From Gammaproteobacteria bacterium RIFCSPHIGHO2_12_FULL_37_14 (lineage in GTDB: Bacteria > Pseudomonadota > Gammaproteobacteria > DSM-16500), in contig MGXV01000024.1 of assembly GCA_001801485.1 (NCBI GenBank), positions 405 to 64,404 of the forward strand: a stretch of 64,000 nucleotides of DNA, read 5' to 3'. The notes below the pieces were generated by a model that was given only the letters and a program-made list of their open reading frames with translations, searched no databases and had not been told where the DNA came from. Position 1 is the first letter of the stretch. Every line of letters starts with the position of its first letter. The translations under genes were made by a program, and so were the position numbers. Of this stretch, positions 1 through 64,000 are shown one piece after another.

Positions 1-206
1 GCTTTGGGGATTCTATCACCGAACCAGGCATTTCTACAAAATATAGTGGACAATGGCGTTTGAGAGTCCCTAAAAGCTTACATGCAGCTCTTACATTGAG
101 AGCAAAGTTAGAAGGCGTTAGCCTTAACGCCTTGGCGGCTATTTTATTAGCTGAAGGTCTTGAACATCGGTTCCATACCAAAAGCGATAGCCACAAAGAG
201 GTATAA
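1..206 (+). CDS. HicB-family antitoxin, C-terminal fragment (cut by window start)
   Basis: The reading frame is open from base 3 to a TAA at 204-206 and has no start inside the window, so only about 67 C-terminal residues are seen. They contain the stretch RVPKSLHAALTLRAKLEGV followed by SLNALAALLLAEGL, which is the ribbon-helix-helix/Arc-like tail typical of HicB antitoxins (known family). HicB neutralises the HicA mRNA interferase and represses the operon. HicA is usually upstream, outside this window. The next genes are also toxin-antitoxin parts, which supports the call. A lone RHH or HicB-like regulator without toxin is the alternative. Confidence 0.7.
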   Translation, partial: FGDSITEPGISTKYSGQWRLRVPKSLHAALTLRAKLEGVSLNALAAILLAEGLEHRFHTKSDSHKEV

Positions 207-273
207 AATTGGTGCAGCTTGAACACATTTTTCGCGACAAAATTTTTTCGTAGGCCGCCAATGGTAAAAAATC

Positions 274-627
274 TTATGTAGCTTCCTTGCGATGGAGTTT
301 TTTGAGCCGATCTTTTTTGGTGTGTCTATGTCTCAGTATTCCTTCAATAGTATTGGGCTCCCGTTGTAGCAACAATAACAGAACTCTTGCAGGGCCATGT
401 GGATGGCGGTTGCCTTGTTCCCAATGTTGCAATGTTCTTGCACTAAAACCAAAGCAGTCAGCAAATTTCTGCCTAGACAGTTTGAGCTTTGCTCTAATTG
501 CTCTCCCATCAATTTCATCAGGAATTTCTACTTTGTGAATAGCCACGCGCGTTTTTTTACCGCTCATATAATCTATGGCTTCTTCCATCCCCTTAATAAT
601 CTCATTACCAATATTTCGTTTAGTCAT
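274..627 (-). CDS. HTH-type (HigA/NadS-like) antitoxin or regulator, no toxin partner seen
   Basis: 117 residues from an ATG at 627, chosen because a GAGG at 638-641 lies 10 bases upstream; a longer TTG-started reading would swallow that ribosome binding site. The middle holds a helix-turn-helix: AIRAKLKLSRQKFADCFGF then SARTLQHWEQGNRHPHGPAR, the usual pattern of XRE antitoxins that follow a RelE-type toxin. The C-terminus is basic (RHRHTKKDRLKKLHRK). No RelE/HigB-like toxin lies upstream on the same strand; the next minus-strand genes are vapB-vapC. It is therefore an orphan antitoxin, a solitary regulator, or a remnant of a module. A palindrome sits in its promoter (671-684), consistent with self-repression. 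Confidence 0.7.
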   Translation of the reverse strand: MTKRNIGNEIIKGMEEAIDYMSGKKTRVAIHKVEIPDEIDGRAIRAKLKLSRQKFADCFGFSARTLQHWEQGNRHPHGPARVLLLLLQREPNTIEGILRHRHTKKDRLKKLHRKEAT

Positions 628-662
628 GATGTTTTTTCCTCGCAACTTTATTTGCGTGCTTC

Positions 663-691
663 ATTGTAATATGATAAGTATCATTTTTTAA
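663..691 (-). promoter_or_regulatory. Promoter with palindromic operator for the HTH gene
   Basis: Read on the minus strand, TTAAAA (691-686), a 17-base spacer and TACAAT (668-663) resemble a sigma-70 promoter. The spacer contains ATGATA-AG-TATCAT (671-684), a perfect 6-base inverted repeat. The gene starts about 36 bases downstream. The layout fits autorepression by the HTH protein (inference). Confidence 0.5.
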
Positions 692-733
692 TGAGTTTAT
701 TCGATTAAAGTTGAGTATTAAAAAAAATAATAC

Positions 734-1126
734 CTAATATTCAACGCGTAGATGGCAATATTTTTCAATCGGATCAAAATCGCGGTCGTGATGTAACAAG
801 GATGCTCGATGTTCGATTGCGACCGCAGCAATCATACAATCTAATGTCTTGCGAATAGTAATACCTTTCGCACGTAATGAACGATAGATGTCAGCCGCTA
901 AAATATAAGTATGCTTAGTCATATCTAAAAATAATAACGATTCCATTAAATTTTTAACTTTTTGATATTCAGCGGGATTTTTTATTCCTTGCAGAATTTC
1001 AGTCAAAACGATCCCGCAAACACATAATTCATCTTGTTGTTCAATAAGACTAGCAAGATGTTTAGCTTGGCTAGAGTCCCTTTCAGAAAAAAAATCAATC
1101 CAAACTGTTGTATCCACTAAAATCAT
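734..1126 (-). CDS. vapC: VapC-type PIN-domain toxin (ribonuclease)
   Basis: 130 residues forming a PIN domain. The acidic residues expected to hold Mg2+ are visible: D5 in MILVDTTVWID, E43 in LTEILQG, D96 in KTLDCMIA and D114/D116 in HHDRDFD. VapC toxins of this family are endoribonucleases, often cutting tRNA or rRNA (known). The start overlaps the vapB stop by four bases (ATGA), the standard antitoxin-first arrangement with translational coupling. Length is normal and nothing indicates inactivation. Confidence 0.92.
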   Translation of the reverse strand: MILVDTTVWIDFFSERDSSQAKHLASLIEQQDELCVCGIVLTEILQGIKNPAEYQKVKNLMESLLFLDMTKHTYILAADIYRSLRAKGITIRKTLDCMIAAVAIEHRASLLHHDRDFDPIEKYCHLRVEY

Positions 1127-1323
1127 TTCATTCTACCTTCGCGTGAAGCTTCTAAGTTTCCTTCCCAGTGAATTTTTCCGCGAAGATTAAGCAGCCCTTG
1201 TTGCTTAGCATGACGCAATAATTCACGTAATGCATAATCAATCAAAGCTCTTCGTGTTTTAATTTTGGTCGCTTTAAGGGCAGATTTAACTAGTTTTTCA
1301 TCAAGCACAATATTAGTACGCAT
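1123..1323 (-). CDS. vapB: VapB-type antitoxin
   Basis: 66 residues from the ATG at 1323, preceded by AGAGG five bases upstream; a GTG two codons earlier would overlap that site. The N-terminus MRTNIVLDEKLVKSALKA followed by TRRALIDYALRELLRH is the ribbon-helix-helix DNA-binding part seen in the DUF2191/VapB group (known). The remaining C-terminal tail (residues about 45-66) would wrap the VapC active site. It is the first gene of the vapBC operon and faces glpK across a short AT-rich region carrying a long inverted repeat (1361-1391), its likely operator. Confidence 0.88.
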   Translation of the reverse strand: MRTNIVLDEKLVKSALKATKIKTRRALIDYALRELLRHAKQQGLLNLRGKIHWEGNLEASREGRMK

Positions 1324-1360
1324 AAACACCTCTTGAATTTTATAGCATGGGCATATATAT

Positions 1361-1391
1361 TATACACAAATTATATAAAAAAATGTGTATA
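1361..1391. promoter_or_regulatory. Inverted repeat between vapBC and glpK, probable VapB(C) operator
   Basis: TATACACA (1361-1368) and TGTGTATA (1384-1391) are perfect 8-base arms separated by 15 bases in a very AT-rich divergent promoter region. VapBC complexes commonly bind paired inverted repeats near their -10 region (known); binding here is inferred. The right arm lies only 15 bases before the glpK start codon, so the same complex could influence glpK. Confidence 0.55.
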
Positions 1392-1406
1392 GTCAAGGAA
1401 TGCATC

Positions 1407-2891
1407 ATGAATTTTTTACTCGCCATTGATCAAGGTACGACAAATAGTCGAGCCATTATTTTTGATCGCTTGGGTAATATTATTAGTCAACACGAAATTC
1501 CATTAACACTTTCTTTTCCTCACGATGGCTGGGTAGAGCAACAGCCAGAAGAAATGTTTGATAATACCGTGATTTGCTGTCGCAAAGCTTTAGAAAAAGC
1601 AAATTTAACCGCTGCTGATATTGCTGCCATCGGAATATCCAATCAACGTGAAACCACTATTATTTGGGATAAACATACCGGCAAACCGATTTATCCTGCT
1701 ATCGTTTGGCAAGATAGGCGTACTCATGCGGTTTGTAGAGAATTGAAACGAACAGCATTTGCTCAATTAATCTCACAAAAAACGGGCTTGGTAATCGATC
1801 CTTATTTTTCTGCGACAAAAATTTCTTGGTTATTGGATAACGTTTCTGATGCGCGCACACGCGCTGAAAAAGGTGAATTATTATTTGGGACCGTAGATAG
1901 CTATTTATTATGGAAACTAACGAATCACCAATCACATTACACCGATGCCAGCAATGCTTCACGTACCATGTTATTTAACATTCATACGCAGCAATGGGAT
2001 ACAGAAATTTTAAAAAATTTTAATATCCCGGAAATTTTATTACCGGTTGTTTTAGATAACGCCGCTCATTTTGGGAATTTAGATAAACATATTTTAGGAG
2101 AATCGATTCCCATCACTGGTATGGCTGGCGACCAACAAGCAGCCGCCATCGGTCAAGCATGTTTTCAAGCGGGTATGGTCAAAGCAACTTACGGAACAGG
2201 CGGTTTCATGTTATTAAATACCGGAGGTAGAATAGTCAATTCACAAAATTCTTTATTATCTACTATTATTTATCGTTTAAATAATCAAGTGACTTATGGC
2301 TTAGAAGGTAGTTTTTTTTGCGCTGGTGTAACAGTGAAATGGCTGCGAGATAAATTACAACTTATCCAAACTGCGGCAGAAACAGAAAGCTTAGCAAAGC
2401 AAATTAATTCTACTGATGGAGTCTATTTAATTCCTGCATTTACTGGATTAGGTGCACCTTACTGGGATCCTGAAGCACGCGCTGCTTTATTTGGTTTAAC
2501 TCGCAATTCTGGAAAGGAACATATTGTGCGTGCTGCATTAGAAAGTGTTGCCTATCAAACTAAAGATTTATTAAATGCCATGTTAGCTGATAGCCAGCAA
2601 CCATTTAAAGCTTTACGAGTTGATGGCGGTATGGTTGCTAACAGTTGGTTATTACAATTTTTAGCTGACATGCTTGATTTAGAAATCCAACGACCGAATT
2701 GCATTGAAACCAGCGCGCTAGGCGTAGCATTTTTAGCTGGATTACAAGCTGGCATTTATCAATCATTAGATGAAATATCTGTTCTATGGCAAAAACAATT
2801 TCAATTTAAGCCACAAATCTCTTCAGCTAAACGTGAGGCATTATATACCGGCTGGCAACGTGCAGTGAAAAGCGTGCTCACTCATCAATAA
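1407..2891 (+). CDS. glpK: Glycerol kinase
   Basis: 494 residues, close to the family norm of about 500. It phosphorylates glycerol to sn-glycerol 3-phosphate with ATP in the cytoplasm. The start at 1407 gives MNFLLAIDQGTTNSRA, the first FGGY ATP-binding motif, and has AAGGA at 1395-1399; an upstream ATG at 1347 would run through the vapBC operator region. Other signatures are SNQRETTIIWDK, PAIVWQDRRT, TYGTGGFMLLNTG and the C-terminal RVDGGMVANSWLLQFLAD. No glpF or glpD is adjacent, so it is a single gene set among toxin-antitoxin modules. Its 3' end overlaps the convergent higA by 14 bases. Confidence 0.97.
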   Translation: MNFLLAIDQGTTNSRAIIFDRLGNIISQHEIPLTLSFPHDGWVEQQPEEMFDNTVICCRKALEKANLTAADIAAIGISNQRETTIIWDKHTGKPIYPAIVWQDRRTHAVCRELKRTAFAQLISQKTGLVIDPYFSATKISWLLDNVSDARTRAEKGELLFGTVDSYLLWKLTNHQSHYTDASNASRTMLFNIHTQQWDTEILKNFNIPEILLPVVLDNAAHFGNLDKHILGESIPITGMAGDQQAAAIGQACFQAGMVKATYGTGGFMLLNTGGRIVNSQNSLLSTIIYRLNNQVTYGLEGSFFCAGVTVKWLRDKLQLIQTAAETESLAKQINSTDGVYLIPAFTGLGAPYWDPEARAALFGLTRNSGKEHIVRAALESVAYQTKDLLNAMLADSQQPFKALRVDGGMVANSWLLQFLADMLDLEIQRPNCIETSALGVAFLAGLQAGIYQSLDEISVLWQKQFQFKPQISSAKREALYTGWQRAVKSVLTHQ

Positions 2892-3318
2892 ACGTAGCCG
2901 GCGCAACATGAAACCGTTTAGCGAGTAATTTGATTTGGCGTAAATTAAGCTGCCTTTTTCCATTAAGAATTTCAGAAATGACACCTTGACTACCGATTTC
3001 TGTTAAGTCAGTCTGCTGCAATTGATGCATTTTCATTAAATATTTTAATGCATCTATACTGGTAGTCTTGCCAAGATGGCGGTATTTTTGATCTTCATAA
3101 AATGCAATGAGATTACTCATTACATCAAGCAATCCAATTAATGGATGATTTTCATTATCACCAATATAATCCAATAATTGGTCAAGTTGCTCAACTAGCC
3201 TATCATAATTCGCTTCACTTTTAGGATAGGAAAGAATAGGAGCAATATATTTCCAATGCTTCGCTGCTTGAACTAAGTTATAATTTTTTTTGACCACCGT
3301 AGGCTTCATAACCTTCAT
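2878..3318 (-). CDS. higA: HigA-type antitoxin (HTH regulator)
   Basis: 146 residues. The C-terminal half is an HTH with DLTEIGSQGVISEILNGKR followed by LNLRQIKLLAKRFHVAPATFI, which matches the pattern of E. coli HigA (YgjM) from memory, and the N-terminal half carries the acidic EANYDRLVEQLDQLLDYIGD region of that family. It lies six bases after higB, the inverted toxin-first order characteristic of higBA. It should neutralise HigB and repress the operon. Two near start codons (3318 and 3309) are possible. The 3' end overlaps glpK tail to tail. Confidence 0.92.
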   Translation of the reverse strand: MKVMKPTVVKKNYNLVQAAKHWKYIAPILSYPKSEANYDRLVEQLDQLLDYIGDNENHPLIGLLDVMSNLIAFYEDQKYRHLGKTTSIDALKYLMKMHQLQQTDLTEIGSQGVISEILNGKRQLNLRQIKLLAKRFHVAPATFIDE

Positions 3319-3324
3319 TCTCCT

Positions 3325-3612
3325 CTATTTCTTCCATAAGCCTTTGTCATATTCATAATGATTCAAAATATGACGGATATACAAACGTTGGCGATTAAAA
3401 TGTATGCTTACAATTAAGCAAATTTTATTGCCACCGATATTAAATATATGTAACATCCCAACCTTATCTACACTATTAAACGTTTTTTTTAAATCAGCAA
3501 AATTCCTAAAGCTATTCTTACTGACAATACGATACCAACCATCTATTGAACTAGCGCATTCTGGATATTGAATTTTAGCTTCATGAATGCGCTTTTTACT
3601 GATTATTCGCAT
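3325..3612 (-). CDS. higB: HigB-type mRNA interferase toxin
   Basis: 95 residues of the RelE-fold HigB family that cuts mRNA on the ribosome. Visible features match E. coli HigB (YgjN): KKRIHEAKIQYPECASSIDG, a GWYRIVSKNSFRNFADLKKTF segment, the core MLHIFNIGGNKICLIVSIHF, and the basic RQRLYIRHILNHYEYDKG end. An AAGGAG at 3624-3619 precedes the ATG by six bases. First gene of the higBA operon, promoter at 3626-3654. Complete and apparently intact. Confidence 0.92.
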   Translation of the reverse strand: MRIISKKRIHEAKIQYPECASSIDGWYRIVSKNSFRNFADLKKTFNSVDKVGMLHIFNIGGNKICLIVSIHFNRQRLYIRHILNHYEYDKGLWKK

Positions 3613-3625
3613 TTATAGCTCCTTA

Positions 3626-3654
3626 AGTATACATCTCAAATTGAGATATTTCAA
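3626..3654 (-). promoter_or_regulatory. higBA promoter with palindromic operator in the spacer
   Basis: On the minus strand TTGAAA (3654-3649), a 17-base spacer and TATACT (3631-3626) form a near-consensus sigma-70 promoter. The spacer holds ATCTCAA-A-TTGAGAT (3633-3647), a perfect 7-base inverted repeat and the obvious HigA site. The expected transcript start, 6-8 bases downstream, would fall on or next to the ribosome binding site, so the mRNA leader would be extremely short. Confidence 0.7.
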
Positions 3655-3722
3655 GAAAATGGAATGAATAGGAAAGAAAGAGAGGAAACAAACTTACAAT
3701 GAAGCAGTAGCAAAACCACTCA

Positions 3723-3764
3723 TAACGTTTAACTGGTTTTTAAATACCAAAAATTGAAACGTTA
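3723..3764. repeat. Nested inverted repeat between trhO and higB
   Basis: TAACGTTT (3723-3730) and AAACGTTA (3757-3764) are perfect arms around a 26-base loop that itself contains TGGT...ACCA (3734-3749). It lies beyond the trhO stop and upstream of the higBA promoter. It could be the trhO terminator (no clear T-run was seen) or a second regulatory site. The rest of 3613-3816 shows no gene. Confidence 0.35.
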
Positions 3765-3816
3765 CGAGGATTGATCACGAACAGAAGATTTAGAAAATAT
3801 ACTAGCATTAACGTGT

Positions 3817-4509
3817 TCAATTCGATTTAACCGCAACTCGCTCATCAAACACAAAACACTCGCCTTGATAATGCCCATCACCCACTTTAGAAAAATAATT
3901 TAAGATGCCACCTTCTAATTGATACACTTCTGGGAATCCTTCGTTTAACAGTGCAAGCGCTGCTTTTTCGCAACGTATGCCGCCCGTACAAAACATCACG
4001 ATAGGTTTATCAGCTGGTAGTGATTTCATCGCTGCGGGAAATTCACTAAAATGTTGCAGATGTAAATTAACAGCACCCTGAAACGTTCCATGATTTATTT
4101 CAAAATCATTACGCGTATCTAATAACATCACCTCACGCTTTTCATCTAACCATCGTTTTAACATTTCAGGCGAGACACTAGGCGCGCGTGTTTGTTCTGG
4201 ATGAATACCCGGATGATTGATGGTAATAATTTCTTTTTTAATTTTAACTTTTAGCCGTTTAAATGAAATCGTCTCAGAATAACTCTCGCGAAAAGAAAGA
4301 TCAGAAAAGCGTCTATCCTCATTGAGATACTTTTTAAAAGCATTAATATTTTCCGCTAAACCAGATAAATTTAGATTAATCCCTTCCTCGCCTAGCAATA
4401 TAGTACCTTTGAGCGCCAAAAGCTGGCATTGCTGGTAGAAGCTCTCTCGACAAACTTCAAGCCCCGTTAATGTTATGAATTTGTAAGTCGCTATATTAAG
4501 TATTTTCAT
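3817..4509 (-). CDS. trhO: tRNA uridine-34 hydroxylase, rhodanese family (TrhO/YceA), short form
   Basis: 230 residues. An N-terminal ferredoxin-like domain (LALKGTILLGEEGINLNLSG) is followed by a rhodanese domain with the active-site loop CTGGIRC at residues 174-180, the signature of the TrhO family that makes 5-hydroxyuridine at tRNA position 34 using O2 (known). The usual proteins are 300 residues or more with an extra C-terminal cysteine-rich tail; that tail is absent here (ends FDERVAVKSN), as in a shorter subgroup. It is divergent from the DUF29 gene with 45 bases between starts. Confidence 0.85.
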   Translation of the reverse strand: MKILNIATYKFITLTGLEVCRESFYQQCQLLALKGTILLGEEGINLNLSGLAENINAFKKYLNEDRRFSDLSFRESYSETISFKRLKVKIKKEIITINHPGIHPEQTRAPSVSPEMLKRWLDEKREVMLLDTRNDFEINHGTFQGAVNLHLQHFSEFPAAMKSLPADKPIVMFCTGGIRCEKAALALLNEGFPEVYQLEGGILNYFSKVGDGHYQGECFVFDERVAVKSN

Positions 4510-4554
4510 TGGCGTATAATATCATTTTTTATAGAAATACGTCGAGGCAAAAAC

Positions 4555-4998
4555 ATGTCTAAAAAACTAGCACAAGAATATGAAAAAGATTTTTATGCTT
4601 GGACTCTCCATAATGCTGAACTTTTAAGAAAAGGAAAGCTATCTGAAATTGACATTGCACACCTTGCTGAGGAAATTGAAAGTATGGGTAAAGGAGAAAG
4701 AAGAGAGTTAGTTAACCGGCTAGCCCTATTAATGGCACACTTATTAAAATGGAAATATCAACCAATCAGGCGCAGTAAAAGTTGGAAATTAACGATAAAA
4801 GAACAACGAATTCAAATTGGTCGCTTATTAGAAGAAAGTCCTAGTTTAAAAAATGCTCTTGGGGCTAAAATAAAAGATGCTTATGAACAAGCAACTGTGA
4901 TCGCAGAAAGAGAAACGGCTTTAGAAGAAAATACTTTTCCTAAAAAATGTCCTTTTACACTAAATGAATGTTTGAACCAAAAATTTTTCCCGGAATAA
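4555..4998 (+). CDS. DUF29 family protein
   Basis: 147 residues with the DUF29 layout: YEKDFYAWTLHNAELLRKGK near the N-terminus, then IDIAHLAEEIESMGKGERRE, a segment rich in leucine (LALLMAHLLKWKYQP) and a middle SWKLTIKEQRIQIGRLLEESP. The family is widespread in bacteria, often in multiple copies, and has no established function. It ends 12 bases before parC and may be cotranscribed with it. An AAAAACATG context gives only a weak ribosome binding site. Confidence 0.8.
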   Translation: MSKKLAQEYEKDFYAWTLHNAELLRKGKLSEIDIAHLAEEIESMGKGERRELVNRLALLMAHLLKWKYQPIRRSKSWKLTIKEQRIQIGRLLEESPSLKNALGAKIKDAYEQATVIAERETALEENTFPKKCPFTLNECLNQKFFPE

Positions 4999-5010
4999 TG
5001 GAAAAACAAC

Positions 5011-7254
5011 ATGCCAGCTACAGCTACTACCATCGAACATATTCCATTACGAGAATATGCAGAAAAAGCTTATCTCGATTATTCCATGTACGTGATTTTA
5101 GATCGCGCTTTGCCGCACATTGGTGACGGATTAAAGCCTGTTCAGCGCCGCATTATCTACGCTATGTCCGAACTGGGTTTAAAATCGACAGCAAAATTTA
5201 AGAAATCAGCAAGAACTGTCGGTGATGTTCTGGGTAAATTTCATCCTCATGGTGATATGGCTTGCTATGAAGCGCTTGTATTAATGTCTCAACCATTTTC
5301 TTATCGACATCCATTAATTCAAGGTCAAGGAAACTTTGGTTCCTCTGACGATCCAAAATCATTTGCTGCCATGCGCTATACTGAATCTCGCCTATCAGCT
5401 TATGCAGATATATTATTAGCAGAATTAGAAGCGGGAACCGTAGATTGGGTAGCTAATTTTGATGGAACGTTGTGGGAGCCCACTTTATTACCCGCGCAAT
5501 TACCGAATATTTTATTGAATGGTACAACGGGCATCGCTGTTGGCATGGCAACAGACATTCCACCACATAATTTAGGCGAAATAGTCACTGCAGTGATCCA
5601 TCTATTAGACTATCCTGAAGCAACACTTGCTGATATTAGCAAATTCATTCCTGGTCCTGATTATCCCACCGAAGCTGAAATTATTACGCCTAAATCTGAA
5701 ATCAAGGGAATGTATAAAACAGGTAATGGCTCCATTCGCATGCGTGCCGTGTATACGCAAGAAGACGATGAAATCATTATTACAGCACTGCCTTATCAAG
5801 TATCGGGTGGGAAAATTCTTGAGCAAATTGCCCAACAAATGCAAGACAAAAAACTTCCATTGGTTTCAGATTTACGTGATGAATCCGATCATGAAAATCC
5901 AACACGATTAGTCATTATTCCGCGTTCTAATCGCGTAGATGTGGAAGCACTCATGAATCATTTATTTGCTACGACCGATTTAGAACGAAGTTATCGTGTT
6001 AATCTGAATATGATTGGGTTAAATGGTCGGCCACAAGTCAAAGGTTTGCTTGAAATTTTAAATGAATGGCTCACTTATCGCACAACTACTGTTAAACGAC
6101 GCTTGCAATATCGCTTAGATACGATTAACCATCGCTTGCATATTTTAGATGGCTTGATCATTGTTTATCTTAATTTAGATGAAATTATTAAAATCATTCG
6201 TAAAGAAGATGATGCCAAACACGTTTTGATGAAACGCTTCAAGTTAAGCGAAGAACAAGTCGATGCTATTTTAGATACAAAATTACGTCATTTAGCAAAA
6301 TTAGAAGAAATGCATATTCGCAAAGAACAAACTGCATTAGCAAATGAACGTGATGATATTCAAAAAATATTAGGGTCGACCACTCGCTTGAAAAAATTTA
6401 TTCGTACAGAATTACTTGAGCTGTCAGAAAAATATAGCGATACACGTCAATCACCCATTGTTGTCCGTCAAGAAGCGCTTGCTATTAAAGAAACTGAAAT
6501 TTTACCTACAGAAGCAATTACTGTTGTTGTGTCTAATCGTGGTTGGGTGCGTGCTGCTAAAGGTCATGATATTGATCCCTTTAGCTTAAGTTATAAAGCA
6601 GGTGACTTATTTCAAACTGCTGCTGTCGGTCGTAGCAATCAAACAGCAGTGTTTCTTGATTCAACTGGTCGAGCTTATTCTTTACCAGCGCATACATTGC
6701 CATCTGCGCGTGGGCAAGGCGAGCCGCTCACTGGACGACTCACGCCACCGCCTGGTGCTGAATTTATTGGTGTGATGTTAGGTGAACCAGATCAACGTTA
6801 TTTATTAGCATCCGATGCTGGATATGGATTTATTGTAAAATTAGATGATTTACAAGGCAAAAATCGGGCTGGTAAATCTGCTTTATCCTTACCAAAAAAT
6901 TCAAAACCGCTTCCCCCAAAATTGATAGCTGTTATCGAAAAAGAATGGATTGCCATTGTTTCAAATATTGGAAATTTACTTATCTTTCCATTGAAAGACC
7001 TGCCGCAGCTGGCCAAAGGAAAAGGAAATAAACTCATCAATATTCCCAGTGTTAAAGTCGCGCTTCGTGATGAATTTGTAAAAGATATTGCGATAGTAAA
7101 TGAAAATCAAAACTTACTTATTCTAACTGATGGTAAACCTTACCTATTAAAACCCAAAGATTGGCAGCATTTCCTCGGTGAACGCGGTCATCGTGGTAAC
7201 AAATTACCACGTGGCGTGAGACATGTATTGGGGTTGAAGGTGGAAACACTTTAA
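5011..7254 (+). CDS. parC: DNA topoisomerase IV subunit A
   Basis: 747 residues, normal length. ParC is the DNA-cutting subunit of the decatenase and works with ParE. The catalytic tyrosine is Y123 in [10 protein letters not shown] (E. coli Y120). The winged-helix region [13 protein letters not shown] and [20 protein letters not shown] is well conserved, and the C-terminal part has beta-pinwheel features ([10 protein letters not shown]). The choice of ParC over GyrA rests on [11 protein letters not shown] and the shorter C-terminus. Odd: the quinolone-pocket position equal to E. coli Ser80 is Met83 (codon 5257-5259), while the acidic residue four further on is retained (E87). parE is not nearby. 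Confidence 0.95.
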
Positions 7255-7258
7255 ACAT

Positions 7259-7299
7259 AAAAAGACAGCTCACCCAACTTATCGAAGGATGAGCTTGTC
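7259..7299 (-). terminator. Intrinsic terminator of the Gly/Ala-rich membrane protein gene
   Basis: Between the convergent parC and 7313 genes, GACAGCTCA (7264-7272) pairs with TGAGCTTGTC (7290-7299) with one bulge. Read on the minus strand the hairpin is followed by TTTTT (7263-7259), so it should stop transcription from the 7313-7999 gene. The plus-strand side lacks a T-run. Confidence 0.65.
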
Positions 7300-7312
7300 A
7301 AAATAGTGAAAG

Positions 7313-7999
7313 CTAGGCGGGTGATACAATGAACTCTCTGCGCAAACCTTCTATATCTAATGAAGCTTCTGGAAGCACTGTATGACCACCACTACTCTTA
7401 AAAAATGGTGATGGAAGACGAGTACCTGGAGGATTAGCTGACCGAATGGAAACCATGTCATCCTTAGCCATTGCCATTGCACAGGATGCTATTCCGACAG
7501 CAAGGGCCGCACTACAGCAAAGAAGAGCTATCGCTGCAGGAATACAGGAAATAGCGCCACCCACTGCTGCACTCGCAGCCACTTGAGCATTGGACATCTC
7601 AACATCTGTTCCATTATTAATTAATACCGCACGACCAATCACAGCATAAAGACTTTGCATAGCGGCATAGATAACAGCTGAGCCAATTAATTTTGCACAA
7701 CTAGCAGATTTTTCTTTTTCTTTTTTATTCGCCCCGCCACCCAATACTAAGTTTATTCCCAGACAACTGCCTGCCGCTACACCCAGCGCCCCACCAATAA
7801 TGGCGCCGCCTACTGCCGTTGTTTGCGTAGCTTCTAAAGCGTTAAATCCCGCGTGGCCTGCAGCATCAAGAACTTTTGCACCAATGACACCAGAAAGCGC
7901 TCCTGTTGCAGCGTTTGTTGCGCTCATCACTGCTCCATAGGCAGTGCTTACACCTAAACAGCCACCGATAGCGCCTAATATTTTTCTTGTTGCACTCAT
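7313..7999 (-). CDS. Gly/Ala-rich hydrophobic protein, unknown function
   Basis: 228 residues from the ATG at 7999, which has GGAGA six bases upstream; an ATG four codons earlier overlaps that site. Not recognised. Residues about 8-85 and 100-175 are rich in Gly, Ala, Val and Ser with small-residue repeats (AVGGAIIGGALGVAAGSC, AAVGGAISCIPAAIALLCC) that could form several membrane helices with glycine-zipper character. A Lys/Glu patch (NKKEKEKS) separates the two halves, and the last 45 residues are hydrophilic. Glycine-zipper effectors or pore formers are possible; a holin is unlikely given length and absence of phage genes. It stands alone with its own terminator. Confidence 0.6.
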   Translation of the reverse strand: MSATRKILGAIGGCLGVSTAYGAVMSATNAATGALSGVIGAKVLDAAGHAGFNALEATQTTAVGGAIIGGALGVAAGSCLGINLVLGGGANKKEKEKSASCAKLIGSAVIYAAMQSLYAVIGRAVLINNGTDVEMSNAQVAASAAVGGAISCIPAAIALLCCSAALAVGIASCAMAMAKDDMVSIRSANPPGTRLPSPFFKSSGGHTVLPEASLDIEGLRREFIVSPA

Positions 8000-8305
8000 A
8001 ATTATCTCCATATTTTAAATTATTATGTTGTTATGTTGTTATGTTGTATTGCGATTGGGAAAATACTATTAAAATATAAAAAATGCAAACATTAAAATAT
8101 TTTGAAATAACAAAATAGGTAGAAAAAATTTCGTGGCTTGAAACGCTTGGGTTGATTGTTGGATGTGGATGTGCCATTAGAGCTAAACATGAATTGAATT
8201 CCCCATTTATTTTTTGGTTGTTGTTTTAAACTTGACGAAATCGCTGCATAATGATTTTTGATGTGCTAAATTTAGAAATATTCGGCATCATCACAAGGAG
8301 CTTGT
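8000..8305. other. 306-base intergenic region between divergent genes
   Basis: AT-rich spacer between the 7999 start (minus) and 8306 start (plus). It holds the triplicated octamer at 8023-8046 and an AAGGAG just before 8306. A CATAAT near 8250 could be a -10 element for the plus-strand gene but no convincing -35 was found at the right distance. No small gene is supported. Confidence 0.5.
8023..8046. repeat. Three tandem copies of TTATGTTG
   Basis: The octamer TTATGTTG is repeated exactly three times, 25 bases upstream of the 7999 start codon. On the minus strand this is CAACATAA x3 in the 5' leader or promoter. Copy number could vary by slippage and alter expression. Confidence 0.8.
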
Positions 8306-9400
8306 ATGCGATTTGCAAATATTCAGCGCATTTTTTATTTATCGTTTATCTTCACGATTACCTTCATCACCACTACTTTGGCATGTACTGGCATGCAATT
8401 GAAAGCAACTGATGGTAGTTACGTCAATGGCCGCACTGTTGAATTTGGTCTTAATTTGGAGCTGGGAGGCGTCATCGTTCCAAGAAATTATTCTTGCAAA
8501 GGCACCTTGCCCGATGGCACAACAGGGATGACTTATCAAACAAAATATGCTGCTGTTGGCGGCGGTATGTTTGGCTCAACGGATATTGCTGATGGCATCA
8601 ATGAAAAAGGTTTAGCCATTGGAGCATTTTATTTTCCTGATTATGCAGTCTACGCTACGATGACACCGACAAACAAAAATCGTGCGCTTTCACCCACCGA
8701 ATTTTCCAATTGGGTGTTGACCCAATTTGCAAGCGTTGATGAAGTTAAACAAGGCATTCAAGCCGTAGTCATTGCTCCTACTACACCAAAAGGCTGGCCA
8801 GTATTGCCGCCATTTCATTATGTCGTCTATGACAAAACCGGAAAAAGCATTGTCATTGAGCCTATCAACGGCCAATTAAAAGTCTGGGATAATCCTATTG
8901 GTGTCTTTACTAATTCACCCACCTTTGATTGGCATGTAACCAATCTCACTAATTACATTAATCTGTCACCTATTAATGTAGCCAATGCCACGCTGGGTAA
9001 CTTCAAATTACAAGCATTTGGCTCTGGTTCTGGGCTTCATGGCATACCAGGTGATTTTACTCCGCCATCCCGTTTTGTACGCGCAACCTTCTTTTCTACT
9101 GCTGCTATTCCAACTGATAATGCAGAACAAGCAGTATTCAGAACATTTCACTTATTAAATTTATTCGATATACCGTATGGCGCAGTATTAAGCGTAAATG
9201 GTAATCAAGAAATTCCTGAATCTACTTTAGCCACTACGGTAAAAGATACACAAAATTTAAAATATTATTTTAGAACATTTGATGATCAAAATATTAAAAT
9301 GGTTAATCTCAATATTTTTGATTTGAATGCCAAAACAATCAAGACATTTTCTATGCAGGGAAATCAAACTGTTCAAGATATATCTAAGAGTGCTGTTTAA
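8306..9400 (+). CDS. Secreted choloylglycine hydrolase / penicillin V acylase family amidase
   Basis: 364 residues. A signal peptide (about residues 1-26, hydrophobic LSFIFTITFITTTLA) precedes Cys27, which after cleavage becomes the N-terminal nucleophile of an Ntn hydrolase (LACTGMQLKATDG). Other family marks are GRTVEFGLNLE, the DGINEKGLAIGAFYFP loop and HYVVYDKTGKSIVIEP. Such enzymes cleave linear amides: bile salts, penicillin V or acyl-homoserine lactones; the substrate here cannot be read. The start has AAGGAG six bases upstream. Export makes a role outside the cytoplasm likely. Stands alone between convergent or divergent neighbours. Confidence 0.88.
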   Translation: MRFANIQRIFYLSFIFTITFITTTLACTGMQLKATDGSYVNGRTVEFGLNLELGGVIVPRNYSCKGTLPDGTTGMTYQTKYAAVGGGMFGSTDIADGINEKGLAIGAFYFPDYAVYATMTPTNKNRALSPTEFSNWVLTQFASVDEVKQGIQAVVIAPTTPKGWPVLPPFHYVVYDKTGKSIVIEPINGQLKVWDNPIGVFTNSPTFDWHVTNLTNYINLSPINVANATLGNFKLQAFGSGSGLHGIPGDFTPPSRFVRATFFSTAAIPTDNAEQAVFRTFHLLNLFDIPYGAVLSVNGNQEIPESTLATTVKDTQNLKYYFRTFDDQNIKMVNLNIFDLNAKTIKTFSMQGNQTVQDISKSAV

Positions 9401-9461
9401 TTTGTGTCAAACAATAGAGCCAGGATGAAAAGTTATTTCAATAGCTGAATAATTTGGACGG

Positions 9462-9935
9462 TTAGCTTGGTTCTTTCTCTTTTGGCATTGCTGATTGCCA
9501 AAACTGAAGCGCCGCATTCATCCATTCTTGATAAGCTTCCTGAAAAGAAGCTGAATGTAACGTGGTTTGATAAGTTGCTTGACAACAATGCAGCCACAAA
9601 TCAAAAAGTTCATTTATATTTTGTATAGGATTCTCTTGCTTTAATCGATGACTCCATTGATCAAACATGAGCTCACAAGCATCATTGTACATTTTTTTTA
9701 GAAGTCGCAAATAAACCTGATGGGCTTTTTGTTCTTCTGTAAGCTGTACAAATTCCCATTGCTTTCGAAAAATATCTAAGCATTGACGCATTAGTTGTAA
9801 TTGCTCGTCTACACCAAGAGATGGTTCTTTAGTAAACAAACCATTGAAATTTTTTTCTGTTGCTCCAAAAAATGTTTTGCTTTGTTTTATCCATAAACTA
9901 TACCAATCAGCTTGATTATCAAATGTTGTCGTCAT
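9462..9935 (-). CDS. PhaE-like polyhydroxyalkanoate synthase subunit / phasin-like protein
   Basis: 157 residues, helical. N-terminal NQADWYSLWIKQSKTFFG looks like phasin or PhaE N-termini, and the C-terminal ELFDLWLHCCQATYQTTLHS with SFQEAYQEWMNAALQFW resembles the PhaE domain ('LYDLWIDCAEEAY... ') that partners class III PHA synthase PhaC (from memory). It is shorter than typical PhaE. It follows, by 45 bases, the gene for a MaoC-type (R)-hydratase fused to a phosphate acetyltransferase-like domain, which would suit supply of 3-hydroxyacyl-CoA. phaC is not in the window, so the role is inferred; a generic phasin is the alternative. Confidence 0.55.
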   Translation of the reverse strand: MTTTFDNQADWYSLWIKQSKTFFGATEKNFNGLFTKEPSLGVDEQLQLMRQCLDIFRKQWEFVQLTEEQKAHQVYLRLLKKMYNDACELMFDQWSHRLKQENPIQNINELFDLWLHCCQATYQTTLHSASFQEAYQEWMNAALQFWQSAMPKEKEPS

Positions 9936-9980
9936 AAATGTCCTTTTTTATTTATCCCGAGGTACACGACCTTGAGTTCA

Positions 9981-11381
9981 TCAAAGGAGGCGTTTCGAAG
10001 GATCATGTTGGTAATGAGTATTTAATATAGCAAGCGCACATGAAACGGTACTCAAATAAATATCTTGAATATGTCTCATCAGCACTGGTACACGTCCGCC
10101 TAAAACCAATCCTGCATTGCGTGATTCAGCTAAATATTCAAGTTGTTCAGCCACGATATTGCCTGTTTCAACATTTGGCACGACTAAAATATCCGCTTGT
10201 CCAATCACTGGCGATACAATTCCTTTTGATTTCGCTGCTTCGATAGAAATCACATTGTCAAAAGTCAATGGCCCATCTAATATTCCGCCGCGAATTTGTT
10301 TGCGTTCCGCCATTTTACATAAAGCAGCGGCATCAATTGTTGAGCGCATGCTTGAGTTGACTGTATCAGCGCCCGCAAGAATAGCAACCTTTGGTTCAGT
10401 TATTCCTAATGCTAAGGCAAAATCGATGGCATTTTGTGTGATATAGCGCTTTACATCCAATGTTGGATCGATATTAATCACTGAATCGGTTAAAATAAGT
10501 GCCTTATGATAAGTTGGAACATCCAATACTACCGCATGACTCATGGTATGATCCGTTAATAATCCTTTATCAACTTTTTGCATCGCACGCAATAAATCCT
10601 CTCGATGAGCACCACCGCGAATTAACACGCCAATTTTTCCATCTCTAGCCAGATTAATGGCTTTATTAATTGCAGCGAGACTATGTTCAACATCCATTAT
10701 TTCATAAGAGCTGATGTCAACTTTTGCTAATTCTGCCGCTTGTTGTATACGTGCTTTCGGGCCAATTAATATCGGTTCGATAAATCCAGATTGTTGCGCA
10801 TGCTGGACCGCAGCAATAATTGTTTCATGTATGGGATAAATAACTCCCGCTCTTAAAGGACCCAATTCCTTAGCTTTTGCTAAATATGGTTTAAATAGTG
10901 AATAGGGTCGACGCAAACTAATTTCAGGAAGAATCGCTTTCGGCCGACGAATTTTTTTACTAGGAGCGATAACCTCTGCTTGTCCTTCCATCACAATTTC
11001 ATTACGCTGATTACGACATTCACAAGAAAAAATAACGCGATTTTTTTCAGATTTTTTTTCGATTGCCGTGACAGTTACTGTTAACGTATCGCCAATCGCC
11101 ACCGGTTTTTTAAAACGAATCGTTTGGCCCACATAAATAGTACCAGGCCCAGGTAATTGAGTGCCTAACACCGTTGAAATTAATGCACCGCCCCACATAC
11201 CATGACCGATTATTTTATGAAACATTTCACTTTGCGCATATTCAATATCGACATGTGCAGGATTAATATCTCCCGACATAATTGCAAATACTTGAATATC
11301 TTTTTCGGTTAAGGTGCGGGTAAGACTAGCGGTATCGCCGACTTGAATTTCATCAAACGTCCTGTTTTCTAAATAGTCCAT
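9981..11381 (-). CDS. Bifunctional enoyl-CoA hydratase (MaoC) / phosphate acyltransferase
   Basis: 466 residues in two domains. Residues about 1-140 are a MaoC/PhaJ hot-dog hydratase: FAIMSGDINPAHVDIEYAQ with its Asp/His pair and IGHGMWGGALISTVLG. Residues about 160-460 are a phosphate acetyl/butyryltransferase domain (PLRAGVIYPIHETIIAAVQHA, GVLIRGGAHREDLLRAM, AILAGADTVNSSMRSTIDAAAL). This fusion is known and annotated in many proteobacteria. It could feed (R)-3-hydroxyacyl-CoA to PHA synthesis and interconvert acyl-CoA with acyl-phosphate. No ackA kinase follows; a PhaE-like gene does, in the same direction. Confidence 0.9.
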   Translation of the reverse strand: MDYLENRTFDEIQVGDTASLTRTLTEKDIQVFAIMSGDINPAHVDIEYAQSEMFHKIIGHGMWGGALISTVLGTQLPGPGTIYVGQTIRFKKPVAIGDTLTVTVTAIEKKSEKNRVIFSCECRNQRNEIVMEGQAEVIAPSKKIRRPKAILPEISLRRPYSLFKPYLAKAKELGPLRAGVIYPIHETIIAAVQHAQQSGFIEPILIGPKARIQQAAELAKVDISSYEIMDVEHSLAAINKAINLARDGKIGVLIRGGAHREDLLRAMQKVDKGLLTDHTMSHAVVLDVPTYHKALILTDSVINIDPTLDVKRYITQNAIDFALALGITEPKVAILAGADTVNSSMRSTIDAAALCKMAERKQIRGGILDGPLTFDNVISIEAAKSKGIVSPVIGQADILVVPNVETGNIVAEQLEYLAESRNAGLVLGGRVPVLMRHIQDIYLSTVSCALAILNTHYQHDPSKRLL

Positions 11382-11463
11382 GCTAATAACCTATACAGTT
11401 AGTATGTTATTTTAACACATCTATTAAACTAGAAAGAGAAAATTGTTAGCTGCGGAATGGAAT

Positions 11464-12057
11464 TTAGTTATACCATTTATCTAATTGCTTCCTTAATTCC
11501 TCTATACCTATACCTTTTAACGCAGAGAAAGCTTGCACTGTAATAGAGTTGCTGTAATTTTTCAAAGCTGCTTTTACTTGCTGTAAAGTCTTACTAACAG
11601 CTGTTTTACTCAGCTTATCCAACTTATTTAAAATAATATGCACTGCTAAGTTTTGTTGCTCACAATAACTTAACAAGTCTTGATCAAGAGGAGTCAGCGG
11701 ATGGCGGATATCCATCACCACCACCATCCCTGTGAGGGATTGACGAATATGGAGATAGTTATCGATAGTGTTTTGCCATTTTTTCTGGGCAGCAAGCGGA
11801 GCCTTAGCATAACCATAACCAGGTAAATCCGCCAGACGTCGTTTTTCATCTAAAACAAAAATATTAATCATTTGAGTCCGTCCTGGTGTTTTACTCACTC
11901 TAGCTAATCGTTTGTTTTGCGTTAGTCGATTGAGAACACTGGATTTTCCCGAATTTGATCGTCCTACAATCGCTACTTCCACTCCCTCATCTGGTGGCAA
12001 TTGTTTTACGTCTGCTACACTTAAGAGAAAATATGCTTTTTGATAAGTGATTGTCAT
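11464..12057 (-). CDS. engB: Ribosome biogenesis GTPase YihA/EngB
   Basis: 197 residues, typical length. GTPase motifs: G1 GRSNSGKS at 32-39, G3 DLPGYGYA, G4 NKLDK, plus the switch segment SKTPGRTQMINIF. The family is needed for assembly of the large ribosomal subunit (known). It diverges from uvrD with about 30 bases between start codons. Complete. Confidence 0.96.
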   Translation of the reverse strand: MTITYQKAYFLLSVADVKQLPPDEGVEVAIVGRSNSGKSSVLNRLTQNKRLARVSKTPGRTQMINIFVLDEKRRLADLPGYGYAKAPLAAQKKWQNTIDNYLHIRQSLTGMVVVMDIRHPLTPLDQDLLSYCEQQNLAVHIILNKLDKLSKTAVSKTLQQVKAALKNYSNSITVQAFSALKGIGIEELRKQLDKWYN

Positions 12058-12088
12058 ATTAGAATGGTACCTTTGTTTAGGACCCCCT

Positions 12089-14224
12089 ATGATACCGAAT
12101 TCTTTAAACCCCGCACAGCAAGAAGCTGTGCAAGCGCCACTCAGACATCAACTCGTTCTTGCCGGAGCTGGTAGTGGTAAAACGCGTGTACTCACTCATC
12201 GCATTGTTTGGCTGATAGAAAAAGAAGCGATATCACCCTTCAACATTCTAGCCGTTACTTTTACCAATAAAGCTGCGAACGAAATGCGTACGCGCGTTGA
12301 ATCTCTATTGAACATTCCTACGAAGCCTATGTGGATAGGCACCTTTCATGGTCTTTCGCATCGATTATTGCGAGCTCATTGGCAAGAAGCAGGTTTACCG
12401 CAATTATTTCAAATTTTGGATGCTGACGATCAATTTCGTATAGTGAGGCGCGTCATTCAAACACTTAACCTTGATGAAGAACGATTTCCTCCTAAAGAAG
12501 CACAATGGTTTATCAATAAACAAAAAGAAGAAGCGCGTGAGCCTCACCAAGTGAATCCTCAAGATATTAAGAACAAAACACTTATTAGCATTTATCAAGC
12601 CTATCAAGAAGCCTGCCAACGTGCTGGCGTCATTGATTTCGCTGACTTACTCTTCAAAACGTATAAATTGTTACACACACATGCAGAATTACGTGCTCAT
12701 TATCAAGAAAAATTTCGTTGTTTATTGGTTGATGAATTTCAAGATACCAATACAATCCAATATGCTTGGTTAAAATTATTTGCTGGTGAGAAAGGTATCG
12801 TGATGATGGTTGGTGATGATGATCAATCCATTTACGGCTGGCGTGGAGCTCGCATTGAAAACATTCAGCGCTTTTCAAAAGATTTTCCGCATGCAACCAC
12901 TATTCGGTTAGAACAAAATTATCGTTCGACAGGAATTATTCTAAAAGCTGCTAATGCCTTAATTTCACAAAATTCAGGACGTCTAGGTAAAAATTTATGG
13001 ACGGAAGAAAAAGATGGCGACTTGATTACTGTGTATGCTGGATTTAATGAAACAGATGAAGCTTTTTTTATTGTGAATCGAATTCGAGAATTACGCCAAG
13101 ATATTTTCCGATTAAAAGACATAGCGATTTTATATCGTTCGAATGCTCAATCTCGTGTTATCGAAGAAGCATTGATGCAATTTGGCATTGCTTATCGAGT
13201 GCATGGCGGATTACGTTACTTTGATCGCGCTGAAATCAGAGATGCTTTAGCCTATTTGAGATTATTAGCCAATCGTTCTGATGATACTGCATTTGAACGA
13301 ATCATTAATACGCCCACTCGCGGTATCGGTGACCGCACCATAAGTGTGATACGTGACTATGCTAAAACAAATACGTTGACGCTGTGGAATGCTTTAGTAC
13401 AATTAATTGAAGTTAAGTATTTTTCAGCTCGCACCGAAAATGCATTAACTGTATTCATGCAATTGATTAATACAGTTAATGAAAAAACTAATGATTATTC
13501 CTTACCGCAACAAGTTGAGTATGTTCTACATGCAAGCGGTTTAATTGAACATTATCGAAAAGAAAAAGGTGAAAAAGGCGCCATTCGATTAGAAAATTTA
13601 GAAGAATTGGTAAATGCTGCGCATCAATTTACACAAGAGGGTACGCCTGATGATATGCCCCCACTCGCTGCCTTTCTCGCTTATGCTGCACTGGAATCAA
13701 GCGATGAACAAGCTGATGCTTATGATGATTGCGTACAACTCATGACCCTACATGCTGCAAAAGGGTTAGAATTTCCAGTCGTATTTTTAGCTGGGTGTGA
13801 AGAAGAATTATTTCCACATTATCTTTCCATGCATGATCCCAATGCCTTAGAAGAAGAACGTCGGCTATGTTACGTAGGCATTACACGCGCCATGCGTAAA
13901 CTTTATATGAGCTATGCTGAATTACGCCGCATACACGGGAAAGAATCCTATCATCGCCCATCGCGTTTTTTACATGAAATTCCAGCTCAACTAATCAATG
14001 AAATTCGTTTTCGTACCAAAGTATCGCGTGTTTCATCTCCATCCGTTTCTTATCAACCGCAACCGAAAGGACAATTTCACATTGGACAAGAAGTTCACCA
14101 TCTTATTTTTGGAGATGGCACCGTACTAGATTGTGAAGGAGACGGTGAGGATATGAAAGTTAAAGTTCGTTTCCCTAAGGTAGGTACAAAGATTTTAATT
14201 GCGAGTTATTTAAGTGAGAAATAA
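12089..14224 (+). CDS. uvrD: DNA helicase II (UvrD)
   Basis: 711 residues from the ATG at 12089; an upstream ATG at 12047 would run into the divergent engB start and adds residues not seen in relatives. Superfamily 1A helicase of nucleotide-excision and mismatch repair. Motifs: Walker A AGAGSGKT (25-32), TFTNKAANEMR, DEFQDTNTIQY, VGDDDQSIYGWRGA, EQNYRST, LMTLHAAKGLEFPVVFLAGCEE, and the C-terminal Tudor-like HHLIFGDGTVLDCEGDGEDMKVKVRFP. Chosen over Rep because of this C-terminal domain and overall length. Confidence 0.95.
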   Translation: MIPNSLNPAQQEAVQAPLRHQLVLAGAGSGKTRVLTHRIVWLIEKEAISPFNILAVTFTNKAANEMRTRVESLLNIPTKPMWIGTFHGLSHRLLRAHWQEAGLPQLFQILDADDQFRIVRRVIQTLNLDEERFPPKEAQWFINKQKEEAREPHQVNPQDIKNKTLISIYQAYQEACQRAGVIDFADLLFKTYKLLHTHAELRAHYQEKFRCLLVDEFQDTNTIQYAWLKLFAGEKGIVMMVGDDDQSIYGWRGARIENIQRFSKDFPHATTIRLEQNYRSTGIILKAANALISQNSGRLGKNLWTEEKDGDLITVYAGFNETDEAFFIVNRIRELRQDIFRLKDIAILYRSNAQSRVIEEALMQFGIAYRVHGGLRYFDRAEIRDALAYLRLLANRSDDTAFERIINTPTRGIGDRTISVIRDYAKTNTLTLWNALVQLIEVKYFSARTENALTVFMQLINTVNEKTNDYSLPQQVEYVLHASGLIEHYRKEKGEKGAIRLENLEELVNAAHQFTQEGTPDDMPPLAAFLAYAALESSDEQADAYDDCVQLMTLHAAKGLEFPVVFLAGCEEELFPHYLSMHDPNALEEERRLCYVGITRAMRKLYMSYAELRRIHGKESYHRPSRFLHEIPAQLINEIRFRTKVSRVSSPSVSYQPQPKGQFHIGQEVHHLIFGDGTVLDCEGDGEDMKVKVRFPKVGTKILIASYLSEK

Positions 14225-14259
14225 ACGAATCAAATTGAACTAGAAATATATTGACCGCA

Positions 14260-14286
14260 GAACCTCATAAGGCTGAACCTCATAAG
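14260..14286 (+). repeat. Direct repeat upstream of yefM promoter
   Basis: GAACCTCATAAG occurs at 14260-14271 and again at 14275-14286, three bases apart, immediately before the -35 element of the yefM-yoeB promoter. It may be a further regulatory site or a duplication scar. Confidence 0.6.
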
Positions 14287-14287
14287 C

Positions 14288-14316
14288 TTGACAAATGGTA
14301 CGTTATCGCGTACGCT
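14288..14316 (+). promoter_or_regulatory. yefM-yoeB promoter with paired GTAC operator
   Basis: TTGACA (14288-14293), a 17-base spacer and TACGCT (14311-14316) form a promoter with a perfect -35 and weak -10. GTACG (14298-14302) and CGTAC (14309-14313) are inverted arms; the two GTAC cores are exactly 12 bases apart centre to centre. The E. coli YefM-YoeB operator is known for paired TGTACA cores with this spacing (from memory), so this is the likely autorepression site. Confidence 0.65.
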
Positions 14317-14341
14317 CATGTTCTTAGCCTAGGTGAAGAAC

Positions 14342-14584
14342 ATGACTACTTATACAGCTACCAAAGCTCGAGCAAATTTGTATCGGTTAATTGATCAAGT
14401 TGCACATTCTCATAAACCAATTCATATTTCTGGCAAAAAAACTGGGGCTGTCTTAATTTCTGAAGAAGATTGGTCTGCCATACAAGAAACTTTGTACTTA
14501 TTATCCATTCCTAATATGGGCAAATCTATTAGAAAAGGATTGAAGACACCCTTAAATAAATGTGATGAGAACCTCGACTGGTGA
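14342..14584 (+). CDS. yefM: YefM/Phd-type antitoxin
   Basis: 80 residues from the ATG at 14342 (AGGTGA five to ten bases upstream; the GTG nine bases earlier lies in that site). The N-terminal MTTYTATKARANLYRLIDQV and HKPIHISGKKTGAVLISEEDW follow the Phd/YefM DNA-binding domain closely; the C-terminal 30 residues (LSIPNMGKSIRKGLKTPLNK) are the toxin-binding tail. Its stop overlaps the toxin start in a GTGA, giving coupled translation. It should bind the GTAC operator just upstream. Confidence 0.93.
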   Translation: MTTYTATKARANLYRLIDQVAHSHKPIHISGKKTGAVLISEEDWSAIQETLYLLSIPNMGKSIRKGLKTPLNKCDENLDW

Positions 14585-14844
14585 CATGGAAAATTACTTT
14601 TACTAAACAAGCTCAAAAAGATGCGAAACGATTAGCATCAGTAGGTTTAAAACCAAAAGCTGAAACCTTATTAAATTTATTGAAATCAAATCCCTTTAAA
14701 AATCCACCGCCCTATGAAAAATTGATTGGAGATTTAGCTGGCGCTCATTCACGGCGAATCAATATTCAACATAGGCTTGTTTATCAAGTCTATTCAAAAG
14801 AAAAGATAATTAAAGTTATTCGCATGTGGACTCATTATGATTAG
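14581..14844 (+). CDS. yoeB: Txe/YoeB-type mRNA interferase toxin
   Basis: 87 residues with a GTG start inside the antitoxin stop region. The RelE-fold toxin cuts mRNA in the ribosomal A site. The known catalytic residues of YoeB have equivalents: E46 (PPPYEKLIG), R65 (NIQHRLVYQV) and the C-terminal His-Tyr at 85-86 (RMWTHYD). Complete. Unusually, the last eight bases overlap the start of pyrD on the same strand, so the toxin stop is coupled to a pyrimidine gene. Confidence 0.94.
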   Translation: MTWKITFTKQAQKDAKRLASVGLKPKAETLLNLLKSNPFKNPPPYEKLIGDLAGAHSRRINIQHRLVYQVYSKEKIIKVIRMWTHYD

Positions 14845-15859
14845 TGCTATCTATCCCTATTTAAAAAAACTTCTCTTCCTCTTTGAACCAGAGCGATCCC
14901 ACACTATCGCTTTAAAAAGTTTACAATTGGCTTACCGCTGTGGGTTATTGCGATTCTTAGCAAAACCAGCTCCTCATCCACGTACCATCATGGGTCTTAC
15001 CTTTCCACATCCGATTGGATTAGCTGCCGGTCTAGATAAAAATGCTGATTACGTGGATGCCTTAGCTACACTTGGTTTTAGTTTTATTGAAATTGGTACG
15101 GTTACTCCTAAACCACAAATTGGCAATCCTCGACCGCGATTATTTCGATTAGTCGAACAAGAAGCGTTGATTAATCGCATGGGTTTTAATAATAAAGGGG
15201 TGGAGTACGTTGCAAACAAATTAGAAAAAACTCATTATCGCGGAATTTTGGGTGTAAATATCGGTAAAAATAAAGATACGCCTTTGGAACACGCGGTGGA
15301 TGATTATCTTTTATGTTTTCGCCGTTTATGGAAATGTGCTAGCTATCTTACTATTAATATTTCATCGCCAAATACACCGGGATTAAGAGAATTACAACAA
15401 GCCGACGCATTAACCATGTTACTCGCAGCACTAAAAAAAGAGCAGGGTGAGATTGCAAAAATGCATCGCTATGTTCCTCTTATCGTAAAGATTTCGCCTG
15501 ATTTATCTTCTACCGAGTTACATGATCTCGCGATGATTTTATTACAACAACAAATTGATGGAGTAATAGCAACGAATACAACTATCCAACGTGAAGGAGT
15601 AGAAACTTCCTTACTTGCCAACGAGACTGGTGGGATGAGTGGCCGGCCATTACAAATACGCAGTACGCAAGTGATCAAACAGTTACATCACTTACTGCAA
15701 AATAAAATTCCAATCATTGCATCCGGCGGCGTAATGGACAAAGCTTCCATACAAGAAAAACTAAATGCCGGTGCAAGTTTAGTGCAAATTTATACCGGGT
15801 TTATTTATCATGGGCCAAAAATAATAAGAGAGTTAGATAGATCTGAATTCCCAACTTAA
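14837..15859 (+). CDS. pyrD: Dihydroorotate dehydrogenase (quinone), class 2
   Basis: 340 residues, normal for the membrane-associated class 2 enzyme that oxidises dihydroorotate using FMN and passes electrons to quinone. The N-terminal amphipathic helix region (residues 1-40) is present, followed by PIGLAAGLDKNADYVDAL, INRMGFNNKGV, the catalytic loop NISSPNTPGLRELQ and IASGGVMDKASIQEKLNAGA. Its ATG lies inside yoeB (eight-base overlap), so it is probably translated from the toxin-antitoxin transcript as well as any promoter within it. The 3' end overlaps the convergent LRR gene by 27 bases. Confidence 0.96.
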   Translation: MISAIYPYLKKLLFLFEPERSHTIALKSLQLAYRCGLLRFLAKPAPHPRTIMGLTFPHPIGLAAGLDKNADYVDALATLGFSFIEIGTVTPKPQIGNPRPRLFRLVEQEALINRMGFNNKGVEYVANKLEKTHYRGILGVNIGKNKDTPLEHAVDDYLLCFRRLWKCASYLTINISSPNTPGLRELQQADALTMLLAALKKEQGEIAKMHRYVPLIVKISPDLSSTELHDLAMILLQQQIDGVIATNTTIQREGVETSLLANETGGMSGRPLQIRSTQVIKQLHHLLQNKIPIIASGGVMDKASIQEKLNAGASLVQIYTGFIYHGPKIIRELDRSEFPT

Positions 15860-16534
15860 AGATTGAATAGGAGATAAACAGGAGCTAATTGGCGTTCTCA
15901 TTAAGCCAAATTTTTGTAAATAATGACCCACAGGCGAAGAAATTTGATCCCGATCGATATAGCATTGGGCTAGAGCAGACAGTGGAAGTGGAGAAAGAGT
16001 AAAACTATTATTTTTTTGTTTTAGTAATTTTAATACTTGGTTAAAACTATTACTGCTGATAAATCCAGTTTTTGATAATAAATTAATTAAACGATTAATT
16101 TTTAGTTGCTCCATTATATCATCGAGTATTTTTTTATCTATATTATTTCCAGAAATATCCAAGAGTATAATAGAAATGTTTTCATGTAAGGCATTAGCAA
16201 TCGCATTAGCACCATTTTTTCCTATCTCATTATTATTTAAATAAACTATTTTTAATGTGTTATTCACGCGTATTGCGTTTGCCAAACAGGTCGCACCTGA
16301 ATCACTAATTTGCGAGTTATTTAACGTTAATCTGCTCAATCTATTATTAGTGAGTAACGCGTCAGCAATTTTTCCTGTTGCCTCATCCATCATGGAGCAG
16401 TCATCCAGATAGAATTCAGTGAGATCGTCATTATTTTGCAAAGCGGTGATAATTGAATTCAAATTTGAAAAATTACAAGAAGAAATGCTCGCTACTCGAA
16501 GAGACATGAAATTGTCAGATTGAAAAAAGTTCAT
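15833..16534 (-). CDS. Leucine-rich repeat protein (RNI type), candidate host-interacting protein
   Basis: 233 residues. From about residue 15 to 145 there are four to five repeats of roughly 28 residues of the ribonuclease-inhibitor type (LTEFYLDDCSMMDEATGKIA, LSRLTLNNSQISDSGATCLA, LKIVYLNNNEIGKNGANAIA, IILLDISGNNIDKKILDDIM). The C-terminal third (145-233) is not repeated. No signal peptide. RNI repeats are typical of eukaryotic proteins and of Legionella/Coxiella effectors (known), so a secreted effector is a reasonable guess but no secretion signal can be proven. It overlaps pyrD tail to tail. No strong ribosome binding site was seen. Confidence 0.75.
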   Translation of the reverse strand: MNFFQSDNFMSLRVASISSCNFSNLNSIITALQNNDDLTEFYLDDCSMMDEATGKIADALLTNNRLSRLTLNNSQISDSGATCLANAIRVNNTLKIVYLNNNEIGKNGANAIANALHENISIILLDISGNNIDKKILDDIMEQLKINRLINLLSKTGFISSNSFNQVLKLLKQKNNSFTLSPLPLSALAQCYIDRDQISSPVGHYLQKFGLMRTPISSCLSPIQSLSWEFRSI

Positions 16535-16737
16535 AAAAATACCAATGTTATCAGTCAGGCTATTCTACTTCATTTCTATTTATTAGTTAAGCTAATTTTA
16601 AGGAAATGAACAAAAAAAGAACCTATTTGGATTTTTAAGTTATTGTTTTCAAAGACTATTTTTAAATCATCCCATCATTAAGCAAAACAATAAAAATAAA
16701 CCATACTTATTAAAAGAATTAAAAATGAGGAATGGGC

Positions 16738-18222
16738 ATGTCTCCACAAGATCCGCTGGCGCAATTAAATGAAAAGCGAGACAAAGCTTATGCAGCGTTA
16801 GAGGAAAGCATTGCCATTGCCATGCAAGAAGAAGCTCTTCATAATCCAGACATCCAACACGCATTGAGAACTCAAGGTGATTTTTTGCGAAATCATATTT
16901 TAAATCCTTTGAAAGAGTGCCTACTTTCCCTAAAAAGCATCAACGATTTTGACTCGCTACCCGAGTTTGTTAAAAAATCCATTACTAATCTTGCTAATCA
17001 TCACTCGGCAGCAGAACGTCAATATGGAAATGTCCTTGCAGAATATACTAATTTTGACGATATCAAATATACTTACGATTCAGCCAAAACTATTTTATCC
17101 AGCCAAGATTATGTAGATGATTTATTTAATACCTTTGAACGCATTCTTAGAGTGGATCCTAACGATCTAAAAGACCAGCATGATATTGCTAAAATTGCCA
17201 AAGTCTTCGTTGATTTAGGCTACTGTTATCGCGAATTTTTTCCACAGGACGCAACGGCACCTAAAGAACATCCCTTATTTAAGGAAAAACCGGAGTTACT
17301 TGCCGCTATGGCTAAATCTGCTGCCTATGAATCAATCGATAATATGCTATGGCCATCGCCATCTGAATTTAGTGATAGGATTTCTTATGCCCAATTAGGT
17401 CAAGAACCTTATCTGCAAACTAAATATGGAATCAATAAGAAACCGGGCGATGGACTTGAACCTAAAAAACATCAAGTAGGTAGAATAACGGGCGGTGCTT
17501 TTTGGGCAAAAGTTAGTACTGAATCCAGTATTAATCATCTCATCACGAATTACGATAAACAGTCTGCTGAGCTAAACATGTTAAATGAAAAATTAGAAAA
17601 CATATTGAGCTCATCAGGCGATAAAAATGAAATTACCGCCCTGAATCAGGCAATCAAAGATAAAAAAATCACTTTCGACAAATTACAAGAACAAATGATC
17701 TACTTAAAAATTCCCTTTCAACCGGAAGAGAGAGGATTTGTTTCAACTTATGCAAACCATTGGCTGACGATGCAAGAACGCATGGCGAACCGCAATGAGC
17801 TACCCTTACCTCGTGTGGCTAGTGTTTCAGGATCAACAGCAAGACCACTTATTGCTTTATTAGATTTTGATGCTTTTACTAACAACAATATATTTGATTT
17901 TAAAAGTGCGCAGATGATTAGTAATTGTATTATGGGACTTTTTATTATTGCTGGGCACCATTCATACTATGAAGTGGCTGAAATCTATAATAGGCTCATT
18001 GATTATGTTGCGATTAATCATCCAGAGCAATTACCAAAAATCGTGAAAAACCAACCAGAAGAACAACTTCCTTATTTCAAACCTGGTTCTTATGAATCCT
18101 TTTTATATGAAAGTTACAGGGAAAACATTATTGAGCAGGCAGGAGTGAAGGAACAACTTGAAAAAATAAATCTATTGGATATTAAAATTAAAGAAATGAC
18201 CCGTGAATCGCCTCGTCCTTAA
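16738..18222 (+). CDS. Unknown 494-residue helical protein, candidate effector
   Basis: Started at the second ATG (16738), eight bases after GAGG. Not recognised. It is mainly helical with coiled-coil tendency near residues 270-330 (NYDKQSAELNMLNEKLENIL, ITFDKLQEQMIYLKI). Residues about 360-460 contain a more globular stretch: ARPLIALLDFDAF, a hydrophobic AQMISNCIMGLFIIAGHHSY, then YEVAEIYNRLIDYVAINHPE, resembling regions in other large Legionellales proteins, by impression only. No signal peptide; the tail ends KEMTRESPRP. Single gene with its own upstream AT-rich region. Effector status is inference. Confidence 0.55.
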   Translation: MSPQDPLAQLNEKRDKAYAALEESIAIAMQEEALHNPDIQHALRTQGDFLRNHILNPLKECLLSLKSINDFDSLPEFVKKSITNLANHHSAAERQYGNVLAEYTNFDDIKYTYDSAKTILSSQDYVDDLFNTFERILRVDPNDLKDQHDIAKIAKVFVDLGYCYREFFPQDATAPKEHPLFKEKPELLAAMAKSAAYESIDNMLWPSPSEFSDRISYAQLGQEPYLQTKYGINKKPGDGLEPKKHQVGRITGGAFWAKVSTESSINHLITNYDKQSAELNMLNEKLENILSSSGDKNEITALNQAIKDKKITFDKLQEQMIYLKIPFQPEERGFVSTYANHWLTMQERMANRNELPLPRVASVSGSTARPLIALLDFDAFTNNNIFDFKSAQMISNCIMGLFIIAGHHSYYEVAEIYNRLIDYVAINHPEQLPKIVKNQPEEQLPYFKPGSYESFLYESYRENIIEQAGVKEQLEKINLLDIKIKEMTRESPRP

Positions 18223-18263
18223 CTCTATCCTCTGTGTTCTCGTTCTCTCACTCTGAATAATGA

Positions 18264-19430
18264 CTAATGCTGTCGCCACACAAAAGCTGCGCTAATAACA
18301 TAATTCCAAACGGCTCCCATTAGTGCACCACTAAACCCTGCAAACCACCAACTATTTCCGCTATCGTAAAACCAGCTAGCCACACCAACATTAGAAAACA
18401 CACCGACACTGCAAACAAGCTCAAAGCGAATCAAACCAGCAAAAAAATGTCTTCCTACAAGACGTAGATCAGCGTATGTCAATATATTGTTCATTGTGAA
18501 ATTGCAAGCAATAACAAAAAGTGTAGATAATGTCTGCGCCAAATTAAATTGAAGTCCATAACTTAAGCCAATGTTCAATATAACCAGATGTACGCCCAGA
18601 CCAATCAATCCGACAAAGCTAAATAAGAGAAAACGAGCAGAGATCACACCTGCTGTTAGCTTGCCAATGATCAGTGAAACAAAATCTAATGCGATTCGTG
18701 CATCAAGTTTACTTTTGCCATGTTCTCGTTTACGGAATGAATAAGGAATTTCGACAATGCGAAGATTCTGGCGTGCTGTGGTGATGATATCTAAAAGAAT
18801 TTTAAATCCCTGTGTTCTGAGTGACGGTGCAAGTTCATCCATTAAAGTGCGGCGAATCATGAAAAACCCGCTCATGGGATCCGAAAGCGTAATGCCAAGA
18901 AAGCGACGTGTGACTAAAGTAGACCATCTGCTAAAACGCGCACGCCACACCGAAAGACTAGACAAAGAATCCGCTGTAACATAACGAGTTCCTACTGCAA
19001 GATCATCACCTGCCCGGAGTCGCTCTAACATAGGGATAAGGCATGATTCATCATGTTGCAAATCACCATCCATCACCGCTACATAAGATGCTTGGCTAGC
19101 CAATGCTCCTTCGAGAAAGGCGCCCGATAAACCGCGACGACCAATTCGTCGAATACACCTCACTCGGCGATCCTGTTTTCCTAGAGCACACACCAAAGCT
19201 GCTGTACCATCTGGAGAGTGATCATCGACAAATATGACTTCCCAATCGTATCCCTCTAATAGGTTTCGCAAACGTTCAATCAGTGGCAACACATTACGGC
19301 ATTCATTAAAAGTTGGTATCACAATAGTAAGCTCTGGCGCTGGCAGTTCAAGCGATGCTTGAGCAAAAATGTTACGATATTCTCCCACAGGACGGCTTAA
19401 ATCAACGACTGATTCTATAATATTTGTCAT
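18264..19430 (-). CDS. Polyprenyl-phosphate glycosyltransferase fused to GtrA-like membrane domain
   Basis: 388 residues. Residues about 30-250 form a GT2 family dolichol-phosphate-mannose-synthase-like domain: LTIVIPTFNECRNVLPLI, WEVIFVDDHSPDGTAALV, VAVMDGDLQHDESCL (metal-binding DxD-type DGD) and the IPYSFRKREHGKSKLD motif. Residues about 260-385 are four membrane helices of the GtrA type. Such fusions attach a sugar to undecaprenyl phosphate and flip it for surface glycan decoration (known for relatives). The base composition appears richer in G and C than its neighbours by eye, suggesting horizontal acquisition. Separate from the glm genes downstream. Confidence 0.88.
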   Translation of the reverse strand: MTNIIESVVDLSRPVGEYRNIFAQASLELPAPELTIVIPTFNECRNVLPLIERLRNLLEGYDWEVIFVDDHSPDGTAALVCALGKQDRRVRCIRRIGRRGLSGAFLEGALASQASYVAVMDGDLQHDESCLIPMLERLRAGDDLAVGTRYVTADSLSSLSVWRARFSRWSTLVTRRFLGITLSDPMSGFFMIRRTLMDELAPSLRTQGFKILLDIITTARQNLRIVEIPYSFRKREHGKSKLDARIALDFVSLIIGKLTAGVISARFLLFSFVGLIGLGVHLVILNIGLSYGLQFNLAQTLSTLFVIACNFTMNNILTYADLRLVGRHFFAGLIRFELVCSVGVFSNVGVASWFYDSGNSWWFAGFSGALMGAVWNYVISAAFVWRQH

Positions 19431-19493
19431 GTCATGGTCTGCCCATCTTGCTTCTAGCCCGACGAATAAACGATTACATCACAACATTCAGCT

Positions 19494-21332
19494 TTACTCG
19501 ACTGTCACCGATTTTGCTAAATTTCGTGGTTGATCGACATCAGTGCCTTTGAGAACAGCAACGTGATAAGCAAGAAGTTGTAAGGGAATAGTATATAAAA
19601 TAGGAGTTAATAGCGGATGAATCGCTGGCATAGCAATAATATGAGCATCAACAAATGCTTCTTGTTGAAAGACTTCAACTTGGTCTGTCAAAATAAACAA
19701 TCTACCACCACGCGTGCGTACTTCTTGTAAATTAGAAAGATTTTTTTCTAGTAAGCCATCGCCAGGGATAGTAGCAATGACTGGCATGTTATTATCCACT
19801 AAGGCGAGTGGGCCATGCTTCAATTCCCCTGAAGAATAACCTTCTGCATGAATATAAGATATTTCTTTCATTTTCAATGCACCTTCAAGTGCGATTGGAT
19901 AGAGTGCGCCACGACTAATAAATAAAGCATGTTCTTTATCAGTAAAAAATCGTGCCCACTCCGTAATGACGGTATCTTTTTGTAAAACTTTTTGAATTAA
20001 ACCGGGTAATGCTTGCAGTTGCTCCACTAATTTCATTTCTAGTTGCTGATCTAACCCGCGTTTTCTCCGTAAAGTAAGCGCAAATAAAAGTAGCGCAATG
20101 AGCTGTGTCACAAATGCTTTAGTGGATGCCACACCAATTTCAACGCCAGCGCGTGTGAGAAAATGTAAATTTGCTTCGCGCATCATGGTACTACCAGGCA
20201 CATTACAAATCACTAAACTACTGAGATAATCCAGTCGCTTTGCCAAACGTAAAGCTGCTAAGGAATCAGCTGTCTCACCTGATTGTGATAAGGTAACAAA
20301 TAAACTATTTTTGGATTGAGCAATGTCGCGATAGCGAAACTCGCTGGCTACTTCAATAGAGCAAGGAATTTGTGCTAAGGATTCAATCCAATAACGCGCT
20401 ACCATTGCTGCATGGTAGCTGGTACCACAAGCTACTAATTGTATATGTTGAGCAGCATCAAGCACGGCTTCTGCTTGAGAACCAAATATTGCTGGTAACA
20501 CATGATCTTTTGTTATCCGACCCTCTAAACATAGATTAACCGCATTGGGTTGCTCCATAATTTCTTTTTTCATGTAATGTCGATATTCACCACGCTCCAC
20601 TGCATCTACATTGATCGACAAACAATGTTGTTCTCGTGCCGTGTGTTGATGCGCTTTGTCATAAATAGCAACCGCATCCAGTGTCAAATCTGCAATATCG
20701 TGGTCTTCAAGATAAATAAATTGTTGCGTCACGGATAATAACGCTAGGGGATCAGAAGCCAGAAAGTTTTCGCCTTGACCTCTACCAATCACCAATGGTG
20801 CTCCTTGTCGCACACCAATGATACGTGCTGGATAATCTGTAGAAAAAATGCCCAAAGCATAGGCGCCTTCCAATTCATTGGCTGCGGCACGAACAGCTAG
20901 CAATAAGTCATTTGATTGAGTGAAATGATAGTGAATAAGGTGAACAGCTGTTTCGGTGTCCGTCTCAGAAAGAAATTGATACCCTTGGTTGATCAGTTTC
21001 TTTCGTAAAATCAAATGATTTTCAATAATACCATTATGAACAAGAGCAATTTTGTCATGCGAAACAAAAGGGTGAGCATTTTGTTCAGACGGTGCCCCAT
21101 GTGTCGCCCACCGCGTATGAGCAATCCCCATATAAGCTTGTAACGGCTGCGCATTCAGAGCTATCTCAAGTTCTCGCACTTTGCCAGCAACGCGTAAACG
21201 TTTAAGCTGAAATTCACTATCAATCACAGCCATACCCGCTGAATCATACCCGCGATATTCGAGTTTTTTTAAGCCATCGATCAACAATCTTTCGATTGGC
21301 CGTTTAGCCACTGCACCGACGATACCACACAT
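19494..21332 (-). CDS. glmS: Glutamine-fructose-6-phosphate aminotransferase
   Basis: 612 residues, normal. Makes glucosamine-6-phosphate for peptidoglycan and LPS. The N-terminal MCGIVGAVA gives Cys2 as glutaminase nucleophile, followed by AHTRWATHGAPSEQNAHPF and NGIIENHLILR; two SIS sugar-isomerase domains follow (CGTSYHAAMVARYWIE, TLSQSGETADSLAALR) and the end is NLAKSVTVE. It is the last gene of a minus-strand group with glmU two genes upstream. No ribozyme-like leader is seen. Confidence 0.97.
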   Translation of the reverse strand: MCGIVGAVAKRPIERLLIDGLKKLEYRGYDSAGMAVIDSEFQLKRLRVAGKVRELEIALNAQPLQAYMGIAHTRWATHGAPSEQNAHPFVSHDKIALVHNGIIENHLILRKKLINQGYQFLSETDTETAVHLIHYHFTQSNDLLLAVRAAANELEGAYALGIFSTDYPARIIGVRQGAPLVIGRGQGENFLASDPLALLSVTQQFIYLEDHDIADLTLDAVAIYDKAHQHTAREQHCLSINVDAVERGEYRHYMKKEIMEQPNAVNLCLEGRITKDHVLPAIFGSQAEAVLDAAQHIQLVACGTSYHAAMVARYWIESLAQIPCSIEVASEFRYRDIAQSKNSLFVTLSQSGETADSLAALRLAKRLDYLSSLVICNVPGSTMMREANLHFLTRAGVEIGVASTKAFVTQLIALLLFALTLRRKRGLDQQLEMKLVEQLQALPGLIQKVLQKDTVITEWARFFTDKEHALFISRGALYPIALEGALKMKEISYIHAEGYSSGELKHGPLALVDNNMPVIATIPGDGLLEKNLSNLQEVRTRGGRLFILTDQVEVFQQEAFVDAHIIAMPAIHPLLTPILYTIPLQLLAYHVAVLKGTDVDQPRNLAKSVTVE

Positions 21333-21408
21333 AAAGGCTTAGTCCTTGATGAAATTACCCGAATTATAGTGGGAATCGGAATAGATGGGAAGAAGAGCCG
21401 TTGTTCTG

Positions 21409-22665
21409 CTATCGTCCAGGCTTTGACTGCACTTCTTGCCGGTATTGTTGCGTCTGATTAATCATATGTTCTAACGTTTTACTTTTTACTGTAGTGATTT
21501 CAGTTTTTTTAAGAGAAAATTCTCTATCTTGGATCATCCGTAACATATCACGCGGTGTGTTTGCCGCTGTTAAAGAAAGCGTTGGCCGTTCTTTCTCCAA
21601 CACTGATAAAAAAGCTTGTTTCAATGCTTGCTTGGTTTGCTCACTACCTGTCAATTCATTTTGATAACGACTCATCAATTTTGTGATCAGTTGCTCAGCT
21701 ATATTGTCTCTTACATTTTCATCTCTGCTCTCTAGCGTTTTAGGATGGCTTTTCCAGGCAACTCTAGCTTGATGCTTCACATCTTCTAGAATATTCTTTG
21801 TCTTATCCCTTGTTAAGCCAAAATCTTTCATGATTGTATCCGCTAATAGGCTATAAAATGCTTCATGTTTATTCTTAAAAGAGCTTGTTTGCTGATGGAG
21901 GCTATCCATTTTTTGGTATTGCAAAGCAACTATCTTACCTTCTAGTAGTGAAGCATTTTCATCACCCCCTGTATATCTAGCTACTTTCATTCCTGAAGAT
22001 AAATTACTTTTGCTTTGCATAACGGTAAGCATTTGATCTCGTTCTTCTTGAGTTTTTAATTGATTATATATCTCAAGAAGATCTGGACGATATTCGAAAA
22101 CATGTTTTGAAATATCTGATTGTGCCTGAGCTAACTGCTGCATTTTGGCTTCAGTGAGCTGAATCACTTGACCATCTGGCGTGGTTAACTGAAGACCAGC
22201 TGCTTCAAGATCCGTTTTGAAATCTTTCCAAGAAAGCAAAGCATTTTCTTTTCTTTCTTTTTGCCACTTTTCGTAAAAAAGATTTTGTTCCTTGCTTAAC
22301 TCATCATATTGCTTATCTAAGGATGCTAAATCTTTCTTTAATTCTTCTATTGTTTTCAAACCTGAGGATGTCTCAATGGTAGTCTCTTTCGGTAAGGCAT
22401 CTAGATATTCCCAGTGTTCCGCTTCTTTGATAGCGATTTCCTGTTGTTTTAGTTTAAATTCCTGTTCTTTTTTTTCATCTTCGCGCAACATCACGATAAA
22501 CAAACGTTCTATATATTTTTCAAACTCTTTTTCCTTCGCAATGGATAATTGCACAGCATCGAAAAAATCTTTGCCTTCCAGTGTATTCGGATTCAGTAAG
22601 TTACGCACATATTCCGTTACTGTTGGATACATTGATTCGAGTGAGTTTACTGCTGTTTTAGCCAT
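21409..22665 (-). CDS. Unknown coiled-coil protein inserted between glmU and glmS
   Basis: 418 residues from the ATG at 22665 (GAAGGGA five bases upstream; the longer GTG start overlaps this site). Not recognised. Long charged helices dominate, with coiled-coil character around 60-85 (LREDEKKEQEFKLKQQEIA) and 105-150 (LKKDLASLDKQYDELSKEQ). A short motif TTPDGQVIQLTEAKMQQLAQ sits near 180. No signal peptide or membrane helix. It starts about 20 bases after glmU and precedes glmS, so it is probably cotranscribed with amino-sugar genes. It could be an effector inserted in a housekeeping operon or a cytoplasmic partner of unknown role. Confidence 0.6.
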   Translation of the reverse strand: MAKTAVNSLESMYPTVTEYVRNLLNPNTLEGKDFFDAVQLSIAKEKEFEKYIERLFIVMLREDEKKEQEFKLKQQEIAIKEAEHWEYLDALPKETTIETSSGLKTIEELKKDLASLDKQYDELSKEQNLFYEKWQKERKENALLSWKDFKTDLEAAGLQLTTPDGQVIQLTEAKMQQLAQAQSDISKHVFEYRPDLLEIYNQLKTQEERDQMLTVMQSKSNLSSGMKVARYTGGDENASLLEGKIVALQYQKMDSLHQQTSSFKNKHEAFYSLLADTIMKDFGLTRDKTKNILEDVKHQARVAWKSHPKTLESRDENVRDNIAEQLITKLMSRYQNELTGSEQTKQALKQAFLSVLEKERPTLSLTAANTPRDMLRMIQDREFSLKKTEITTVKSKTLEHMINQTQQYRQEVQSKPGR

Positions 22666-22684
22666 TATTCCCTTCACCTCATTA

Positions 22685-24034
22685 TTAATTTTCTTTGCTG
22701 CGCTGTTCCAATTTATGGGTCAATGTTAATTGATGCGGCGGAACATTTTTTGTCACGGTGGAGCCTGCTCCCAATACCGCTCCTTCGCCTATCGTCACAG
22801 GGGCTACTAATTGGGTATCTGAACCAATAAAAGCGCCATCGCCAATAATGGTTTTATGTTTATTTACGCCATCGTAGTTGCAAGTAATCGTTCCTGCACC
22901 TATATTGACACTCTTACCGATTTCACAATCGCCAATATAACTTAAATGGTTTATTTTGGTTTTTTCATCTACTGTGCTATTTTTTAATTCTACAAAATTT
23001 CCTACGTGGACTTGTGCAGCCAATACGGTGCCGGGCCGCAGTCGTGCAAAAGGCCCCACGATACAATTTGCGGAAACTACTGCGCCATCTATCATACTAT
23101 TTGCTTTTATTTCTACAGACTCCCCTAAGGTAACATTGCGTAAAATAGTATTGGGTCCAATGATACAATGATCGCCTATCACGACTTTGCCTTCTAATAT
23201 CACATTGACATCAATTCTTACATCCTGACCAATCACAACATCCCCTCGAATATCAAAACGAGAGGGATCACTTAAAAATACACCTTGTCGCAAAAATTTT
23301 TCAGCTTGCTGTCGTTGATAAAAACGCTCGAGGTGCGCAAGTTGCATACCATCATTCACCCCCAAAACTTCTTCGGGAATAACGGGCTCTACCGTATGAA
23401 TGTGTTTATTGTCTTGTACTGCACGAGCAATAATATCGGTTAAATAATATTCTTTTTGCGTATTATTATTTTTCAGTTCCGGTAACCATTTTTTTAAATT
23501 TTTCGCTGGGAAAAAATAAATACCCGAATTAATTTCATCAATTAATTGCTCTTCTTGGGTAGCATCTTTTTCTTCTATGATACCAATTACCTGATTCTGT
23601 AAATTGCGTTTTACTCGTCCGTATCCCATTGGATGATAAACGCGTGCCGTCAGCATACCAATCGCATCATCAGGTGTAGTCGTCATCAGTTGATTTAATG
23701 TTTCTACCGAAATTAATGGTACATCCCCGTATAAGACTAACACATGATCCTCATCAGAAATTTCTGGCAATGCTTGTAATAATGCATGAGCCGTACCTAA
23801 TTGCTCCTTTTGCTCTACCCAAGTAATAGGAACATGAGCAAAGGCCTGACGCACCGGCTGTCCTTGCTGGCTAATCACCACAATGGGTGGTCTAGCTATT
23901 TCCAACGAGCCCACTGTCTTCATAACATGTTTCAGTAATGATTCCCCTGCAAGGCGATGCAATACCTTAGACTCGCGAGATTTCATGCGCTTCCCTTCAC
24001 CCGCTGCCAAGATAACAATACATATCGATTTCAT
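22685..24034 (-). CDS. glmU: Bifunctional UDP-GlcNAc pyrophosphorylase / GlcN-1-P acetyltransferase
   Basis: 449 residues, normal. The N-terminal uridyltransferase has LAAGEGKRMKS, GTAHALLQA and LYGDVPLI; the C-terminal left-handed beta helix shows hexapeptide repeats (IGPNTILRNVTLGESVEIKA, HLSYIGDCEIGKSVNIGAGT, NYDGVNKHKTIIGDGAFIGS). It completes UDP-GlcNAc synthesis with GlmS. The start overlaps the upstream HD gene by four bases (ATGA). The neighbour downstream is the coiled-coil gene, then glmS. Confidence 0.97.
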   Translation of the reverse strand: MKSICIVILAAGEGKRMKSRESKVLHRLAGESLLKHVMKTVGSLEIARPPIVVISQQGQPVRQAFAHVPITWVEQKEQLGTAHALLQALPEISDEDHVLVLYGDVPLISVETLNQLMTTTPDDAIGMLTARVYHPMGYGRVKRNLQNQVIGIIEEKDATQEEQLIDEINSGIYFFPAKNLKKWLPELKNNNTQKEYYLTDIIARAVQDNKHIHTVEPVIPEEVLGVNDGMQLAHLERFYQRQQAEKFLRQGVFLSDPSRFDIRGDVVIGQDVRIDVNVILEGKVVIGDHCIIGPNTILRNVTLGESVEIKANSMIDGAVVSANCIVGPFARLRPGTVLAAQVHVGNFVELKNSTVDEKTKINHLSYIGDCEIGKSVNIGAGTITCNYDGVNKHKTIIGDGAFIGSDTQLVAPVTIGEGAVLGAGSTVTKNVPPHQLTLTHKLEQRSKEN

Positions 24035-25407
24035 GGTTTTATCTCTTGTATACTCGTCAATTTTTCAATTAGGATGATAATCGGCTTATCATCCACAATC
24101 ATCTTATCAATAGCAAGAAATGCCGTATGCTCCAGTTTATCTGAAATAGCATGAATCATGATGGAATAAGAACCAATAGATTTGACTTGGCCATGCTCAT
24201 TCACTACCCAAATTGGATCATCTTCACCACTATAGGAGCGATGTGGCGTTTGAATTAACAATAATTGCCAATCAGCATATTGAGGATAATTAAGCTTAAA
24301 CTCGCTTAATTCTTGCTCAATTTGTTTAAGATCCATTTGATCTAAGCGTAAAATTTTTGGCATTTTTCTCTGCCAAAGACGTTTAGCAATCTGTACTGCC
24401 GCATGTGAATCACTCGAACTAGATAGATTTTTGATCAAACTAAACACGTCATCATCGACAAGTTCTCGATAGTTTCTATAATTGGCATGAAGAAATGCTC
24501 GTTTATAAGTTTCTTGATCGACTGAACTTCCCAACCCCTGATTAAATAGATGTGCAGCCACTAAAAATTGACCCAAACGAGTCTGACGAATGGCTGTGAA
24601 TAATGGGTAATCTAAGAGATTGTGAGCCAGTTCTGCGAGTAATCGAACCAATAAACATTCTAAAGCTAATTTCTTTTGAGAATGATAAATATTGCGCGTC
24701 ATTAAGCGTCTAGCCATTAAATAATGCTCAACCACCCCAGTTCCTTTATGAGTAATACCTAATCGTTTGCCATTTTTTGATTCCACAATAGCAAGGCAAT
24801 GCAACATCCAGTGAAAATCAAATTCTCCATATCTTACTCCGCAAAAATGGCTGTCTCGTAATAAATAATCTAAGCGATCGGCATCTAATTGTGATGAGAC
24901 GATGTCAGCTAATACACGTTTAACCACCGGCCGATGCATAATCATATTTTCAATATATTGGAATTTTTCTGTCGTTAGGTGATAACCAGGATTCATTTCA
25001 TTATATGTTTCGAAAAATTCATTTGTTCTGTAATCAGCAAGAAAATAAGGGGTCCAATCTTCATGAAGAATCAACTTATTAATAAATATTCCTTCAAATG
25101 CATGTGAAAATGGACCATGCCCAATATCATGCAAAAGACAAGCGATCATCACCAGTTGTCGTTCTTCTTCCGCTAAACCTATTTTCTGAGCAATTTGACT
25201 GCCTAAATAACAACAACCAAGACTATGATTAAAACGGCTATGAACTGCTCCAGGAAAAATAAAATCGCCTAAGCCAAGTTGTTTTACATATCGTAGGCGT
25301 TGGAAATTTGGGCTATCAATAAAAGGTTTTACCCATTTATCTTCTGTCGTCGTAAATTGCATTGTGCCATGGACGGGATCTTTGATAACGTGATAAACAT
25401 TGTTCAT
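24031..25407 (-). CDS. HD-domain phosphohydrolase (dGTPase/SAMHD1-like)
   Basis: 458 residues. The HD metal site is readable: H61 (HSRFNHSLG), H93-D94 (LLHDIGHGPFSHAFEG) and the later Asp in QLDADRLDYLLRD. IKDPVHGTMQF at the N-terminus marks the YdhJ/SAMHD1-like branch. Family members hydrolyse dNTPs or related nucleotides; the precise substrate is unknown. It ends in overlap with glmU and begins three bases after thpR, forming one minus-strand run. Confidence 0.87.
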   Translation of the reverse strand: MNNVYHVIKDPVHGTMQFTTTEDKWVKPFIDSPNFQRLRYVKQLGLGDFIFPGAVHSRFNHSLGCCYLGSQIAQKIGLAEEERQLVMIACLLHDIGHGPFSHAFEGIFINKLILHEDWTPYFLADYRTNEFFETYNEMNPGYHLTTEKFQYIENMIMHRPVVKRVLADIVSSQLDADRLDYLLRDSHFCGVRYGEFDFHWMLHCLAIVESKNGKRLGITHKGTGVVEHYLMARRLMTRNIYHSQKKLALECLLVRLLAELAHNLLDYPLFTAIRQTRLGQFLVAAHLFNQGLGSSVDQETYKRAFLHANYRNYRELVDDDVFSLIKNLSSSSDSHAAVQIAKRLWQRKMPKILRLDQMDLKQIEQELSEFKLNYPQYADWQLLLIQTPHRSYSGEDDPIWVVNEHGQVKSIGSYSIMIHAISDKLEHTAFLAIDKMIVDDKPIIILIEKLTSIQEIKP

Positions 25408-25410
25408 GGT

Positions 25411-25992
25411 TTATGCGCCTATAAAATTAATTCTCTCCAGAACTCTATATCTGGAGCCTTCTGGTAAGGGTTCACTACGAAATAATATCACTTCATTGAT
25501 ATCCATTGCTTCCACAGAAAAATTCCGACAATCCGCCAGAAAATTCAAATTAATATCATGTGGATGCTTAATTCGACCGAGCGTCAAATGTGCTCGAAAC
25601 GGACGCTGTTCCAATTCATAATTGGATGCTTTTATCCCGTGTCCAATCAATGCCGAAAGTTGTGTTAAATTTTCTTGCGAAATGACCTTTAATACAATGA
25701 CTCTTGGCCGATAAGGATTAGGAAAAAGCTCCAAACCATCGAATATCAATTTTACTGATTTTACCTTATCTTGAAGTTGATCCCGTACATTTTGTATCAG
25801 TCTATCCAGATGCTCTGAATGTACTTCGGGTAAAAATTGCAACGTGATATGTAGGTTTTCTAATATTGACCAACGAATAGCATTAGTTTTTGACTTTTTC
25901 TTAAGCATATTAATCAAATTGCCTATTTGCTGCTTCACTGTTGCAGAAAGATCAATCGCAAAAAAAATGCGTATGAAAGGTGGTAATGTCAT
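25411..25992 (-). CDS. thpR: RNA 2',3'-cyclic phosphodiesterase (2H family)
   Basis: 193 residues. The two HxTx motifs of the 2H phosphoesterases are H48-I-T-L and H135-L-T-L, with RIFFAIDLS at the N-terminus and QRPFRAHLTLGRIKH in the second half, as in ThpR/LigT. It opens 2',3'-cyclic phosphates in RNA (known for the family). It heads the run thpR-HD-glmU-coiled coil-glmS and diverges from parB by 52 bases. Confidence 0.92.
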   Translation of the reverse strand: MTLPPFIRIFFAIDLSATVKQQIGNLINMLKKKSKTNAIRWSILENLHITLQFLPEVHSEHLDRLIQNVRDQLQDKVKSVKLIFDGLELFPNPYRPRVIVLKVISQENLTQLSALIGHGIKASNYELEQRPFRAHLTLGRIKHPHDINLNFLADCRNFSVEAMDINEVILFRSEPLPEGSRYRVLERINFIGA

Positions 25993-26044
25993 TCCATTTC
26001 TCCTGGTGTTTGATTATCATGACATATCAATATAGGATTCCATT

Positions 26045-26908
26045 ATGGTAAAAAAACGCGGCCTGGGTAAATCATTGGATGCTTTACTTGCTTACACAGA
26101 AACGGCAAATCCTAATAGTACCGAAAATAAGTCTTCTGATAAATTAACTCTACTGTCAATTAATCAAATTCAACGCGGCAAATATCAACCAAGACGTGAA
26201 ATAGATCCTCAAGCCCTAGAACAATTAGCTCAATCCATACGCGCACAAGGAATTCTGCAACCACTGATTGTACGCCCCGTGGGTGATAAATATGAGATTA
26301 TTGCTGGCGAAAGACGATGGCGTGCCGCTCAGTTAGCTGAGCTTTCCGAAGTGCCAGTCATTATTCGATACGTACCGGATGAAGCAGCCAGTGCTATTGC
26401 ATTGATTGAAAATATTCAACGTGAAAATTTAAATCCGATTGAAGAAGCCATTGCTTTAGAACGATTGCTCGAAGAGTTTGGCATGACTCATCAACAAGTT
26501 GCTGATGCCATTGGCAAATCTCGTACTAGTGTCACCAATTTGTTACGTTTATTAGTCTTACCTGAAGAAGTAAAAAGTATGTTAGATCGAGGTTTGCTTG
26601 AAATGGGCCATGCTCGCACATTAATCACCTTGCCTGTAGCAGTGCAGCATGAAACTGCCAAGATAATTGTTAATCGCAAGTTATCGGTTCGCGAAACAGA
26701 AAATCTTGTGCGTCGCTTACAATCGCCTGAACTTCTCGATAAACAGAAATCACTCGATCCAGATCTTTTACACTTGCAAGAACAATTATCGAATCAACTT
26801 AAATTACGAGTAGCCATTCATTGTAATGCGAAAGGTAAGGGAAAATTGGTGATCCATTATCGCAGTTTAGCTGAACTAAATGGTTTGCTAGCTCAATTTG
26901 AATCTTAA
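26045..26908 (+). CDS. parB: Chromosome partitioning protein ParB
   Basis: 287 residues. Order of parts: N-terminal KKRGLGKSLDALL (ParA-activating tail), YQPRREIDPQALEQLAQSI, the CTPase motif GERRWRAAQ at 88-96, ENIQRENLNPIEEA, an HTH around 148-175 (THQQVADAIGKSRTSVTNLL) and a C-terminal dimer domain. ParB loads on parS sites as a CTP-dependent clamp. parA, usually directly upstream and in the same operon, is absent; the gene diverges from thpR. No consensus parS (TGTTTCACGTGAAACA-like) was noticed nearby. Confidence 0.96.
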   Translation: MVKKRGLGKSLDALLAYTETANPNSTENKSSDKLTLLSINQIQRGKYQPRREIDPQALEQLAQSIRAQGILQPLIVRPVGDKYEIIAGERRWRAAQLAELSEVPVIIRYVPDEAASAIALIENIQRENLNPIEEAIALERLLEEFGMTHQQVADAIGKSRTSVTNLLRLLVLPEEVKSMLDRGLLEMGHARTLITLPVAVQHETAKIIVNRKLSVRETENLVRRLQSPELLDKQKSLDPDLLHLQEQLSNQLKLRVAIHCNAKGKGKLVIHYRSLAELNGLLAQFES

Positions 26909-26988
26909 GCATTCACGCCTAACAATTTTCGTCATCATTCACGAGGCTATAGTTAACTAGCGAAAACGTTCCGGGGGAGAATTTTCGT

Positions 26989-28479
26989 CTAATTAAAGTT
27001 TGCTTCAGTCGCTAATCGTGCTTGCATTGCTGTCAATATTGTTGCATATCCCCACGTTAAATCTTTGGCGCTTGTTTGCTGTCCACTCGTTCTGTCAATT
27101 TGTTCGGAAAAATGATAACAACTAGAATCAACATAACAAACAGCGTATCGTTTAATAATCGATAACGTTTTATCACCTTCTTCGATTAAACTATTAATGA
27201 CTGTGTAGAATTTATTAGGGTTAGCTGAAAATAAAATTTCTTCTTCTTTCATCACTAGTTTAGGATTGATCTGCTTAAAAAAAAGAAGATTGTTACTGGT
27301 AACATTAATTTTTCCTATTTTTAAATAAACATTAGCCAAGGTGTAATAGTATTGTGCTAAAGCATTTGTCGTAATAACCCAAGGATTACCATAAAGAGAT
27401 TGATTACCATCATACACATCATTTGGATAGCGGCCTAACAAGGGCGGTTGGTTCGCATTTTCAATATTTAGCCGATAAAGACCAGAGAAAGCGTTACGTA
27501 TAAAGTAAACTGAGCTCATGACTCTATCATCATTGACAGCAAAAGATGCCTCTAAGTCATACATATTACCGTATAATACCCCAAGAATAATGGAACTATC
27601 GAGGCCACCACCACGCTGATCCTGCTGATTGACTGTTTCACTTAAATATCCTCGCCCTGCATTCCAATGTTTCTGTAATGATTGGGTTAAATGATTGGCC
27701 GTATTTAAATAAGAATCCGCTCTCTGTACATCTCCCAAACTTTTAATTAAATGACTTCCAATAATTAACGCTTTGCGTTGTACCATTTTTGTAAAAAAAT
27801 GATCTTGATCATTTAGCTCTTCCCATAAATCAAATGTATCGTCTTTCCATTTTGTAACTAGATAATCTAAATCGGCAATAATCACCCCTACCAATACATC
27901 TCTAACGAATTTTTCCTGCCCATCCCTCATAAACTGTTGGGCAATAGAAACCATCGTCATTGCGCGTAATGCTGGACCATCATTTTGTGGTCTACCCCAT
28001 TGTCCTTGCCATAAGGTGCCATCAATATTAAATTTAGGTTCGCCTAATACTTCTCCATTGCTTGACATCTGTTTTTGCGCTTGGCGTTCGAAATTAATAT
28101 AATTAATTAAATAAGTTTTTAAGCGCTGCTTTTCATTCGAATTTGCCTGCTCATAAAGATAAACTACTTCTTGCATGGTAATTGCCGCATCGCGTATCCA
28201 ATGAAATTGATAGTCTTGGATAAAAGAAGGGTATTTATTGTAAGGAGAAGCTAATACAGCACCTGGAATAGAATGAATAATACGGCCATCGCCTTCTTTA
28301 ATAAAAGCATGCTCATCCGTTGCAATATTATTAAATAGATATTGTTTAATAATCGCTATTTCATCTGAAGAAAAAGGCTCATTTGTGATGCGATTTAATA
28401 TGCGGTTATGAGCATTTGAGATATTTGTCAGTATAAAAAGACCCAGAAATAACCAACGGATATTCCATGTATTGAGCAT
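26989..28479 (-). CDS. Secreted glucoamylase (glycoside hydrolase family 15)
   Basis: 496 residues from the ATG at 28479, chosen for AAAAGGGA upstream. A signal peptide (about residues 1-23, IRWLFLGLFILTNISNAH) is followed by a single (alpha/alpha)6 GH15 domain: FIQDYQFHWIRDAAITMQEV, TLWQGQWGRPQNDGPALRAM, FDLWEELNDQDHFFTKMVQ with a catalytic-acid-type Glu pair, and RYPNDVYDGNQSLYGNPWV. It should release glucose from starch or glycogen. The sequence is of the fungal type also found in Legionella, whose GamA is a secreted glucoamylase (known). Convergent with parB. Confidence 0.9.
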   Translation of the reverse strand: MLNTWNIRWLFLGLFILTNISNAHNRILNRITNEPFSSDEIAIIKQYLFNNIATDEHAFIKEGDGRIIHSIPGAVLASPYNKYPSFIQDYQFHWIRDAAITMQEVVYLYEQANSNEKQRLKTYLINYINFERQAQKQMSSNGEVLGEPKFNIDGTLWQGQWGRPQNDGPALRAMTMVSIAQQFMRDGQEKFVRDVLVGVIIADLDYLVTKWKDDTFDLWEELNDQDHFFTKMVQRKALIIGSHLIKSLGDVQRADSYLNTANHLTQSLQKHWNAGRGYLSETVNQQDQRGGGLDSSIILGVLYGNMYDLEASFAVNDDRVMSSVYFIRNAFSGLYRLNIENANQPPLLGRYPNDVYDGNQSLYGNPWVITTNALAQYYYTLANVYLKIGKINVTSNNLLFFKQINPKLVMKEEEILFSANPNKFYTVINSLIEEGDKTLSIIKRYAVCYVDSSCYHFSEQIDRTSGQQTSAKDLTWGYATILTAMQARLATEANFN

Positions 28480-28613
28480 AAAGCATTCCCTTTTCAATCA
28501 TCCTAAAGAAAGGAGAGTGTAGTAATGTATTCTGGGTCATGTCAATTTTTAAATGTGCAATTCTATTTTAAGGCCTCAACATTTCTACTCGCTAACCATC
28601 ATCAAAAAACAAT

Positions 28614-29162
28614 TTACATCTTCTTATCAAATAACTCCGCTGCGCGCTTTTTCATTTTAGCAGGGGTGACATCTTCAATGTGAGTCGCTACATGCCAAAT
28701 ATGGCCATAAGGATCCACAACGGTTCCAGAACGATCCCCGTAAAACATGTTTTCAAGTGGTCGCATGAGCGTTGCTCCTGCAGAAATCGCCTTGCTCACC
28801 ACGTCATCTACGTTTTTAACATACAGATGAAGACTAACTGGCGAACCGCCATAGGCTTGTGGACTGCGACTATTCATTTCAGGAAATTCATCCGCCAACA
28901 TAATCTTGGCATCACCGATCTTTAATTCGGCGTGTCCGACTTTTCCACCCTTATGTTCTACTCGCATGACTTCTTTAGCAGCAAAAGCTTTTTTATAAAA
29001 TTCGATGGCTGCCGCAGCGCGATTAATAATTAAATAAGGTGTGACGCTATGATAACCTTTAGGAATAGGCGATACTTTTTTCAGCCGTTTAAGACTTGTA
29101 TTTTTTGTTACTTTTTTCTTGGATACTTTTTTCTTGCTTTTTCTCATTAATTTTTTTGGCAT
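28614..29162 (-). CDS. VOC/PhnB-like glyoxalase-fold protein with Lys-rich N-terminus
   Basis: 182 residues from the ATG at 29162 (GGAGA upstream); a longer frame would overlap epmB. The first 30 residues are strongly basic (KLMRKSKKKVSKKKVTK). Residues about 38-160 are a VOC domain of the PhnB/YP_ type: VTPYLIINRAAAAIEFYKKA, GHAELKIGDAKIMLADEFPE, SLHLYVKNVDDVVSKAISAG, DRSGTVVDPYGHIWHVATH. Substrate unknown; bleomycin-resistance-like labels are not supported by anything specific. The basic tail could bind nucleic acid (inference). Confidence 0.82.
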   Translation of the reverse strand: MPKKLMRKSKKKVSKKKVTKNTSLKRLKKVSPIPKGYHSVTPYLIINRAAAAIEFYKKAFAAKEVMRVEHKGGKVGHAELKIGDAKIMLADEFPEMNSRSPQAYGGSPVSLHLYVKNVDDVVSKAISAGATLMRPLENMFYGDRSGTVVDPYGHIWHVATHIEDVTPAKMKKRAAELFDKKM

Positions 29163-29203
29163 AATTATTTCTCCAGATTTTACGTAATAAGATTGACGAA
29201 GCA

Positions 29204-30199
29204 CTATAGCAATATTTTTGAGAGCTGACCAGATTGCTCGCATACTAATTTGGGAACCAAATAACCCGGTAAACGTTGGCAAAGTTCGCTGTGCAATTCA
29301 CGAGCTCGCTTTAAATTTACATCAAAATGCGCGGCGCCTTGAACTTTATCTAAAGTATGCAAATAATAGGGCAATACTCCCGCAGCAAACAATACTTCAC
29401 TCAGCTCAATCAACACTTGAGCGTCATCATTGACACCTTGCAATAATACCGATTGATTTAATAAGGTTGCACCAGCTAGCTGTAAACGTTGTAGTGCTTG
29501 CTTAACCTCTGTACTAATTTCATTCGGATGATTGGCATGTATCACAATGATAGGATGGATATGAAGTTGTGCTATCCATTTTAGAAATTCATCTGTCACG
29601 CGCTGAGGCAAAACAACAGCCAATCGTGTATGGATACGCAAGCGTAACACATGTGGAATACTGTGGAGTTCGTCAGTAAATGATTTTAATAATTGATCAC
29701 TCACAGAGAGCGGATCCCCGCCGCTTAAAATGACTTCTTTAATCGTAGTATCTTGCCGAATATAAGCATAAATTTTTTGCCAACCCTTTTTGCCCGAATT
29801 ATTTTTTTCATACGGGAAATGGCGACGAAAACAATAACGGCAATGAATAGCACAAGCACTAGTTAATATGACCAATACCCTTCCATGATATTTATGTAAT
29901 AAACCGGGTAGAGGGTTAGCTTCTGTTTCCAATAATGGATTGGTACTAAAACCAGGAATAGCATCTAACTCTACTCCTAATGGTAATACTTGTTTTAATA
30001 ACGGATCATGCGGATTAGCTTTTTGTATAAGATTAATAAAACCCCGCGGTACTTTCAATGGAAAGCTTTTAGCAACAGCATATGCTTCATTCAAGAGTGC
30101 TGGGTCAAGATCAAGTAAAGCAAATAACTCTTTAGGATCAGTGACGAGCTCAGATAACGCTTGTTGCCAAGTTTCTTTCATGCTTTCAGAATTGAACAT
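29204..30199 (-). CDS. epmB: EF-P beta-lysylation protein EpmB (lysine 2,3-aminomutase-like)
   Basis: 331 residues. Radical-SAM enzyme with the CxxxCxxC cluster C116, C120, C123 (CAIHCRYCFRRHFPY), then VILSGGDPLSVSD, LRIHTRLAVVLPQRV and QSVLLQGVNDDAQVL. It isomerises lysine to beta-lysine for EpmA to attach to EF-P (known pathway). Neither efp nor epmA is adjacent in this window, although epmB is often next to efp. Its 3' end lies about 40 bases before the VOC gene. Confidence 0.95.
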   Translation of the reverse strand: MFNSESMKETWQQALSELVTDPKELFALLDLDPALLNEAYAVAKSFPLKVPRGFINLIQKANPHDPLLKQVLPLGVELDAIPGFSTNPLLETEANPLPGLLHKYHGRVLVILTSACAIHCRYCFRRHFPYEKNNSGKKGWQKIYAYIRQDTTIKEVILSGGDPLSVSDQLLKSFTDELHSIPHVLRLRIHTRLAVVLPQRVTDEFLKWIAQLHIHPIIVIHANHPNEISTEVKQALQRLQLAGATLLNQSVLLQGVNDDAQVLIELSEVLFAAGVLPYYLHTLDKVQGAAHFDVNLKRARELHSELCQRLPGYLVPKLVCEQSGQLSKILL

Positions 30200-30294
30200 G
30201 CTTATCTTATTGATCCACGAAGATAAATTTTAGCTGTTAAAAAACTGATATACTAACAAGATAAAGTAAAAAATCAAACAAGAAAGGAGCCTCC

Positions 30295-32466
30295 ATGTTT
30301 GATGCCGATCGCCCCATCATCACTAGCTCACAAGATCGTTTAAATCGAACTACCTTTGCTAAATATTTGGCCCGCTCGATTCTTGATCACCAGAATCCTG
30401 AAAGTTTTGTGATTGGTTTATATGGTGGTTGGGGCGTAGGAAAAACCTCTGTCGTGAATATGATGATAGAAGAATTAAATTTTGCCGCGAGCAATATGTT
30501 GGATGAAGAAAAACCCATTATTCTAAATTTTAGTCCCTGGAGTTATTCCGGACAAAATCAATTGATTTATAGTTTCTTTCGCAGATTATCGTCCACATTA
30601 CGTAGTATACCGGATTTAGATAATGCTGATCGCATCATTCATTTACTTGAATTATATGTATCGTTTTTTACTCATCAACCCGTTCCCAAATCTTTACAGG
30701 CTAAGCGATCCTGGTTGTTGCGTTTGCTATCTTGGAAAAATGATGCGGCCTATGGCTGGGAATCCGGTCGTGATCTCACCCTGGTAAAAGCTGAGCTGAA
30801 TGAATTGCTCCGTCAACAAAAACATAAAATCATTATTATTGTTGATAATATTTCACGATTATACGATAACGAAATTAAACAAATTTTCCAAATTGTAAAA
30901 TCCATGGGTGATTATGCCAATACAACTTATTTACTTTCCTTTGACAAAACACAAGTTATTCAAGCTATTAATCATGTGGATCATGGTGGCGGCAATGAAT
31001 TTATTGAAAAAGTGATTCAATTACCCTTTGAAGTACCACCGATACTACGACAAGATTTAGAAAGCATTTTGTCTGATCGTCTAAATGATATTATTAATAC
31101 CATTCCTGAAGAAGCTTGGAATAGTGAATATTGGGCCGATATTTATTTTTCTTCATTGAAATTCTTTTTTGAAAATTGCCGTGATATCACACGCTATGTT
31201 AATACCTTGCAATTTAGCTATGAACGTTTACGAGACATTGTTAATCCCGTCGATTTTTTTGCACTGACTGCTATCGAAGTATTTTTACCTCACGTATATT
31301 TTGGCATTCGAGATAATAAAGATTTATTTACTGATTTGCTAGATGATGTCTATGCGCTCGATGAAAAACAAATTCAAAAAGATAAGCTGCGTTGCAATGA
31401 AATTTTATCACGTGCTGATCATGTTTCCTCTGAAGTATTAATGGAATTATTATTACGTCTCTTTCCTCGATTGCGTCGAATCTATCAACCTGATCGCTTA
31501 AGCTATCATTCAAGAGCCGTAGCAAGAAAGTTGCGTCGAATTTGTAGTCCAGATTTATTTGAAGCATATTTCCGCTTATCCATGCAAGCTGGGCAAATTC
31601 CTGAATCTGAATTTGAAACGATTCTATCATTAGCGAATGATAGAGAAGCTTTTGATCAAGCACTCACCCGATTAAATCAGGATGAACGTACGCTCAAATT
31701 TTTAGATCAGCTTGATAGCAAAGTGATACACAATCTTCCACGCAATCACATTCCGATTATCATATCTGCCTTATTAGATAATGGCGATTTATGTCCACAG
31801 GGAACATGTACTCGGTTAAGCTTAGATACGCCGATGCGCATTCATCGCATTATTCATGGGTTATTACAGCGTTTTAAAAAAGCTGAAGAACGTTTCGCAA
31901 TTTTAGAAACCGCCATAGGCCAAGCAAACAAAAGTATTTGCCTGATCATCCATGAACTTAAAGAACAAAGTCGCGAACATCTCGCAGAAGAAGATACGTT
32001 TTTGCCACTCGAATTTCGTGATGTAACACCCGAACAATTGAGCGAATTACGCAAACTGGCTGTTACTCAAATAGAGCAATGGGCAAAAAGTGGTCGGCTG
32101 GCTGAACACCCCCATCTATTGCCTATACTGTATGCATGGCGTGATTGGGGTAATTCTGAAGATTGCAAAAAATTTGTCGACGAAATGGTACAAACTGATC
32201 GTGGATTAATCGCATTACTCCTAACAACGCTTGATAAAGCGATTGCCCAAGCCATGAGCGAATACGAAAGAAATCCGGCATGGGAAATTTATCTTGATGA
32301 TATTCGAGCATTTATTCCTATCGAAAAGATCGCAGCCCATGCAAAATTACTTTTTGAAGATCCTTATTTTGAAAAACTCCGTGAACGTGAACAACTAGCT
32401 CTGATGATTTTTCTTGATTTAATCAAAGCAAAAACTATAAAAAAAATTCCAAGAACTACCGCATAA
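30295..32466 (+). CDS. KAP family P-loop NTPase, soluble form
   Basis: 723 residues. Walker A is GGWGVGKT (44-51) in FVIGLYGGWGVGKTSVVNMM; NFSPWSYSGQNQLIYSFF follows as in KAP proteins. The Walker B region IIIVDNISRL (180-189) keeps the first Asp but replaces the usual DDLDR by DNISR; next come IKQIFQIVKSMGDYANTTYL and LLSFDKTQVIQAI, clear KAP features. The membrane insert found in many KAP proteins between A and B is not obvious. The C-terminal 350 residues are helical and unrecognised. KAP NTPases occur in phage-defence and membrane-associated systems, but no defence partner is adjacent. Has an AAAGGAG ribosome binding site. Confidence 0.85.
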   Translation: MFDADRPIITSSQDRLNRTTFAKYLARSILDHQNPESFVIGLYGGWGVGKTSVVNMMIEELNFAASNMLDEEKPIILNFSPWSYSGQNQLIYSFFRRLSSTLRSIPDLDNADRIIHLLELYVSFFTHQPVPKSLQAKRSWLLRLLSWKNDAAYGWESGRDLTLVKAELNELLRQQKHKIIIIVDNISRLYDNEIKQIFQIVKSMGDYANTTYLLSFDKTQVIQAINHVDHGGGNEFIEKVIQLPFEVPPILRQDLESILSDRLNDIINTIPEEAWNSEYWADIYFSSLKFFFENCRDITRYVNTLQFSYERLRDIVNPVDFFALTAIEVFLPHVYFGIRDNKDLFTDLLDDVYALDEKQIQKDKLRCNEILSRADHVSSEVLMELLLRLFPRLRRIYQPDRLSYHSRAVARKLRRICSPDLFEAYFRLSMQAGQIPESEFETILSLANDREAFDQALTRLNQDERTLKFLDQLDSKVIHNLPRNHIPIIISALLDNGDLCPQGTCTRLSLDTPMRIHRIIHGLLQRFKKAEERFAILETAIGQANKSICLIIHELKEQSREHLAEEDTFLPLEFRDVTPEQLSELRKLAVTQIEQWAKSGRLAEHPHLLPILYAWRDWGNSEDCKKFVDEMVQTDRGLIALLLTTLDKAIAQAMSEYERNPAWEIYLDDIRAFIPIEKIAAHAKLLFEDPYFEKLREREQLALMIFLDLIKAKTIKKIPRTTA

Positions 32467-32494
32467 AATTATTCTGCTGTGAATCGTCACCAAC

Positions 32495-34216
32495 CTACCT
32501 TCTAACTCTAGGCGTTTCTATTTCGGGAGGAGCGCTTGGTTGAACCAGTGGATTCATCGGTAAAGCATGAGATAGATTCTCAATAATAGACTTCATCTCA
32601 TCCATTATCGTTGTTAAGCGAGTCACCATACCCGCTAATGATGTGTCTATTTTCATCTTCGAGATAATGGTAAAAATTAGCCCATATAATTCCTTATAAT
32701 CTTCTTGGGAATAAATATTATTAGGCAAGGGTGTGATTAATTTTTCTTTAAATTCCTGAAGCTTCTTCAGCCATTGCACTCGTATTGTTTCTGTTTTCTG
32801 AAGTCGATCACGAATATTATCGAGCATCGTTCGGCCAATTTCTGGACGAGGAGCAAGATAAGCTTCGATAGGTGGAAACACTGAAAGAAAAGCGTGATAT
32901 AACGCAACTTCAGGTCTGTTTATAATTTCATAATTCAGAGATGCTTGCATCCATACTTCTGGTAGTACGTTCTGACCATCCTGTATGATGTGATTAATAA
33001 TATCTTTTTTTAGCTTAAATAAATCATAATCTTCTTTAAACCCACAATATTCATCAAAAAAATTAAACAGATCGCTATCATAGTCATTGCAATCAGTAAC
33101 ATTTTTTAAAAAGCAAATCGCTTCATCAAAATGTCTGTTGCTCATTAATTGCTTAAATATACCGTAACTCGCCGTGCTCTGATCTTCTGGAGTAAACCGA
33201 ATAAAATCACTAGTCTGAAATCCTTTAAACGATGGCGACAAAGAATGAAAATGAATACGTGCATTATCATTTTTTTGATAAGCATAATATAAAAATAAAC
33301 TATAATTAACTTTGTCTTTTAAATCTTGTTCAGTCGCTTTTTCTAAAAAAATATTTAATAATTTTATACAAATTCTATCTGAGAATATATGATTGTTTAA
33401 GCCGTACAAAAAAAACTCCTGAAAAATACTCCTGTCAGTATTTAAAACGAGCTTTATAATGCGATGTATGTCTTTATTGTTTTTTTCGAGCTCCTCAAAC
33501 GCATCTTTCGTTCCATGAGCTAAAACAAGAGCTTTAGAAGTCGAATATTTTTTTAACCAGATACAGTCTTTAAAATTTGGGAGAGATACTCCAGTTAATA
33601 TCATCACTAAAAATGCACATTCAGACAGCTTTTGATTGACACACTGACTGTCATTAATTTTAATATGATGATTCTGCAAAAATTCGGAAGAAATACTACT
33701 ATCTAACGGCAAAAATGTATCTGACAAAAACGCCTTGGTAGCAATATCAGAACCGTGAATGATTGCAAGAGCACACCATGCCATCGCTTCGATAGGTTTA
33801 TCTCGTTGAGCACGATAAATATAAGCGAGAGTCTGATAAACATAACTATTAAACAACGGTGCCTGCCCAAAATAAAAAATTTTTAGTAGGCTCTGTTCCG
33901 CAGCTAATTTTTCAGCCTGCGTCACTTGGTTAGGTTGAAAATGAGATTTATAAGTAGGCACTCTTCCGATCACATAATTAAAAATAGGATGATCTGGATA
34001 AGTTGTGAGGTGTTCTTTTGCAATTTGATAAGCTATTTCTCCTGTTACTGATGTTTTAATATTGTTCTCTACCTGCACACGAAAATTCGCCTCGCCAAAA
34101 GGAGAACGTAAAATTAATTCTATTGCCGCATCCACATCTTTTAATTTATGTAGCGCTTCTACTTCACTTAATGCAAGACCAACATATTTTGTTTTAATTT
34201 GGATTTGTTTTGTCAT
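32495..34216 (-). CDS. Unknown 573-residue helical-repeat-like protein, candidate effector
   Basis: Start taken at the ATG 34216, two codons after a TTG. Not recognised. The first 200 residues look like TPR/Sel1-like helical hairpins (LHKLKDVDAAIELILRSPFG, EIAYQIAKEHLTTYPDHPIF, AYIYRAQRDKPIEAMAWCAL) and the middle is helical. The end is Pro-rich (NPLVQPSAPPEIETPRVRR). No signal peptide. It is convergent with the KAP gene (28 bases between stops) and divergent from pyrE. Legionellales effectors are often lone, helical genes like this; that role is only inferred. Confidence 0.55.
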   Translation of the reverse strand: MTKQIQIKTKYVGLALSEVEALHKLKDVDAAIELILRSPFGEANFRVQVENNIKTSVTGEIAYQIAKEHLTTYPDHPIFNYVIGRVPTYKSHFQPNQVTQAEKLAAEQSLLKIFYFGQAPLFNSYVYQTLAYIYRAQRDKPIEAMAWCALAIIHGSDIATKAFLSDTFLPLDSSISSEFLQNHHIKINDSQCVNQKLSECAFLVMILTGVSLPNFKDCIWLKKYSTSKALVLAHGTKDAFEELEKNNKDIHRIIKLVLNTDRSIFQEFFLYGLNNHIFSDRICIKLLNIFLEKATEQDLKDKVNYSLFLYYAYQKNDNARIHFHSLSPSFKGFQTSDFIRFTPEDQSTASYGIFKQLMSNRHFDEAICFLKNVTDCNDYDSDLFNFFDEYCGFKEDYDLFKLKKDIINHIIQDGQNVLPEVWMQASLNYEIINRPEVALYHAFLSVFPPIEAYLAPRPEIGRTMLDNIRDRLQKTETIRVQWLKKLQEFKEKLITPLPNNIYSQEDYKELYGLIFTIISKMKIDTSLAGMVTRLTTIMDEMKSIIENLSHALPMNPLVQPSAPPEIETPRVRR

Positions 34217-34306
34217 GGCCAATAGTGCCTCATTTTTTATTTTTTAGATGCAACATCATAACGAAAATGTGAATAAAAATATATGTAGATGGATAGTGCT
34301 GTGGTG

Positions 34307-34335
34307 TTGACCTTCGTGTAATTTTTTTGTATTCT
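34307..34335 (+). promoter_or_regulatory. pyrE-pyrF promoter
   Basis: TTGACC (34307-34312), a 17-base spacer and TATTCT (34330-34335). Transcription would start near 34342, downstream of the in-frame alternative start at 34337 and 45 bases before the chosen pyrE ATG at 34388, so it helps fix that start. Confidence 0.6.
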
Positions 34336-34387
34336 TGTGGAAAATTTATACATTCGTTTGGAATACCGCAACATCAATGAGAATATT

Positions 34388-34987
34388 ATGCCTCTTAATC
34401 AATCGCTCACCTTTGCCCTTTACCAAATTGGCGCCATTCAATTCGGTGAATTCAAATTAAAAAGCGGGCAATTGTCGCCTATTTATATTAATTTAAGAAA
34501 AATTATTTCTTACCCAGATTTATTAAGGACGATAGGTGCCGCTTTTTGGGATAACATTGGTCAGTGGCAATTTGATCTTATTTGTGGTGTTCCATATACT
34601 GCCTTACCGATTGCTACCTATCTATCGCTTGAACACAATATTCCCATGGTCATGCGTCGTAAAGAAAAAAAAGATTATGGCACCAAACAATTGATTGAAG
34701 GTGTATTTAATCCCGGGCAACACTGTTTGATCATCGAAGATATTATCACTACGGGTAGTAGCATTCTCGAAACCGCAAATGATTTAGAACAAGCAGGATT
34801 AAAAATAACTGATGTGATTGCCCTAATTGATCGTGAACAAGGTGGAATAGAAAATCTTTCTAAACGATTTAATCCTCATACCATTATCTCATTAACAGCT
34901 ATTTTACATTCACTATTACACTCCAGTCTGTTAAATTCAACAGAATGCAAAATTGTTGAACGGCTTTTAGAAGTTAAATCTCAGTAA
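34388..34987 (+). CDS. pyrE: Orotate phosphoribosyltransferase, UMP-synthase (eukaryotic) type
   Basis: 199 residues. Makes OMP from orotate and PRPP. The PRPP-binding loop is LIIEDIITTGSSILET, and the catalytic Lys loop is RRKEKKDYGTKQLIEG. Segments CGVPYTALPIAT, KDYGTK and ALIDREQGG match the N-terminal half of animal UMP synthase as I remember it (VPYTALPLAT, KDYGTKRLVEG, LLDREQGG) and differ from E. coli PyrE (PAYKGIPIAT, KDHGEGG). Followed after 36 bases by pyrF, in the same domain order as the eukaryotic fusion. Start supported by the promoter at 34307-34335 and TGAGAA upstream. Confidence 0.9.
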   Translation: MPLNQSLTFALYQIGAIQFGEFKLKSGQLSPIYINLRKIISYPDLLRTIGAAFWDNIGQWQFDLICGVPYTALPIATYLSLEHNIPMVMRRKEKKDYGTKQLIEGVFNPGQHCLIIEDIITTGSSILETANDLEQAGLKITDVIALIDREQGGIENLSKRFNPHTIISLTAILHSLLHSSLLNSTECKIVERLLEVKSQ

Positions 34988-35023
34988 CATAGGCATCTAC
35001 TTAACATAGAGAGATCTGCTTAA

Positions 35024-35803
35024 ATGTTTCATTTATCTTATAGCGAGCGTTCTAAATATTGTCTTTCTTCTTTAGCTAGGCGATTGTTCGAATTATGCGA
35101 TGAAAAAGCTACTAATCTCGCCTTTTCTGCTGACGTTACCTCGACTGAACAACTACTAACGTTAGCGAACCAATTAGGGCCTGAAATTTGTTTACTAAAA
35201 ACCCATATTGATATCATTGAAGATTTTACACCTTATCTCGCTTTAGAGCTGGGCAAGCTAGCGCATAAACACCGTTTTTTAATATTTGAAGATAGAAAAT
35301 TTGCTGATATTGGTAATACCGTCAAATTGCAATATGCTGGCGGTATTTATCATATTGCTGACTGGGCCGATATGATTAATGCTCATTGCTTACCAGGACC
35401 TGGTATGGTGAAAGGCCTCGCTGAAGTAGGCCGAAAAAAAAATCGCGGCTTAGTATTAGTAGCAGAAATGAGTTCTGCCCAACATTTTTTTAGCGAAGAT
35501 TATTTAAAAAATACATTGAAAATAGCCGAGCAATTTGCCGATTTTGTTATTGGATTTATTACGCAACACGCACCTTCTACCGATCCCCATTGGATTAACA
35601 TGACGCCAGGCGTTAAATTAGACGATGGCTCTGATAAGCTAGGCCAACAATACATTACTCCTAAGAAAGCCATTATTGAAAATCGTGCTGATATTATTAT
35701 TGTCGGGCGAGGTATTATTGCTGCAGCCGATCCACTAGCAGAGGCTCGCCTATACCGCGAACAAGGATGGAAAGCTTATCAAGAACGTTGTCAGAAAAAA
35801 TAA
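35024..35803 (+). CDS. pyrF: Orotidine 5'-phosphate decarboxylase, eukaryotic (URA3/UMPS) type
   Basis: 259 residues, longer than the usual bacterial PyrF (about 230-245). Active-site Asp90, Lys92 and Asp95 lie in LIFEDRKFADIGNTVKLQY, the form found in URA3 and UMP synthase; E. coli-type enzymes instead read DLKFHDIPNT-like. Further eukaryote-like stretches: TNLAFSADVTS, LGPEICLLKTHIDI, MTPGVKLDDGSDKLGQQY and IIIVGRGIIAAADPLAEA. Converts OMP to UMP. Cotranscribed with pyrE. Origin by transfer from a eukaryote, or a shared ancient bacterial lineage, cannot be decided from this sequence. Confidence 0.94.
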   Translation: MFHLSYSERSKYCLSSLARRLFELCDEKATNLAFSADVTSTEQLLTLANQLGPEICLLKTHIDIIEDFTPYLALELGKLAHKHRFLIFEDRKFADIGNTVKLQYAGGIYHIADWADMINAHCLPGPGMVKGLAEVGRKKNRGLVLVAEMSSAQHFFSEDYLKNTLKIAEQFADFVIGFITQHAPSTDPHWINMTPGVKLDDGSDKLGQQYITPKKAIIENRADIIIVGRGIIAAADPLAEARLYREQGWKAYQERCQKK

Positions 35804-35939
35804 TGCCACTCACCTATCCTCACTAGCTCCAATTTCATTTAGACTTACACACTTATCTTTAGGTACAATATGCCCCCTAATCGTTTTATGATTTTGCCCA
35901 ACCCAGCTACAGAGCTTAGTCATCATTTAAGGAGACACC

Positions 35940-37514
35940 ATGGTTGAATCTACACGCGAGGTGAATATGCCAGCCAAAGAAAAAATAAACTTATCTATCA
36001 AAGAATTAGTGGATCTCGCGCTTGCACGTGGTGAAGGCGAATTAGCAGCTAATCAAGCCTTAGTCGTCAAAACAGGGATGAGAACAGGTAGATCTCCTAA
36101 AGATCGATTCATCGTCAAAGACGCTATCACTGAAGATCAAGTAGATTGGAATGCCATTAATCAACCCATCAGTCCAGAAAAATTCGATGCCTTGTGGCAA
36201 AAAGCGATTCAATATCTAAGCAAACAACCCACTCATTTTGTTTCTTATTTACGCGTTGGTGCACATGAACAACTAGGAATACCGGTTAAAGTCATGACCG
36301 AGCTTGCTTGGCATAGTCTATTTGCTTACGTTCTTTTCATCCGACCAGAATCCCCTGTTACGCATAATGAACCTGGACAGTGGACTATTTTAAGTGTGCC
36401 AAATTATCAGACCAACCCAGCTGAAGATGGTGTCAATGGTGATGCTGCTGTCATATTGGATTTTTCTAAACGTTGTATTCTCATTTGCGGCACACATTAC
36501 GCGGGCGAAATGAAAAAAGCTATGTTTTCTGTGCTCAATTTTATCTTACCTAAACATGATATTTTACCCATGCATTGTGCAGCTAATGTGGGTAAATCGG
36601 GTGATACAGCATTATTTTTTGGTTTATCCGGAACGGGTAAAACAACATTATCGGCCGATCCAGAACGTTTTTTGATTGGTGACGATGAACATGGTTGGGG
36701 AGAAGATGGCGTTTTTAATTTTGAAGGGGGATGTTATGCAAAATGCATTGATCTATCTCACGAACGTGAACCACTCATTTGGGATGCGATTCGTTACGGT
36801 TCGGTAATTGAAAATGTTGTACTCGATCCAAAAACTAAAGAACCTATTTATTCGGATGCGACGCTGACACAAAATACCCGTGCAGCCTATCCACGAGAAT
36901 ATATACCACAGCGCATTGAAGAAAATCGAGGTGCACAGCCTGACTCTGTACTATTTCTCACTTGTGATTTATATGGCGTATTACCGCCAGTGGCACGGCT
37001 TAGCATTGAACAAGCGGCTTATTATTTCTTAAGCGGTTACACGGCTCTTGTTGGCAGTACGGAAGTAGGACAAGGCAGTGGCGTCAAATCAACTTTTAGC
37101 ACTTGTTTTGGCGCACCTTTTTTTCCACGACCTCCGCAAGTTTATGCTGAATTATTGATGAAACGATTAAGACATCACAACACTGTTGTTTATCTTGTCA
37201 ATACGGGTTGGACAGGTGGAGCCTATGCTCAGGGTGGGCAACGATTCTCGATTCCCATTACTCGTGCCATTGTACGTGCCATTGTAAATGGAAAATTGAA
37301 AAATGCTGTCTATGAAAAATTGCCAGGATTCCATTTAGATGTTCCTACAGAAATCACGGGTATCGATTCTAAAATACTCAATCCACGAAAAGCCTGGCAA
37401 GATACCTCCGCCTATGAAACCAATGCTCATATCTTGATTGAAAAATTTATTGAAAATTTCAAACGATTCAATGTAACCGAGGAAATCAAAAACGCTGGAC
37501 CGCATGCCGATTGA
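35940..37514 (+). CDS. pckA: Phosphoenolpyruvate carboxykinase (ATP)
   Basis: 524 residues, within the usual 520-540. Converts oxaloacetate to PEP for gluconeogenesis. Features: [15 protein letters not shown], the kinase loop [15 protein letters not shown] (P-loop 228-235), [21 protein letters not shown] and [29 protein letters not shown] precedes the ATG by five bases. The 3' end overlaps yggS by 11 bases. Fits an organism that grows on amino acids (inference). Confidence 0.97.
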
Positions 37515-38217
37515 AAAAAATATTCGTCATATTAAAAATTTAATTGCAGTTTACGAAAAAAAATATGGGCGAGAACCCAATTCTGTTCGGTTACTTGCCG
37601 TCAGCAAGCATCAATCGATAGAAAAGATTACTCAAGCCATCGACGCTGGGCAGCGCGCTTTCGGTGAAAGCTATTTACAAGAAGCGCTCATAAAAATTGC
37701 TGCCTTAAAATCCACTTCATCACCTGGCAACTCGAATAGCCAAGATAAGCAGTTAGAGTGGCACTTTATTGGTCCTGTTCAACGTAATAAGACGCGAAAG
37801 ATTGCTGAGAATTTTTCTTGGGTTCATAGCGTAGCAAATACCAACATCGTTCAGAAATTAAACGATTATCGTCCAATTCATTTACCTCCACTCAATATTT
37901 GTATTCAGGTTAATATTAGTCAAGAAGCTAGCAAATTTGGTATCCCTTTATCCGAAATCGAACCCCTAATGAACGATTGTTTAACCCTACCTCTCATCAA
38001 AGTACGTGGACTAATGGCTATTCCATCAGCAACACCAAGTTTTGATGCACAACGAACCCATTTTCACCCATTATCCTTAAAATTCTACGAACTAAGAAAA
38101 AAAGGTTACTCCATTGATTCTTTATCCCTAGGAATGTCCGAAGATTTTGAAGCGGCTATTGCAGAAGGTTCAACCATTATTCGCATAGGTAGTGCAATTT
38201 TTGGTAGACGATCTTAA
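37504..38217 (+). CDS. yggS: YggS/PROSC family PLP-homeostasis protein
   Basis: 237 residues. PLP-binding Lys35 in [13 protein letters not shown], then [44 protein letters not shown] and [27 protein letters not shown]-barrel protein that buffers pyridoxal phosphate (known role). The family is commonly next to proC and yggT; here these follow after one intervening gene and a MITE-like element. Starts inside the end of pckA. Confidence 0.94.
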
Positions 38218-38287
38218 CTTTATCCCATTTTAAAGACGAAAATAGGGGTAAAATAAATAAATAGGATAATAAAAAGGGTAGCTAGGA

Positions 38288-39160
38288 ATGCTCAAAAAAT
38301 ACCTCTTTATAATAATATCGTTAGTATTTATTTTTTTTCTGAATGCTCAAGCTTTTGCCCGAGTAAAAGGTATTTACGTTACTCAATATAATTTTGAGAA
38401 CACAGCATTTCTCACTTATTTAATTAAGCATGCTAAGGCTGCAAAAATTGATACATTTGTCATTGATCTTGAAAAGCCTTCCAAGAGATATCGAGATAAT
38501 ATAGGCTTATTAGAAGAAAACAATATTCATTATGTGGCTAGAATTGTTATATTTCCCGACGGTGGCACGAAATATGCAGTCAAGTCACCGGAGTATTGGC
38601 AGAGGAAATACAAATTAGTAAAACAAGCGGTTGATTGGGGTGCTGATGAAATTCAGTTAGATTATATCCGTTATAATACCAAACAAAAACCTTCCTCAGA
38701 AAATTCCAAAGATATCCATACCATCATTAAATGGTACAAAGAAAAATTATCAGGGCAGGGCATTCCTTTACAAGTGGATGTGTTTGGCATCGCCAGTTTC
38801 GGCGAATCCAAATATATTGGGCAAAACATTAAATTATTCTCCCAGAGTGTCGATGCTATTTGCCCAATGGTTTATCCATCGCACTATGTACCCTTTTCAG
38901 AGCATTATAAAACGCCTTATCAAACCGTCTATCATTCGCTTAGTAATATCAAAAAACAATTTAATAATAATATGCCAATTAAATTGTACGCTTACATAGA
39001 ACTTTCAAATTATCATTACCGTATGACTCAAGCACAAAAACTTGAGTATATTAAAGCGCAAATTAAAGCTGTTGAAGCCGCGAATGCTGATGGGTGGTAT
39101 GCCTGGAGCCCTCATAATCGTTACGAAAATTTATTTCATGTATTGCAAAATATGCATTAA
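38288..39160 (+). CDS. Secreted putative glycoside hydrolase (DUF4015-like)
   Basis: 290 residues. Signal peptide about 1-24 (YLFIIISLVFIFFLNAQAFA) then a TIM-barrel-like protein: VKGIYVTQYNFENTAFLTYL, IDTFVIDLEKPSKRYRDN, RIVIFPDGGTKYA, WGADEIQLDYIRYNT, VDAICPMVYPSHY and ADGWYAWSPHNRYENL. These are characteristic of the DUF4015 putative glycosidase group (known only by similarity). The Asp of QLDYIRY is a plausible catalytic residue. Stands between yggS and proC; the pair yggS-proC is usually tighter, so this gene and the repeat may be insertions. Confidence 0.8.
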   Translation: MLKKYLFIIISLVFIFFLNAQAFARVKGIYVTQYNFENTAFLTYLIKHAKAAKIDTFVIDLEKPSKRYRDNIGLLEENNIHYVARIVIFPDGGTKYAVKSPEYWQRKYKLVKQAVDWGADEIQLDYIRYNTKQKPSSENSKDIHTIIKWYKEKLSGQGIPLQVDVFGIASFGESKYIGQNIKLFSQSVDAICPMVYPSHYVPFSEHYKTPYQTVYHSLSNIKKQFNNNMPIKLYAYIELSNYHYRMTQAQKLEYIKAQIKAVEAANADGWYAWSPHNRYENLFHVLQNMH

Positions 39161-39210
39161 TTATGAATAATTGCTAGTAACGTAATTTACATTCCATGTT
39201 TAAAAAATAC

Positions 39211-39377
39211 TGTAACTCCCCAGGTTGTGGATAAACTAGGGTTATTTTTGTAACAAAATACGTGATTGTCATCCTGAGCACTGTTTTTTAGTGCGAAGGA
39301 TCTCGATTTGTTTAAAAAAAACGAGATCCTTCGTCGCAAAAAAACGCTCCTCAGGATGACAACCCTGGGGAGTTACA
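39211..39377. mobile_element. MITE-like palindromic element with 14-bp terminal inverted repeats
   Basis: Termini TGTAACTCCCCAGG (39211-39224) and CCTGGGGAGTTACA (39364-39377) are perfect inverted repeats, extendable with one indel. Inside, GTCATCCTGAG (39268-39278) pairs with CTCAGGATGAC (39350-39360), and CGAAGGATCTCG (39294-39305) with CGAGATCCTTCG (39322-39333), giving one long imperfect hairpin. No coding capacity. The GTCATCCTGAG...GGATCTC core resembles dispersed palindromes known in many bacterial genomes. A single copy was seen in this window. Confidence 0.75.
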
Positions 39378-39399
39378 AAATATTTTCTGAGAATACACT

Positions 39400-40236
39400 A
39401 TGACAAAACCTGTTATTGCCATTATTGGGACAGGTAATATGGGTACTAGTTTAATTGGCGGATTAATAAAAAGCGGTTATCCTTCCGATAAAATATGGGG
39501 TACTTGTCCGAATAAAGAAAAGCTTGAGCATTTGCATCAGTACTTTCATATCCATACTTCAACTAATAATATTAAAGCATGCGAATCTGCTGAGGTTATT
39601 CTGTTTGCTGTCAAACCTAACATATTAAAAGAAGTTGCAGCTGAACTCGCTAGTTTGATTCAAAGCCGTCATCCTTTAATTATTTCCATTGTAACTGGCA
39701 TTCAAACACAGAATATTCAAGCATGGCTGGGAGAGGACATCCCTATCGTCCGCGCTATGCCTAACACACCAGCACTGATTAATGCTGGTGCAACCGCACT
39801 ATATGCTAATACCCTGGTTGATCATTCCCAACGAAATATCGCTGAATCAATTTTGCGTTCGGTAGGTGTCGCTGTATGGTTGCAGGAAGAATCATTGCTT
39901 GATATTGTTACTGCCATATCGGGCAGTGGTCCCGCTTATTTTTTTCTAATCATGGAAGCCATGCAGCAAATTGCCCAAAAATTAGGATTATCCTCAAAGA
40001 TAGCCTCATTACTGATAAAAGAAACCGCTTTGGGAGCCGCCCGTATGGCGATAGAAAGTGATTACTCTTTAGAAGAACTCAGACAGAAGGTAACATCGCC
40101 TGGTGGTACCACTGAAAAGGCGGTTTCTGTTTTAGAAGAAAATCAGATCCGCAAAATTTTTAAAAATGCCATCGATGCTGCTGTGAAACGTTCGCAGGAA
40201 TTAGGTCAATTGAAGTCTTCTCATAGAGGGAACTAA
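39400..40236 (+). CDS. proC: Pyrroline-5-carboxylate reductase
   Basis: 278 residues. Last step of proline synthesis, NAD(P)H-dependent. N-terminal Rossmann motif IIGTGNMGTSLIGGLI, then VRAMPNTPALINAGATALYA, AISGSGPAYFFLIMEAM and the end LRQKVTSPGGTTEKAVSVLE. Complete. Its start is only 22 bases after the MITE-like element, so its promoter may lie in or beyond that element. Two bases before yggT. Confidence 0.97.
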   Translation: MTKPVIAIIGTGNMGTSLIGGLIKSGYPSDKIWGTCPNKEKLEHLHQYFHIHTSTNNIKACESAEVILFAVKPNILKEVAAELASLIQSRHPLIISIVTGIQTQNIQAWLGEDIPIVRAMPNTPALINAGATALYANTLVDHSQRNIAESILRSVGVAVWLQEESLLDIVTAISGSGPAYFFLIMEAMQQIAQKLGLSSKIASLLIKETALGAARMAIESDYSLEELRQKVTSPGGTTEKAVSVLEENQIRKIFKNAIDAAVKRSQELGQLKSSHRGN

Positions 40237-40238
40237 AG

Positions 40239-40811
40239 ATGTCCAATACATTGAACTCTGCGCTATTGTTTTTGGTCAAAACACTCTTTGATTTGTATTT
40301 GACCCTACTCGTTATCCGCATTATTTTGGTCTACGTCAAAGCAAACTATTTTGATCCAATCACTCAATTTGTAGTGAAATTGACTGATTTTCCGGTAAAA
40401 CCATTACGTCGTCTCATTCCGAATATTCGCAATCTTGAATTATCAAGTATTGTATTAACATTCACCTTGGAAGTGATTAAGTTTGTTTTACTATCCTTCA
40501 TCACCTATATGTCATCAACTTTTTTAGGTTTACTACTTCTTGCCCTTGGCGATACTTTAAATTTAGTGATTCAACTATTTTTCTATGCCATTTTATTACA
40601 AGCCATATTAACTTGGGTGCAGCCCGGATCGTCCTTTAATCGTTTACTCTATCAATTTACTTCGCCGGTGATGCAACCATTTCAACGTATCATCCCTCCT
40701 CTAGGAGGCATTGATATTTCTCCTATTCCAGCGCTCATTACTTTACAATTATTAAATATTATTTTAGTTAACCCACTGATGTCTGCTGGGTTTGGCGCAT
40801 CGCTTGGTTAA
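40239..40811 (+). CDS. yggT: YggT family integral membrane protein
   Basis: 190 residues with two YggT domains, each a pair of hydrophobic helices and the motif TDFPVKPLRRLIPN (first) and TSPVMQPFQRIIPP (second). Helices near 5-30, 65-90, 95-125 and 160-185. Function unclear, implicated in osmotic tolerance and cell division-associated regions (known only loosely). Conventional neighbour of proC and the rdgB gene. Confidence 0.92.
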   Translation: MSNTLNSALLFLVKTLFDLYLTLLVIRIILVYVKANYFDPITQFVVKLTDFPVKPLRRLIPNIRNLELSSIVLTFTLEVIKFVLLSFITYMSSTFLGLLLLALGDTLNLVIQLFFYAILLQAILTWVQPGSSFNRLLYQFTSPVMQPFQRIIPPLGGIDISPIPALITLQLLNIILVNPLMSAGFGASLG

Positions 40812-40838
40812 CAGTACCACGTACTAGGTTAGTCGTTA

Positions 40839-41501
40839 ATGAAAATAGTGTTCGCTAGCAATAATCAAAATAAACTAAGTGAACTCAATGCATTAATCAA
40901 TAAACGCCCCTTGTTAAAGCAGACACCAGTCAATCTCTCCCTAAAAAAGTCTGCACGAATGACTCACCCAAGCGCTACTATTGAGCTCATTTCTCAATCG
41001 TTTTATGGTGTCACTGAGGTTGAGGAATCTGGTTTAACCTTTGTTGAAAATGCTCTCATAAAAGCTAGGCATGCGTCGCAAATCACAGGGTTACCTACGA
41101 TTGCAGATGATTCTGGTTTAGTCGTACCCATTTTAAATAACGCCCCTGGTATTTACTCGGCTCGTTATGCAGGCGATAATGCTACCGCTGAAGATAATAT
41201 AGAAAAATTATTAAATAACTTAAAAAATGTACCTAGCCGTCAGCGAAATGCTTATTTTTATTGTGTTTTAGTATGTATATTACATGAACACGACCCTATC
41301 CCATTAATCTGTGAAGGAAAATGGCAAGGAAGCATCGCCTGTCAACTGAAAGGTAAACAAGGCTTTGGTTATGATCCTATTTTTTATATCCCAGCTAAAA
41401 AACGAACGGCTGCGCAATTATCACCCATCATCAAAAATAAAATTAGCCATCGTGGAATTGCGTTACAATTACTCATGAAAAGACTAGCGGAAAAGTTATG
41501 A
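40839..41501 (+). CDS. rdgB: XTP/dITP diphosphatase with N-terminal insertion
   Basis: 220 residues against about 197 in E. coli. Removes non-canonical purine nucleotides (ITP, XTP). Motifs: IVFASNNQNKLSEL, ESGLTFVENALIKARHAS, IADDSGLVV, APGIYSARYAG, GFGYDPIFYIP and SHRGIALQLL. Between residues about 20 and 60 there is an extra segment of roughly 20 residues (RPLLKQTPVNLSLKKSARMT region) absent from E. coli RdgB as remembered. Overlaps the ABC ATPase gene by four bases. Confidence 0.93.
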   Translation: MKIVFASNNQNKLSELNALINKRPLLKQTPVNLSLKKSARMTHPSATIELISQSFYGVTEVEESGLTFVENALIKARHASQITGLPTIADDSGLVVPILNNAPGIYSARYAGDNATAEDNIEKLLNNLKNVPSRQRNAYFYCVLVCILHEHDPIPLICEGKWQGSIACQLKGKQGFGYDPIFYIPAKKRTAAQLSPIIKNKISHRGIALQLLMKRLAEKL

Positions 41502-42454
41502 CAGCATTAACAGTAAAACAACTTACCAAACAATATCCAAATGGTACATCGGCTTTAAAAGGTATTAATCTTGATGTTGCTCAAGGCGATTTTTTCGCAT
41601 TGCTGGGCCAAAATGGCGCTGGAAAATCGACTACGATTAGTATTATTTGTTCTCTGGTGAAAAAAACTTCGGGGAAAGTGTATATATTTGGCCATGATAC
41701 TGATCAAGAACTTGCTTTAGCAAAATCATTTATTGGTATTGTTCCTCAAGAAATTAATTTTGGACAATTTGAAAAAATTTCCCATATTTTAATTAATCAA
41801 GCAGGCTTCTATGGCATTCCTAAACATATCGCCATCACGCGAATGGAAATTTATCTTAAAAAAATGGGGCTATGGGAAATGCATGATCAACCAGCCATGC
41901 GTTTATCAGGCGGCATGAAAAGACGCCTGATGATTGCACGCGCCTTGATGAACCAACCCAAATTATTGATCCTCGATGAACCAACAGCAGGTGTGGATAT
42001 TGAACTTCGTCATACTTTATGGGACTTTCTGACTGAACTCAATCAACAAGGTACCACTATTATTTTAACCACACATTATCTTGAAGAAGCTGAACATCTT
42101 TGCAAACATGTTGCCATCATTGATCATGGTGAAATCATTGAACATGCCGATATGAAATCTCTTATCAATCGATTACATACTCAAACAATGGTATTTGATC
42201 TTGAACAACCCTTATTTAAAAATGTCGAGCTAAGCGGATACGATTTTCGTCAAATAGATCCAACAACGCTCGAAATTGAGATTCATCGCGCGCAATCGCT
42301 AAATGATTTGTTTCAACTATTCACCCAACAACAAATTCGCGTAGCTAGCATGCGAAATAAAACTAACCGTTTAGAAGAATTATTTATCCATTTAATTTCA
42401 GGAAATAAAAAAATTCACCCCCAAAAAAACTTGGATTTGGAGCAAAATAAGTGA
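41498..42454 (+). CDS. ABC transporter ATP-binding protein (YadG-like)
   Basis: 318 residues. Walker A GQNGAGKST (37-45), signature LSGGMKRRL, Walker B LLILDEPTAGVD and the switch His in LTTHYLEEAEHL. The C-terminal 80 residues are the DrrA/YadG-type extension. With the downstream permease it forms a two-gene ABC-2 exporter; substrate unknown. Start overlaps rdgB (ATGA) and the stop overlaps the permease start. Confidence 0.93.
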   Translation: MTALTVKQLTKQYPNGTSALKGINLDVAQGDFFALLGQNGAGKSTTISIICSLVKKTSGKVYIFGHDTDQELALAKSFIGIVPQEINFGQFEKISHILINQAGFYGIPKHIAITRMEIYLKKMGLWEMHDQPAMRLSGGMKRRLMIARALMNQPKLLILDEPTAGVDIELRHTLWDFLTELNQQGTTIILTTHYLEEAEHLCKHVAIIDHGEIIEHADMKSLINRLHTQTMVFDLEQPLFKNVELSGYDFRQIDPTTLEIEIHRAQSLNDLFQLFTQQQIRVASMRNKTNRLEELFIHLISGNKKIHPQKNLDLEQNK

Positions 42455-43239
42455 TGAATAAATATCCTGGTTTTCATGCCAATATGATTGCGTTGCAAAC
42501 TATCTTACGTAAAGAAATTTCTCGATTTATGCGGATCTGGTCGCAAACATTGTTGCCACCAGCTATCACCATGAGTTTATATTTTGTAATTTTTGGAAAA
42601 TTCATTGGCTCTCAAATACATCAAATTGATGGTTATAGTTATATTCAATACATTGTTCCGGGATTAGTTATGATGTCGATCATGACTAATGCTTATGCGA
42701 ATACAGCTTCTTCATTTTTTCTAATAAAATTTAATAAAAGTATTGAAGAAATGTTAGTTTCACCCATGGGTAATCTCATTATCTTACTTGGCTTTACCTT
42801 GGGCGGTACCTTACGTGGAATAGTGGTAGGGTTGATCGTTGTATTGATCTCCTTTCTTTTTACCCATGTCCCCATTTACCATCCATTCATTATTATCAGT
42901 ACCGCTATACTCGCTGCCATGCTCTTTTCGATTGGCGGTTTAATTAACGCCATTTATGCAAAACGATTTGATGATATTTCATTCATTCCTACTTTCATAT
43001 TAACGCCACTGACCTATTTAGGCGGTGTTTTTTATTCTATTAAACAATTACCTGCTTTTTGGCAAACTATTTCTTTAGGCAATCCTGTACTTGCTATCGT
43101 TGATACTTTTCGTTATGGTTTACTTGGAATTTCTGATTTAAATATTTATGTTGGCTTTATTATTATTTTTTTATTGTTGACTAGTATGTTTTTTTGGGCT
43201 TGGTTATTATTACAAAGAGGTGTTGGGATAAAAGTTTAA
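42454..43239 (+). CDS. ABC-2 type permease (YadH-like)
   Basis: 261 residues from the ATG at 42454 (TGATG overlap with the ATPase stop; a GTG one codon earlier is possible). Six hydrophobic helices, the typical ABC2_membrane region LLPPAITMSLYFVIFGKFIG, MSIMTNAYANTASSFFLIKF, EEMLVSPMG and LTPLTYLGGVFYSIKQLPAFW. Forms the exporter with the upstream ATPase. YadGH has no confirmed substrate. Confidence 0.93.
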   Translation: MNKYPGFHANMIALQTILRKEISRFMRIWSQTLLPPAITMSLYFVIFGKFIGSQIHQIDGYSYIQYIVPGLVMMSIMTNAYANTASSFFLIKFNKSIEEMLVSPMGNLIILLGFTLGGTLRGIVVGLIVVLISFLFTHVPIYHPFIIISTAILAAMLFSIGGLINAIYAKRFDDISFIPTFILTPLTYLGGVFYSIKQLPAFWQTISLGNPVLAIVDTFRYGLLGISDLNIYVGFIIIFLLLTSMFFWAWLLLQRGVGIKV

Positions 43240-43289
43240 GTACGTCTGACGCACAGGACAAAACTCGAATTAAAGGAAAGAGACATCGT

Positions 43290-43634
43290 ATGTTAAAACA
43301 CACTATTATTCTTATCACTCTTAGTATTCTCGTCATTCTCTTAACATCTTATACTTCTTATGCTCAGGATGGGATGATATGGTTATTAGCGGCACATGAT
43401 TGGGTAGCCAATGCGCTCACCAACATTTTCTCTGGCGGTCAAGCTGGTAATCTCATCAGAGAAATGCTGGCTCTGCTTTGTATTCCGGTAGCGATTGGGT
43501 TAATCCCTGCCATTCTATATTGGGCAATCAAACGGCATTGGTTTCCTTATTTTATGGAAGTTGTGTGGGTTGTCTGGTTGATCCAAGTCGGAGCATTATT
43601 GGTAATAGCTAAAACTGCACCGATTGTTTCTTGA
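43290..43634 (+). CDS. Small integral membrane protein, unknown
   Basis: 114 residues from the ATG at 43290 (AAAGGAAAG upstream); a longer in-frame start would begin inside the permease gene. Three hydrophobic segments: about 5-25 (possibly a signal or anchor, IILITLSILVILLTSY), 55-75 (REMLALLCIPVAIGLIPAIL) and 85-105 (FMEVVWVVWLIQVGALLVIA). Not recognised by name. It follows the exporter genes and is convergent with coq7; a membrane partner for either is possible. Confidence 0.65.
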   Translation: MLKHTIILITLSILVILLTSYTSYAQDGMIWLLAAHDWVANALTNIFSGGQAGNLIREMLALLCIPVAIGLIPAILYWAIKRHWFPYFMEVVWVVWLIQVGALLVIAKTAPIVS

Positions 43635-43651
43635 TTGACTTAAAATCAAGT

Positions 43652-43683
43652 AGAACGAAAAGTTGGTAGCTGTTCTTTTTTTT
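43652..43683 (+). terminator. Intrinsic terminator after the exporter operon
   Basis: AGAAC (43652-43656) and GTTCT (43672-43676) form a short stem followed by a run of eight T to 43683, reaching the coq7 stop. A second hairpin, CTTGATT/AATCAAG (43630-43650), overlaps the preceding stop codon. It should end the proC-to-membrane-protein transcript. Confidence 0.5.
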
Positions 43684-44327
43684 CAAATCCAATAAGCCGT
43701 TGTTACCATCACTTTTGAAACAAATGTCATCGCTTTTTTTACTAGCCAAGGCAATTCACGTGCTCCAGCTGTGATTGCATCCGCTCGATGTTGCGTTTCA
43801 TCTCTTTCCATTTGTTTAAGAATTTCATCACTACGTTGATCTTGCTCAGGTAACAAATGCCGGTGCTTCTCTAAATGGGTGATGACTTGCGTCTCGGTCT
43901 CAGCAACAAACCCTAAACTCCAACGATCCCCCATGATGCCTGCCAATATTCCCATTCCAAACGATCCTGCATACCAGAATGGATTGAGATAACTCGTATG
44001 ACTATCTAGCTCTCGCAAACGTTTTTCACACCAAACCAAATGATCGCCTTCTTCTATGGCAGCTTGTTCCATTTTTTCTTTGATAACTGGTGTTGAAGAA
44101 ACCAGCGCTTGTCCATGATAAAGTGCCTGGGCACATATTTCACCCGCATGATTGACTCGCATTAACCCAGCCGAATGTACACGTTGCTCTTCTGTCAAAA
44201 TAACTTCTTGAGAATAACCTTGTGCTGGATACGATTTTCCAGTTGTTTGCGGACAATGGTTTAATGTCCGAATTGATCGATCCAAGCTTAAACAAACTTT
44301 ATCGAAAATTGAATATTCACGTTTCAT
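43683..44327 (-). CDS. coq7: 3-demethoxyubiquinone hydroxylase (Coq7)
   Basis: 214 residues from the ATG at 44327, preferred because MKREYSIFDKVCLSLDRSIRT resembles other Coq7 N-termini; an upstream ATG at 44363 is also possible. Diiron carboxylate enzyme of ubiquinone synthesis. Ligand motifs: RVNHAGEICAQALYHGQA, IEEGDHLVWCEKRL, TETQVITHLEKH and DETQHRADAI. C-terminal MTFVSKVMVTTAYWI is the membrane-associating tail. Divergent from the DHS-like gene. Confidence 0.94.
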   Translation of the reverse strand: MKREYSIFDKVCLSLDRSIRTLNHCPQTTGKSYPAQGYSQEVILTEEQRVHSAGLMRVNHAGEICAQALYHGQALVSSTPVIKEKMEQAAIEEGDHLVWCEKRLRELDSHTSYLNPFWYAGSFGMGILAGIMGDRWSLGFVAETETQVITHLEKHRHLLPEQDQRSDEILKQMERDETQHRADAITAGARELPWLVKKAMTFVSKVMVTTAYWI

Positions 44328-44404
44328 TGAGATAACTCTTGCATTACGACTATATTTTCTCATAATACAATATTTCCGATCTACTTTTACAGGAGCCGTG
44401 CTTG

Positions 44405-45454
44405 ATGGGGCAAAATAAATCCGCTTTGCTGTCCACAGAAGTTCGCCACTTTGATATCACCCAGTTTGATTTCACTCATTTGGTTGATGCCATGCAGGGA
44501 ACGGCATTTCAAGCTAGAAATTTAGCTCGAGCAGCACAAATTTATGAACAAATGTTGCGCGATAATCAATGCAGCATTATTTTATGCCTTGCTGGTTCCT
44601 TAATTAGTGCTGGGCTAAAGAAAGTAATCATCGATATGATTGATCATAATATGGTGGATGTGATTGTATCGACCGGTGCTAATATCGTAGACCAAGATTT
44701 TTTTGAGGGATTAGGCTTTAAACATTATCAAGGGTCTCCTCATTTAGATGACGTTAAGCTGCAAAGTTTAGCCATTGATCGTATCTACGACACATTAATT
44801 AATGAAGATGAGTTACGTATTTGTGATGAAACCATTTGTACTATTGCTAACACTTTACATCCCAAGCCTTATTCTTCACGCGAATTTATCCAAGAAATGG
44901 GTCGTTACCTAGAAAAAAATGGTAAAAATGATCCCTCCATTGTACTACGAGCTTATCAAAAAAATGTGCCCATTTTTGTGCCCGCATTCAGTGATTGCAG
45001 TGCTGGCTTCGGTTTGGTTATGCATCAAGTGAAGCATCCTCAACGACATGTCAGCATTGATTCTGTCAAAGATTTTCGTGAACTTACCCAACTTAAAATT
45101 GCTGCAAAAGAGACAGGTTTATTCATGGTGGGCGGTGGTGTGCCGAAAAATTTTGCTCAAGATGTTGTCGTTGCTGCCGAATTGTTAGGAGCAGAAGTCC
45201 CCTTACATAAATATGCTGTACAAATCACTGTGGCAGATGAACGCGATGGAGGCTTGTCTGGTTCGACATTACGTGAAGCTTGTTCTTGGGGTAAAGTCTC
45301 AGTTGTACATGAACAAATGGTTTATAGTGAAGCAACGCTTGCCCTCCCTATTATTGTCGGTTATGCCTATAATAAAAAAGCCTGGCAAACACGTAAAGAT
45401 AGGATGTATAGTAATTTATTTAATCAAACCACTGTTGAATCCATTCTTGCATAG
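44405..45454 (+). CDS. Deoxyhypusine-synthase-like enzyme of a polyamine cluster
   Basis: 349 residues. DHS fold: IILCLAGSLISAGLKKVIID, VIVSTGANIVDQDFF, DCSAGFGLVMHQ and the Lys region LREACSWGKVSVV. Lys297 matches the catalytic Lys of eukaryotic DHS (EASWGK), and VADERDGGLSGST is the NAD/substrate loop. Bacteria lack eIF5A, so the real reaction is presumably polyamine-related: DHS homologues in bacteria are reported to act as homospermidine-synthase-like enzymes (from memory). It precedes speA by 11 bases. Starts ATG with AGGAG nine bases upstream (TTG one codon earlier is possible). Confidence 0.9.
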   Translation: MGQNKSALLSTEVRHFDITQFDFTHLVDAMQGTAFQARNLARAAQIYEQMLRDNQCSIILCLAGSLISAGLKKVIIDMIDHNMVDVIVSTGANIVDQDFFEGLGFKHYQGSPHLDDVKLQSLAIDRIYDTLINEDELRICDETICTIANTLHPKPYSSREFIQEMGRYLEKNGKNDPSIVLRAYQKNVPIFVPAFSDCSAGFGLVMHQVKHPQRHVSIDSVKDFRELTQLKIAAKETGLFMVGGGVPKNFAQDVVVAAELLGAEVPLHKYAVQITVADERDGGLSGSTLREACSWGKVSVVHEQMVYSEATLALPIIVGYAYNKKAWQTRKDRMYSNLFNQTTVESILA

Positions 45455-45465
45455 GCTCAATAAAA

Positions 45466-47358
45466 ATGACTGATTGGTCTGTACAGCAGGCCCGCGATAT
45501 CTACCATATTGCCCAATGGAGTGATGGCTTCTTTGATATTGGCGAACAAGGAACGATTCAGGTTTATCCACATGGCCCACGTGAGCAAGCCGCTCATATT
45601 GATTTATTTGAATTATCACAACATCTCAATAATCAAGGCATTCCTCTTCCCGTTCTGGTGCGTTTTACTGATATTTTAAAAAAGCGTATCAAAATATTAA
45701 ATGATGCTTTTACGCAAGCCATGCAGGAAAATCAGTATCAAGGCTCGTACTTAAGTGCTTATCCTATTAAAGTTAACCAACAACGTCGTGTCGTCGAAAC
45801 CATTCTGCAAAATGGCCAAGCGCCCGTAGGCTTAGAAACGGGCAGCAAACCGGAATTATTAGCTGCATTAGCAATTACTAATCAAACAGATGCCATGATT
45901 ATTTGTAATGGTTATAAAGATCGCGAATACATTCGCTTAGCATTAATTGGTCAACGTCTTGGACATCGCGTTCTGATCATTTTAGAAAAATTGACTGAAC
46001 TCGCTTTCGTATTAGAAGAAGCTGACAAATTAAATATCGAGCCGATTTTAGGAGTAAGGGTAAGACTTTCTTCAATCAGCGAAGGAAAGTGGCAAAATTC
46101 TGGTGGTGAAAAATCAAAATTTGGATTTTCTGCACCACAACTTTTACAAGTAGTTCAACAACTGCAATCACGAAATCGTTTACATTTATTGCAAGTTTTA
46201 CATTTTCATTTCGGATCACAGGTAGCTAACATTGCGCATATTCAACGCGCTATGCACGAAGGAGCGCGCTATTATGCTGGGTTACGCTCGTTAGGTGCGC
46301 CTATTAATATTGTTGATGTTGGCGGCGGGCTAGGCGTTGATTATGAAGGCACGCGCTCCCGCAGTTTTTGTTCCGTGAATTATACGATCCAAGAGTATGC
46401 AAATAATATTGTGTATACGCTTGCAGAGATTTGCGAACAACATTATCTACCTCATCCGCGCATCATCACTGAATCTGGTCGTGCCATTACGGCACATCAT
46501 GCTTTACTCATTACAAACGTGATTGCTACTGAATCAGCCTGTGATTTAAGTAATCTTAAACCACCAGAAAAATCTGATATACCTATTTTGCATAGCTTAT
46601 GGAATAGTTTTAATTATTTATCTGAAAGTACTGTGCTTGAAATTTATCATGACATTTGCCATTGGATGTCTGAAATTCATACTATGTATATTCATGGTTT
46701 AATTGGTATTGAAAAACGTGCTTATGCAGAACAAGTTTATTTTGCCATTTGCTATCGATTACGTGATTTTCTGAAACCAAAAATACGCGCACATCGGGAA
46801 GTGAGTGATGAACTCAATAAAAAATTAGCTAATAAATTTGTTTGCAATTTTTCACTCTTTCAATCGTTACCAGATGCCTGGGCAATTGATCAAGTATTTC
46901 CAATTATGCCACTCTCTGGGCTTGACCAATTTCCCACTGAACATGGCATTTTACACGATATTACTTGTGATTCGGACGGCCGCATCAACAAATATGTCAA
47001 TAATTACGGTTTAGAAAGTACATTACCTTTGTTACCTTACGACACCAACCAACCCTATTTATTAGGTATTTTTTTGGTCGGCGCTTATCAAGAAATTTTG
47101 GGAGATTTGCATAACTTATTTGGTGATACCAACTCAGTGCATGTTGAATTAACACCCGAAGGAAAATATCATCTTACTAATACCATTCACGGCGATACGG
47201 TTGAATCAACCTTGCGTTACGTCGACTTCGATAAAAATTCATTAATGCAATCCTATCAACGACAACTCGAAAAAGCACAATTAAGCCCCGAAGAATGCAA
47301 AGAATTTTTAACTGATTTAGAAGTTGGGCTGGCTGGTTATACTTATTTTGAAGCGTAA
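45466..47358 (+). CDS. speA: Biosynthetic arginine decarboxylase
   Basis: 630 residues, normal for the PLP alanine-racemase-fold SpeA. Makes agmatine from arginine. PLP Lys102 is in LSAYPIKVNQQRRVVE; further features are GLETGSKPELLAAL, LHFHFGSQ, VDVGGGLGVDYEGTRS and ITCDSDGRINKYV (C-terminal part with the catalytic Cys/Asp of the dimer interface). Cotranscribed with the DHS-like gene. Ends before a strong hairpin. Confidence 0.96.
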   Translation: MTDWSVQQARDIYHIAQWSDGFFDIGEQGTIQVYPHGPREQAAHIDLFELSQHLNNQGIPLPVLVRFTDILKKRIKILNDAFTQAMQENQYQGSYLSAYPIKVNQQRRVVETILQNGQAPVGLETGSKPELLAALAITNQTDAMIICNGYKDREYIRLALIGQRLGHRVLIILEKLTELAFVLEEADKLNIEPILGVRVRLSSISEGKWQNSGGEKSKFGFSAPQLLQVVQQLQSRNRLHLLQVLHFHFGSQVANIAHIQRAMHEGARYYAGLRSLGAPINIVDVGGGLGVDYEGTRSRSFCSVNYTIQEYANNIVYTLAEICEQHYLPHPRIITESGRAITAHHALLITNVIATESACDLSNLKPPEKSDIPILHSLWNSFNYLSESTVLEIYHDICHWMSEIHTMYIHGLIGIEKRAYAEQVYFAICYRLRDFLKPKIRAHREVSDELNKKLANKFVCNFSLFQSLPDAWAIDQVFPIMPLSGLDQFPTEHGILHDITCDSDGRINKYVNNYGLESTLPLLPYDTNQPYLLGIFLVGAYQEILGDLHNLFGDTNSVHVELTPEGKYHLTNTIHGDTVESTLRYVDFDKNSLMQSYQRQLEKAQLSPEECKEFLTDLEVGLAGYTYFEA

Positions 47359-47387
47359 ATAGTAGATCGCAATGACGCTCCATCTTT

Positions 47388-47432
47388 TTATCCATGAAAA
47401 TTGTAAGTATAAGTTACAATTTTCATGGATAA
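47388..47432. terminator. Strong inverted repeat between speA and agmatinase (likely bidirectional terminator)
   Basis: TTATCCATGAAAATTGTAA (47388-47406) and its exact complement TTACAATTTTCATGGATAA (47414-47432) form 19 perfect pairs with a seven-base loop. It sits between convergent genes, so termination is the simplest role, although the stem is AT-rich and there is no long T-run on either side. Confidence 0.55.
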
Positions 47433-47451
47433 CCGCCATACTTGTCAAGCA

Positions 47452-48513
47452 TTAGTGTTCGTAGCTATATAATGTCCAACCGCATAGTTTATAAAGAAGA
47501 CGAGCGGCTACATTTGCATCCCATTCGCTAGCAGGATCAACCATCCCAGATGAGCTATGAGGCGTTATCTTACCTAACGATACTTCACTGAGATCAAAGC
47601 CGATAATTTTTCGTTTTGACTGAATAATCTTTTTGAAAAGATAAAGCACTTCATTAAAATCTAACCCGCCAGGAACGGGAGTACCAGTATGCGGACAAAA
47701 GTGAGGGGCGAGCCCATCAATATCAAAAGAAATATAAACCTCAGATCCTAAGTGCTGAATAATGTCGTCACACAAGCTAGACCAACTTCTACCAATCATT
47801 TTTTGTTCGGCAAGATCTGCATCAAAAAAGGTGCTAATACGAACAGAATTATTTTCAATAAATTTAGCTTCGTCTTCACAAAAATCACGAATACCGACTT
47901 GGATTAGTTTTTCTAAAGGAGTTTTAGTTATCACGTTATACATAATGGATGCATGTGAATACTCGAATCCTTCGTATGCCTGTCGCATATCAGCATGCGC
48001 ATCAATATGAAGAACATGCATGTTAGGATATTTTTCTAAAAATGATTGTATTCCACCAAATGGTATAGAATGATCGCCACCAATCAGCCCAACAAATTTA
48101 TCTTGATTAAGCCATTTCTTGGTTTCGTTATAGATATATTTATTTAATTTTTCACTGTAATGATTCACCGCGTTCAGCGCAGCAAGAATATTTTTCTGGC
48201 TATCATCTATTTTTTCAGAAATGATTTTTAAAGCAGCTGTACGGGCTTTTGCATTCCATTCTTGTATATGTGGCGAATGTTCAAGCATAGCGATTCCTGC
48301 TTCAAAAAAATTTCCTAGATCGCGATCATATAAATCAACTTGTTTACTTGCAGCAAAAATAGCTTGTGGACCGTAAAAAGTTCCTGATCCATAAGAAGTG
48401 GTTGCTTCCCATGCGACTGGGATGAGAATTAGTTTGGATTCTTCTACCGTAAATGGAAGACCAAAAATACCGGAATCTTTAGTGGCTGCTGCATTTGGAT
48501 CAAAATGTGTCAT
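47452..48513 (-). CDS. Ureohydrolase, probably agmatinase
   Basis: 353 residues. Mn-binding motifs of the arginase family: GGDHSIPFG, HIDAHADMRQAYEG and ISFDIDGLAPHFCPHTGTPVPGG. Agmatinase is preferred over arginase or formimidoylglutamase because it is convergent with speA, the source of agmatine; putrescine would be the product. It is longer than E. coli SpeB (about 306), with extra sequence around residues 60-130. No ribosome binding site stands out. Starts 79 bases from the tgt start. Confidence 0.85.
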   Translation of the reverse strand: MTHFDPNAAATKDSGIFGLPFTVEESKLILIPVAWEATTSYGSGTFYGPQAIFAASKQVDLYDRDLGNFFEAGIAMLEHSPHIQEWNAKARTAALKIISEKIDDSQKNILAALNAVNHYSEKLNKYIYNETKKWLNQDKFVGLIGGDHSIPFGGIQSFLEKYPNMHVLHIDAHADMRQAYEGFEYSHASIMYNVITKTPLEKLIQVGIRDFCEDEAKFIENNSVRISTFFDADLAEQKMIGRSWSSLCDDIIQHLGSEVYISFDIDGLAPHFCPHTGTPVPGGLDFNEVLYLFKKIIQSKRKIIGFDLSEVSLGKITPHSSSGMVDPASEWDANVAARLLYKLCGWTLYSYEH

Positions 48514-48592
48514 GTTCTTTGCTCGTATGCTAATATGTCAACGCATTGCGCTGCCAAAACGAAGAGTAACAACAAAAAATGCAGGTTACCTG

Positions 48593-49744
48593 ATGACAAC
48601 ATTCCAATCAATGCTTATTAAAAAACATCCAAATTTACCTGCAAGAGTCATGCGTATGCTAACCCCTCATGGGGAAGTGCTAACACCAACATTTATGCCA
48701 GTCGGCACTCGAGCCATGTTAAATTATGTGACGCCTAGCGATCTGGTTGCTAATGGTAGTCAGCTTATTTTAGGTGGTAATACCTACCACATGTTATGTG
48801 CTCCTGGGATGGAAGTAATTGAGCGTGTAGGCGGAATGCACAAATTCATGGGCTGGCCACAAGCCATGTTAACAGATAGTGGTGGTTTTCAAGTATTCAG
48901 CTTATCTAAGAAAGGATCCATTTGTATTATCGATGACGATGGGGCAGTCTTCAAACATCCTCTAACAGGAAAAATTATTCATCTGAATCCGCAAACTTCC
49001 ATACAAACGCAAAAAATCATTGGGGCAGATATCATCATGGCATTCGACCAATGCACGCCAGAAGAAGGTGGTCGCGAAATTGCATTAGCAGCACTTGATC
49101 GTACACATCGCTGGTTAGTTTTATCTAAACAAGAACACGATAAAAACTCTTTTTCTCGTTATGGATTTCAGCAAGCGCTATTTGGCATTATACAAGGTGG
49201 TAGTTTTAGAGATTTACGAGAACAGAGTACAGAATTTATTTTGCAACAAGATTGTGATGGCATTGGAATAGGCGGTGAAGTCATTGGCTTTGATATGGTA
49301 AAAACATGTGAAATTATTGATTGGGTTCGACCATTATTACCTGAAAACAAAGTACGTTACACTATGGGTGTTGGTCTTGATCCACAAGATTTAATCAATG
49401 TAGTTGCGAAAGGTATTGATATTTTTGATTGCGTCGCACCAACACGAAATGCACGTCACGGTACTTTATATTATGGTGAGATCGTCGAACAGGATGGCTG
49501 GCTAGCGTTTAAAAATAAGGATGAAAGATGCCGTATTTTGATTAAAAAAAATGAATATTCCAAAGATGAAAATCCCATTATGCCTAATTGCCTTTGCTAC
49601 ACTTGCAAACATTTTTCACGCGCTTATCTACACTATCTTTTCAAAGAAGGCTTAATCGCTTATTTTCATTTAGCTAGCATTCATAATCTTCATGTCATGC
49701 AAACCGTCTGTACCCGCATGCGAAATATCTTATTAAGAGATTAA
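48593..49744 (+). CDS. tgt: tRNA-guanine transglycosylase family, non-canonical substrate loop
   Basis: 383 residues from ATG 48593; upstream frame overlaps the divergent gene region and is not conserved. Base exchange with Asp nucleophile D279 (IDIFDCVAPTRNARHG) and D95 (LTDSGGFQVFS). Zinc site C333, C335, C338, H364 is complete. Differences from canonical bacterial Tgt: FDECTP is FDQCTP (151-156) and the preQ1-binding GGLAVGE loop reads GGEVIGF (227-233). Tgt usually sits with queA and yajC-secDF; none is here. It may be the housekeeping enzyme, a second copy, or one taking a different 7-deazaguanine such as queuine. Confidence 0.85.
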   Translation: MTTFQSMLIKKHPNLPARVMRMLTPHGEVLTPTFMPVGTRAMLNYVTPSDLVANGSQLILGGNTYHMLCAPGMEVIERVGGMHKFMGWPQAMLTDSGGFQVFSLSKKGSICIIDDDGAVFKHPLTGKIIHLNPQTSIQTQKIIGADIIMAFDQCTPEEGGREIALAALDRTHRWLVLSKQEHDKNSFSRYGFQQALFGIIQGGSFRDLREQSTEFILQQDCDGIGIGGEVIGFDMVKTCEIIDWVRPLLPENKVRYTMGVGLDPQDLINVVAKGIDIFDCVAPTRNARHGTLYYGEIVEQDGWLAFKNKDERCRILIKKNEYSKDENPIMPNCLCYTCKHFSRAYLHYLFKEGLIAYFHLASIHNLHVMQTVCTRMRNILLRD

Positions 49745-49758
49745 ACTCTGCTTAGAAC

Positions 49759-50682
49759 TTAGGGCGATGTTTTTTTCATGTGGGCAATTTCAGGCTTTTG
49801 ATTATCCATCTGCTTAACTGCTATGAATCGAAGATACTCATAATAAATTTGACATAAACGTCCTTGTGACAAAGCCTTAAGATAAGGGTTTAATTTTTCA
49901 GCCAACACTTTTCCATTTAACAAAGCTTGAAGCTTTTGTGCAGCTGAAATTTTTACACTTCCCGAAAAACCAAAATGAAAAAAATTAAAAAGGGTTCTTA
50001 TATAGAGTGGTTCAGTATCTCGTTTTTCACGATAATCATCAAGTTTAGCATCAATCGCTATATAGTTTAATAATTGACGGTAGGCTGGCACCCCCATTTC
50101 AGTATCAGTTAATACTAATCCAATATTTTTACAAATGCTTAAAGTATTGTTTAATGCCGCTCTTAGTTCAATATTGGCATAAATATTATTTGCTAGGACT
50201 AAAATAAATTGATATCCCTTAAAAGAAGCACTTAATTTTGTTAATTTTTTTAATTGCTGTTGCTCTGTCAAATAATAGATTAAAATATCTTTATTATCTG
50301 CTGGCCTATCTTGTTTTAATGTATCTCGATTGAAACCACGGATAATTATGTTTAGATTCGCTTTGTTGATACTCGATTTGCCAATAAGATACGGTAAAAT
50401 AAAAATCGCCTCATCTGAACGAAATGAATTAATTTCAATTAAATCTAAAGTGGATAATAACTCACACTCATCTAGATACTCTCGTAATTGTCCAGGCAAA
50501 GGATTATGTAAATTTTTGAACTTTTCAGGACGTACGATAGCTAAATCACCCATCTTTTGTTTAAACTTAGTGGAAAAGGATTGATTAAAAAATAAATTGT
50601 AACATTTGAAGTTTTTAACTTGATCTTGTGTCGATAAATTAATTAAAGCGGTGTTTTCTTGATGAAGACGTTCTGATCGCAT
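49759..50682 (-). CDS. Unknown 307-residue protein, candidate effector
   Basis: Start ATG 50682 with GGAGAGG upstream; the longer frame has no such site. Not recognised. The middle third has alternating beta-like stretches with Rossmann-like flavour (FILPYLIG, ANLNIIIRGF, KDILIYYLTE, GYQFILVLANNIYANIE) and the C-terminal part is helical (AAQKLQALLNGKVLAEKLNP). No signal peptide or membrane segment. It lies alone between tgt and the MgtC gene. Effector role is only a guess from its isolation and lack of known domains. Confidence 0.5.
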   Translation of the reverse strand: MRSERLHQENTALINLSTQDQVKNFKCYNLFFNQSFSTKFKQKMGDLAIVRPEKFKNLHNPLPGQLREYLDECELLSTLDLIEINSFRSDEAIFILPYLIGKSSINKANLNIIIRGFNRDTLKQDRPADNKDILIYYLTEQQQLKKLTKLSASFKGYQFILVLANNIYANIELRAALNNTLSICKNIGLVLTDTEMGVPAYRQLLNYIAIDAKLDDYREKRDTEPLYIRTLFNFFHFGFSGSVKISAAQKLQALLNGKVLAEKLNPYLKALSQGRLCQIYYEYLRFIAVKQMDNQKPEIAHMKKTSP

Positions 50683-50824
50683 ATTTTCCTCTCCATAGGA
50701 TTTTGTATAATAAAAAGTATTGATGTATTCCAACTCACCTATCCTTTATCACTTCTTATTTGCTTACTCTCACAAATCTAAGTAGCATAAAACAGATATC
50801 TAGAAATAACACTAAAGGAATAGC

Positions 50825-51259
50825 ATGTTAGCACCTACTTTCGAAATGGATCTGCAAATGATATTTCGAGTTGTTCTCGCTTGTTTACTCGGTTGCTTAA
50901 TCGGTTGGGAAAGAGAACGACATCGCAATATTGTTTCGGCTGGTATACGAACTTATGGTGCAATTGCTTTAGGTTCATGTGTCTTTGGGATTCTAAGCTA
51001 TTTTGTCACCTCTGCAGATCCATCACGAATTGCCGCTCAAGTGGTCACTGGTATCGGATTTTTAGGTGGCGGCATCATTTTTCGCCAAGGTGATTATGTG
51101 ACTGGCTTAACTACTGCCGCTACCTTATGGGCAACGGCTGCCGTTGGTTTAGCCGTTGCATTTGGTTTATATTTTGTTGCTGCTACCATTACCATTCTAT
51201 TATTTCTCCTACTGTATCTCCCGCGTTTAGCTTGGTGGAAAAAGATCTCCGCAAAATGA
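50825..51259 (+). CDS. MgtC/SapB family inner-membrane protein
   Basis: 144 residues with four to five hydrophobic helices. Family marks: ACLLGCLIGWERERH near the N-terminus, then SAGIRTYGAIALGSCVFG, VVTGIGFLGGGIIFRQGD and TTAATLWATAAVGLAVAFG. MgtC proteins support survival at low Mg2+ and in macrophages in several pathogens (known); the Salmonella C-terminal soluble domain is missing, making it the short SapB type. Solitary gene with AAAGGAA upstream. Confidence 0.92.
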   Translation: MLAPTFEMDLQMIFRVVLACLLGCLIGWERERHRNIVSAGIRTYGAIALGSCVFGILSYFVTSADPSRIAAQVVTGIGFLGGGIIFRQGDYVTGLTTAATLWATAAVGLAVAFGLYFVAATITILLFLLLYLPRLAWWKKISAK

Positions 51260-51313
51260 TCTCGAATTTGGTATTAAAGTCTGTCCCGCAATAGAGTTTC
51301 TTGCTAGTTTAAT

Positions 51314-51628
51314 CTAGGTGAATATACGCTTAATTAATTCTTGCAACTCACCCGCCTCATGCATTTCAGCAATAATATCACTACCGCCAATAAATTCTCC
51401 CTTAATATACAACTGCGGAATAGTTGGCCAATTCGAGTAAACTTTAATGCCATGGCGAATCGCTTCATCTTGCAGCACATCTACTGTTGTAAATTTTGCG
51501 CCATATGATTTTAAAATATTAACTGCGCGTGCCGAAAAACCGCATTGTGGTAGCTCAGCATTTCCCTTCATATAAAGAATAATATCGTTCTCTGCAATTT
51601 GTTGCTTAATTTTGTCTTGAATATTCAT
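51314..51628 (-). CDS. grxD: Monothiol glutaredoxin, Grx4 type
   Basis: 104 residues from ATG 51628 (AGAGG five bases upstream). The CGFS active site is at 29-32 (LPQCGFSARAV), followed by WPTIPQLYIKGEFIGGSDI with the cis-Pro. CGFS glutaredoxins carry Fe-S clusters and transfer them to A-type carriers. It is the last gene of the suf operon, 22 bases after sufT. Confidence 0.95.
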   Translation of the reverse strand: MNIQDKIKQQIAENDIILYMKGNAELPQCGFSARAVNILKSYGAKFTTVDVLQDEAIRHGIKVYSNWPTIPQLYIKGEFIGGSDIIAEMHEAGELQELIKRIFT

Positions 51629-51650
51629 GCGCACCTCTTTTAGTCACGTT

Positions 51651-52190
51651 CTATAATAATCCTAGCTGCAATTTCGCTACTTCACTCATTTTTTCTTTAT
51701 TCCAAGGAGGATCAAATACCAATTCAATATGCACATCCGTCACCCCATGAACTTGTTGCAATTTATCCTTTATTTCATCAACTAATACTGGTCCCATGCC
51801 ACAACCCGATGCCGTCAATGTCATGATGACTTCAACTCGAAAATCATTCATACCCAGAGGCAATACTCGACATTCATACACCAAGCCAAGATCCACAATA
51901 TTCACTGGAATTTCTGGATCATAACAAGTTTTCATTTGCTCCCAAAGCTTATCTTCTAATGAACCTTCCATTTCATTAATATTGGGATTCTCTAAAATAA
52001 CCAAACCCAGTGCATCGCCATCTTTACCTGCAACACGCAATAAATTGCCGTGCACATAGACTGTGTAGGAATTTCCCAATGCTTGTGTCACCACGACTTG
52101 GGTACCGGCTTGTAAACTCACTGTTTCGCCAGATGGAATTAATGTAGCATTCACTGTTTTTATTACTTCGATTGGTGTTTCGCGTTTCAC
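51651..52190 (-). CDS. sufT: SufT (DUF59/MIP18 family) Fe-S assembly factor
   Basis: 179 residues. N-terminal half with VNATLIPSGETVSLQAGTQV; the DUF59 domain (residues about 85-175) has CYDPEIPVNIVDLGLVYECR, LTASGCGMGPVLVDEIKDKL and FDPPWNKEKMSEVAKLQLG. Members assist maturation of Fe-S proteins. Eight bases after the A-type carrier gene in the suf operon. Confidence 0.93.
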   Translation of the reverse strand: MKRETPIEVIKTVNATLIPSGETVSLQAGTQVVVTQALGNSYTVYVHGNLLRVAGKDGDALGLVILENPNINEMEGSLEDKLWEQMKTCYDPEIPVNIVDLGLVYECRVLPLGMNDFRVEVIMTLTASGCGMGPVLVDEIKDKLQQVHGVTDVHIELVFDPPWNKEKMSEVAKLQLGLL

Positions 52191-52198
52191 AAGCTACC

Positions 52199-52537
52199 TC
52201 ACTCAATATGAAAACTTTCCCCACAACCACAACGTCCCGCCTCATTTGGATTATTAAATACTAATTTTTTTTGTTTTAATCCCGCTTTTTCTTCTTCTAC
52301 ATAATCAATTGTTATTCCTTCAAATAAATGTGCCCATAATGGATCAATAAATATTTTTATGCCGTCATGCTCAATAACGATATTCTGTGCTTTTTCTTCC
52401 ATAAGAATAGTAGGCAAATAAGCGTAGCCTGAACATCCAGTTTTTTTTATTGTTAAACCAAATCCAATACCATTCTCTTTGGCAAGATTTTTTTTAATAT
52501 ACTCACTTGCTGCGGACGTCAAGGTAATCATATTCAT
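52199..52537 (-). CDS. sufA: A-type Fe-S carrier (SufA/IscA-like)
   Basis: 112 residues. The three conserved cysteines are C35 (KTGCSGYAY), C103 and C105 (GRCGCGESF). Accepts clusters from SufBCD and delivers them. Start overlaps the sufU stop (TAATG), with a second ATG two codons on. The protein has a somewhat longer acidic middle (LMEEKAQNIVIEHDG). Exact orthology to SufA versus ErpA/IscA is not certain; operon context favours SufA. Confidence 0.92.
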   Translation of the reverse strand: MNMITLTSAASEYIKKNLAKENGIGFGLTIKKTGCSGYAYLPTILMEEKAQNIVIEHDGIKIFIDPLWAHLFEGITIDYVEEEKAGLKQKKLVFNNPNEAGRCGCGESFHIE

Positions 52538-52983
52538 TACTCCGTACTCACTGGCTTGTTTTCATCTTCTAAAGCAGCTTTCAAGGTATGCCAAGCTAGC
52601 GTGGCGCATTTTACTCGAATAGGAAATGCTGCTACTCCCGCAAAGATTGCTAATTTTCCCAAATTATTTTGCGGATTTTTTTCATTTCCCTGGGTAACTA
52701 AATGATGAAAATCCTCAAATAGTCGTTCTATTTCTTTGACTGTTTTTCCTTTTATGGATTCCGTCATTAAAGAAGCCGATGCCACTGAAATGGCACAACC
52801 TGTTCCCTCAAAACAAACCTCCTCCACCACGCCATTTTGTTCAAATACCTGCAATATTAATTGGTCGCCACATAATGGATTATGTCCCGCATGCTGATGA
52901 TTAGCATGTTGCAAGACCCCTCTATTGCGAGGATTTTTTCCATGATCAATAATCATTTCTTGATAAAGTTCCCGCAACAACAT
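52537..52983 (-). CDS. sufU: SUF system scaffold/sulfurtransferase SufU
   Basis: 148 residues, NifU/IscU fold. Cysteines C38 (HNPLCGDQL), C63 (EGTGCAISVASASLM) and C126 (VKCATLAWHTLKAAL), with the insertion between the second and third cysteine typical of SufU. It passes sulfur from SufS via a zinc site. Overlaps sufS by one base. SufE is absent. Confidence 0.93.
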   Translation of the reverse strand: MLLRELYQEMIIDHGKNPRNRGVLQHANHQHAGHNPLCGDQLILQVFEQNGVVEEVCFEGTGCAISVASASLMTESIKGKTVKEIERLFEDFHHLVTQGNEKNPQNNLGKLAIFAGVAAFPIRVKCATLAWHTLKAALEDENKPVSTE

Positions 52984-54218
52984 TAGCCTAATAACCTCTT
53001 AGTCAAGTGAATCGCCTGGATTGCTACATCAATCTCTTGTTCGGTATTGTAGACACCAAACGAAATTCTTACCGTTGCTGGAATATTAAAACGTTCCATG
53101 AGTGGCATAGCACAATGATGACCCGCCCGCACAGCAATTCCTTCATGATCTAATACCGTTCCTACATCGTGTGGATGAATACCATCTAATACAAAAGAAA
53201 TCACTCCAATCTTGGGATGAGCGGTACCAATCGTTCGTAAACCAGAAATTTCTGCAAATTTCTTTTCGGCATAGTTTAATAATGCCTGATCGTGAGAATA
53301 AATATTTGTTATTCCAATCTCATGGATATATTGAATAGCCGCATTTAAACCTATCGCGCCAGCAATATTGGGCGTACCCGCTTCAAATTTTTGCGGGCAT
53401 GTTGCAAAACTTATCTTGGAAAAAGATACTGTCTCAATCATTCCGCCTCCGCCCTGATAAGGCGGCATGGCAGCTAATAAAGTATTTTTGCCGTACAATA
53501 CACCTACACCCGTTGGGCCGTACAATTTGTGTGCGGAAAAAACATAGAAATCGCAATTAATATCTTGTACATCAACAACGGTATGAGCAATGGCTTGTGC
53601 GCCATCGAGCAACACAGGAACAGCATGAGCATGCGCCACTTCTACCATTTTTTTCACCGGATTAATGGTACCCATTACATTAGAAGCATGGGCAAGCGCC
53701 ACCAATTTTGTGCGGGATGAAAATAGTTGTTGATAAACATTGATATCCAACTCGCCGGAATCAGTCACTGGAATCACTTTAATGACCAAACCTATTTGTT
53801 GTTTAAGCAAATACCATGGAACAATATTGGAATGATGTTCCATCTCGCTCAGTATTACCTCATCGCCTGCTTGCCATCTCGATCGACCATAACTTTGCGC
53901 AATTAAATTAATCGCATCTGTTGTGCTATGTACAAACACAATTTCATCTGCATGAGCAGCATTGATAAATTTTTTTACCTGTTGTCGCGCATTTTCATAA
54001 AGCTGTGTTGAACGCTCACTTAATTCATAAATGCCACGATGGATATTAGCGTAATCATTCATATAAAACTGTGACATTGCTTCAATAACTTGCCGTGGTT
54101 TTTGAGATGATGAAGCACTATCTAGATATGTCATGGGTTTTCCGCGATTTTGTTGCTGCAATGCTGGAAAATCACGAGATAAATTTAAATAAATAGGATG
54201 ATTGATAGCAACATTCAT
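52983..54218 (-). CDS. sufS: Cysteine desulfurase SufS
   Basis: 411 residues, group II desulfurase. PLP Lys231 in VFSAHKLYGPTGVGV and the sulfur-carrying Cys369 in RAGHHCAMPLM. N-terminal YLDSASSSQKPRQVIEAM and HSTTDAINLIAQSYG also fit. Starts in four-base overlap with the sufD stop. Supplies persulfide to SufU/SufBCD. Confidence 0.97.
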   Translation of the reverse strand: MNVAINHPIYLNLSRDFPALQQQNRGKPMTYLDSASSSQKPRQVIEAMSQFYMNDYANIHRGIYELSERSTQLYENARQQVKKFINAAHADEIVFVHSTTDAINLIAQSYGRSRWQAGDEVILSEMEHHSNIVPWYLLKQQIGLVIKVIPVTDSGELDINVYQQLFSSRTKLVALAHASNVMGTINPVKKMVEVAHAHAVPVLLDGAQAIAHTVVDVQDINCDFYVFSAHKLYGPTGVGVLYGKNTLLAAMPPYQGGGGMIETVSFSKISFATCPQKFEAGTPNIAGAIGLNAAIQYIHEIGITNIYSHDQALLNYAEKKFAEISGLRTIGTAHPKIGVISFVLDGIHPHDVGTVLDHEGIAVRAGHHCAMPLMERFNIPATVRISFGVYNTEQEIDVAIQAIHLTKRLLG

Positions 54219-55516
54219 ATAACGGCTACCTCATCATTTTGAATGTGTTTTCTAATAGCCACATGAGCAACGCGTTGCATAATTTCATCAGCAAATCCTT
54301 GCAATAAAATATTTAAAGCATCCTGATAGCTAATACCACGCGAACATAAGTAAAAAACAGCATCTTGATCTACTTCACCCGTAGTCGCTCCATGCTGACA
54401 TTTAACATCATCGGCATAAATTTCTAATTCGGGTTTTGAATAAGCTTCTGCTTGGTTGTCCAACAACAAATGATGATTGGCTTGCTGTGCAACCGTTTTC
54501 TCCGCTTGTTGCGTAACATGAACACGGCCGCTAAAAACTGCCTGAGATTTTTTTTCTACGATGCCTTTATATAACATTTCACTACGTCCAGATGGTGCCC
54601 GATGTTCAATATCAACATGATGATTGACCTGATGTCCGTCGTGTTGCAATCGATAAAAACCACTGGTGGTGCAATGAGCACCGAGATGATTTAATTTAAC
54701 CAGCAAATCATCTCGAGCAAACAAATTACTTGATGAATAATTAACATGATTTAAAAAACTATTTTCTTGTTGTTGAATCATGGTATGAGCAAAATGTATG
54801 TTTTTTTTACTTTCATGACGATATTTATAATATTCTAAATGAGCGCCTGCAGAAATAGTAATGGATGTCACCATATTCATCACATGCTTTGCGTGAATAG
54901 CAGCAATATGTTCTTCTAATAAATAAGCTTTGCTTTCTTTTTCGAGAACAATAATTTGTTGTGAATGAGCGACACACTCCTGATGATCTGTCATCAACCA
55001 TAGAATATGGATGGGTAGCGTGAGTTCGCCCGCGACATAAAGAAATAAACCATCATTTGCTAAAGATGCATTTAAACTGGCAAATGGATAACACTCCGCA
55101 TGAATCTGTTGCAGCCAATATGTTTGTAGCAATTCAGCGTGCTTAGCAAGCGCCTGCTGTAAACTACAGACAATCACATGGTGAGGTAAATGAGTTAAAT
55201 CTGAAAATTGCGGCGCATAAAAACCATTGATACACACTAGAAAAATACTTTCAGAATGAACTAAACGTCGTGCTTTAATACTGTCATGAATACTTTTTTC
55301 CATGATCGCTACTGGAGCTGCCGCTGAACATTTTATTTTTTCAAGGCAAGCAAGATTTGTATATTTCCAATGCTCATTTCTTTGCCTAGATAATCCCGTT
55401 TTCAAACAATCCTCTCGATGATGTCCACGAAAATTAGCAAGCCACGTTGGTTCGGGTCGCGAACTATTTTGTTCAAGATTATCCAATAACCATGTTGGTA
55501 AGTTGAGAATCGTCAT
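54215..55516 (-). CDS. sufD: Fe-S scaffold component SufD
   Basis: 433 residues with the C-terminal SufBD beta-helix core: HQVNHHVDIEHRAPSGRSEM, LYKGIVEKKSQAVFSGRVHV, NHHLLLDNQAEAYSKPELEI and DDVKCQHGATTGEVDQDAVF. The N-terminal 150 residues are more variable. Forms SufBC2D. Overlaps sufC and sufS by four bases on each side, tight coupling. Confidence 0.96.
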   Translation of the reverse strand: MTILNLPTWLLDNLEQNSSRPEPTWLANFRGHHREDCLKTGLSRQRNEHWKYTNLACLEKIKCSAAAPVAIMEKSIHDSIKARRLVHSESIFLVCINGFYAPQFSDLTHLPHHVIVCSLQQALAKHAELLQTYWLQQIHAECYPFASLNASLANDGLFLYVAGELTLPIHILWLMTDHQECVAHSQQIIVLEKESKAYLLEEHIAAIHAKHVMNMVTSITISAGAHLEYYKYRHESKKNIHFAHTMIQQQENSFLNHVNYSSSNLFARDDLLVKLNHLGAHCTTSGFYRLQHDGHQVNHHVDIEHRAPSGRSEMLYKGIVEKKSQAVFSGRVHVTQQAEKTVAQQANHHLLLDNQAEAYSKPELEIYADDVKCQHGATTGEVDQDAVFYLCSRGISYQDALNILLQGFADEIMQRVAHVAIRKHIQNDEVAVI

Positions 55517-56280
55517 GTGTTTGATTCACTTTCTAACCAACCATATCCTTTGGTTTCCAATTCTACTGCTAATGTTTTATCGCCAGATTTAATCATTTTA
55601 CCCTGCGCCATGACATGTACTACGTCTGGTTGAATGTAATCGAGCAAGCGCTGATAATGTGTCACAATCAAAAAGGAACGTTGCTGATTACGCAAACTAT
55701 TGACACATCGACTGACCATTTGCAAAGCGTCAATATCTAAACCTGAATCAGTCTCGTCAAGAATAATCAAATTTGGTTCGAGTATGAGCATCTGCAAAAT
55801 TTCATTGCGTTTTTTCTCGCCCCCAGAAAATCCTTCATTGACTGCTCGATGCAATAAGGTTTCATTTAAGCCAACTTCTTTTAGTTTATTTTTGACCAAA
55901 AATAAAAAATCTGCGGCATCAAGCAATGGTAAATTTTTTCGTTTACGTAAACTATTGAGCGCCGTACGCAAAAAATACATATTGTTTACACCAGCAATTT
56001 CTGTTGGATATTGAAACGCCAGAAAAACTCCGCTTGCCGCTCGCTCTTCAGGTTCCAATATTAATAAATTTTGACCGTTAAAAAAAACTTCGCCGTGCGT
56101 CACTTGATAATCTTTTCTGCCTGCTAATACATTTGCTAAAGTGCTTTTACCTGATCCGTTGGGACCCATGATGGCATGCACTTCACCTGGTCGAATAGTT
56201 AAATTGACGCCTTGCAAAATTTGCTTGGCGCGTTGCTGATCATCTTGAATACTCACTTGAAGATTATGAATGGCTAACAT
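55513..56280 (-). CDS. sufC: Fe-S assembly ATPase SufC
   Basis: 255 residues, soluble ABC ATPase: Walker A GPNGSGKST, SufC-specific FLAFQYPTEIAGV, signature FSGGEKKRNEI, Walker B LIILDETDSGLD and the switch His in VTHYQRLL. Energises SufBCD. Three bases after sufB. Confidence 0.97.
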   Translation of the reverse strand: MLAIHNLQVSIQDDQQRAKQILQGVNLTIRPGEVHAIMGPNGSGKSTLANVLAGRKDYQVTHGEVFFNGQNLLILEPEERAASGVFLAFQYPTEIAGVNNMYFLRTALNSLRKRKNLPLLDAADFLFLVKNKLKEVGLNETLLHRAVNEGFSGGEKKRNEILQMLILEPNLIILDETDSGLDIDALQMVSRCVNSLRNQQRSFLIVTHYQRLLDYIQPDVVHVMAQGKMIKSGDKTLAVELETKGYGWLESESNT

Positions 56281-56283
56281 AGC

Positions 56284-57726
56284 TTATCCGACACTCCCCT
56301 CTAAACTAACTTCTAGTAATTTTTGTGCTTCAACCGCAAATTCCATGGGCAATTCGCTAAACACTTGCTTACAAAAACCATTTACAATCATGGATATCGC
56401 ATCTTCCGCAGATAATCCACGTTGTCGACAATAAAATAATTGATCTTCGCCTATCTTGGAAGTAGATGCTTCGTGTTCAACTCGCGCCGTCGAGTTTTTA
56501 ATTTCGATCACCGGAAAAGTATGTGCACCACAGTGTGAACTCAACAATAAAGAATCGCATTGAGTATAATTCCTGGCATTTGCAGCACTCGGTAACATAC
56601 GAACTAATCCTCGATAAGTATTTTGTCCATGGCCTGCAGAAATTCCTTTGGAAATAATCGTGCTACTGGTATTTTTTCCAATATGAATCATTTTAGTGCC
56701 CGTATCGGCTTGCTGATAATGATTGGTCAGCGCAACAGAATAAAATTCACCCACCGAATATTCACCTTGCAAAATGACGCTGGGATATTTCCAAGTAATA
56801 GCGGATCCCGTTTCAATTTGCGTCCAAGAAATTTTTGAATGCTTTCCCCGACAAGCACCGCGCTTAGTAACAAAATTATAAATTCCACCTCGACCCTGCT
56901 CGTCACCGGGATACCAATTTTGTACGGTAGAATATTTAATTTGCGCATGATCTAATGCAATTAATTCAACAATTGCAGCATGCAGTTGATTTTCATCCCG
57001 CATAGGCGCCGTACATCCCTCAAGATAACTGACATGACTGCCTTCATCAGCAATAATCAAGGTGCGCTCGAATTGCCCACTCTTAGCTGCATTTATTCGA
57101 AAATAAGTTGACAGCTCCATCGGACAACGAACACCTTTAGGAATATAAACAAAAGAACCGTCACTAAAAACAGCTGAATTAAGCGCCGCATAAAAATTAT
57201 CGCGATAAGAAACAACCGTTCCCAAATAACGTTCAATCAACTCAGGATATTTTTGCACTGCTTCCGAAAATGGGCAGAAGATAACGCCCACTTCTGCTAA
57301 TTTTACTTTAAATGTTGTCGCTACCGAAACACTATCGAAAACGGCATCAATTGCAACGCCTGCAAGACGACTATGTTCATGCAGAGGAATGCCTAATTTA
57401 CGATAGGTCTCTAACAATTTAGGGTCGACTTCATCTAATGTTTTTGGATTATCTTTACTGACTTTAGGAGCAGAATAGTAAATGATATTTTGAAAATCGA
57501 TAGGAGGATGATGAATGTGTGCCCACGTAGGCGGAGTCATCGTTTGCCATTGTCGAAAAGCTTGCAATCGCCACTCTAGCATAAACAGTGGTTCTTGCTT
57601 CTTAGCAGAAATTAGCCGGATAACCTCCTCATTGAGACCAGAAGCAATTTCATCCGATTCAATTTGAGTCACAAATCCATACGGATAATGTTTGTCCACG
57701 ACTTCTTGAATGAGTTTATTTGCCAT
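56284..57726 (-). CDS. sufB: Fe-S scaffold component SufB
   Basis: 480 residues, normal. Features: [67 protein letters not shown]-like [11 protein letters not shown], and the C-terminal [19 protein letters not shown] with [16 protein letters not shown]. The cluster-assembling Cys in the C-terminal core and the catalytic Glu/His region are present. Its start lies inside the regulator gene's end (11-base overlap). Confidence 0.97.
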
Positions 57727-58147
57727 AAGCCAACCTTGATAACAGTAATGGTTCAGACATATCCATAATGGTTAATTGCGATAACATGGAATATATTATT
57801 TTATTAATTTTTAACCAGTTTTCTTTCATCGTGCACATGGATTCGATATTGCATAATCCCTGCATTTGGCAACATTCAGTCATGGAAAGTTTGCCTTCAA
57901 TTGCCATCACCACATCAGCAACCGTCACTTGTTGGGCCGGGCGAGCAAGATGATAACCCCCTTCTGGACCACGAACAGATGCGACTAGATCGGCCTCAGA
58001 AAGCATTTTCAGCACTTTGCTAACAGTAGGTACGGTTAAATGTAATGCCTCAGCGAGCAAGCTTGCGCTTAATACGGCTTCTGGTCGTTTTGCCATGTTG
58101 GTCATGACTAACATGGCATAATCAGCTAATTTACTAATTCTTAGCAT
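57716..58147 (-). CDS. Rrf2-family Fe-S regulator of suf (IscR/SufR-like)
   Basis: 143 residues from ATG 58147 (AAAAGGTC upstream), giving the usual [20 protein letters not shown] start. Winged HTH with [20 protein letters not shown]. Cluster-binding cysteines C92/C93, C99 and C105 ([15 protein letters not shown]) match IscR C92, C98, C104; the extra Cys at 93 is unusual. As first gene of the suf operon it should sense Fe-S status and autoregulate, perhaps through the CAGTAC palindrome upstream. Confidence 0.94.
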
Positions 58148-58203
58148 TGTTGACCTTTTTAGATATGAAAACTGCAGCATCATTATTATTAAAATTCGCT
58201 ATA

Positions 58204-58222
58204 CAGTACCATATTCGTACTG
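58204..58222. promoter_or_regulatory. Palindrome upstream of the suf operon, candidate Rrf2 operator
   Basis: CAGTAC-N7-GTACTG is a perfect 6-base inverted repeat 57 bases before the regulator start codon. Position and symmetry suit binding by the dimeric Rrf2 protein; the sequence is not the E. coli IscR consensus, so this is inferred. Confidence 0.5.
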
Positions 58223-58263
58223 ATTAAAGCAAATGCCTGATCTCGTGAACCTAAGCCCTATCC

Positions 58264-58311
58264 TGGTACCTTTTATAAGCAGCGCTTATAAAAGTTTTCT
58301 TGTGAGTACCA
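58264..58311. repeat. Nested palindrome in the suf/aldo-keto reductase divergent region
   Basis: CTTTTATAAGC (58270-58280) and GCTTATAAAAG (58284-58294) are perfect 11-base arms with loop AGC; on the plus strand TTTTCTT follows. Outside them TGGTAC (58264-58269) and GTACCA (58306-58311) form an outer inverted repeat. No plus-strand gene lies upstream, so it is either a leader attenuator of the aldo-keto reductase gene or a protein-binding palindrome. Confidence 0.6.
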
Positions 58312-58423
58312 TTTACCCCTCGAGACAAGATCCATTTCCGCTATAATTGAAAAAAAACATGAAACAGTTTATATTCCTCCCTATAAAAAACTAGCCTGTG
58401 GCATCGTGTAAAAGGATATTTCC

Positions 58424-59371
58424 ATGCAATATAATCACCTCGGTAAAGCAGGAATACGAATCAGTGAACTATCATTTGGCTCCTGGATTACATTCAGCAA
58501 GCAAATTGGCTTAAACGAAGTCAAAACACTCATGCATACTGCTGTTGATCATGGCATCAATTTTTTTGATAATGCAGAAAGCTATGCTCACGGTGAAGCT
58601 GAAATTTTAATGGGCAAGGTGGCAAAAGAATTTCGCCGCGAAGATTTAGTGATTTCCACCAAAATTTTTTGGGGTGGAAATGGTCCGAATGATACGGGTT
58701 TATCTCGCAAACATTTAATTGAGGGAACTAAAAATTCTCTAAAAAGATTACAATTAAATTATGTAGACTTATTATTTTGTCATCGCCCCGATCCAAATAC
58801 ACCGATTGAAGAAACTGTTTTAGCGATGGATGCGTTGGTCCGTAATGGATTGGTTTTTTACTGGGGAACGTCTGAATGGAGTGAACATCAAATTGAAGCA
58901 GCCTATCAAATCGCATCTTCTTTGAATTGTATTCCGCCTACCATGGAACAACCCAAATATAATTTGTTTTTTCGTGATCATTTGGAAGTGGAGTACTTAC
59001 CTCTTTTTGAAAAATATAACATGGGAACCACTATTTGGAGTCCTCTTGCTTCTGGTATCTTATCGGGAAAGTATAATCAAGGTATTCCTAGCGATAGTCG
59101 CCTTGCCAAAGAAGCATGGTTAGTGCCAGATAATTTTATGCAACTCGTTTCTAAGTCTAAACATTTAGAGGCCCTGGCAAAAAATCTTGACTGTTCGCTT
59201 TCTCAATTAGCAATTGCTTGGTGTTTAAAAAACCCTCATGTAAACTCCGTCATTACTGGCGCAACGAAAACTGAGCAATTATTAGAAAATTTAGGTGCAA
59301 TCGACGTGAAAGTCAAACTGACAGCCGACGTAATGAAACAAATTGATGCCATTCTGAATGAAACGACATGA
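58424..59371 (+). CDS. Aldo/keto reductase, KCNAB/YghZ-like
   Basis: 315 residues. NADPH-binding TIM barrel with catalytic tetrad D49, Y54, K80 and H120 (FDNAESYAHGEAE, VISTKIFWGG, LLFCHRPDPN). GTSEWSEHQIEAAYQ and WSPLASGILSGKYNQGIP place it in the AKR6/potassium-channel beta-subunit-like group. Physiological substrate unknown. It heads the plus-strand run into folB-folKP with an ATGA overlap at its 3' end, an unusual companion for folate genes. Confidence 0.92.
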   Translation: MQYNHLGKAGIRISELSFGSWITFSKQIGLNEVKTLMHTAVDHGINFFDNAESYAHGEAEILMGKVAKEFRREDLVISTKIFWGGNGPNDTGLSRKHLIEGTKNSLKRLQLNYVDLLFCHRPDPNTPIEETVLAMDALVRNGLVFYWGTSEWSEHQIEAAYQIASSLNCIPPTMEQPKYNLFFRDHLEVEYLPLFEKYNMGTTIWSPLASGILSGKYNQGIPSDSRLAKEAWLVPDNFMQLVSKSKHLEALAKNLDCSLSQLAIAWCLKNPHVNSVITGATKTEQLLENLGAIDVKVKLTADVMKQIDAILNETT

Positions 59372-59739
59372 CTAAACAGACTTCTTTATCCATTTGCAAT
59401 CTTGAGCTACCTATTTATTTAGGATGGTCTGAAAACGAACGTCTCGAACAACAAAAGATTGTTCTCACTGTAAATATTAAATTTTCAACTCCGCCTCATG
59501 CCTGTGTAACTGACAATTTGAACGATACTATTTGTTATTCTAATATGATCGATAAAATTCGAAACTATCTTGCCCAGAAAAAATTTAATTTGATCGAACA
59601 CGTCTGTTATGAAATTTACCAATTTATTAAATTTCTTCTTCCCGAATCATCACTGACTATTTCTATCAGCAAACAGCCAAAAATTCCTGATTTTTCTGGA
59701 AAAGTAAGCTTCTGTTATTCTGATGAGCAATCCCTATGA
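59368..59739 (+). CDS. folB: Dihydroneopterin aldolase
   Basis: 123 residues. Cleaves dihydroneopterin to hydroxymethyl-dihydropterin. Signs: LELPIYLGWSENERLEQQKI, NDTICYSNMIDKIR (substrate Glu/Tyr region), FNLIEHVCYEIYQF and ISISKQPKIPDFSGKVSF with the catalytic Lys. Overlaps both neighbours by four bases. Confidence 0.9.
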   Translation: MTKQTSLSICNLELPIYLGWSENERLEQQKIVLTVNIKFSTPPHACVTDNLNDTICYSNMIDKIRNYLAQKKFNLIEHVCYEIYQFIKFLLPESSLTISISKQPKIPDFSGKVSFCYSDEQSL

Positions 59740-61067
59740 TTGTTTTGGTATTGGGTTCTAATATCGGCGATCGGCTTCATCATTTACGTAAAGCACTTCA
59801 AGCTATTAAAGCTATCCCCCATCTTACAGTTGAGCAGGTTTCTCCGGTTTATCATTCTGAGGCGCTATTGCCTGATAATGCACCACTGGATTGGGATCAA
59901 CCTTATTTAAATGTGGCCTGTCGATGTGACACAACCTTGGAACCTTTAGCATTACTCAAGCAATTAAAAACCATTGAATGGTCAATTGGCAGAAAACCAG
60001 AGATACGACATTGGGGCCCACGTATTTTAGATATTGATATCCTGGCTTGGGATGATAGAGTCATCAAAAGTGACTTGTTAACTATTCCACATGAGAATTT
60101 ACTCGAACGTCCTTTTGCATTATGGCCATTGGCGGATGTCGCTGCTTTTTGGCGATTTCCATTAGCTGGCCCATTTGAAAATAAAATGGCTGCAGAATTA
60201 GTCGTATCCTGGGGATCACGATTTTCTGGTGATGCACCATTTCATACTAAACAAATTCATCAACGTATTGATACACCACAATTAGTTGGCATTTTAAATA
60301 TCACACCGGATTCATTTTCTGATGGCGGTAAATTTTTATCTATTGAAAATGCATTAGAACATGCTTTGCAGTTGACTGCTGCGGGTGCTGAAATAATTGA
60401 TATTGGTGCACAATCAACTGCACCGGGTGCGAAAAATATTGGGGCAGAAAAAGAATGGGGAATCCTTGAACCCGTTTTAACAGCTATTCTTGCTGCCAAA
60501 AATCAATTTTTCATACCACCTAAAATTAGCATCGATACGTATCATGTCTCAGTCGCTCAACAAGCACTTAAATTGAATATTGATTGGATCAATGATGTCA
60601 ATGGCTTGAAAGATCCCGCCATGATAGAGCTTCTCGCTTTATCAAAAGCAGATTGTGTCATGATGCATCATCTTAGCATTCCGGCTTCTCGTCATCAGGT
60701 GATACCCTATGATCAAGATGCTGTAAAAATTATTTATGCATGGGCAGAAGATCAATTAAAAATACTCGAGAAAGCAGGTGTTACTCGAGAAAGAATTATT
60801 TTTGATCCAGGAATTGGTTTTGGAAAAGTAGCTGAGCATTCGTTAAGATTAATAAAAGATATTCATCAATTTAAAGAACTAGGTGTACGATTGTTAGTTG
60901 GTCATTCACGAAAATCATTTTTATCGTTATTCACTGATTGTCCTCCTCCCGATCGCGATATAGAAACAATGGTTACCTCGTTGTATTTAGCAAATCAAGT
61001 GGATTATTTGCGTGTACATCAGGTAGAGCTCAGTGCGCGCGCCTTGAAAATGGCTGCAGCATTATAA
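59736..61067 (+). CDS. Fused HPPK (FolK) and dihydropteroate synthase (FolP)
   Basis: 443 residues. Residues 1-160 are 6-hydroxymethyl-dihydropterin pyrophosphokinase (VLGSNIGDRLHHL, GRKPEIRHWGPRILDIDIL); residues 180-443 are dihydropteroate synthase (VGILNITPDSFSDGGKFL, ISIDTYHVSVAQQAL, IIFDPGIGFGKVAEHSLRLI, LVGHSRKSFLS). Together with FolB it gives the fungal-like folB-K-P order. The pABA/sulfonamide loop usually GGESTRPGA is GAQSTAPGA here, with Ala229 in place of the Arg (codon 60420-60422). Four bases from the convergent folC stop. Confidence 0.95.
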   Translation: MIVLVLGSNIGDRLHHLRKALQAIKAIPHLTVEQVSPVYHSEALLPDNAPLDWDQPYLNVACRCDTTLEPLALLKQLKTIEWSIGRKPEIRHWGPRILDIDILAWDDRVIKSDLLTIPHENLLERPFALWPLADVAAFWRFPLAGPFENKMAAELVVSWGSRFSGDAPFHTKQIHQRIDTPQLVGILNITPDSFSDGGKFLSIENALEHALQLTAAGAEIIDIGAQSTAPGAKNIGAEKEWGILEPVLTAILAAKNQFFIPPKISIDTYHVSVAQQALKLNIDWINDVNGLKDPAMIELLALSKADCVMMHHLSIPASRHQVIPYDQDAVKIIYAWAEDQLKILEKAGVTRERIIFDPGIGFGKVAEHSLRLIKDIHQFKELGVRLLVGHSRKSFLSLFTDCPPPDRDIETMVTSLYLANQVDYLRVHQVELSARALKMAAAL

Positions 61068-61071
61068 ATAC

Positions 61072-62334
61072 TCAAACAATAGTGCGAACATCCGCTTCTT
61101 TCAATACATTAGCTACCGTATGAAATGAGCCAAAAACAATGATTCTGTCATTCGGTTTAGCCTTGCTCTCGGCTGCTTCAAATGCTTGATCAATGCTTGG
61201 AAAAAAGGTGGCTTTATCCACTTTCGCTTGCTGGAATGCTTTCATCAACTCTTGTTTACTTGCTCCTCGTTTTATAGCAAGTGGCGCATAAAACCAATCA
61301 TCAATCACATCACGAATGGCCAGGATACTGTTAATCATATCTTTATCGATTAGCATCGAAAATACAGCGTACGTTTTTCCTAAATGAGACATCGCCTTTA
61401 ATCGTTTGGCTAAAAAAGCAACCGATGCCGGATTATGTGAGACATCAAAAATTTTTGTTATTTCTCCTGGTATAATTTGAACTCGCGCTGGAAGATGTAC
61501 CTGTAAAAAACCATCCTTGATGGCTTGATGACTAACCGATAAAGACGATTGTAATAATTCGATTGCCATTAGCACAATAGACATATTTTCTAATGCTAGT
61601 GAAGTGAGTGGCAAATGAGTATAAGTTACCTGTTTAGATGACCAAGACCATACGACTTTCTCATCCACAAAAGTAAAATCTTTTCCTTGAAAAAAAAGTG
61701 TTGTATTCAGTTGTTTTGCATAAGTGATAAGCGTACTAGGCGGAAAAAAATCTCCATATACGGCAGGTTTTCCTTGTCTAAAAATACCTGCTTTTTCTAA
61801 AACAATCTTTTCTCGAGTTGCTCCTAACCAATCCACATGATCAATATCAATACTGGTAATGATTGCCACATCGGCATCCATGATATTAACCGCATCTAAA
61901 CGGCCGCCCAATCCTACCTCTAAAATAATGAGGTCTAAAGCATGTTGTTGAAAAAGTAATAAAGCGGCCAAGGTATGAAATTCAAAAGGAGTTAAAGAAA
62001 CAGATCCTCTTGCCTCAGCAATTTTTTCAAACACCTTACAAAATTCTTGATCCTCCGGATGATGACCATTAATTTTAACTTGTTCATTGTGTTTATAAAG
62101 TACTGGCGAGGTAAAAACACCTACTTGATAACCAGCTGCCCGATAAATAGCTTCCAAACCAGCAACAGTTGAACCTTTACCATTCGTACCTGCTACACAA
62201 ATTGTTTTGCTTGTTGGTGACAATAATTTTAATTGAGTAGCGACTTGTTTTACTCGATCAAGACCTAACTCAATTTCAGAGGTATGGATCGTTGTTATCC
62301 AATTTAACCACTCATTTACTGTGGAGAAGTGCAT
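61072..62334 (-). CDS. folC: Folylpolyglutamate / dihydrofolate synthase
   Basis: 420 residues from ATG 62334 (AAGGAAA upstream); a longer frame lacks a binding site. Adds glutamate to dihydropteroate and folates. Mur-ligase fold: P-loop GTNGKGSTVAGLEAI, TSPVLYKHNEQVKING, EVGLGGRLDAVNIMDADVAI, IDIDHVDWLGATREKI and FDVSHNPASVAFLA. Meets folKP tail to tail, so both strands concentrate folate genes. The 240 bases upstream of it (to 62576) are AT-rich with no feature seen. Confidence 0.95.
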   Translation of the reverse strand: MHFSTVNEWLNWITTIHTSEIELGLDRVKQVATQLKLLSPTSKTICVAGTNGKGSTVAGLEAIYRAAGYQVGVFTSPVLYKHNEQVKINGHHPEDQEFCKVFEKIAEARGSVSLTPFEFHTLAALLLFQQHALDLIILEVGLGGRLDAVNIMDADVAIITSIDIDHVDWLGATREKIVLEKAGIFRQGKPAVYGDFFPPSTLITYAKQLNTTLFFQGKDFTFVDEKVVWSWSSKQVTYTHLPLTSLALENMSIVLMAIELLQSSLSVSHQAIKDGFLQVHLPARVQIIPGEITKIFDVSHNPASVAFLAKRLKAMSHLGKTYAVFSMLIDKDMINSILAIRDVIDDWFYAPLAIKRGASKQELMKAFQQAKVDKATFFPSIDQAFEAAESKAKPNDRIIVFGSFHTVANVLKEADVRTIV

Positions 62335-62576
62335 TGTTTTCCTTGTTATTGGTTGTGTATAAGTTCTTTTTAACTCTGATGGCTTTATTACTTCTTTACT
62401 TACTACCATAGAGAACCAGGCTTAAGTTGACTTATCCACAGGATAATATCTCTGTAAGTGCTTAAATATATTATTTTTTTTAAGGAAACCCACAGATTTT
62501 ACCTTGCTATATAAAAATAAATATCTTTAAAAAACTATATTATTTTATTTAATAGAGATTTTAAATTTAAAAAAAA

Positions 62577-63497
62577 TTATTCAGAAATTCTAAAGCCAAC
62601 TTCGTGAGGTAAACCATCTCTCTCTTTAGCAAGATAAGAAACCAATTGCCAATCAACTAAAGTAGGACGATTTCTCGAAGCATTATTTACAACATGTACA
62701 ATGCCAGGTAATGACGTATCAAAAGCACCATTGTGTTCTTCGAGAGCATGATGCGCTTCAACATATAAACGATTATTTTGCCAGGCAACTTTAACGGGAG
62801 AATTGATAATAACAACAGGAATTCCACCATGAACGGATGGAAAAAAAGTTTGAATATCCGATTCATACATACGAATACAACCAAAGCTCGCCCGTCTACC
62901 CACACTTTCTGGAAAGATAGTGCTATGAATCAGATAAGTTGGAATGCGCATATATATTGCATAAGGTCCTAATGGATTATCAGGTCCTGGCGGCATAATA
63001 CTGGGCAAAACTATTCCTTGCTGTAAATTAAATTCTCGAATATCTTGCGGCGGAATCCAGATGGGATCTTTCGTTTTTCTTGTAATGCTTGTTTTAGTAA
63101 TAGGAATCATTTTACCAATTTTACCTATACCAATCGGGTAGGTTAGTACTTCATGACTATTTTCTAAAAAATAATACATACGCATTTCAGGAAGATTGAT
63201 AACAATACCTTGGCGAGGTTGATTAGGGAGTAAGTGCTGAGTTGGAATTTGTAAGTTACTGCCGGAAGGAAATCCTCTAGCCATATTCAGATGAGGATTG
63301 GCACTTGCTATCGCGTTATAACCAAGATCGTATTGCTTCGCGACAGTAACGACATTTTCTCCTGACGAAGTAGAATGATATTGAACTTGACCAATTACCG
63401 CTTCATTATTAGCAGGTAACTGATAAGTTGCAGCAAACGCATTCGTATAATTTAATAAAAAAACAATTATCACGCTCCATATTTTTTTGTTACCCAT
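62577..63497 (-). CDS. Periplasmic L,D-transpeptidase with LysM-like domain
   Basis: 306 residues. Signal peptide about 1-23 (WSVIIVFLLNYTNAFAAT), a LysM-like stretch at 45-85 (GENVVTVAKQYDLGYNAIAS) and a YkuD domain at about 95-230. The catalytic site is H191 (YLIHSTIFPE) and C207 (RRASFGCIRMYESD). It should form 3-3 cross-links or attach proteins to peptidoglycan. The C-terminal 70 residues resemble the tail of ErfK/YbiS. It lies 30 bases after another L,D-transpeptidase gene on the same strand. Confidence 0.92.
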   Translation of the reverse strand: MGNKKIWSVIIVFLLNYTNAFAATYQLPANNEAVIGQVQYHSTSSGENVVTVAKQYDLGYNAIASANPHLNMARGFPSGSNLQIPTQHLLPNQPRQGIVINLPEMRMYYFLENSHEVLTYPIGIGKIGKMIPITKTSITRKTKDPIWIPPQDIREFNLQQGIVLPSIMPPGPDNPLGPYAIYMRIPTYLIHSTIFPESVGRRASFGCIRMYESDIQTFFPSVHGGIPVVIINSPVKVAWQNNRLYVEAHHALEEHNGAFDTSLPGIVHVVNNASRNRPTLVDWQLVSYLAKERDGLPHEVGFRISE

Positions 63498-63527
63498 TCG
63501 ATCTATCCTTAAATGTTAAAAAATTAA

Positions 63528-64000
63528 TTAGGCAGTAAGAAAACGAGAATGTGACAACCAATTTCTATCAGGATAATAGGCAACTAATACAGTATCCTCT
63601 TTTATCGTATCAATTAATGGCTTCGCCAGGTCGGTACTAACAGCAGGACATCCCCAACTTCTACCAATTTGCCCACGCGATTTAACCAAATCCGATCCAA
63701 CATACCAGGCACCATGTACAACAATATCACGTCGATAGGCATTATCATTAATTCCTTGTTCAATTCCACGTAGACGTAAAGAATAACCTTTACCACCAAC
63801 ATACGGTTCATCTGTTATAAATACACCAATACTTGATTTTAAACTTCCGGGACTATTTGAGAAAGAGCTTGCTGTCAAACCACCACTATTTTTTCCGTGG
63901 GAGACCCAGGTGTTAAATAACGCTTTACCATTTTTTAAATCAAAAACCCACAATCGTTTTTCCACTGAGGGTTTAGAATAATCAATTACAGTGAGTAATG
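63528..64000 (-). CDS. Murein L,D-transpeptidase catalytic-domain protein (YkuD_2), N-terminus beyond window
   Basis: The frame is open to the window edge; upstream of the GTG at 63965 it still reads LLTVIDYSKPSVEKRLWVFD, family-like sequence, so the start lies outside. About 157 residues are seen. The active site is in DIVVHGAWYVGSD and GRSWGCPAVSTD (His and Cys). The YkuD_2 family is usually exported. It probably shares a transcript with the next L,D-transpeptidase. Confidence 0.9.
   Translation of the reverse strand, partial: LLTVIDYSKPSVEKRLWVFDLKNGKALFNTWVSHGKNSGGLTASSFSNSPGSLKSSIGVFITDEPYVGGKGYSLRLRGIEQGINDNAYRRDIVVHGAWYVGSDLVKSRGQIGRSWGCPAVSTDLAKPLIDTIKEDTVLVAYYPDRNWLSHSRFLTA

What the first reader, a model, noticed from the sequence alone, without database searches (positions are those of the whole stretch)
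34388..35803. pyrE and pyrF encode the two halves of a eukaryotic-type UMP synthase
Both products carry segments that I recognise from animal UMP synthase, not E. coli PyrE/PyrF: VPYTALPIAT, KDYGTK and IDREQGG in PyrE; FEDRKFADIGNTVK, CLLKTHID and VGRGIIAAAD in PyrF. They are adjacent, in the fusion order, 36 bases apart and share one promoter. This could be a transfer from a host, or a bacterial ancestor of the eukaryotic fusion. A third de novo gene, pyrD, is a normal bacterial class 2 enzyme.
Basis: partly seen in the sequence, partly recalled or inferred. Interest (0 to 1): 0.8.

Follow-up and report, generated by a model that had tools for sequence, protein, structure and literature searches.

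The report
Animal-like pyrimidine enzymes in bacteria
Two neighbouring genes of an uncultured bacterium encode the last two enzymes of pyrimidine synthesis in a version best known from animals and plants; relatives of this bacterium share it and other bacterial groups have it too, sometimes as one fused gene, so it is an ordinary housekeeping pair with an unresolved shared history with eukaryotes rather than a recent theft from a host.

Summary
pyrE (34388-34987) and pyrF (35024-35803) lie 36 bases apart in the OPRT-OMPDC order of animal UMP synthase, and both resemble UMP synthase far more than E. coli PyrE/PyrF (181 vs 59 bits; 281 vs 25 bits). But the pair is not peculiar to this window. 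In the order of its closest relatives (it includes what I infer to be Aquicella lusitana) 31 of 36 genomes have this PyrF as their only OMPDC over cut-off, and 28 of 36 have the matching PyrE beside or fused to it. The same PyrF type occurs patchily in Chlamydiae (31/116), Patescibacteria (12/286), Bacteroidota (7/296), a Woesearchaeota phylum (2/194) and the class Gammaproteobacteria (9/274). OPRT-OMPDC fusions occur in bacteria too, one arising inside the window's own order. Where the order forms a clade, no eukaryote lies in it; PyrE places eukaryotes, weakly, beside Patescibacteria. Deep branching is unresolved (AU p 0.09-0.51), so the direction of any transfer cannot be settled. Function: ordinary de novo UMP synthesis. 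New member of a known kind.

The parts
34388..34987 (+). pyrE: orotate phosphoribosyltransferase of the eukaryotic/chlamydial type (best NCBIfam model PRK13809), 199 aa
   Evidence: the ORF listing starts it at a GTG at 34337, but the ATG at 34388 gives the 199 aa seen in close relatives (198-201 aa)
35024..35803 (+). pyrF: orotidine-5'-phosphate decarboxylase of the eukaryotic type, 259 aa
34988..35023 (+). 36-base spacer; the genes are in the same frame but are separate ORFs
34307..34335 (+). sigma-70-like promoter match upstream of pyrE (not above chance)
35940..37514 (+). pckA, neighbour: directly downstream in L106 and about 1.7-2.4 kb from pyrF in L107, L001 and L006; not found within about 4 kb in L002 and L016
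14837..15859 (+). pyrD, class 2 quinone-dependent dihydroorotate dehydrogenase, the preceding step of the pathway; its homologue lies beside the fused pyrEF in relative L002

Best explanation
A normal housekeeping pair for the last two steps of de novo UMP synthesis (orotate + PRPP to OMP, then OMP to UMP), made of the OPRT and OMPDC subfamilies that animals and plants use as fused UMP synthase. These subfamilies also exist, patchily, in several bacterial groups, and the OMPDC in a few archaea. The window's bacterium most likely inherited the pair from an ancestor of most of its order (the Aquicella-like order of Gammaproteobacteria), where it stands in for the usual bacterial enzymes. Shown: sequence type, operon-like layout, conserved catalytic residues, spread, order-level clade in the PyrF and concatenated trees, separate fusion histories. 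Inferred: enzymatic activity, co-transcription, and spread between lineages by lateral transfer. Unresolved: which lineage gave it to which, and whether eukaryotes are donors or recipients.
For: Family. Catalytic positions: yeast URA3 D37, K59, H61, D91, K93, D96, S154, Q215, Y217 and R235 map to identical residues in PyrF (their roles recalled). In PyrE, E. coli K26, R99, K100, K103, D125 and R156 are kept, while K73, H105 and D124 are T, Y and E, letters that the printed alignment to 2wns also shows. Clade: concatenated tree, 25 rows of the order 97/95; PyrF tree with outgroup, 18 of the 19 order rows 99/90, window with L021 100/99. Only OMPDC over cut-off in 31 of 36 genomes, one each. Neighbour pckA in 4 of 6 order loci with about 4 kb or more downstream (L106, L107, L001, L006; not L002, L016). 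GC 0.357/0.390 against an ORF mean of 0.380, sd 0.030, 60 ORFs.
Against: Activity and co-transcription are untested. The order is not uniform: G045 and G046 carry an E. coli-type PyrE, and the PyrF of G045 (L049) falls outside the order clade beside another gammaproteobacterium (95/84), so there was more than one gain or replacement. The order is not one clade in the quick PyrF tree (2 changes) nor in the PyrE tree (2 changes, 12% of bootstrap trees with one). Five of 36 genomes show no OMPDC over cut-off, from loss or incomplete assembly.
Confidence: 0.87

Rival explanations
1. An ancestor of this order took the pair from a eukaryotic (for example amoebal) host as a fused gene that later split.
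For: Outside bacteria the best similarity is to UMPS; order+animals and order+plants are not rejected as clades (AU p 0.32 and 0.26); several groups with this type are host-associated (general knowledge).
Against: Where the order forms a clade (and 25 of its rows) no eukaryote lies in it. The fused members of the order form one nested clade (100/100), one change within the order, so the split form looks older there. PyrE and PyrF are decoupled in several lineages: E. coli-type PyrE in G045, G046 and G111, another PyrE type beside PyrF in five of twelve patescibacterial loci.
Confidence: 0.12
2. The window's lineage is the bacterial source of the eukaryotic UMP synthase fusion.
For: Same domain order, with fusions inside the order (L040, and P0241, P0242, P0248 which the tree places there); order+eukaryotes not rejected (p 0.41).
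Against: The fusion inside the order is nested and local; on PyrE eukaryotes go with Patescibacteria (81/89); Patescibacteria+eukaryotes fits as well as the free tree (0.18 log units higher).
Confidence: 0.05
3. Ancient family: OPRT and OMPDC of this type are old and were lost in most bacteria, with few or no later transfers.
For: Wide, patchy spread over at least five prokaryotic groups and eukaryotes; star-like base in the trees.
Against: Only 9 of 274 genomes sampled from the class, and PyrE and PyrF are decoupled in several lineages, which would need very many losses; chlamydial rows are not one clade in any of the five trees (4-8 changes).
Confidence: 0.15

Closest known systems
Animal/plant UMP synthase (UMPS, OPRT-OMPDC fusion)
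   Same: Both domains belong to the same subfamilies, in the same order; OMPDC catalytic residues are the same as in yeast URA3 at the positions checked
   Different: Two separate genes here; in the concatenated and PyrF trees a clade of its own bacterial order
PyrE of NCBIfam NF010382/PRK13809 (that it was built on chlamydial proteins is recalled)
   Same: PyrE passes its cut-off, 221.3 against 208 bits. PMC3091639 (passages read) labels chlamydial pyrE 'UMP synthase' in a table and reports pyrF missing from all chlamydial genomes it knew
   Different: Here, and in 24 of the 25 loci fetched from the chlamydial phylum (of 31 genomes with a match), PyrE sits beside or is fused to a eukaryotic-type PyrF
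Yeast URA3 (OMPDC)
   Same: Eukaryotic-type OMPDC, 242 bits for 1dqw
   Different: Not fused, and the OPRT of 2pry (yeast, recalled) is of the E. coli type: 202 bits to E. coli PyrE, 54 to window PyrE
E. coli PyrE and PyrF
   Same: Same reactions and families
   Different: Only 30% and 25% identical; not adjacent in E. coli (recalled)

Membership tests
Orotate phosphoribosyltransferase (TIGR00336 / PRK13809) | Score over curated cut-off | tested here: met
   146.9 vs 106.8 and 221.3 vs 208 bits
Orotidine-5'-phosphate decarboxylase (TIGR01740 / PF00215) | Score over curated cut-off | tested here: met
   191.7 vs 92.3 and 204.9 vs 27 bits
Orotidine-5'-phosphate decarboxylase (TIGR01740 / PF00215) | Catalytic Lys/Asp network (yeast K59, D91, K93, D96; roles recalled) | tested here: met
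   K59, D90, K92, D95 in the window protein
Eukaryotic-type UMP synthase | Both domains closer to UMPS than to the usual bacterial enzymes | tested here: met
Eukaryotic-type UMP synthase | OPRT and OMPDC in one polypeptide | tested here: not met
   Two ORFs 36 bases apart; fused in some relatives
Eukaryotic-type UMP synthase | Branches with eukaryotic UMPS | tested here: inconclusive
   Clade of its own order; deep branches unresolved, order+eukaryotes AU p 0.41
Bacterial (E. coli-type) PyrF | Score over PRK00230 cut-off | tested here: not met
   59.7 vs 193 bits
UMP synthase activity | Converts orotate to UMP | not testable with these tools
   Needs an assay or complementation

The most novel reading that the evidence does not exclude
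Eukaryotic UMP synthase is one twig of a mainly bacterial radiation of OPRT-OMPDC pairs (Patescibacteria, Chlamydiae, intracellular Gammaproteobacteria), in which the same fusion arose several times; eukaryotes took it from such a bacterium, PyrE pointing to a Patescibacteria-like source.
Probability: 0.25. Interest if true: 0.6.

Novelty: new member of a known kind. Interest (0 to 1): 0.36.

Why it matters
It shows that a gene pair usually thought of as eukaryotic is standard equipment in most sampled genomes of a bacterial order and recurs in several other prokaryotic groups, with OPRT-OMPDC fusions arising more than once in the same domain order. That gives replicates for asking why these two enzymes fuse, and makes the origin of eukaryotic UMP synthase a question that wide sampling could test.

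Tried and rejected
Own genome: none held, so the check for a second pyrE/pyrF was made on relatives. Viral origin: a scan of viral contigs with the single-protein query confirmed nothing (2 pattern matches, neither a relative); a query of that kind finds close relatives only. Rfam: no match at the gathering threshold in the window. G012 has two PF00215 hits over cut-off; the second (L108) was first used as an outgroup, but its branch length of 10 and, to my eye, a hexulose-phosphate-synthase-like sequence made me drop it, and one search uses E. coli PyrF and L020. Deep order of groups: seven AU tests reject nothing at 0.05 (lowest order+Chlamydiae, 0.087). The PyrE tree has very long branches (L104, L020), and two rows fell on the wrong side of its chosen outgroup. 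Literature: eight searches (listed 10 of 10, 20 of 89, 3 of 4, 20 of 734, 20 of 39, 20 of 36, 20 of 278 and 15 of 421 papers). None of the listed titles or abstract beginnings treats the eukaryotic-type pair in this order. Beyond listings, only the passages were read; those did not bear on it. Makiuchi et al. 2007 was not seen, only its citation in PMC9512073 and PMC2705460.

Full report
What is there. The window carries pyrE (34388-34987 +) and pyrF (35024-35803 +), 36 bases apart and in the same frame but as two ORFs. NCBIfam names them orotate phosphoribosyltransferase (best PRK13809, 221 bits, over cut-off) and orotidine-5'-phosphate decarboxylase (TIGR01740, 192 bits; the PRK00230 model is missed, 60 against 193 bits). 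Against the PDB both hit UMP synthase first: OPRT 181 bits against 59 for E. coli; OMPDC 281 against 25 bits. pyrD at 14837-15859 is an ordinary class 2 enzyme.

Is it peculiar to this window? No. A scan of genome contigs with PyrF gave 20 loci: Gammaproteobacteria (with a Legionellales MAG and Piscirickettsia), Magasanikbacteria and another patescibacterium, two Chlamydiae, a Woesearchaeota, a Saprospiraceae, and one distant hit (26%) titled Deltaproteobacteria. In the order of G001, the genome of L001, 31 of 36 genomes have a match at E <= 1e-10, and in the same 31 it is the only OMPDC over the Pfam cut-off. 30 of 36 have exactly one PyrE over the TIGR00336 cut-off; in 28 of these it lies beside or is fused to this pyrF by the coordinates, and in G045 and G046 it lies elsewhere and is of the E. 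coli type. G017 of this order has a 2,154,315-base contig, the length listed for Aquicella lusitana, so I take it to be that species (NCBI: Legionellales, Coxiellaceae). Elsewhere, at E <= 1e-20: 9 of 274 in the class of G011 (Piscirickettsia; one of the nine, G042, is of the same order as above and one, G264, has the gene in two pieces), 31 of 116 in the phylum of G009 (Chlamydiae), 7 of 296 in the phylum of G015 (Saprospiraceae, so Bacteroidota), 12 of 286 in the phylum of G005 (Magasanikbacteria, so Patescibacteria), 2 of 194 in the phylum of G014 (Woesearchaeota). Other phyla were not sampled.

PyrE and PyrF do not always travel together. Among loci fetched by the genome search, an eukaryotic-type PyrE (100 bits or more to the window's) is beside or fused to PyrF in 28 of 30 loci of the order (L021-L050; not L048, cut by a contig end, nor L049), 24 of 25 chlamydial (L060-L084), 7 of 7 Bacteroidota (L085-L091, all fused), but 3 of 12 patescibacterial (L092-L103; five have another OPRT type there, four none) and 0 of 2 archaeal (L104-L105, both with another OPRT type; in L104 that OPRT match lies partly in the same 485 aa open frame as the OMPDC). 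Of the eight class members outside the order, three (L055, L056, L058/L059) have it. Flanks are about 1.5 kb, so 'none' means none nearby. The PyrE of G045, G046 and G111 scores 209-239 bits to E. coli PyrE and 53-69 to the window's.

Fusions. Single ORFs with eukaryotic-type OPRT then OMPDC occur in the order (L002/L040, 469 aa; P0241, P0242 and P0248 are placed there by the tree), Chlamydiae (L068), Bacteroidota (452-461 aa) and Patescibacteria (L008, L093, P0256). Some are longer: P0258 adds the electron-transfer part of dihydroorotate dehydrogenase B, and P0260 adds a dihydroorotate dehydrogenase. Counted on the concatenated tree, the fused/split label needs at least 7 changes over 67 rows (28 fused), 5 over the 54 prokaryotic rows and 1 within the 25 rows of the order; many forks are weak, so these are rough, and they cannot tell gain from loss.

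Trees. Rows were hand-picked for spread from the 105 loci and the 120 proteins listed, plus yeast URA3: 86 rows for PyrF (quick); 67 with both domains for the concatenation (careful; of the 86, 12 with no PyrE and 7 with PyrE under 100 bits dropped); 66 for PyrE (13 rows thinned beforehand, five outgroup-type rows added); 73 for PyrF with E. coli and L020 as outgroup (15 rows thinned, two of them for long branches). Concatenation: the order is one clade (97/95), window beside L021 (100/100), animals+plants (12 of the 13 eukaryote rows) one clade (83/89), Patescibacteria one clade (98/88), base open. PyrF with outgroup: 18 of 19 order rows together (99/90), joined by Piscirickettsia and one chlamydial row (97/95), no eukaryote among them; the 19th (L049) lies elsewhere. 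PyrE: the window with six of the order (97/93), the order as a whole not one clade, and eukaryotes with Patescibacteria plus one chlamydial row (81/89). In the quick PyrF tree the order needs 2 changes as well. AU tests on the concatenation reject nothing: order+eukaryotes p 0.41, all eukaryotes 0.42, order+12 eukaryotes 0.51; order+animals 0.32, order+plants 0.26, Patescibacteria+eukaryotes 0.50 and slightly better than the free tree, order+Chlamydiae 0.087. The eukaryote row P0339 is of unknown species, and protists and fungi are barely sampled, so the source of the eukaryotic gene cannot be read from these trees.

How it works. The catalytic positions of OMPDC that I checked are intact, and those of OPRT match the pattern of the UMPS OPRT (roles recalled). 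The pair most likely makes UMP as two enzymes from one transcript; co-transcription is inferred from the 36-base spacing alone, since promoter matches are at chance level. In L106 the run pyrE-pyrF-pckA-yggS-DUF4015-proC is contiguous; in L107, L001 and L006 pckA lies about 1.7-2.4 kb from pyrF; in L002 and L016 it was not found within about 4 kb. GC is ordinary. So this looks like a resident chromosomal gene pair, not a new arrival.

Known background. PMC2705460 (passages) and PMC9512073 (passages) report, citing Makiuchi et al. 2007, that OPRT/OMPDC fusions in the two domain orders arose independently, with OMPDC-OPRT also in some cyanobacteria. Repeated fusion is therefore known; what these data add is the spread of the eukaryotic-type pair, and of fusions in the animal/plant order, among bacteria. 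In the eight searches named in Tried and rejected I saw no paper on that, in a library that lacks most subscription journals.

Noticed in passing
P0258, P0259, P0262, P0263, P0266, P0273: Fusions of a DHOD-B electron-transfer (PyrK-like) part with OPRT and OMPDC, three pathway parts in one chain; P0258 and P0259 are named Parcubacteria, the others unnamed metagenomic. Domains of P0258 checked.
   Followed up: partly
P0260, 844 aa: Magasanikbacteria protein joining dihydroorotate dehydrogenase, OPRT and OMPDC, the last three steps of UMP synthesis.
   Followed up: partly
P0257, 663 aa: OPRT-OMPDC fusion preceded by a SLOG cluster4 domain, unusual for this pathway.
   Followed up: partly
L104 850-2304 (G1133, phylum of a Woesearchaeota): A 485 aa open frame holds an eukaryotic-type OMPDC after a weak match (38 bits) to OPRT of another type, with a second weak OPRT match in the frame before it: possibly a separate archaeal fusion.
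   Followed up: no
G264 (L058/L059): The eukaryotic-type pyrF lies in two overlapping pieces in different frames beside pyrE: decayed gene or sequencing error.
   Followed up: no
window 30295-32466 +: KAP-family P-loop NTPase (PF07693) next to a 575 aa ORF (32495-34222 -) without an NCBIfam match, between epmB and pyrE.
   Followed up: no
P0245: UMPS of Watersipora subatra, 691 aa, appears to carry two OPRT-like stretches before OMPDC (by eye; Pfam reports one).
   Followed up: no
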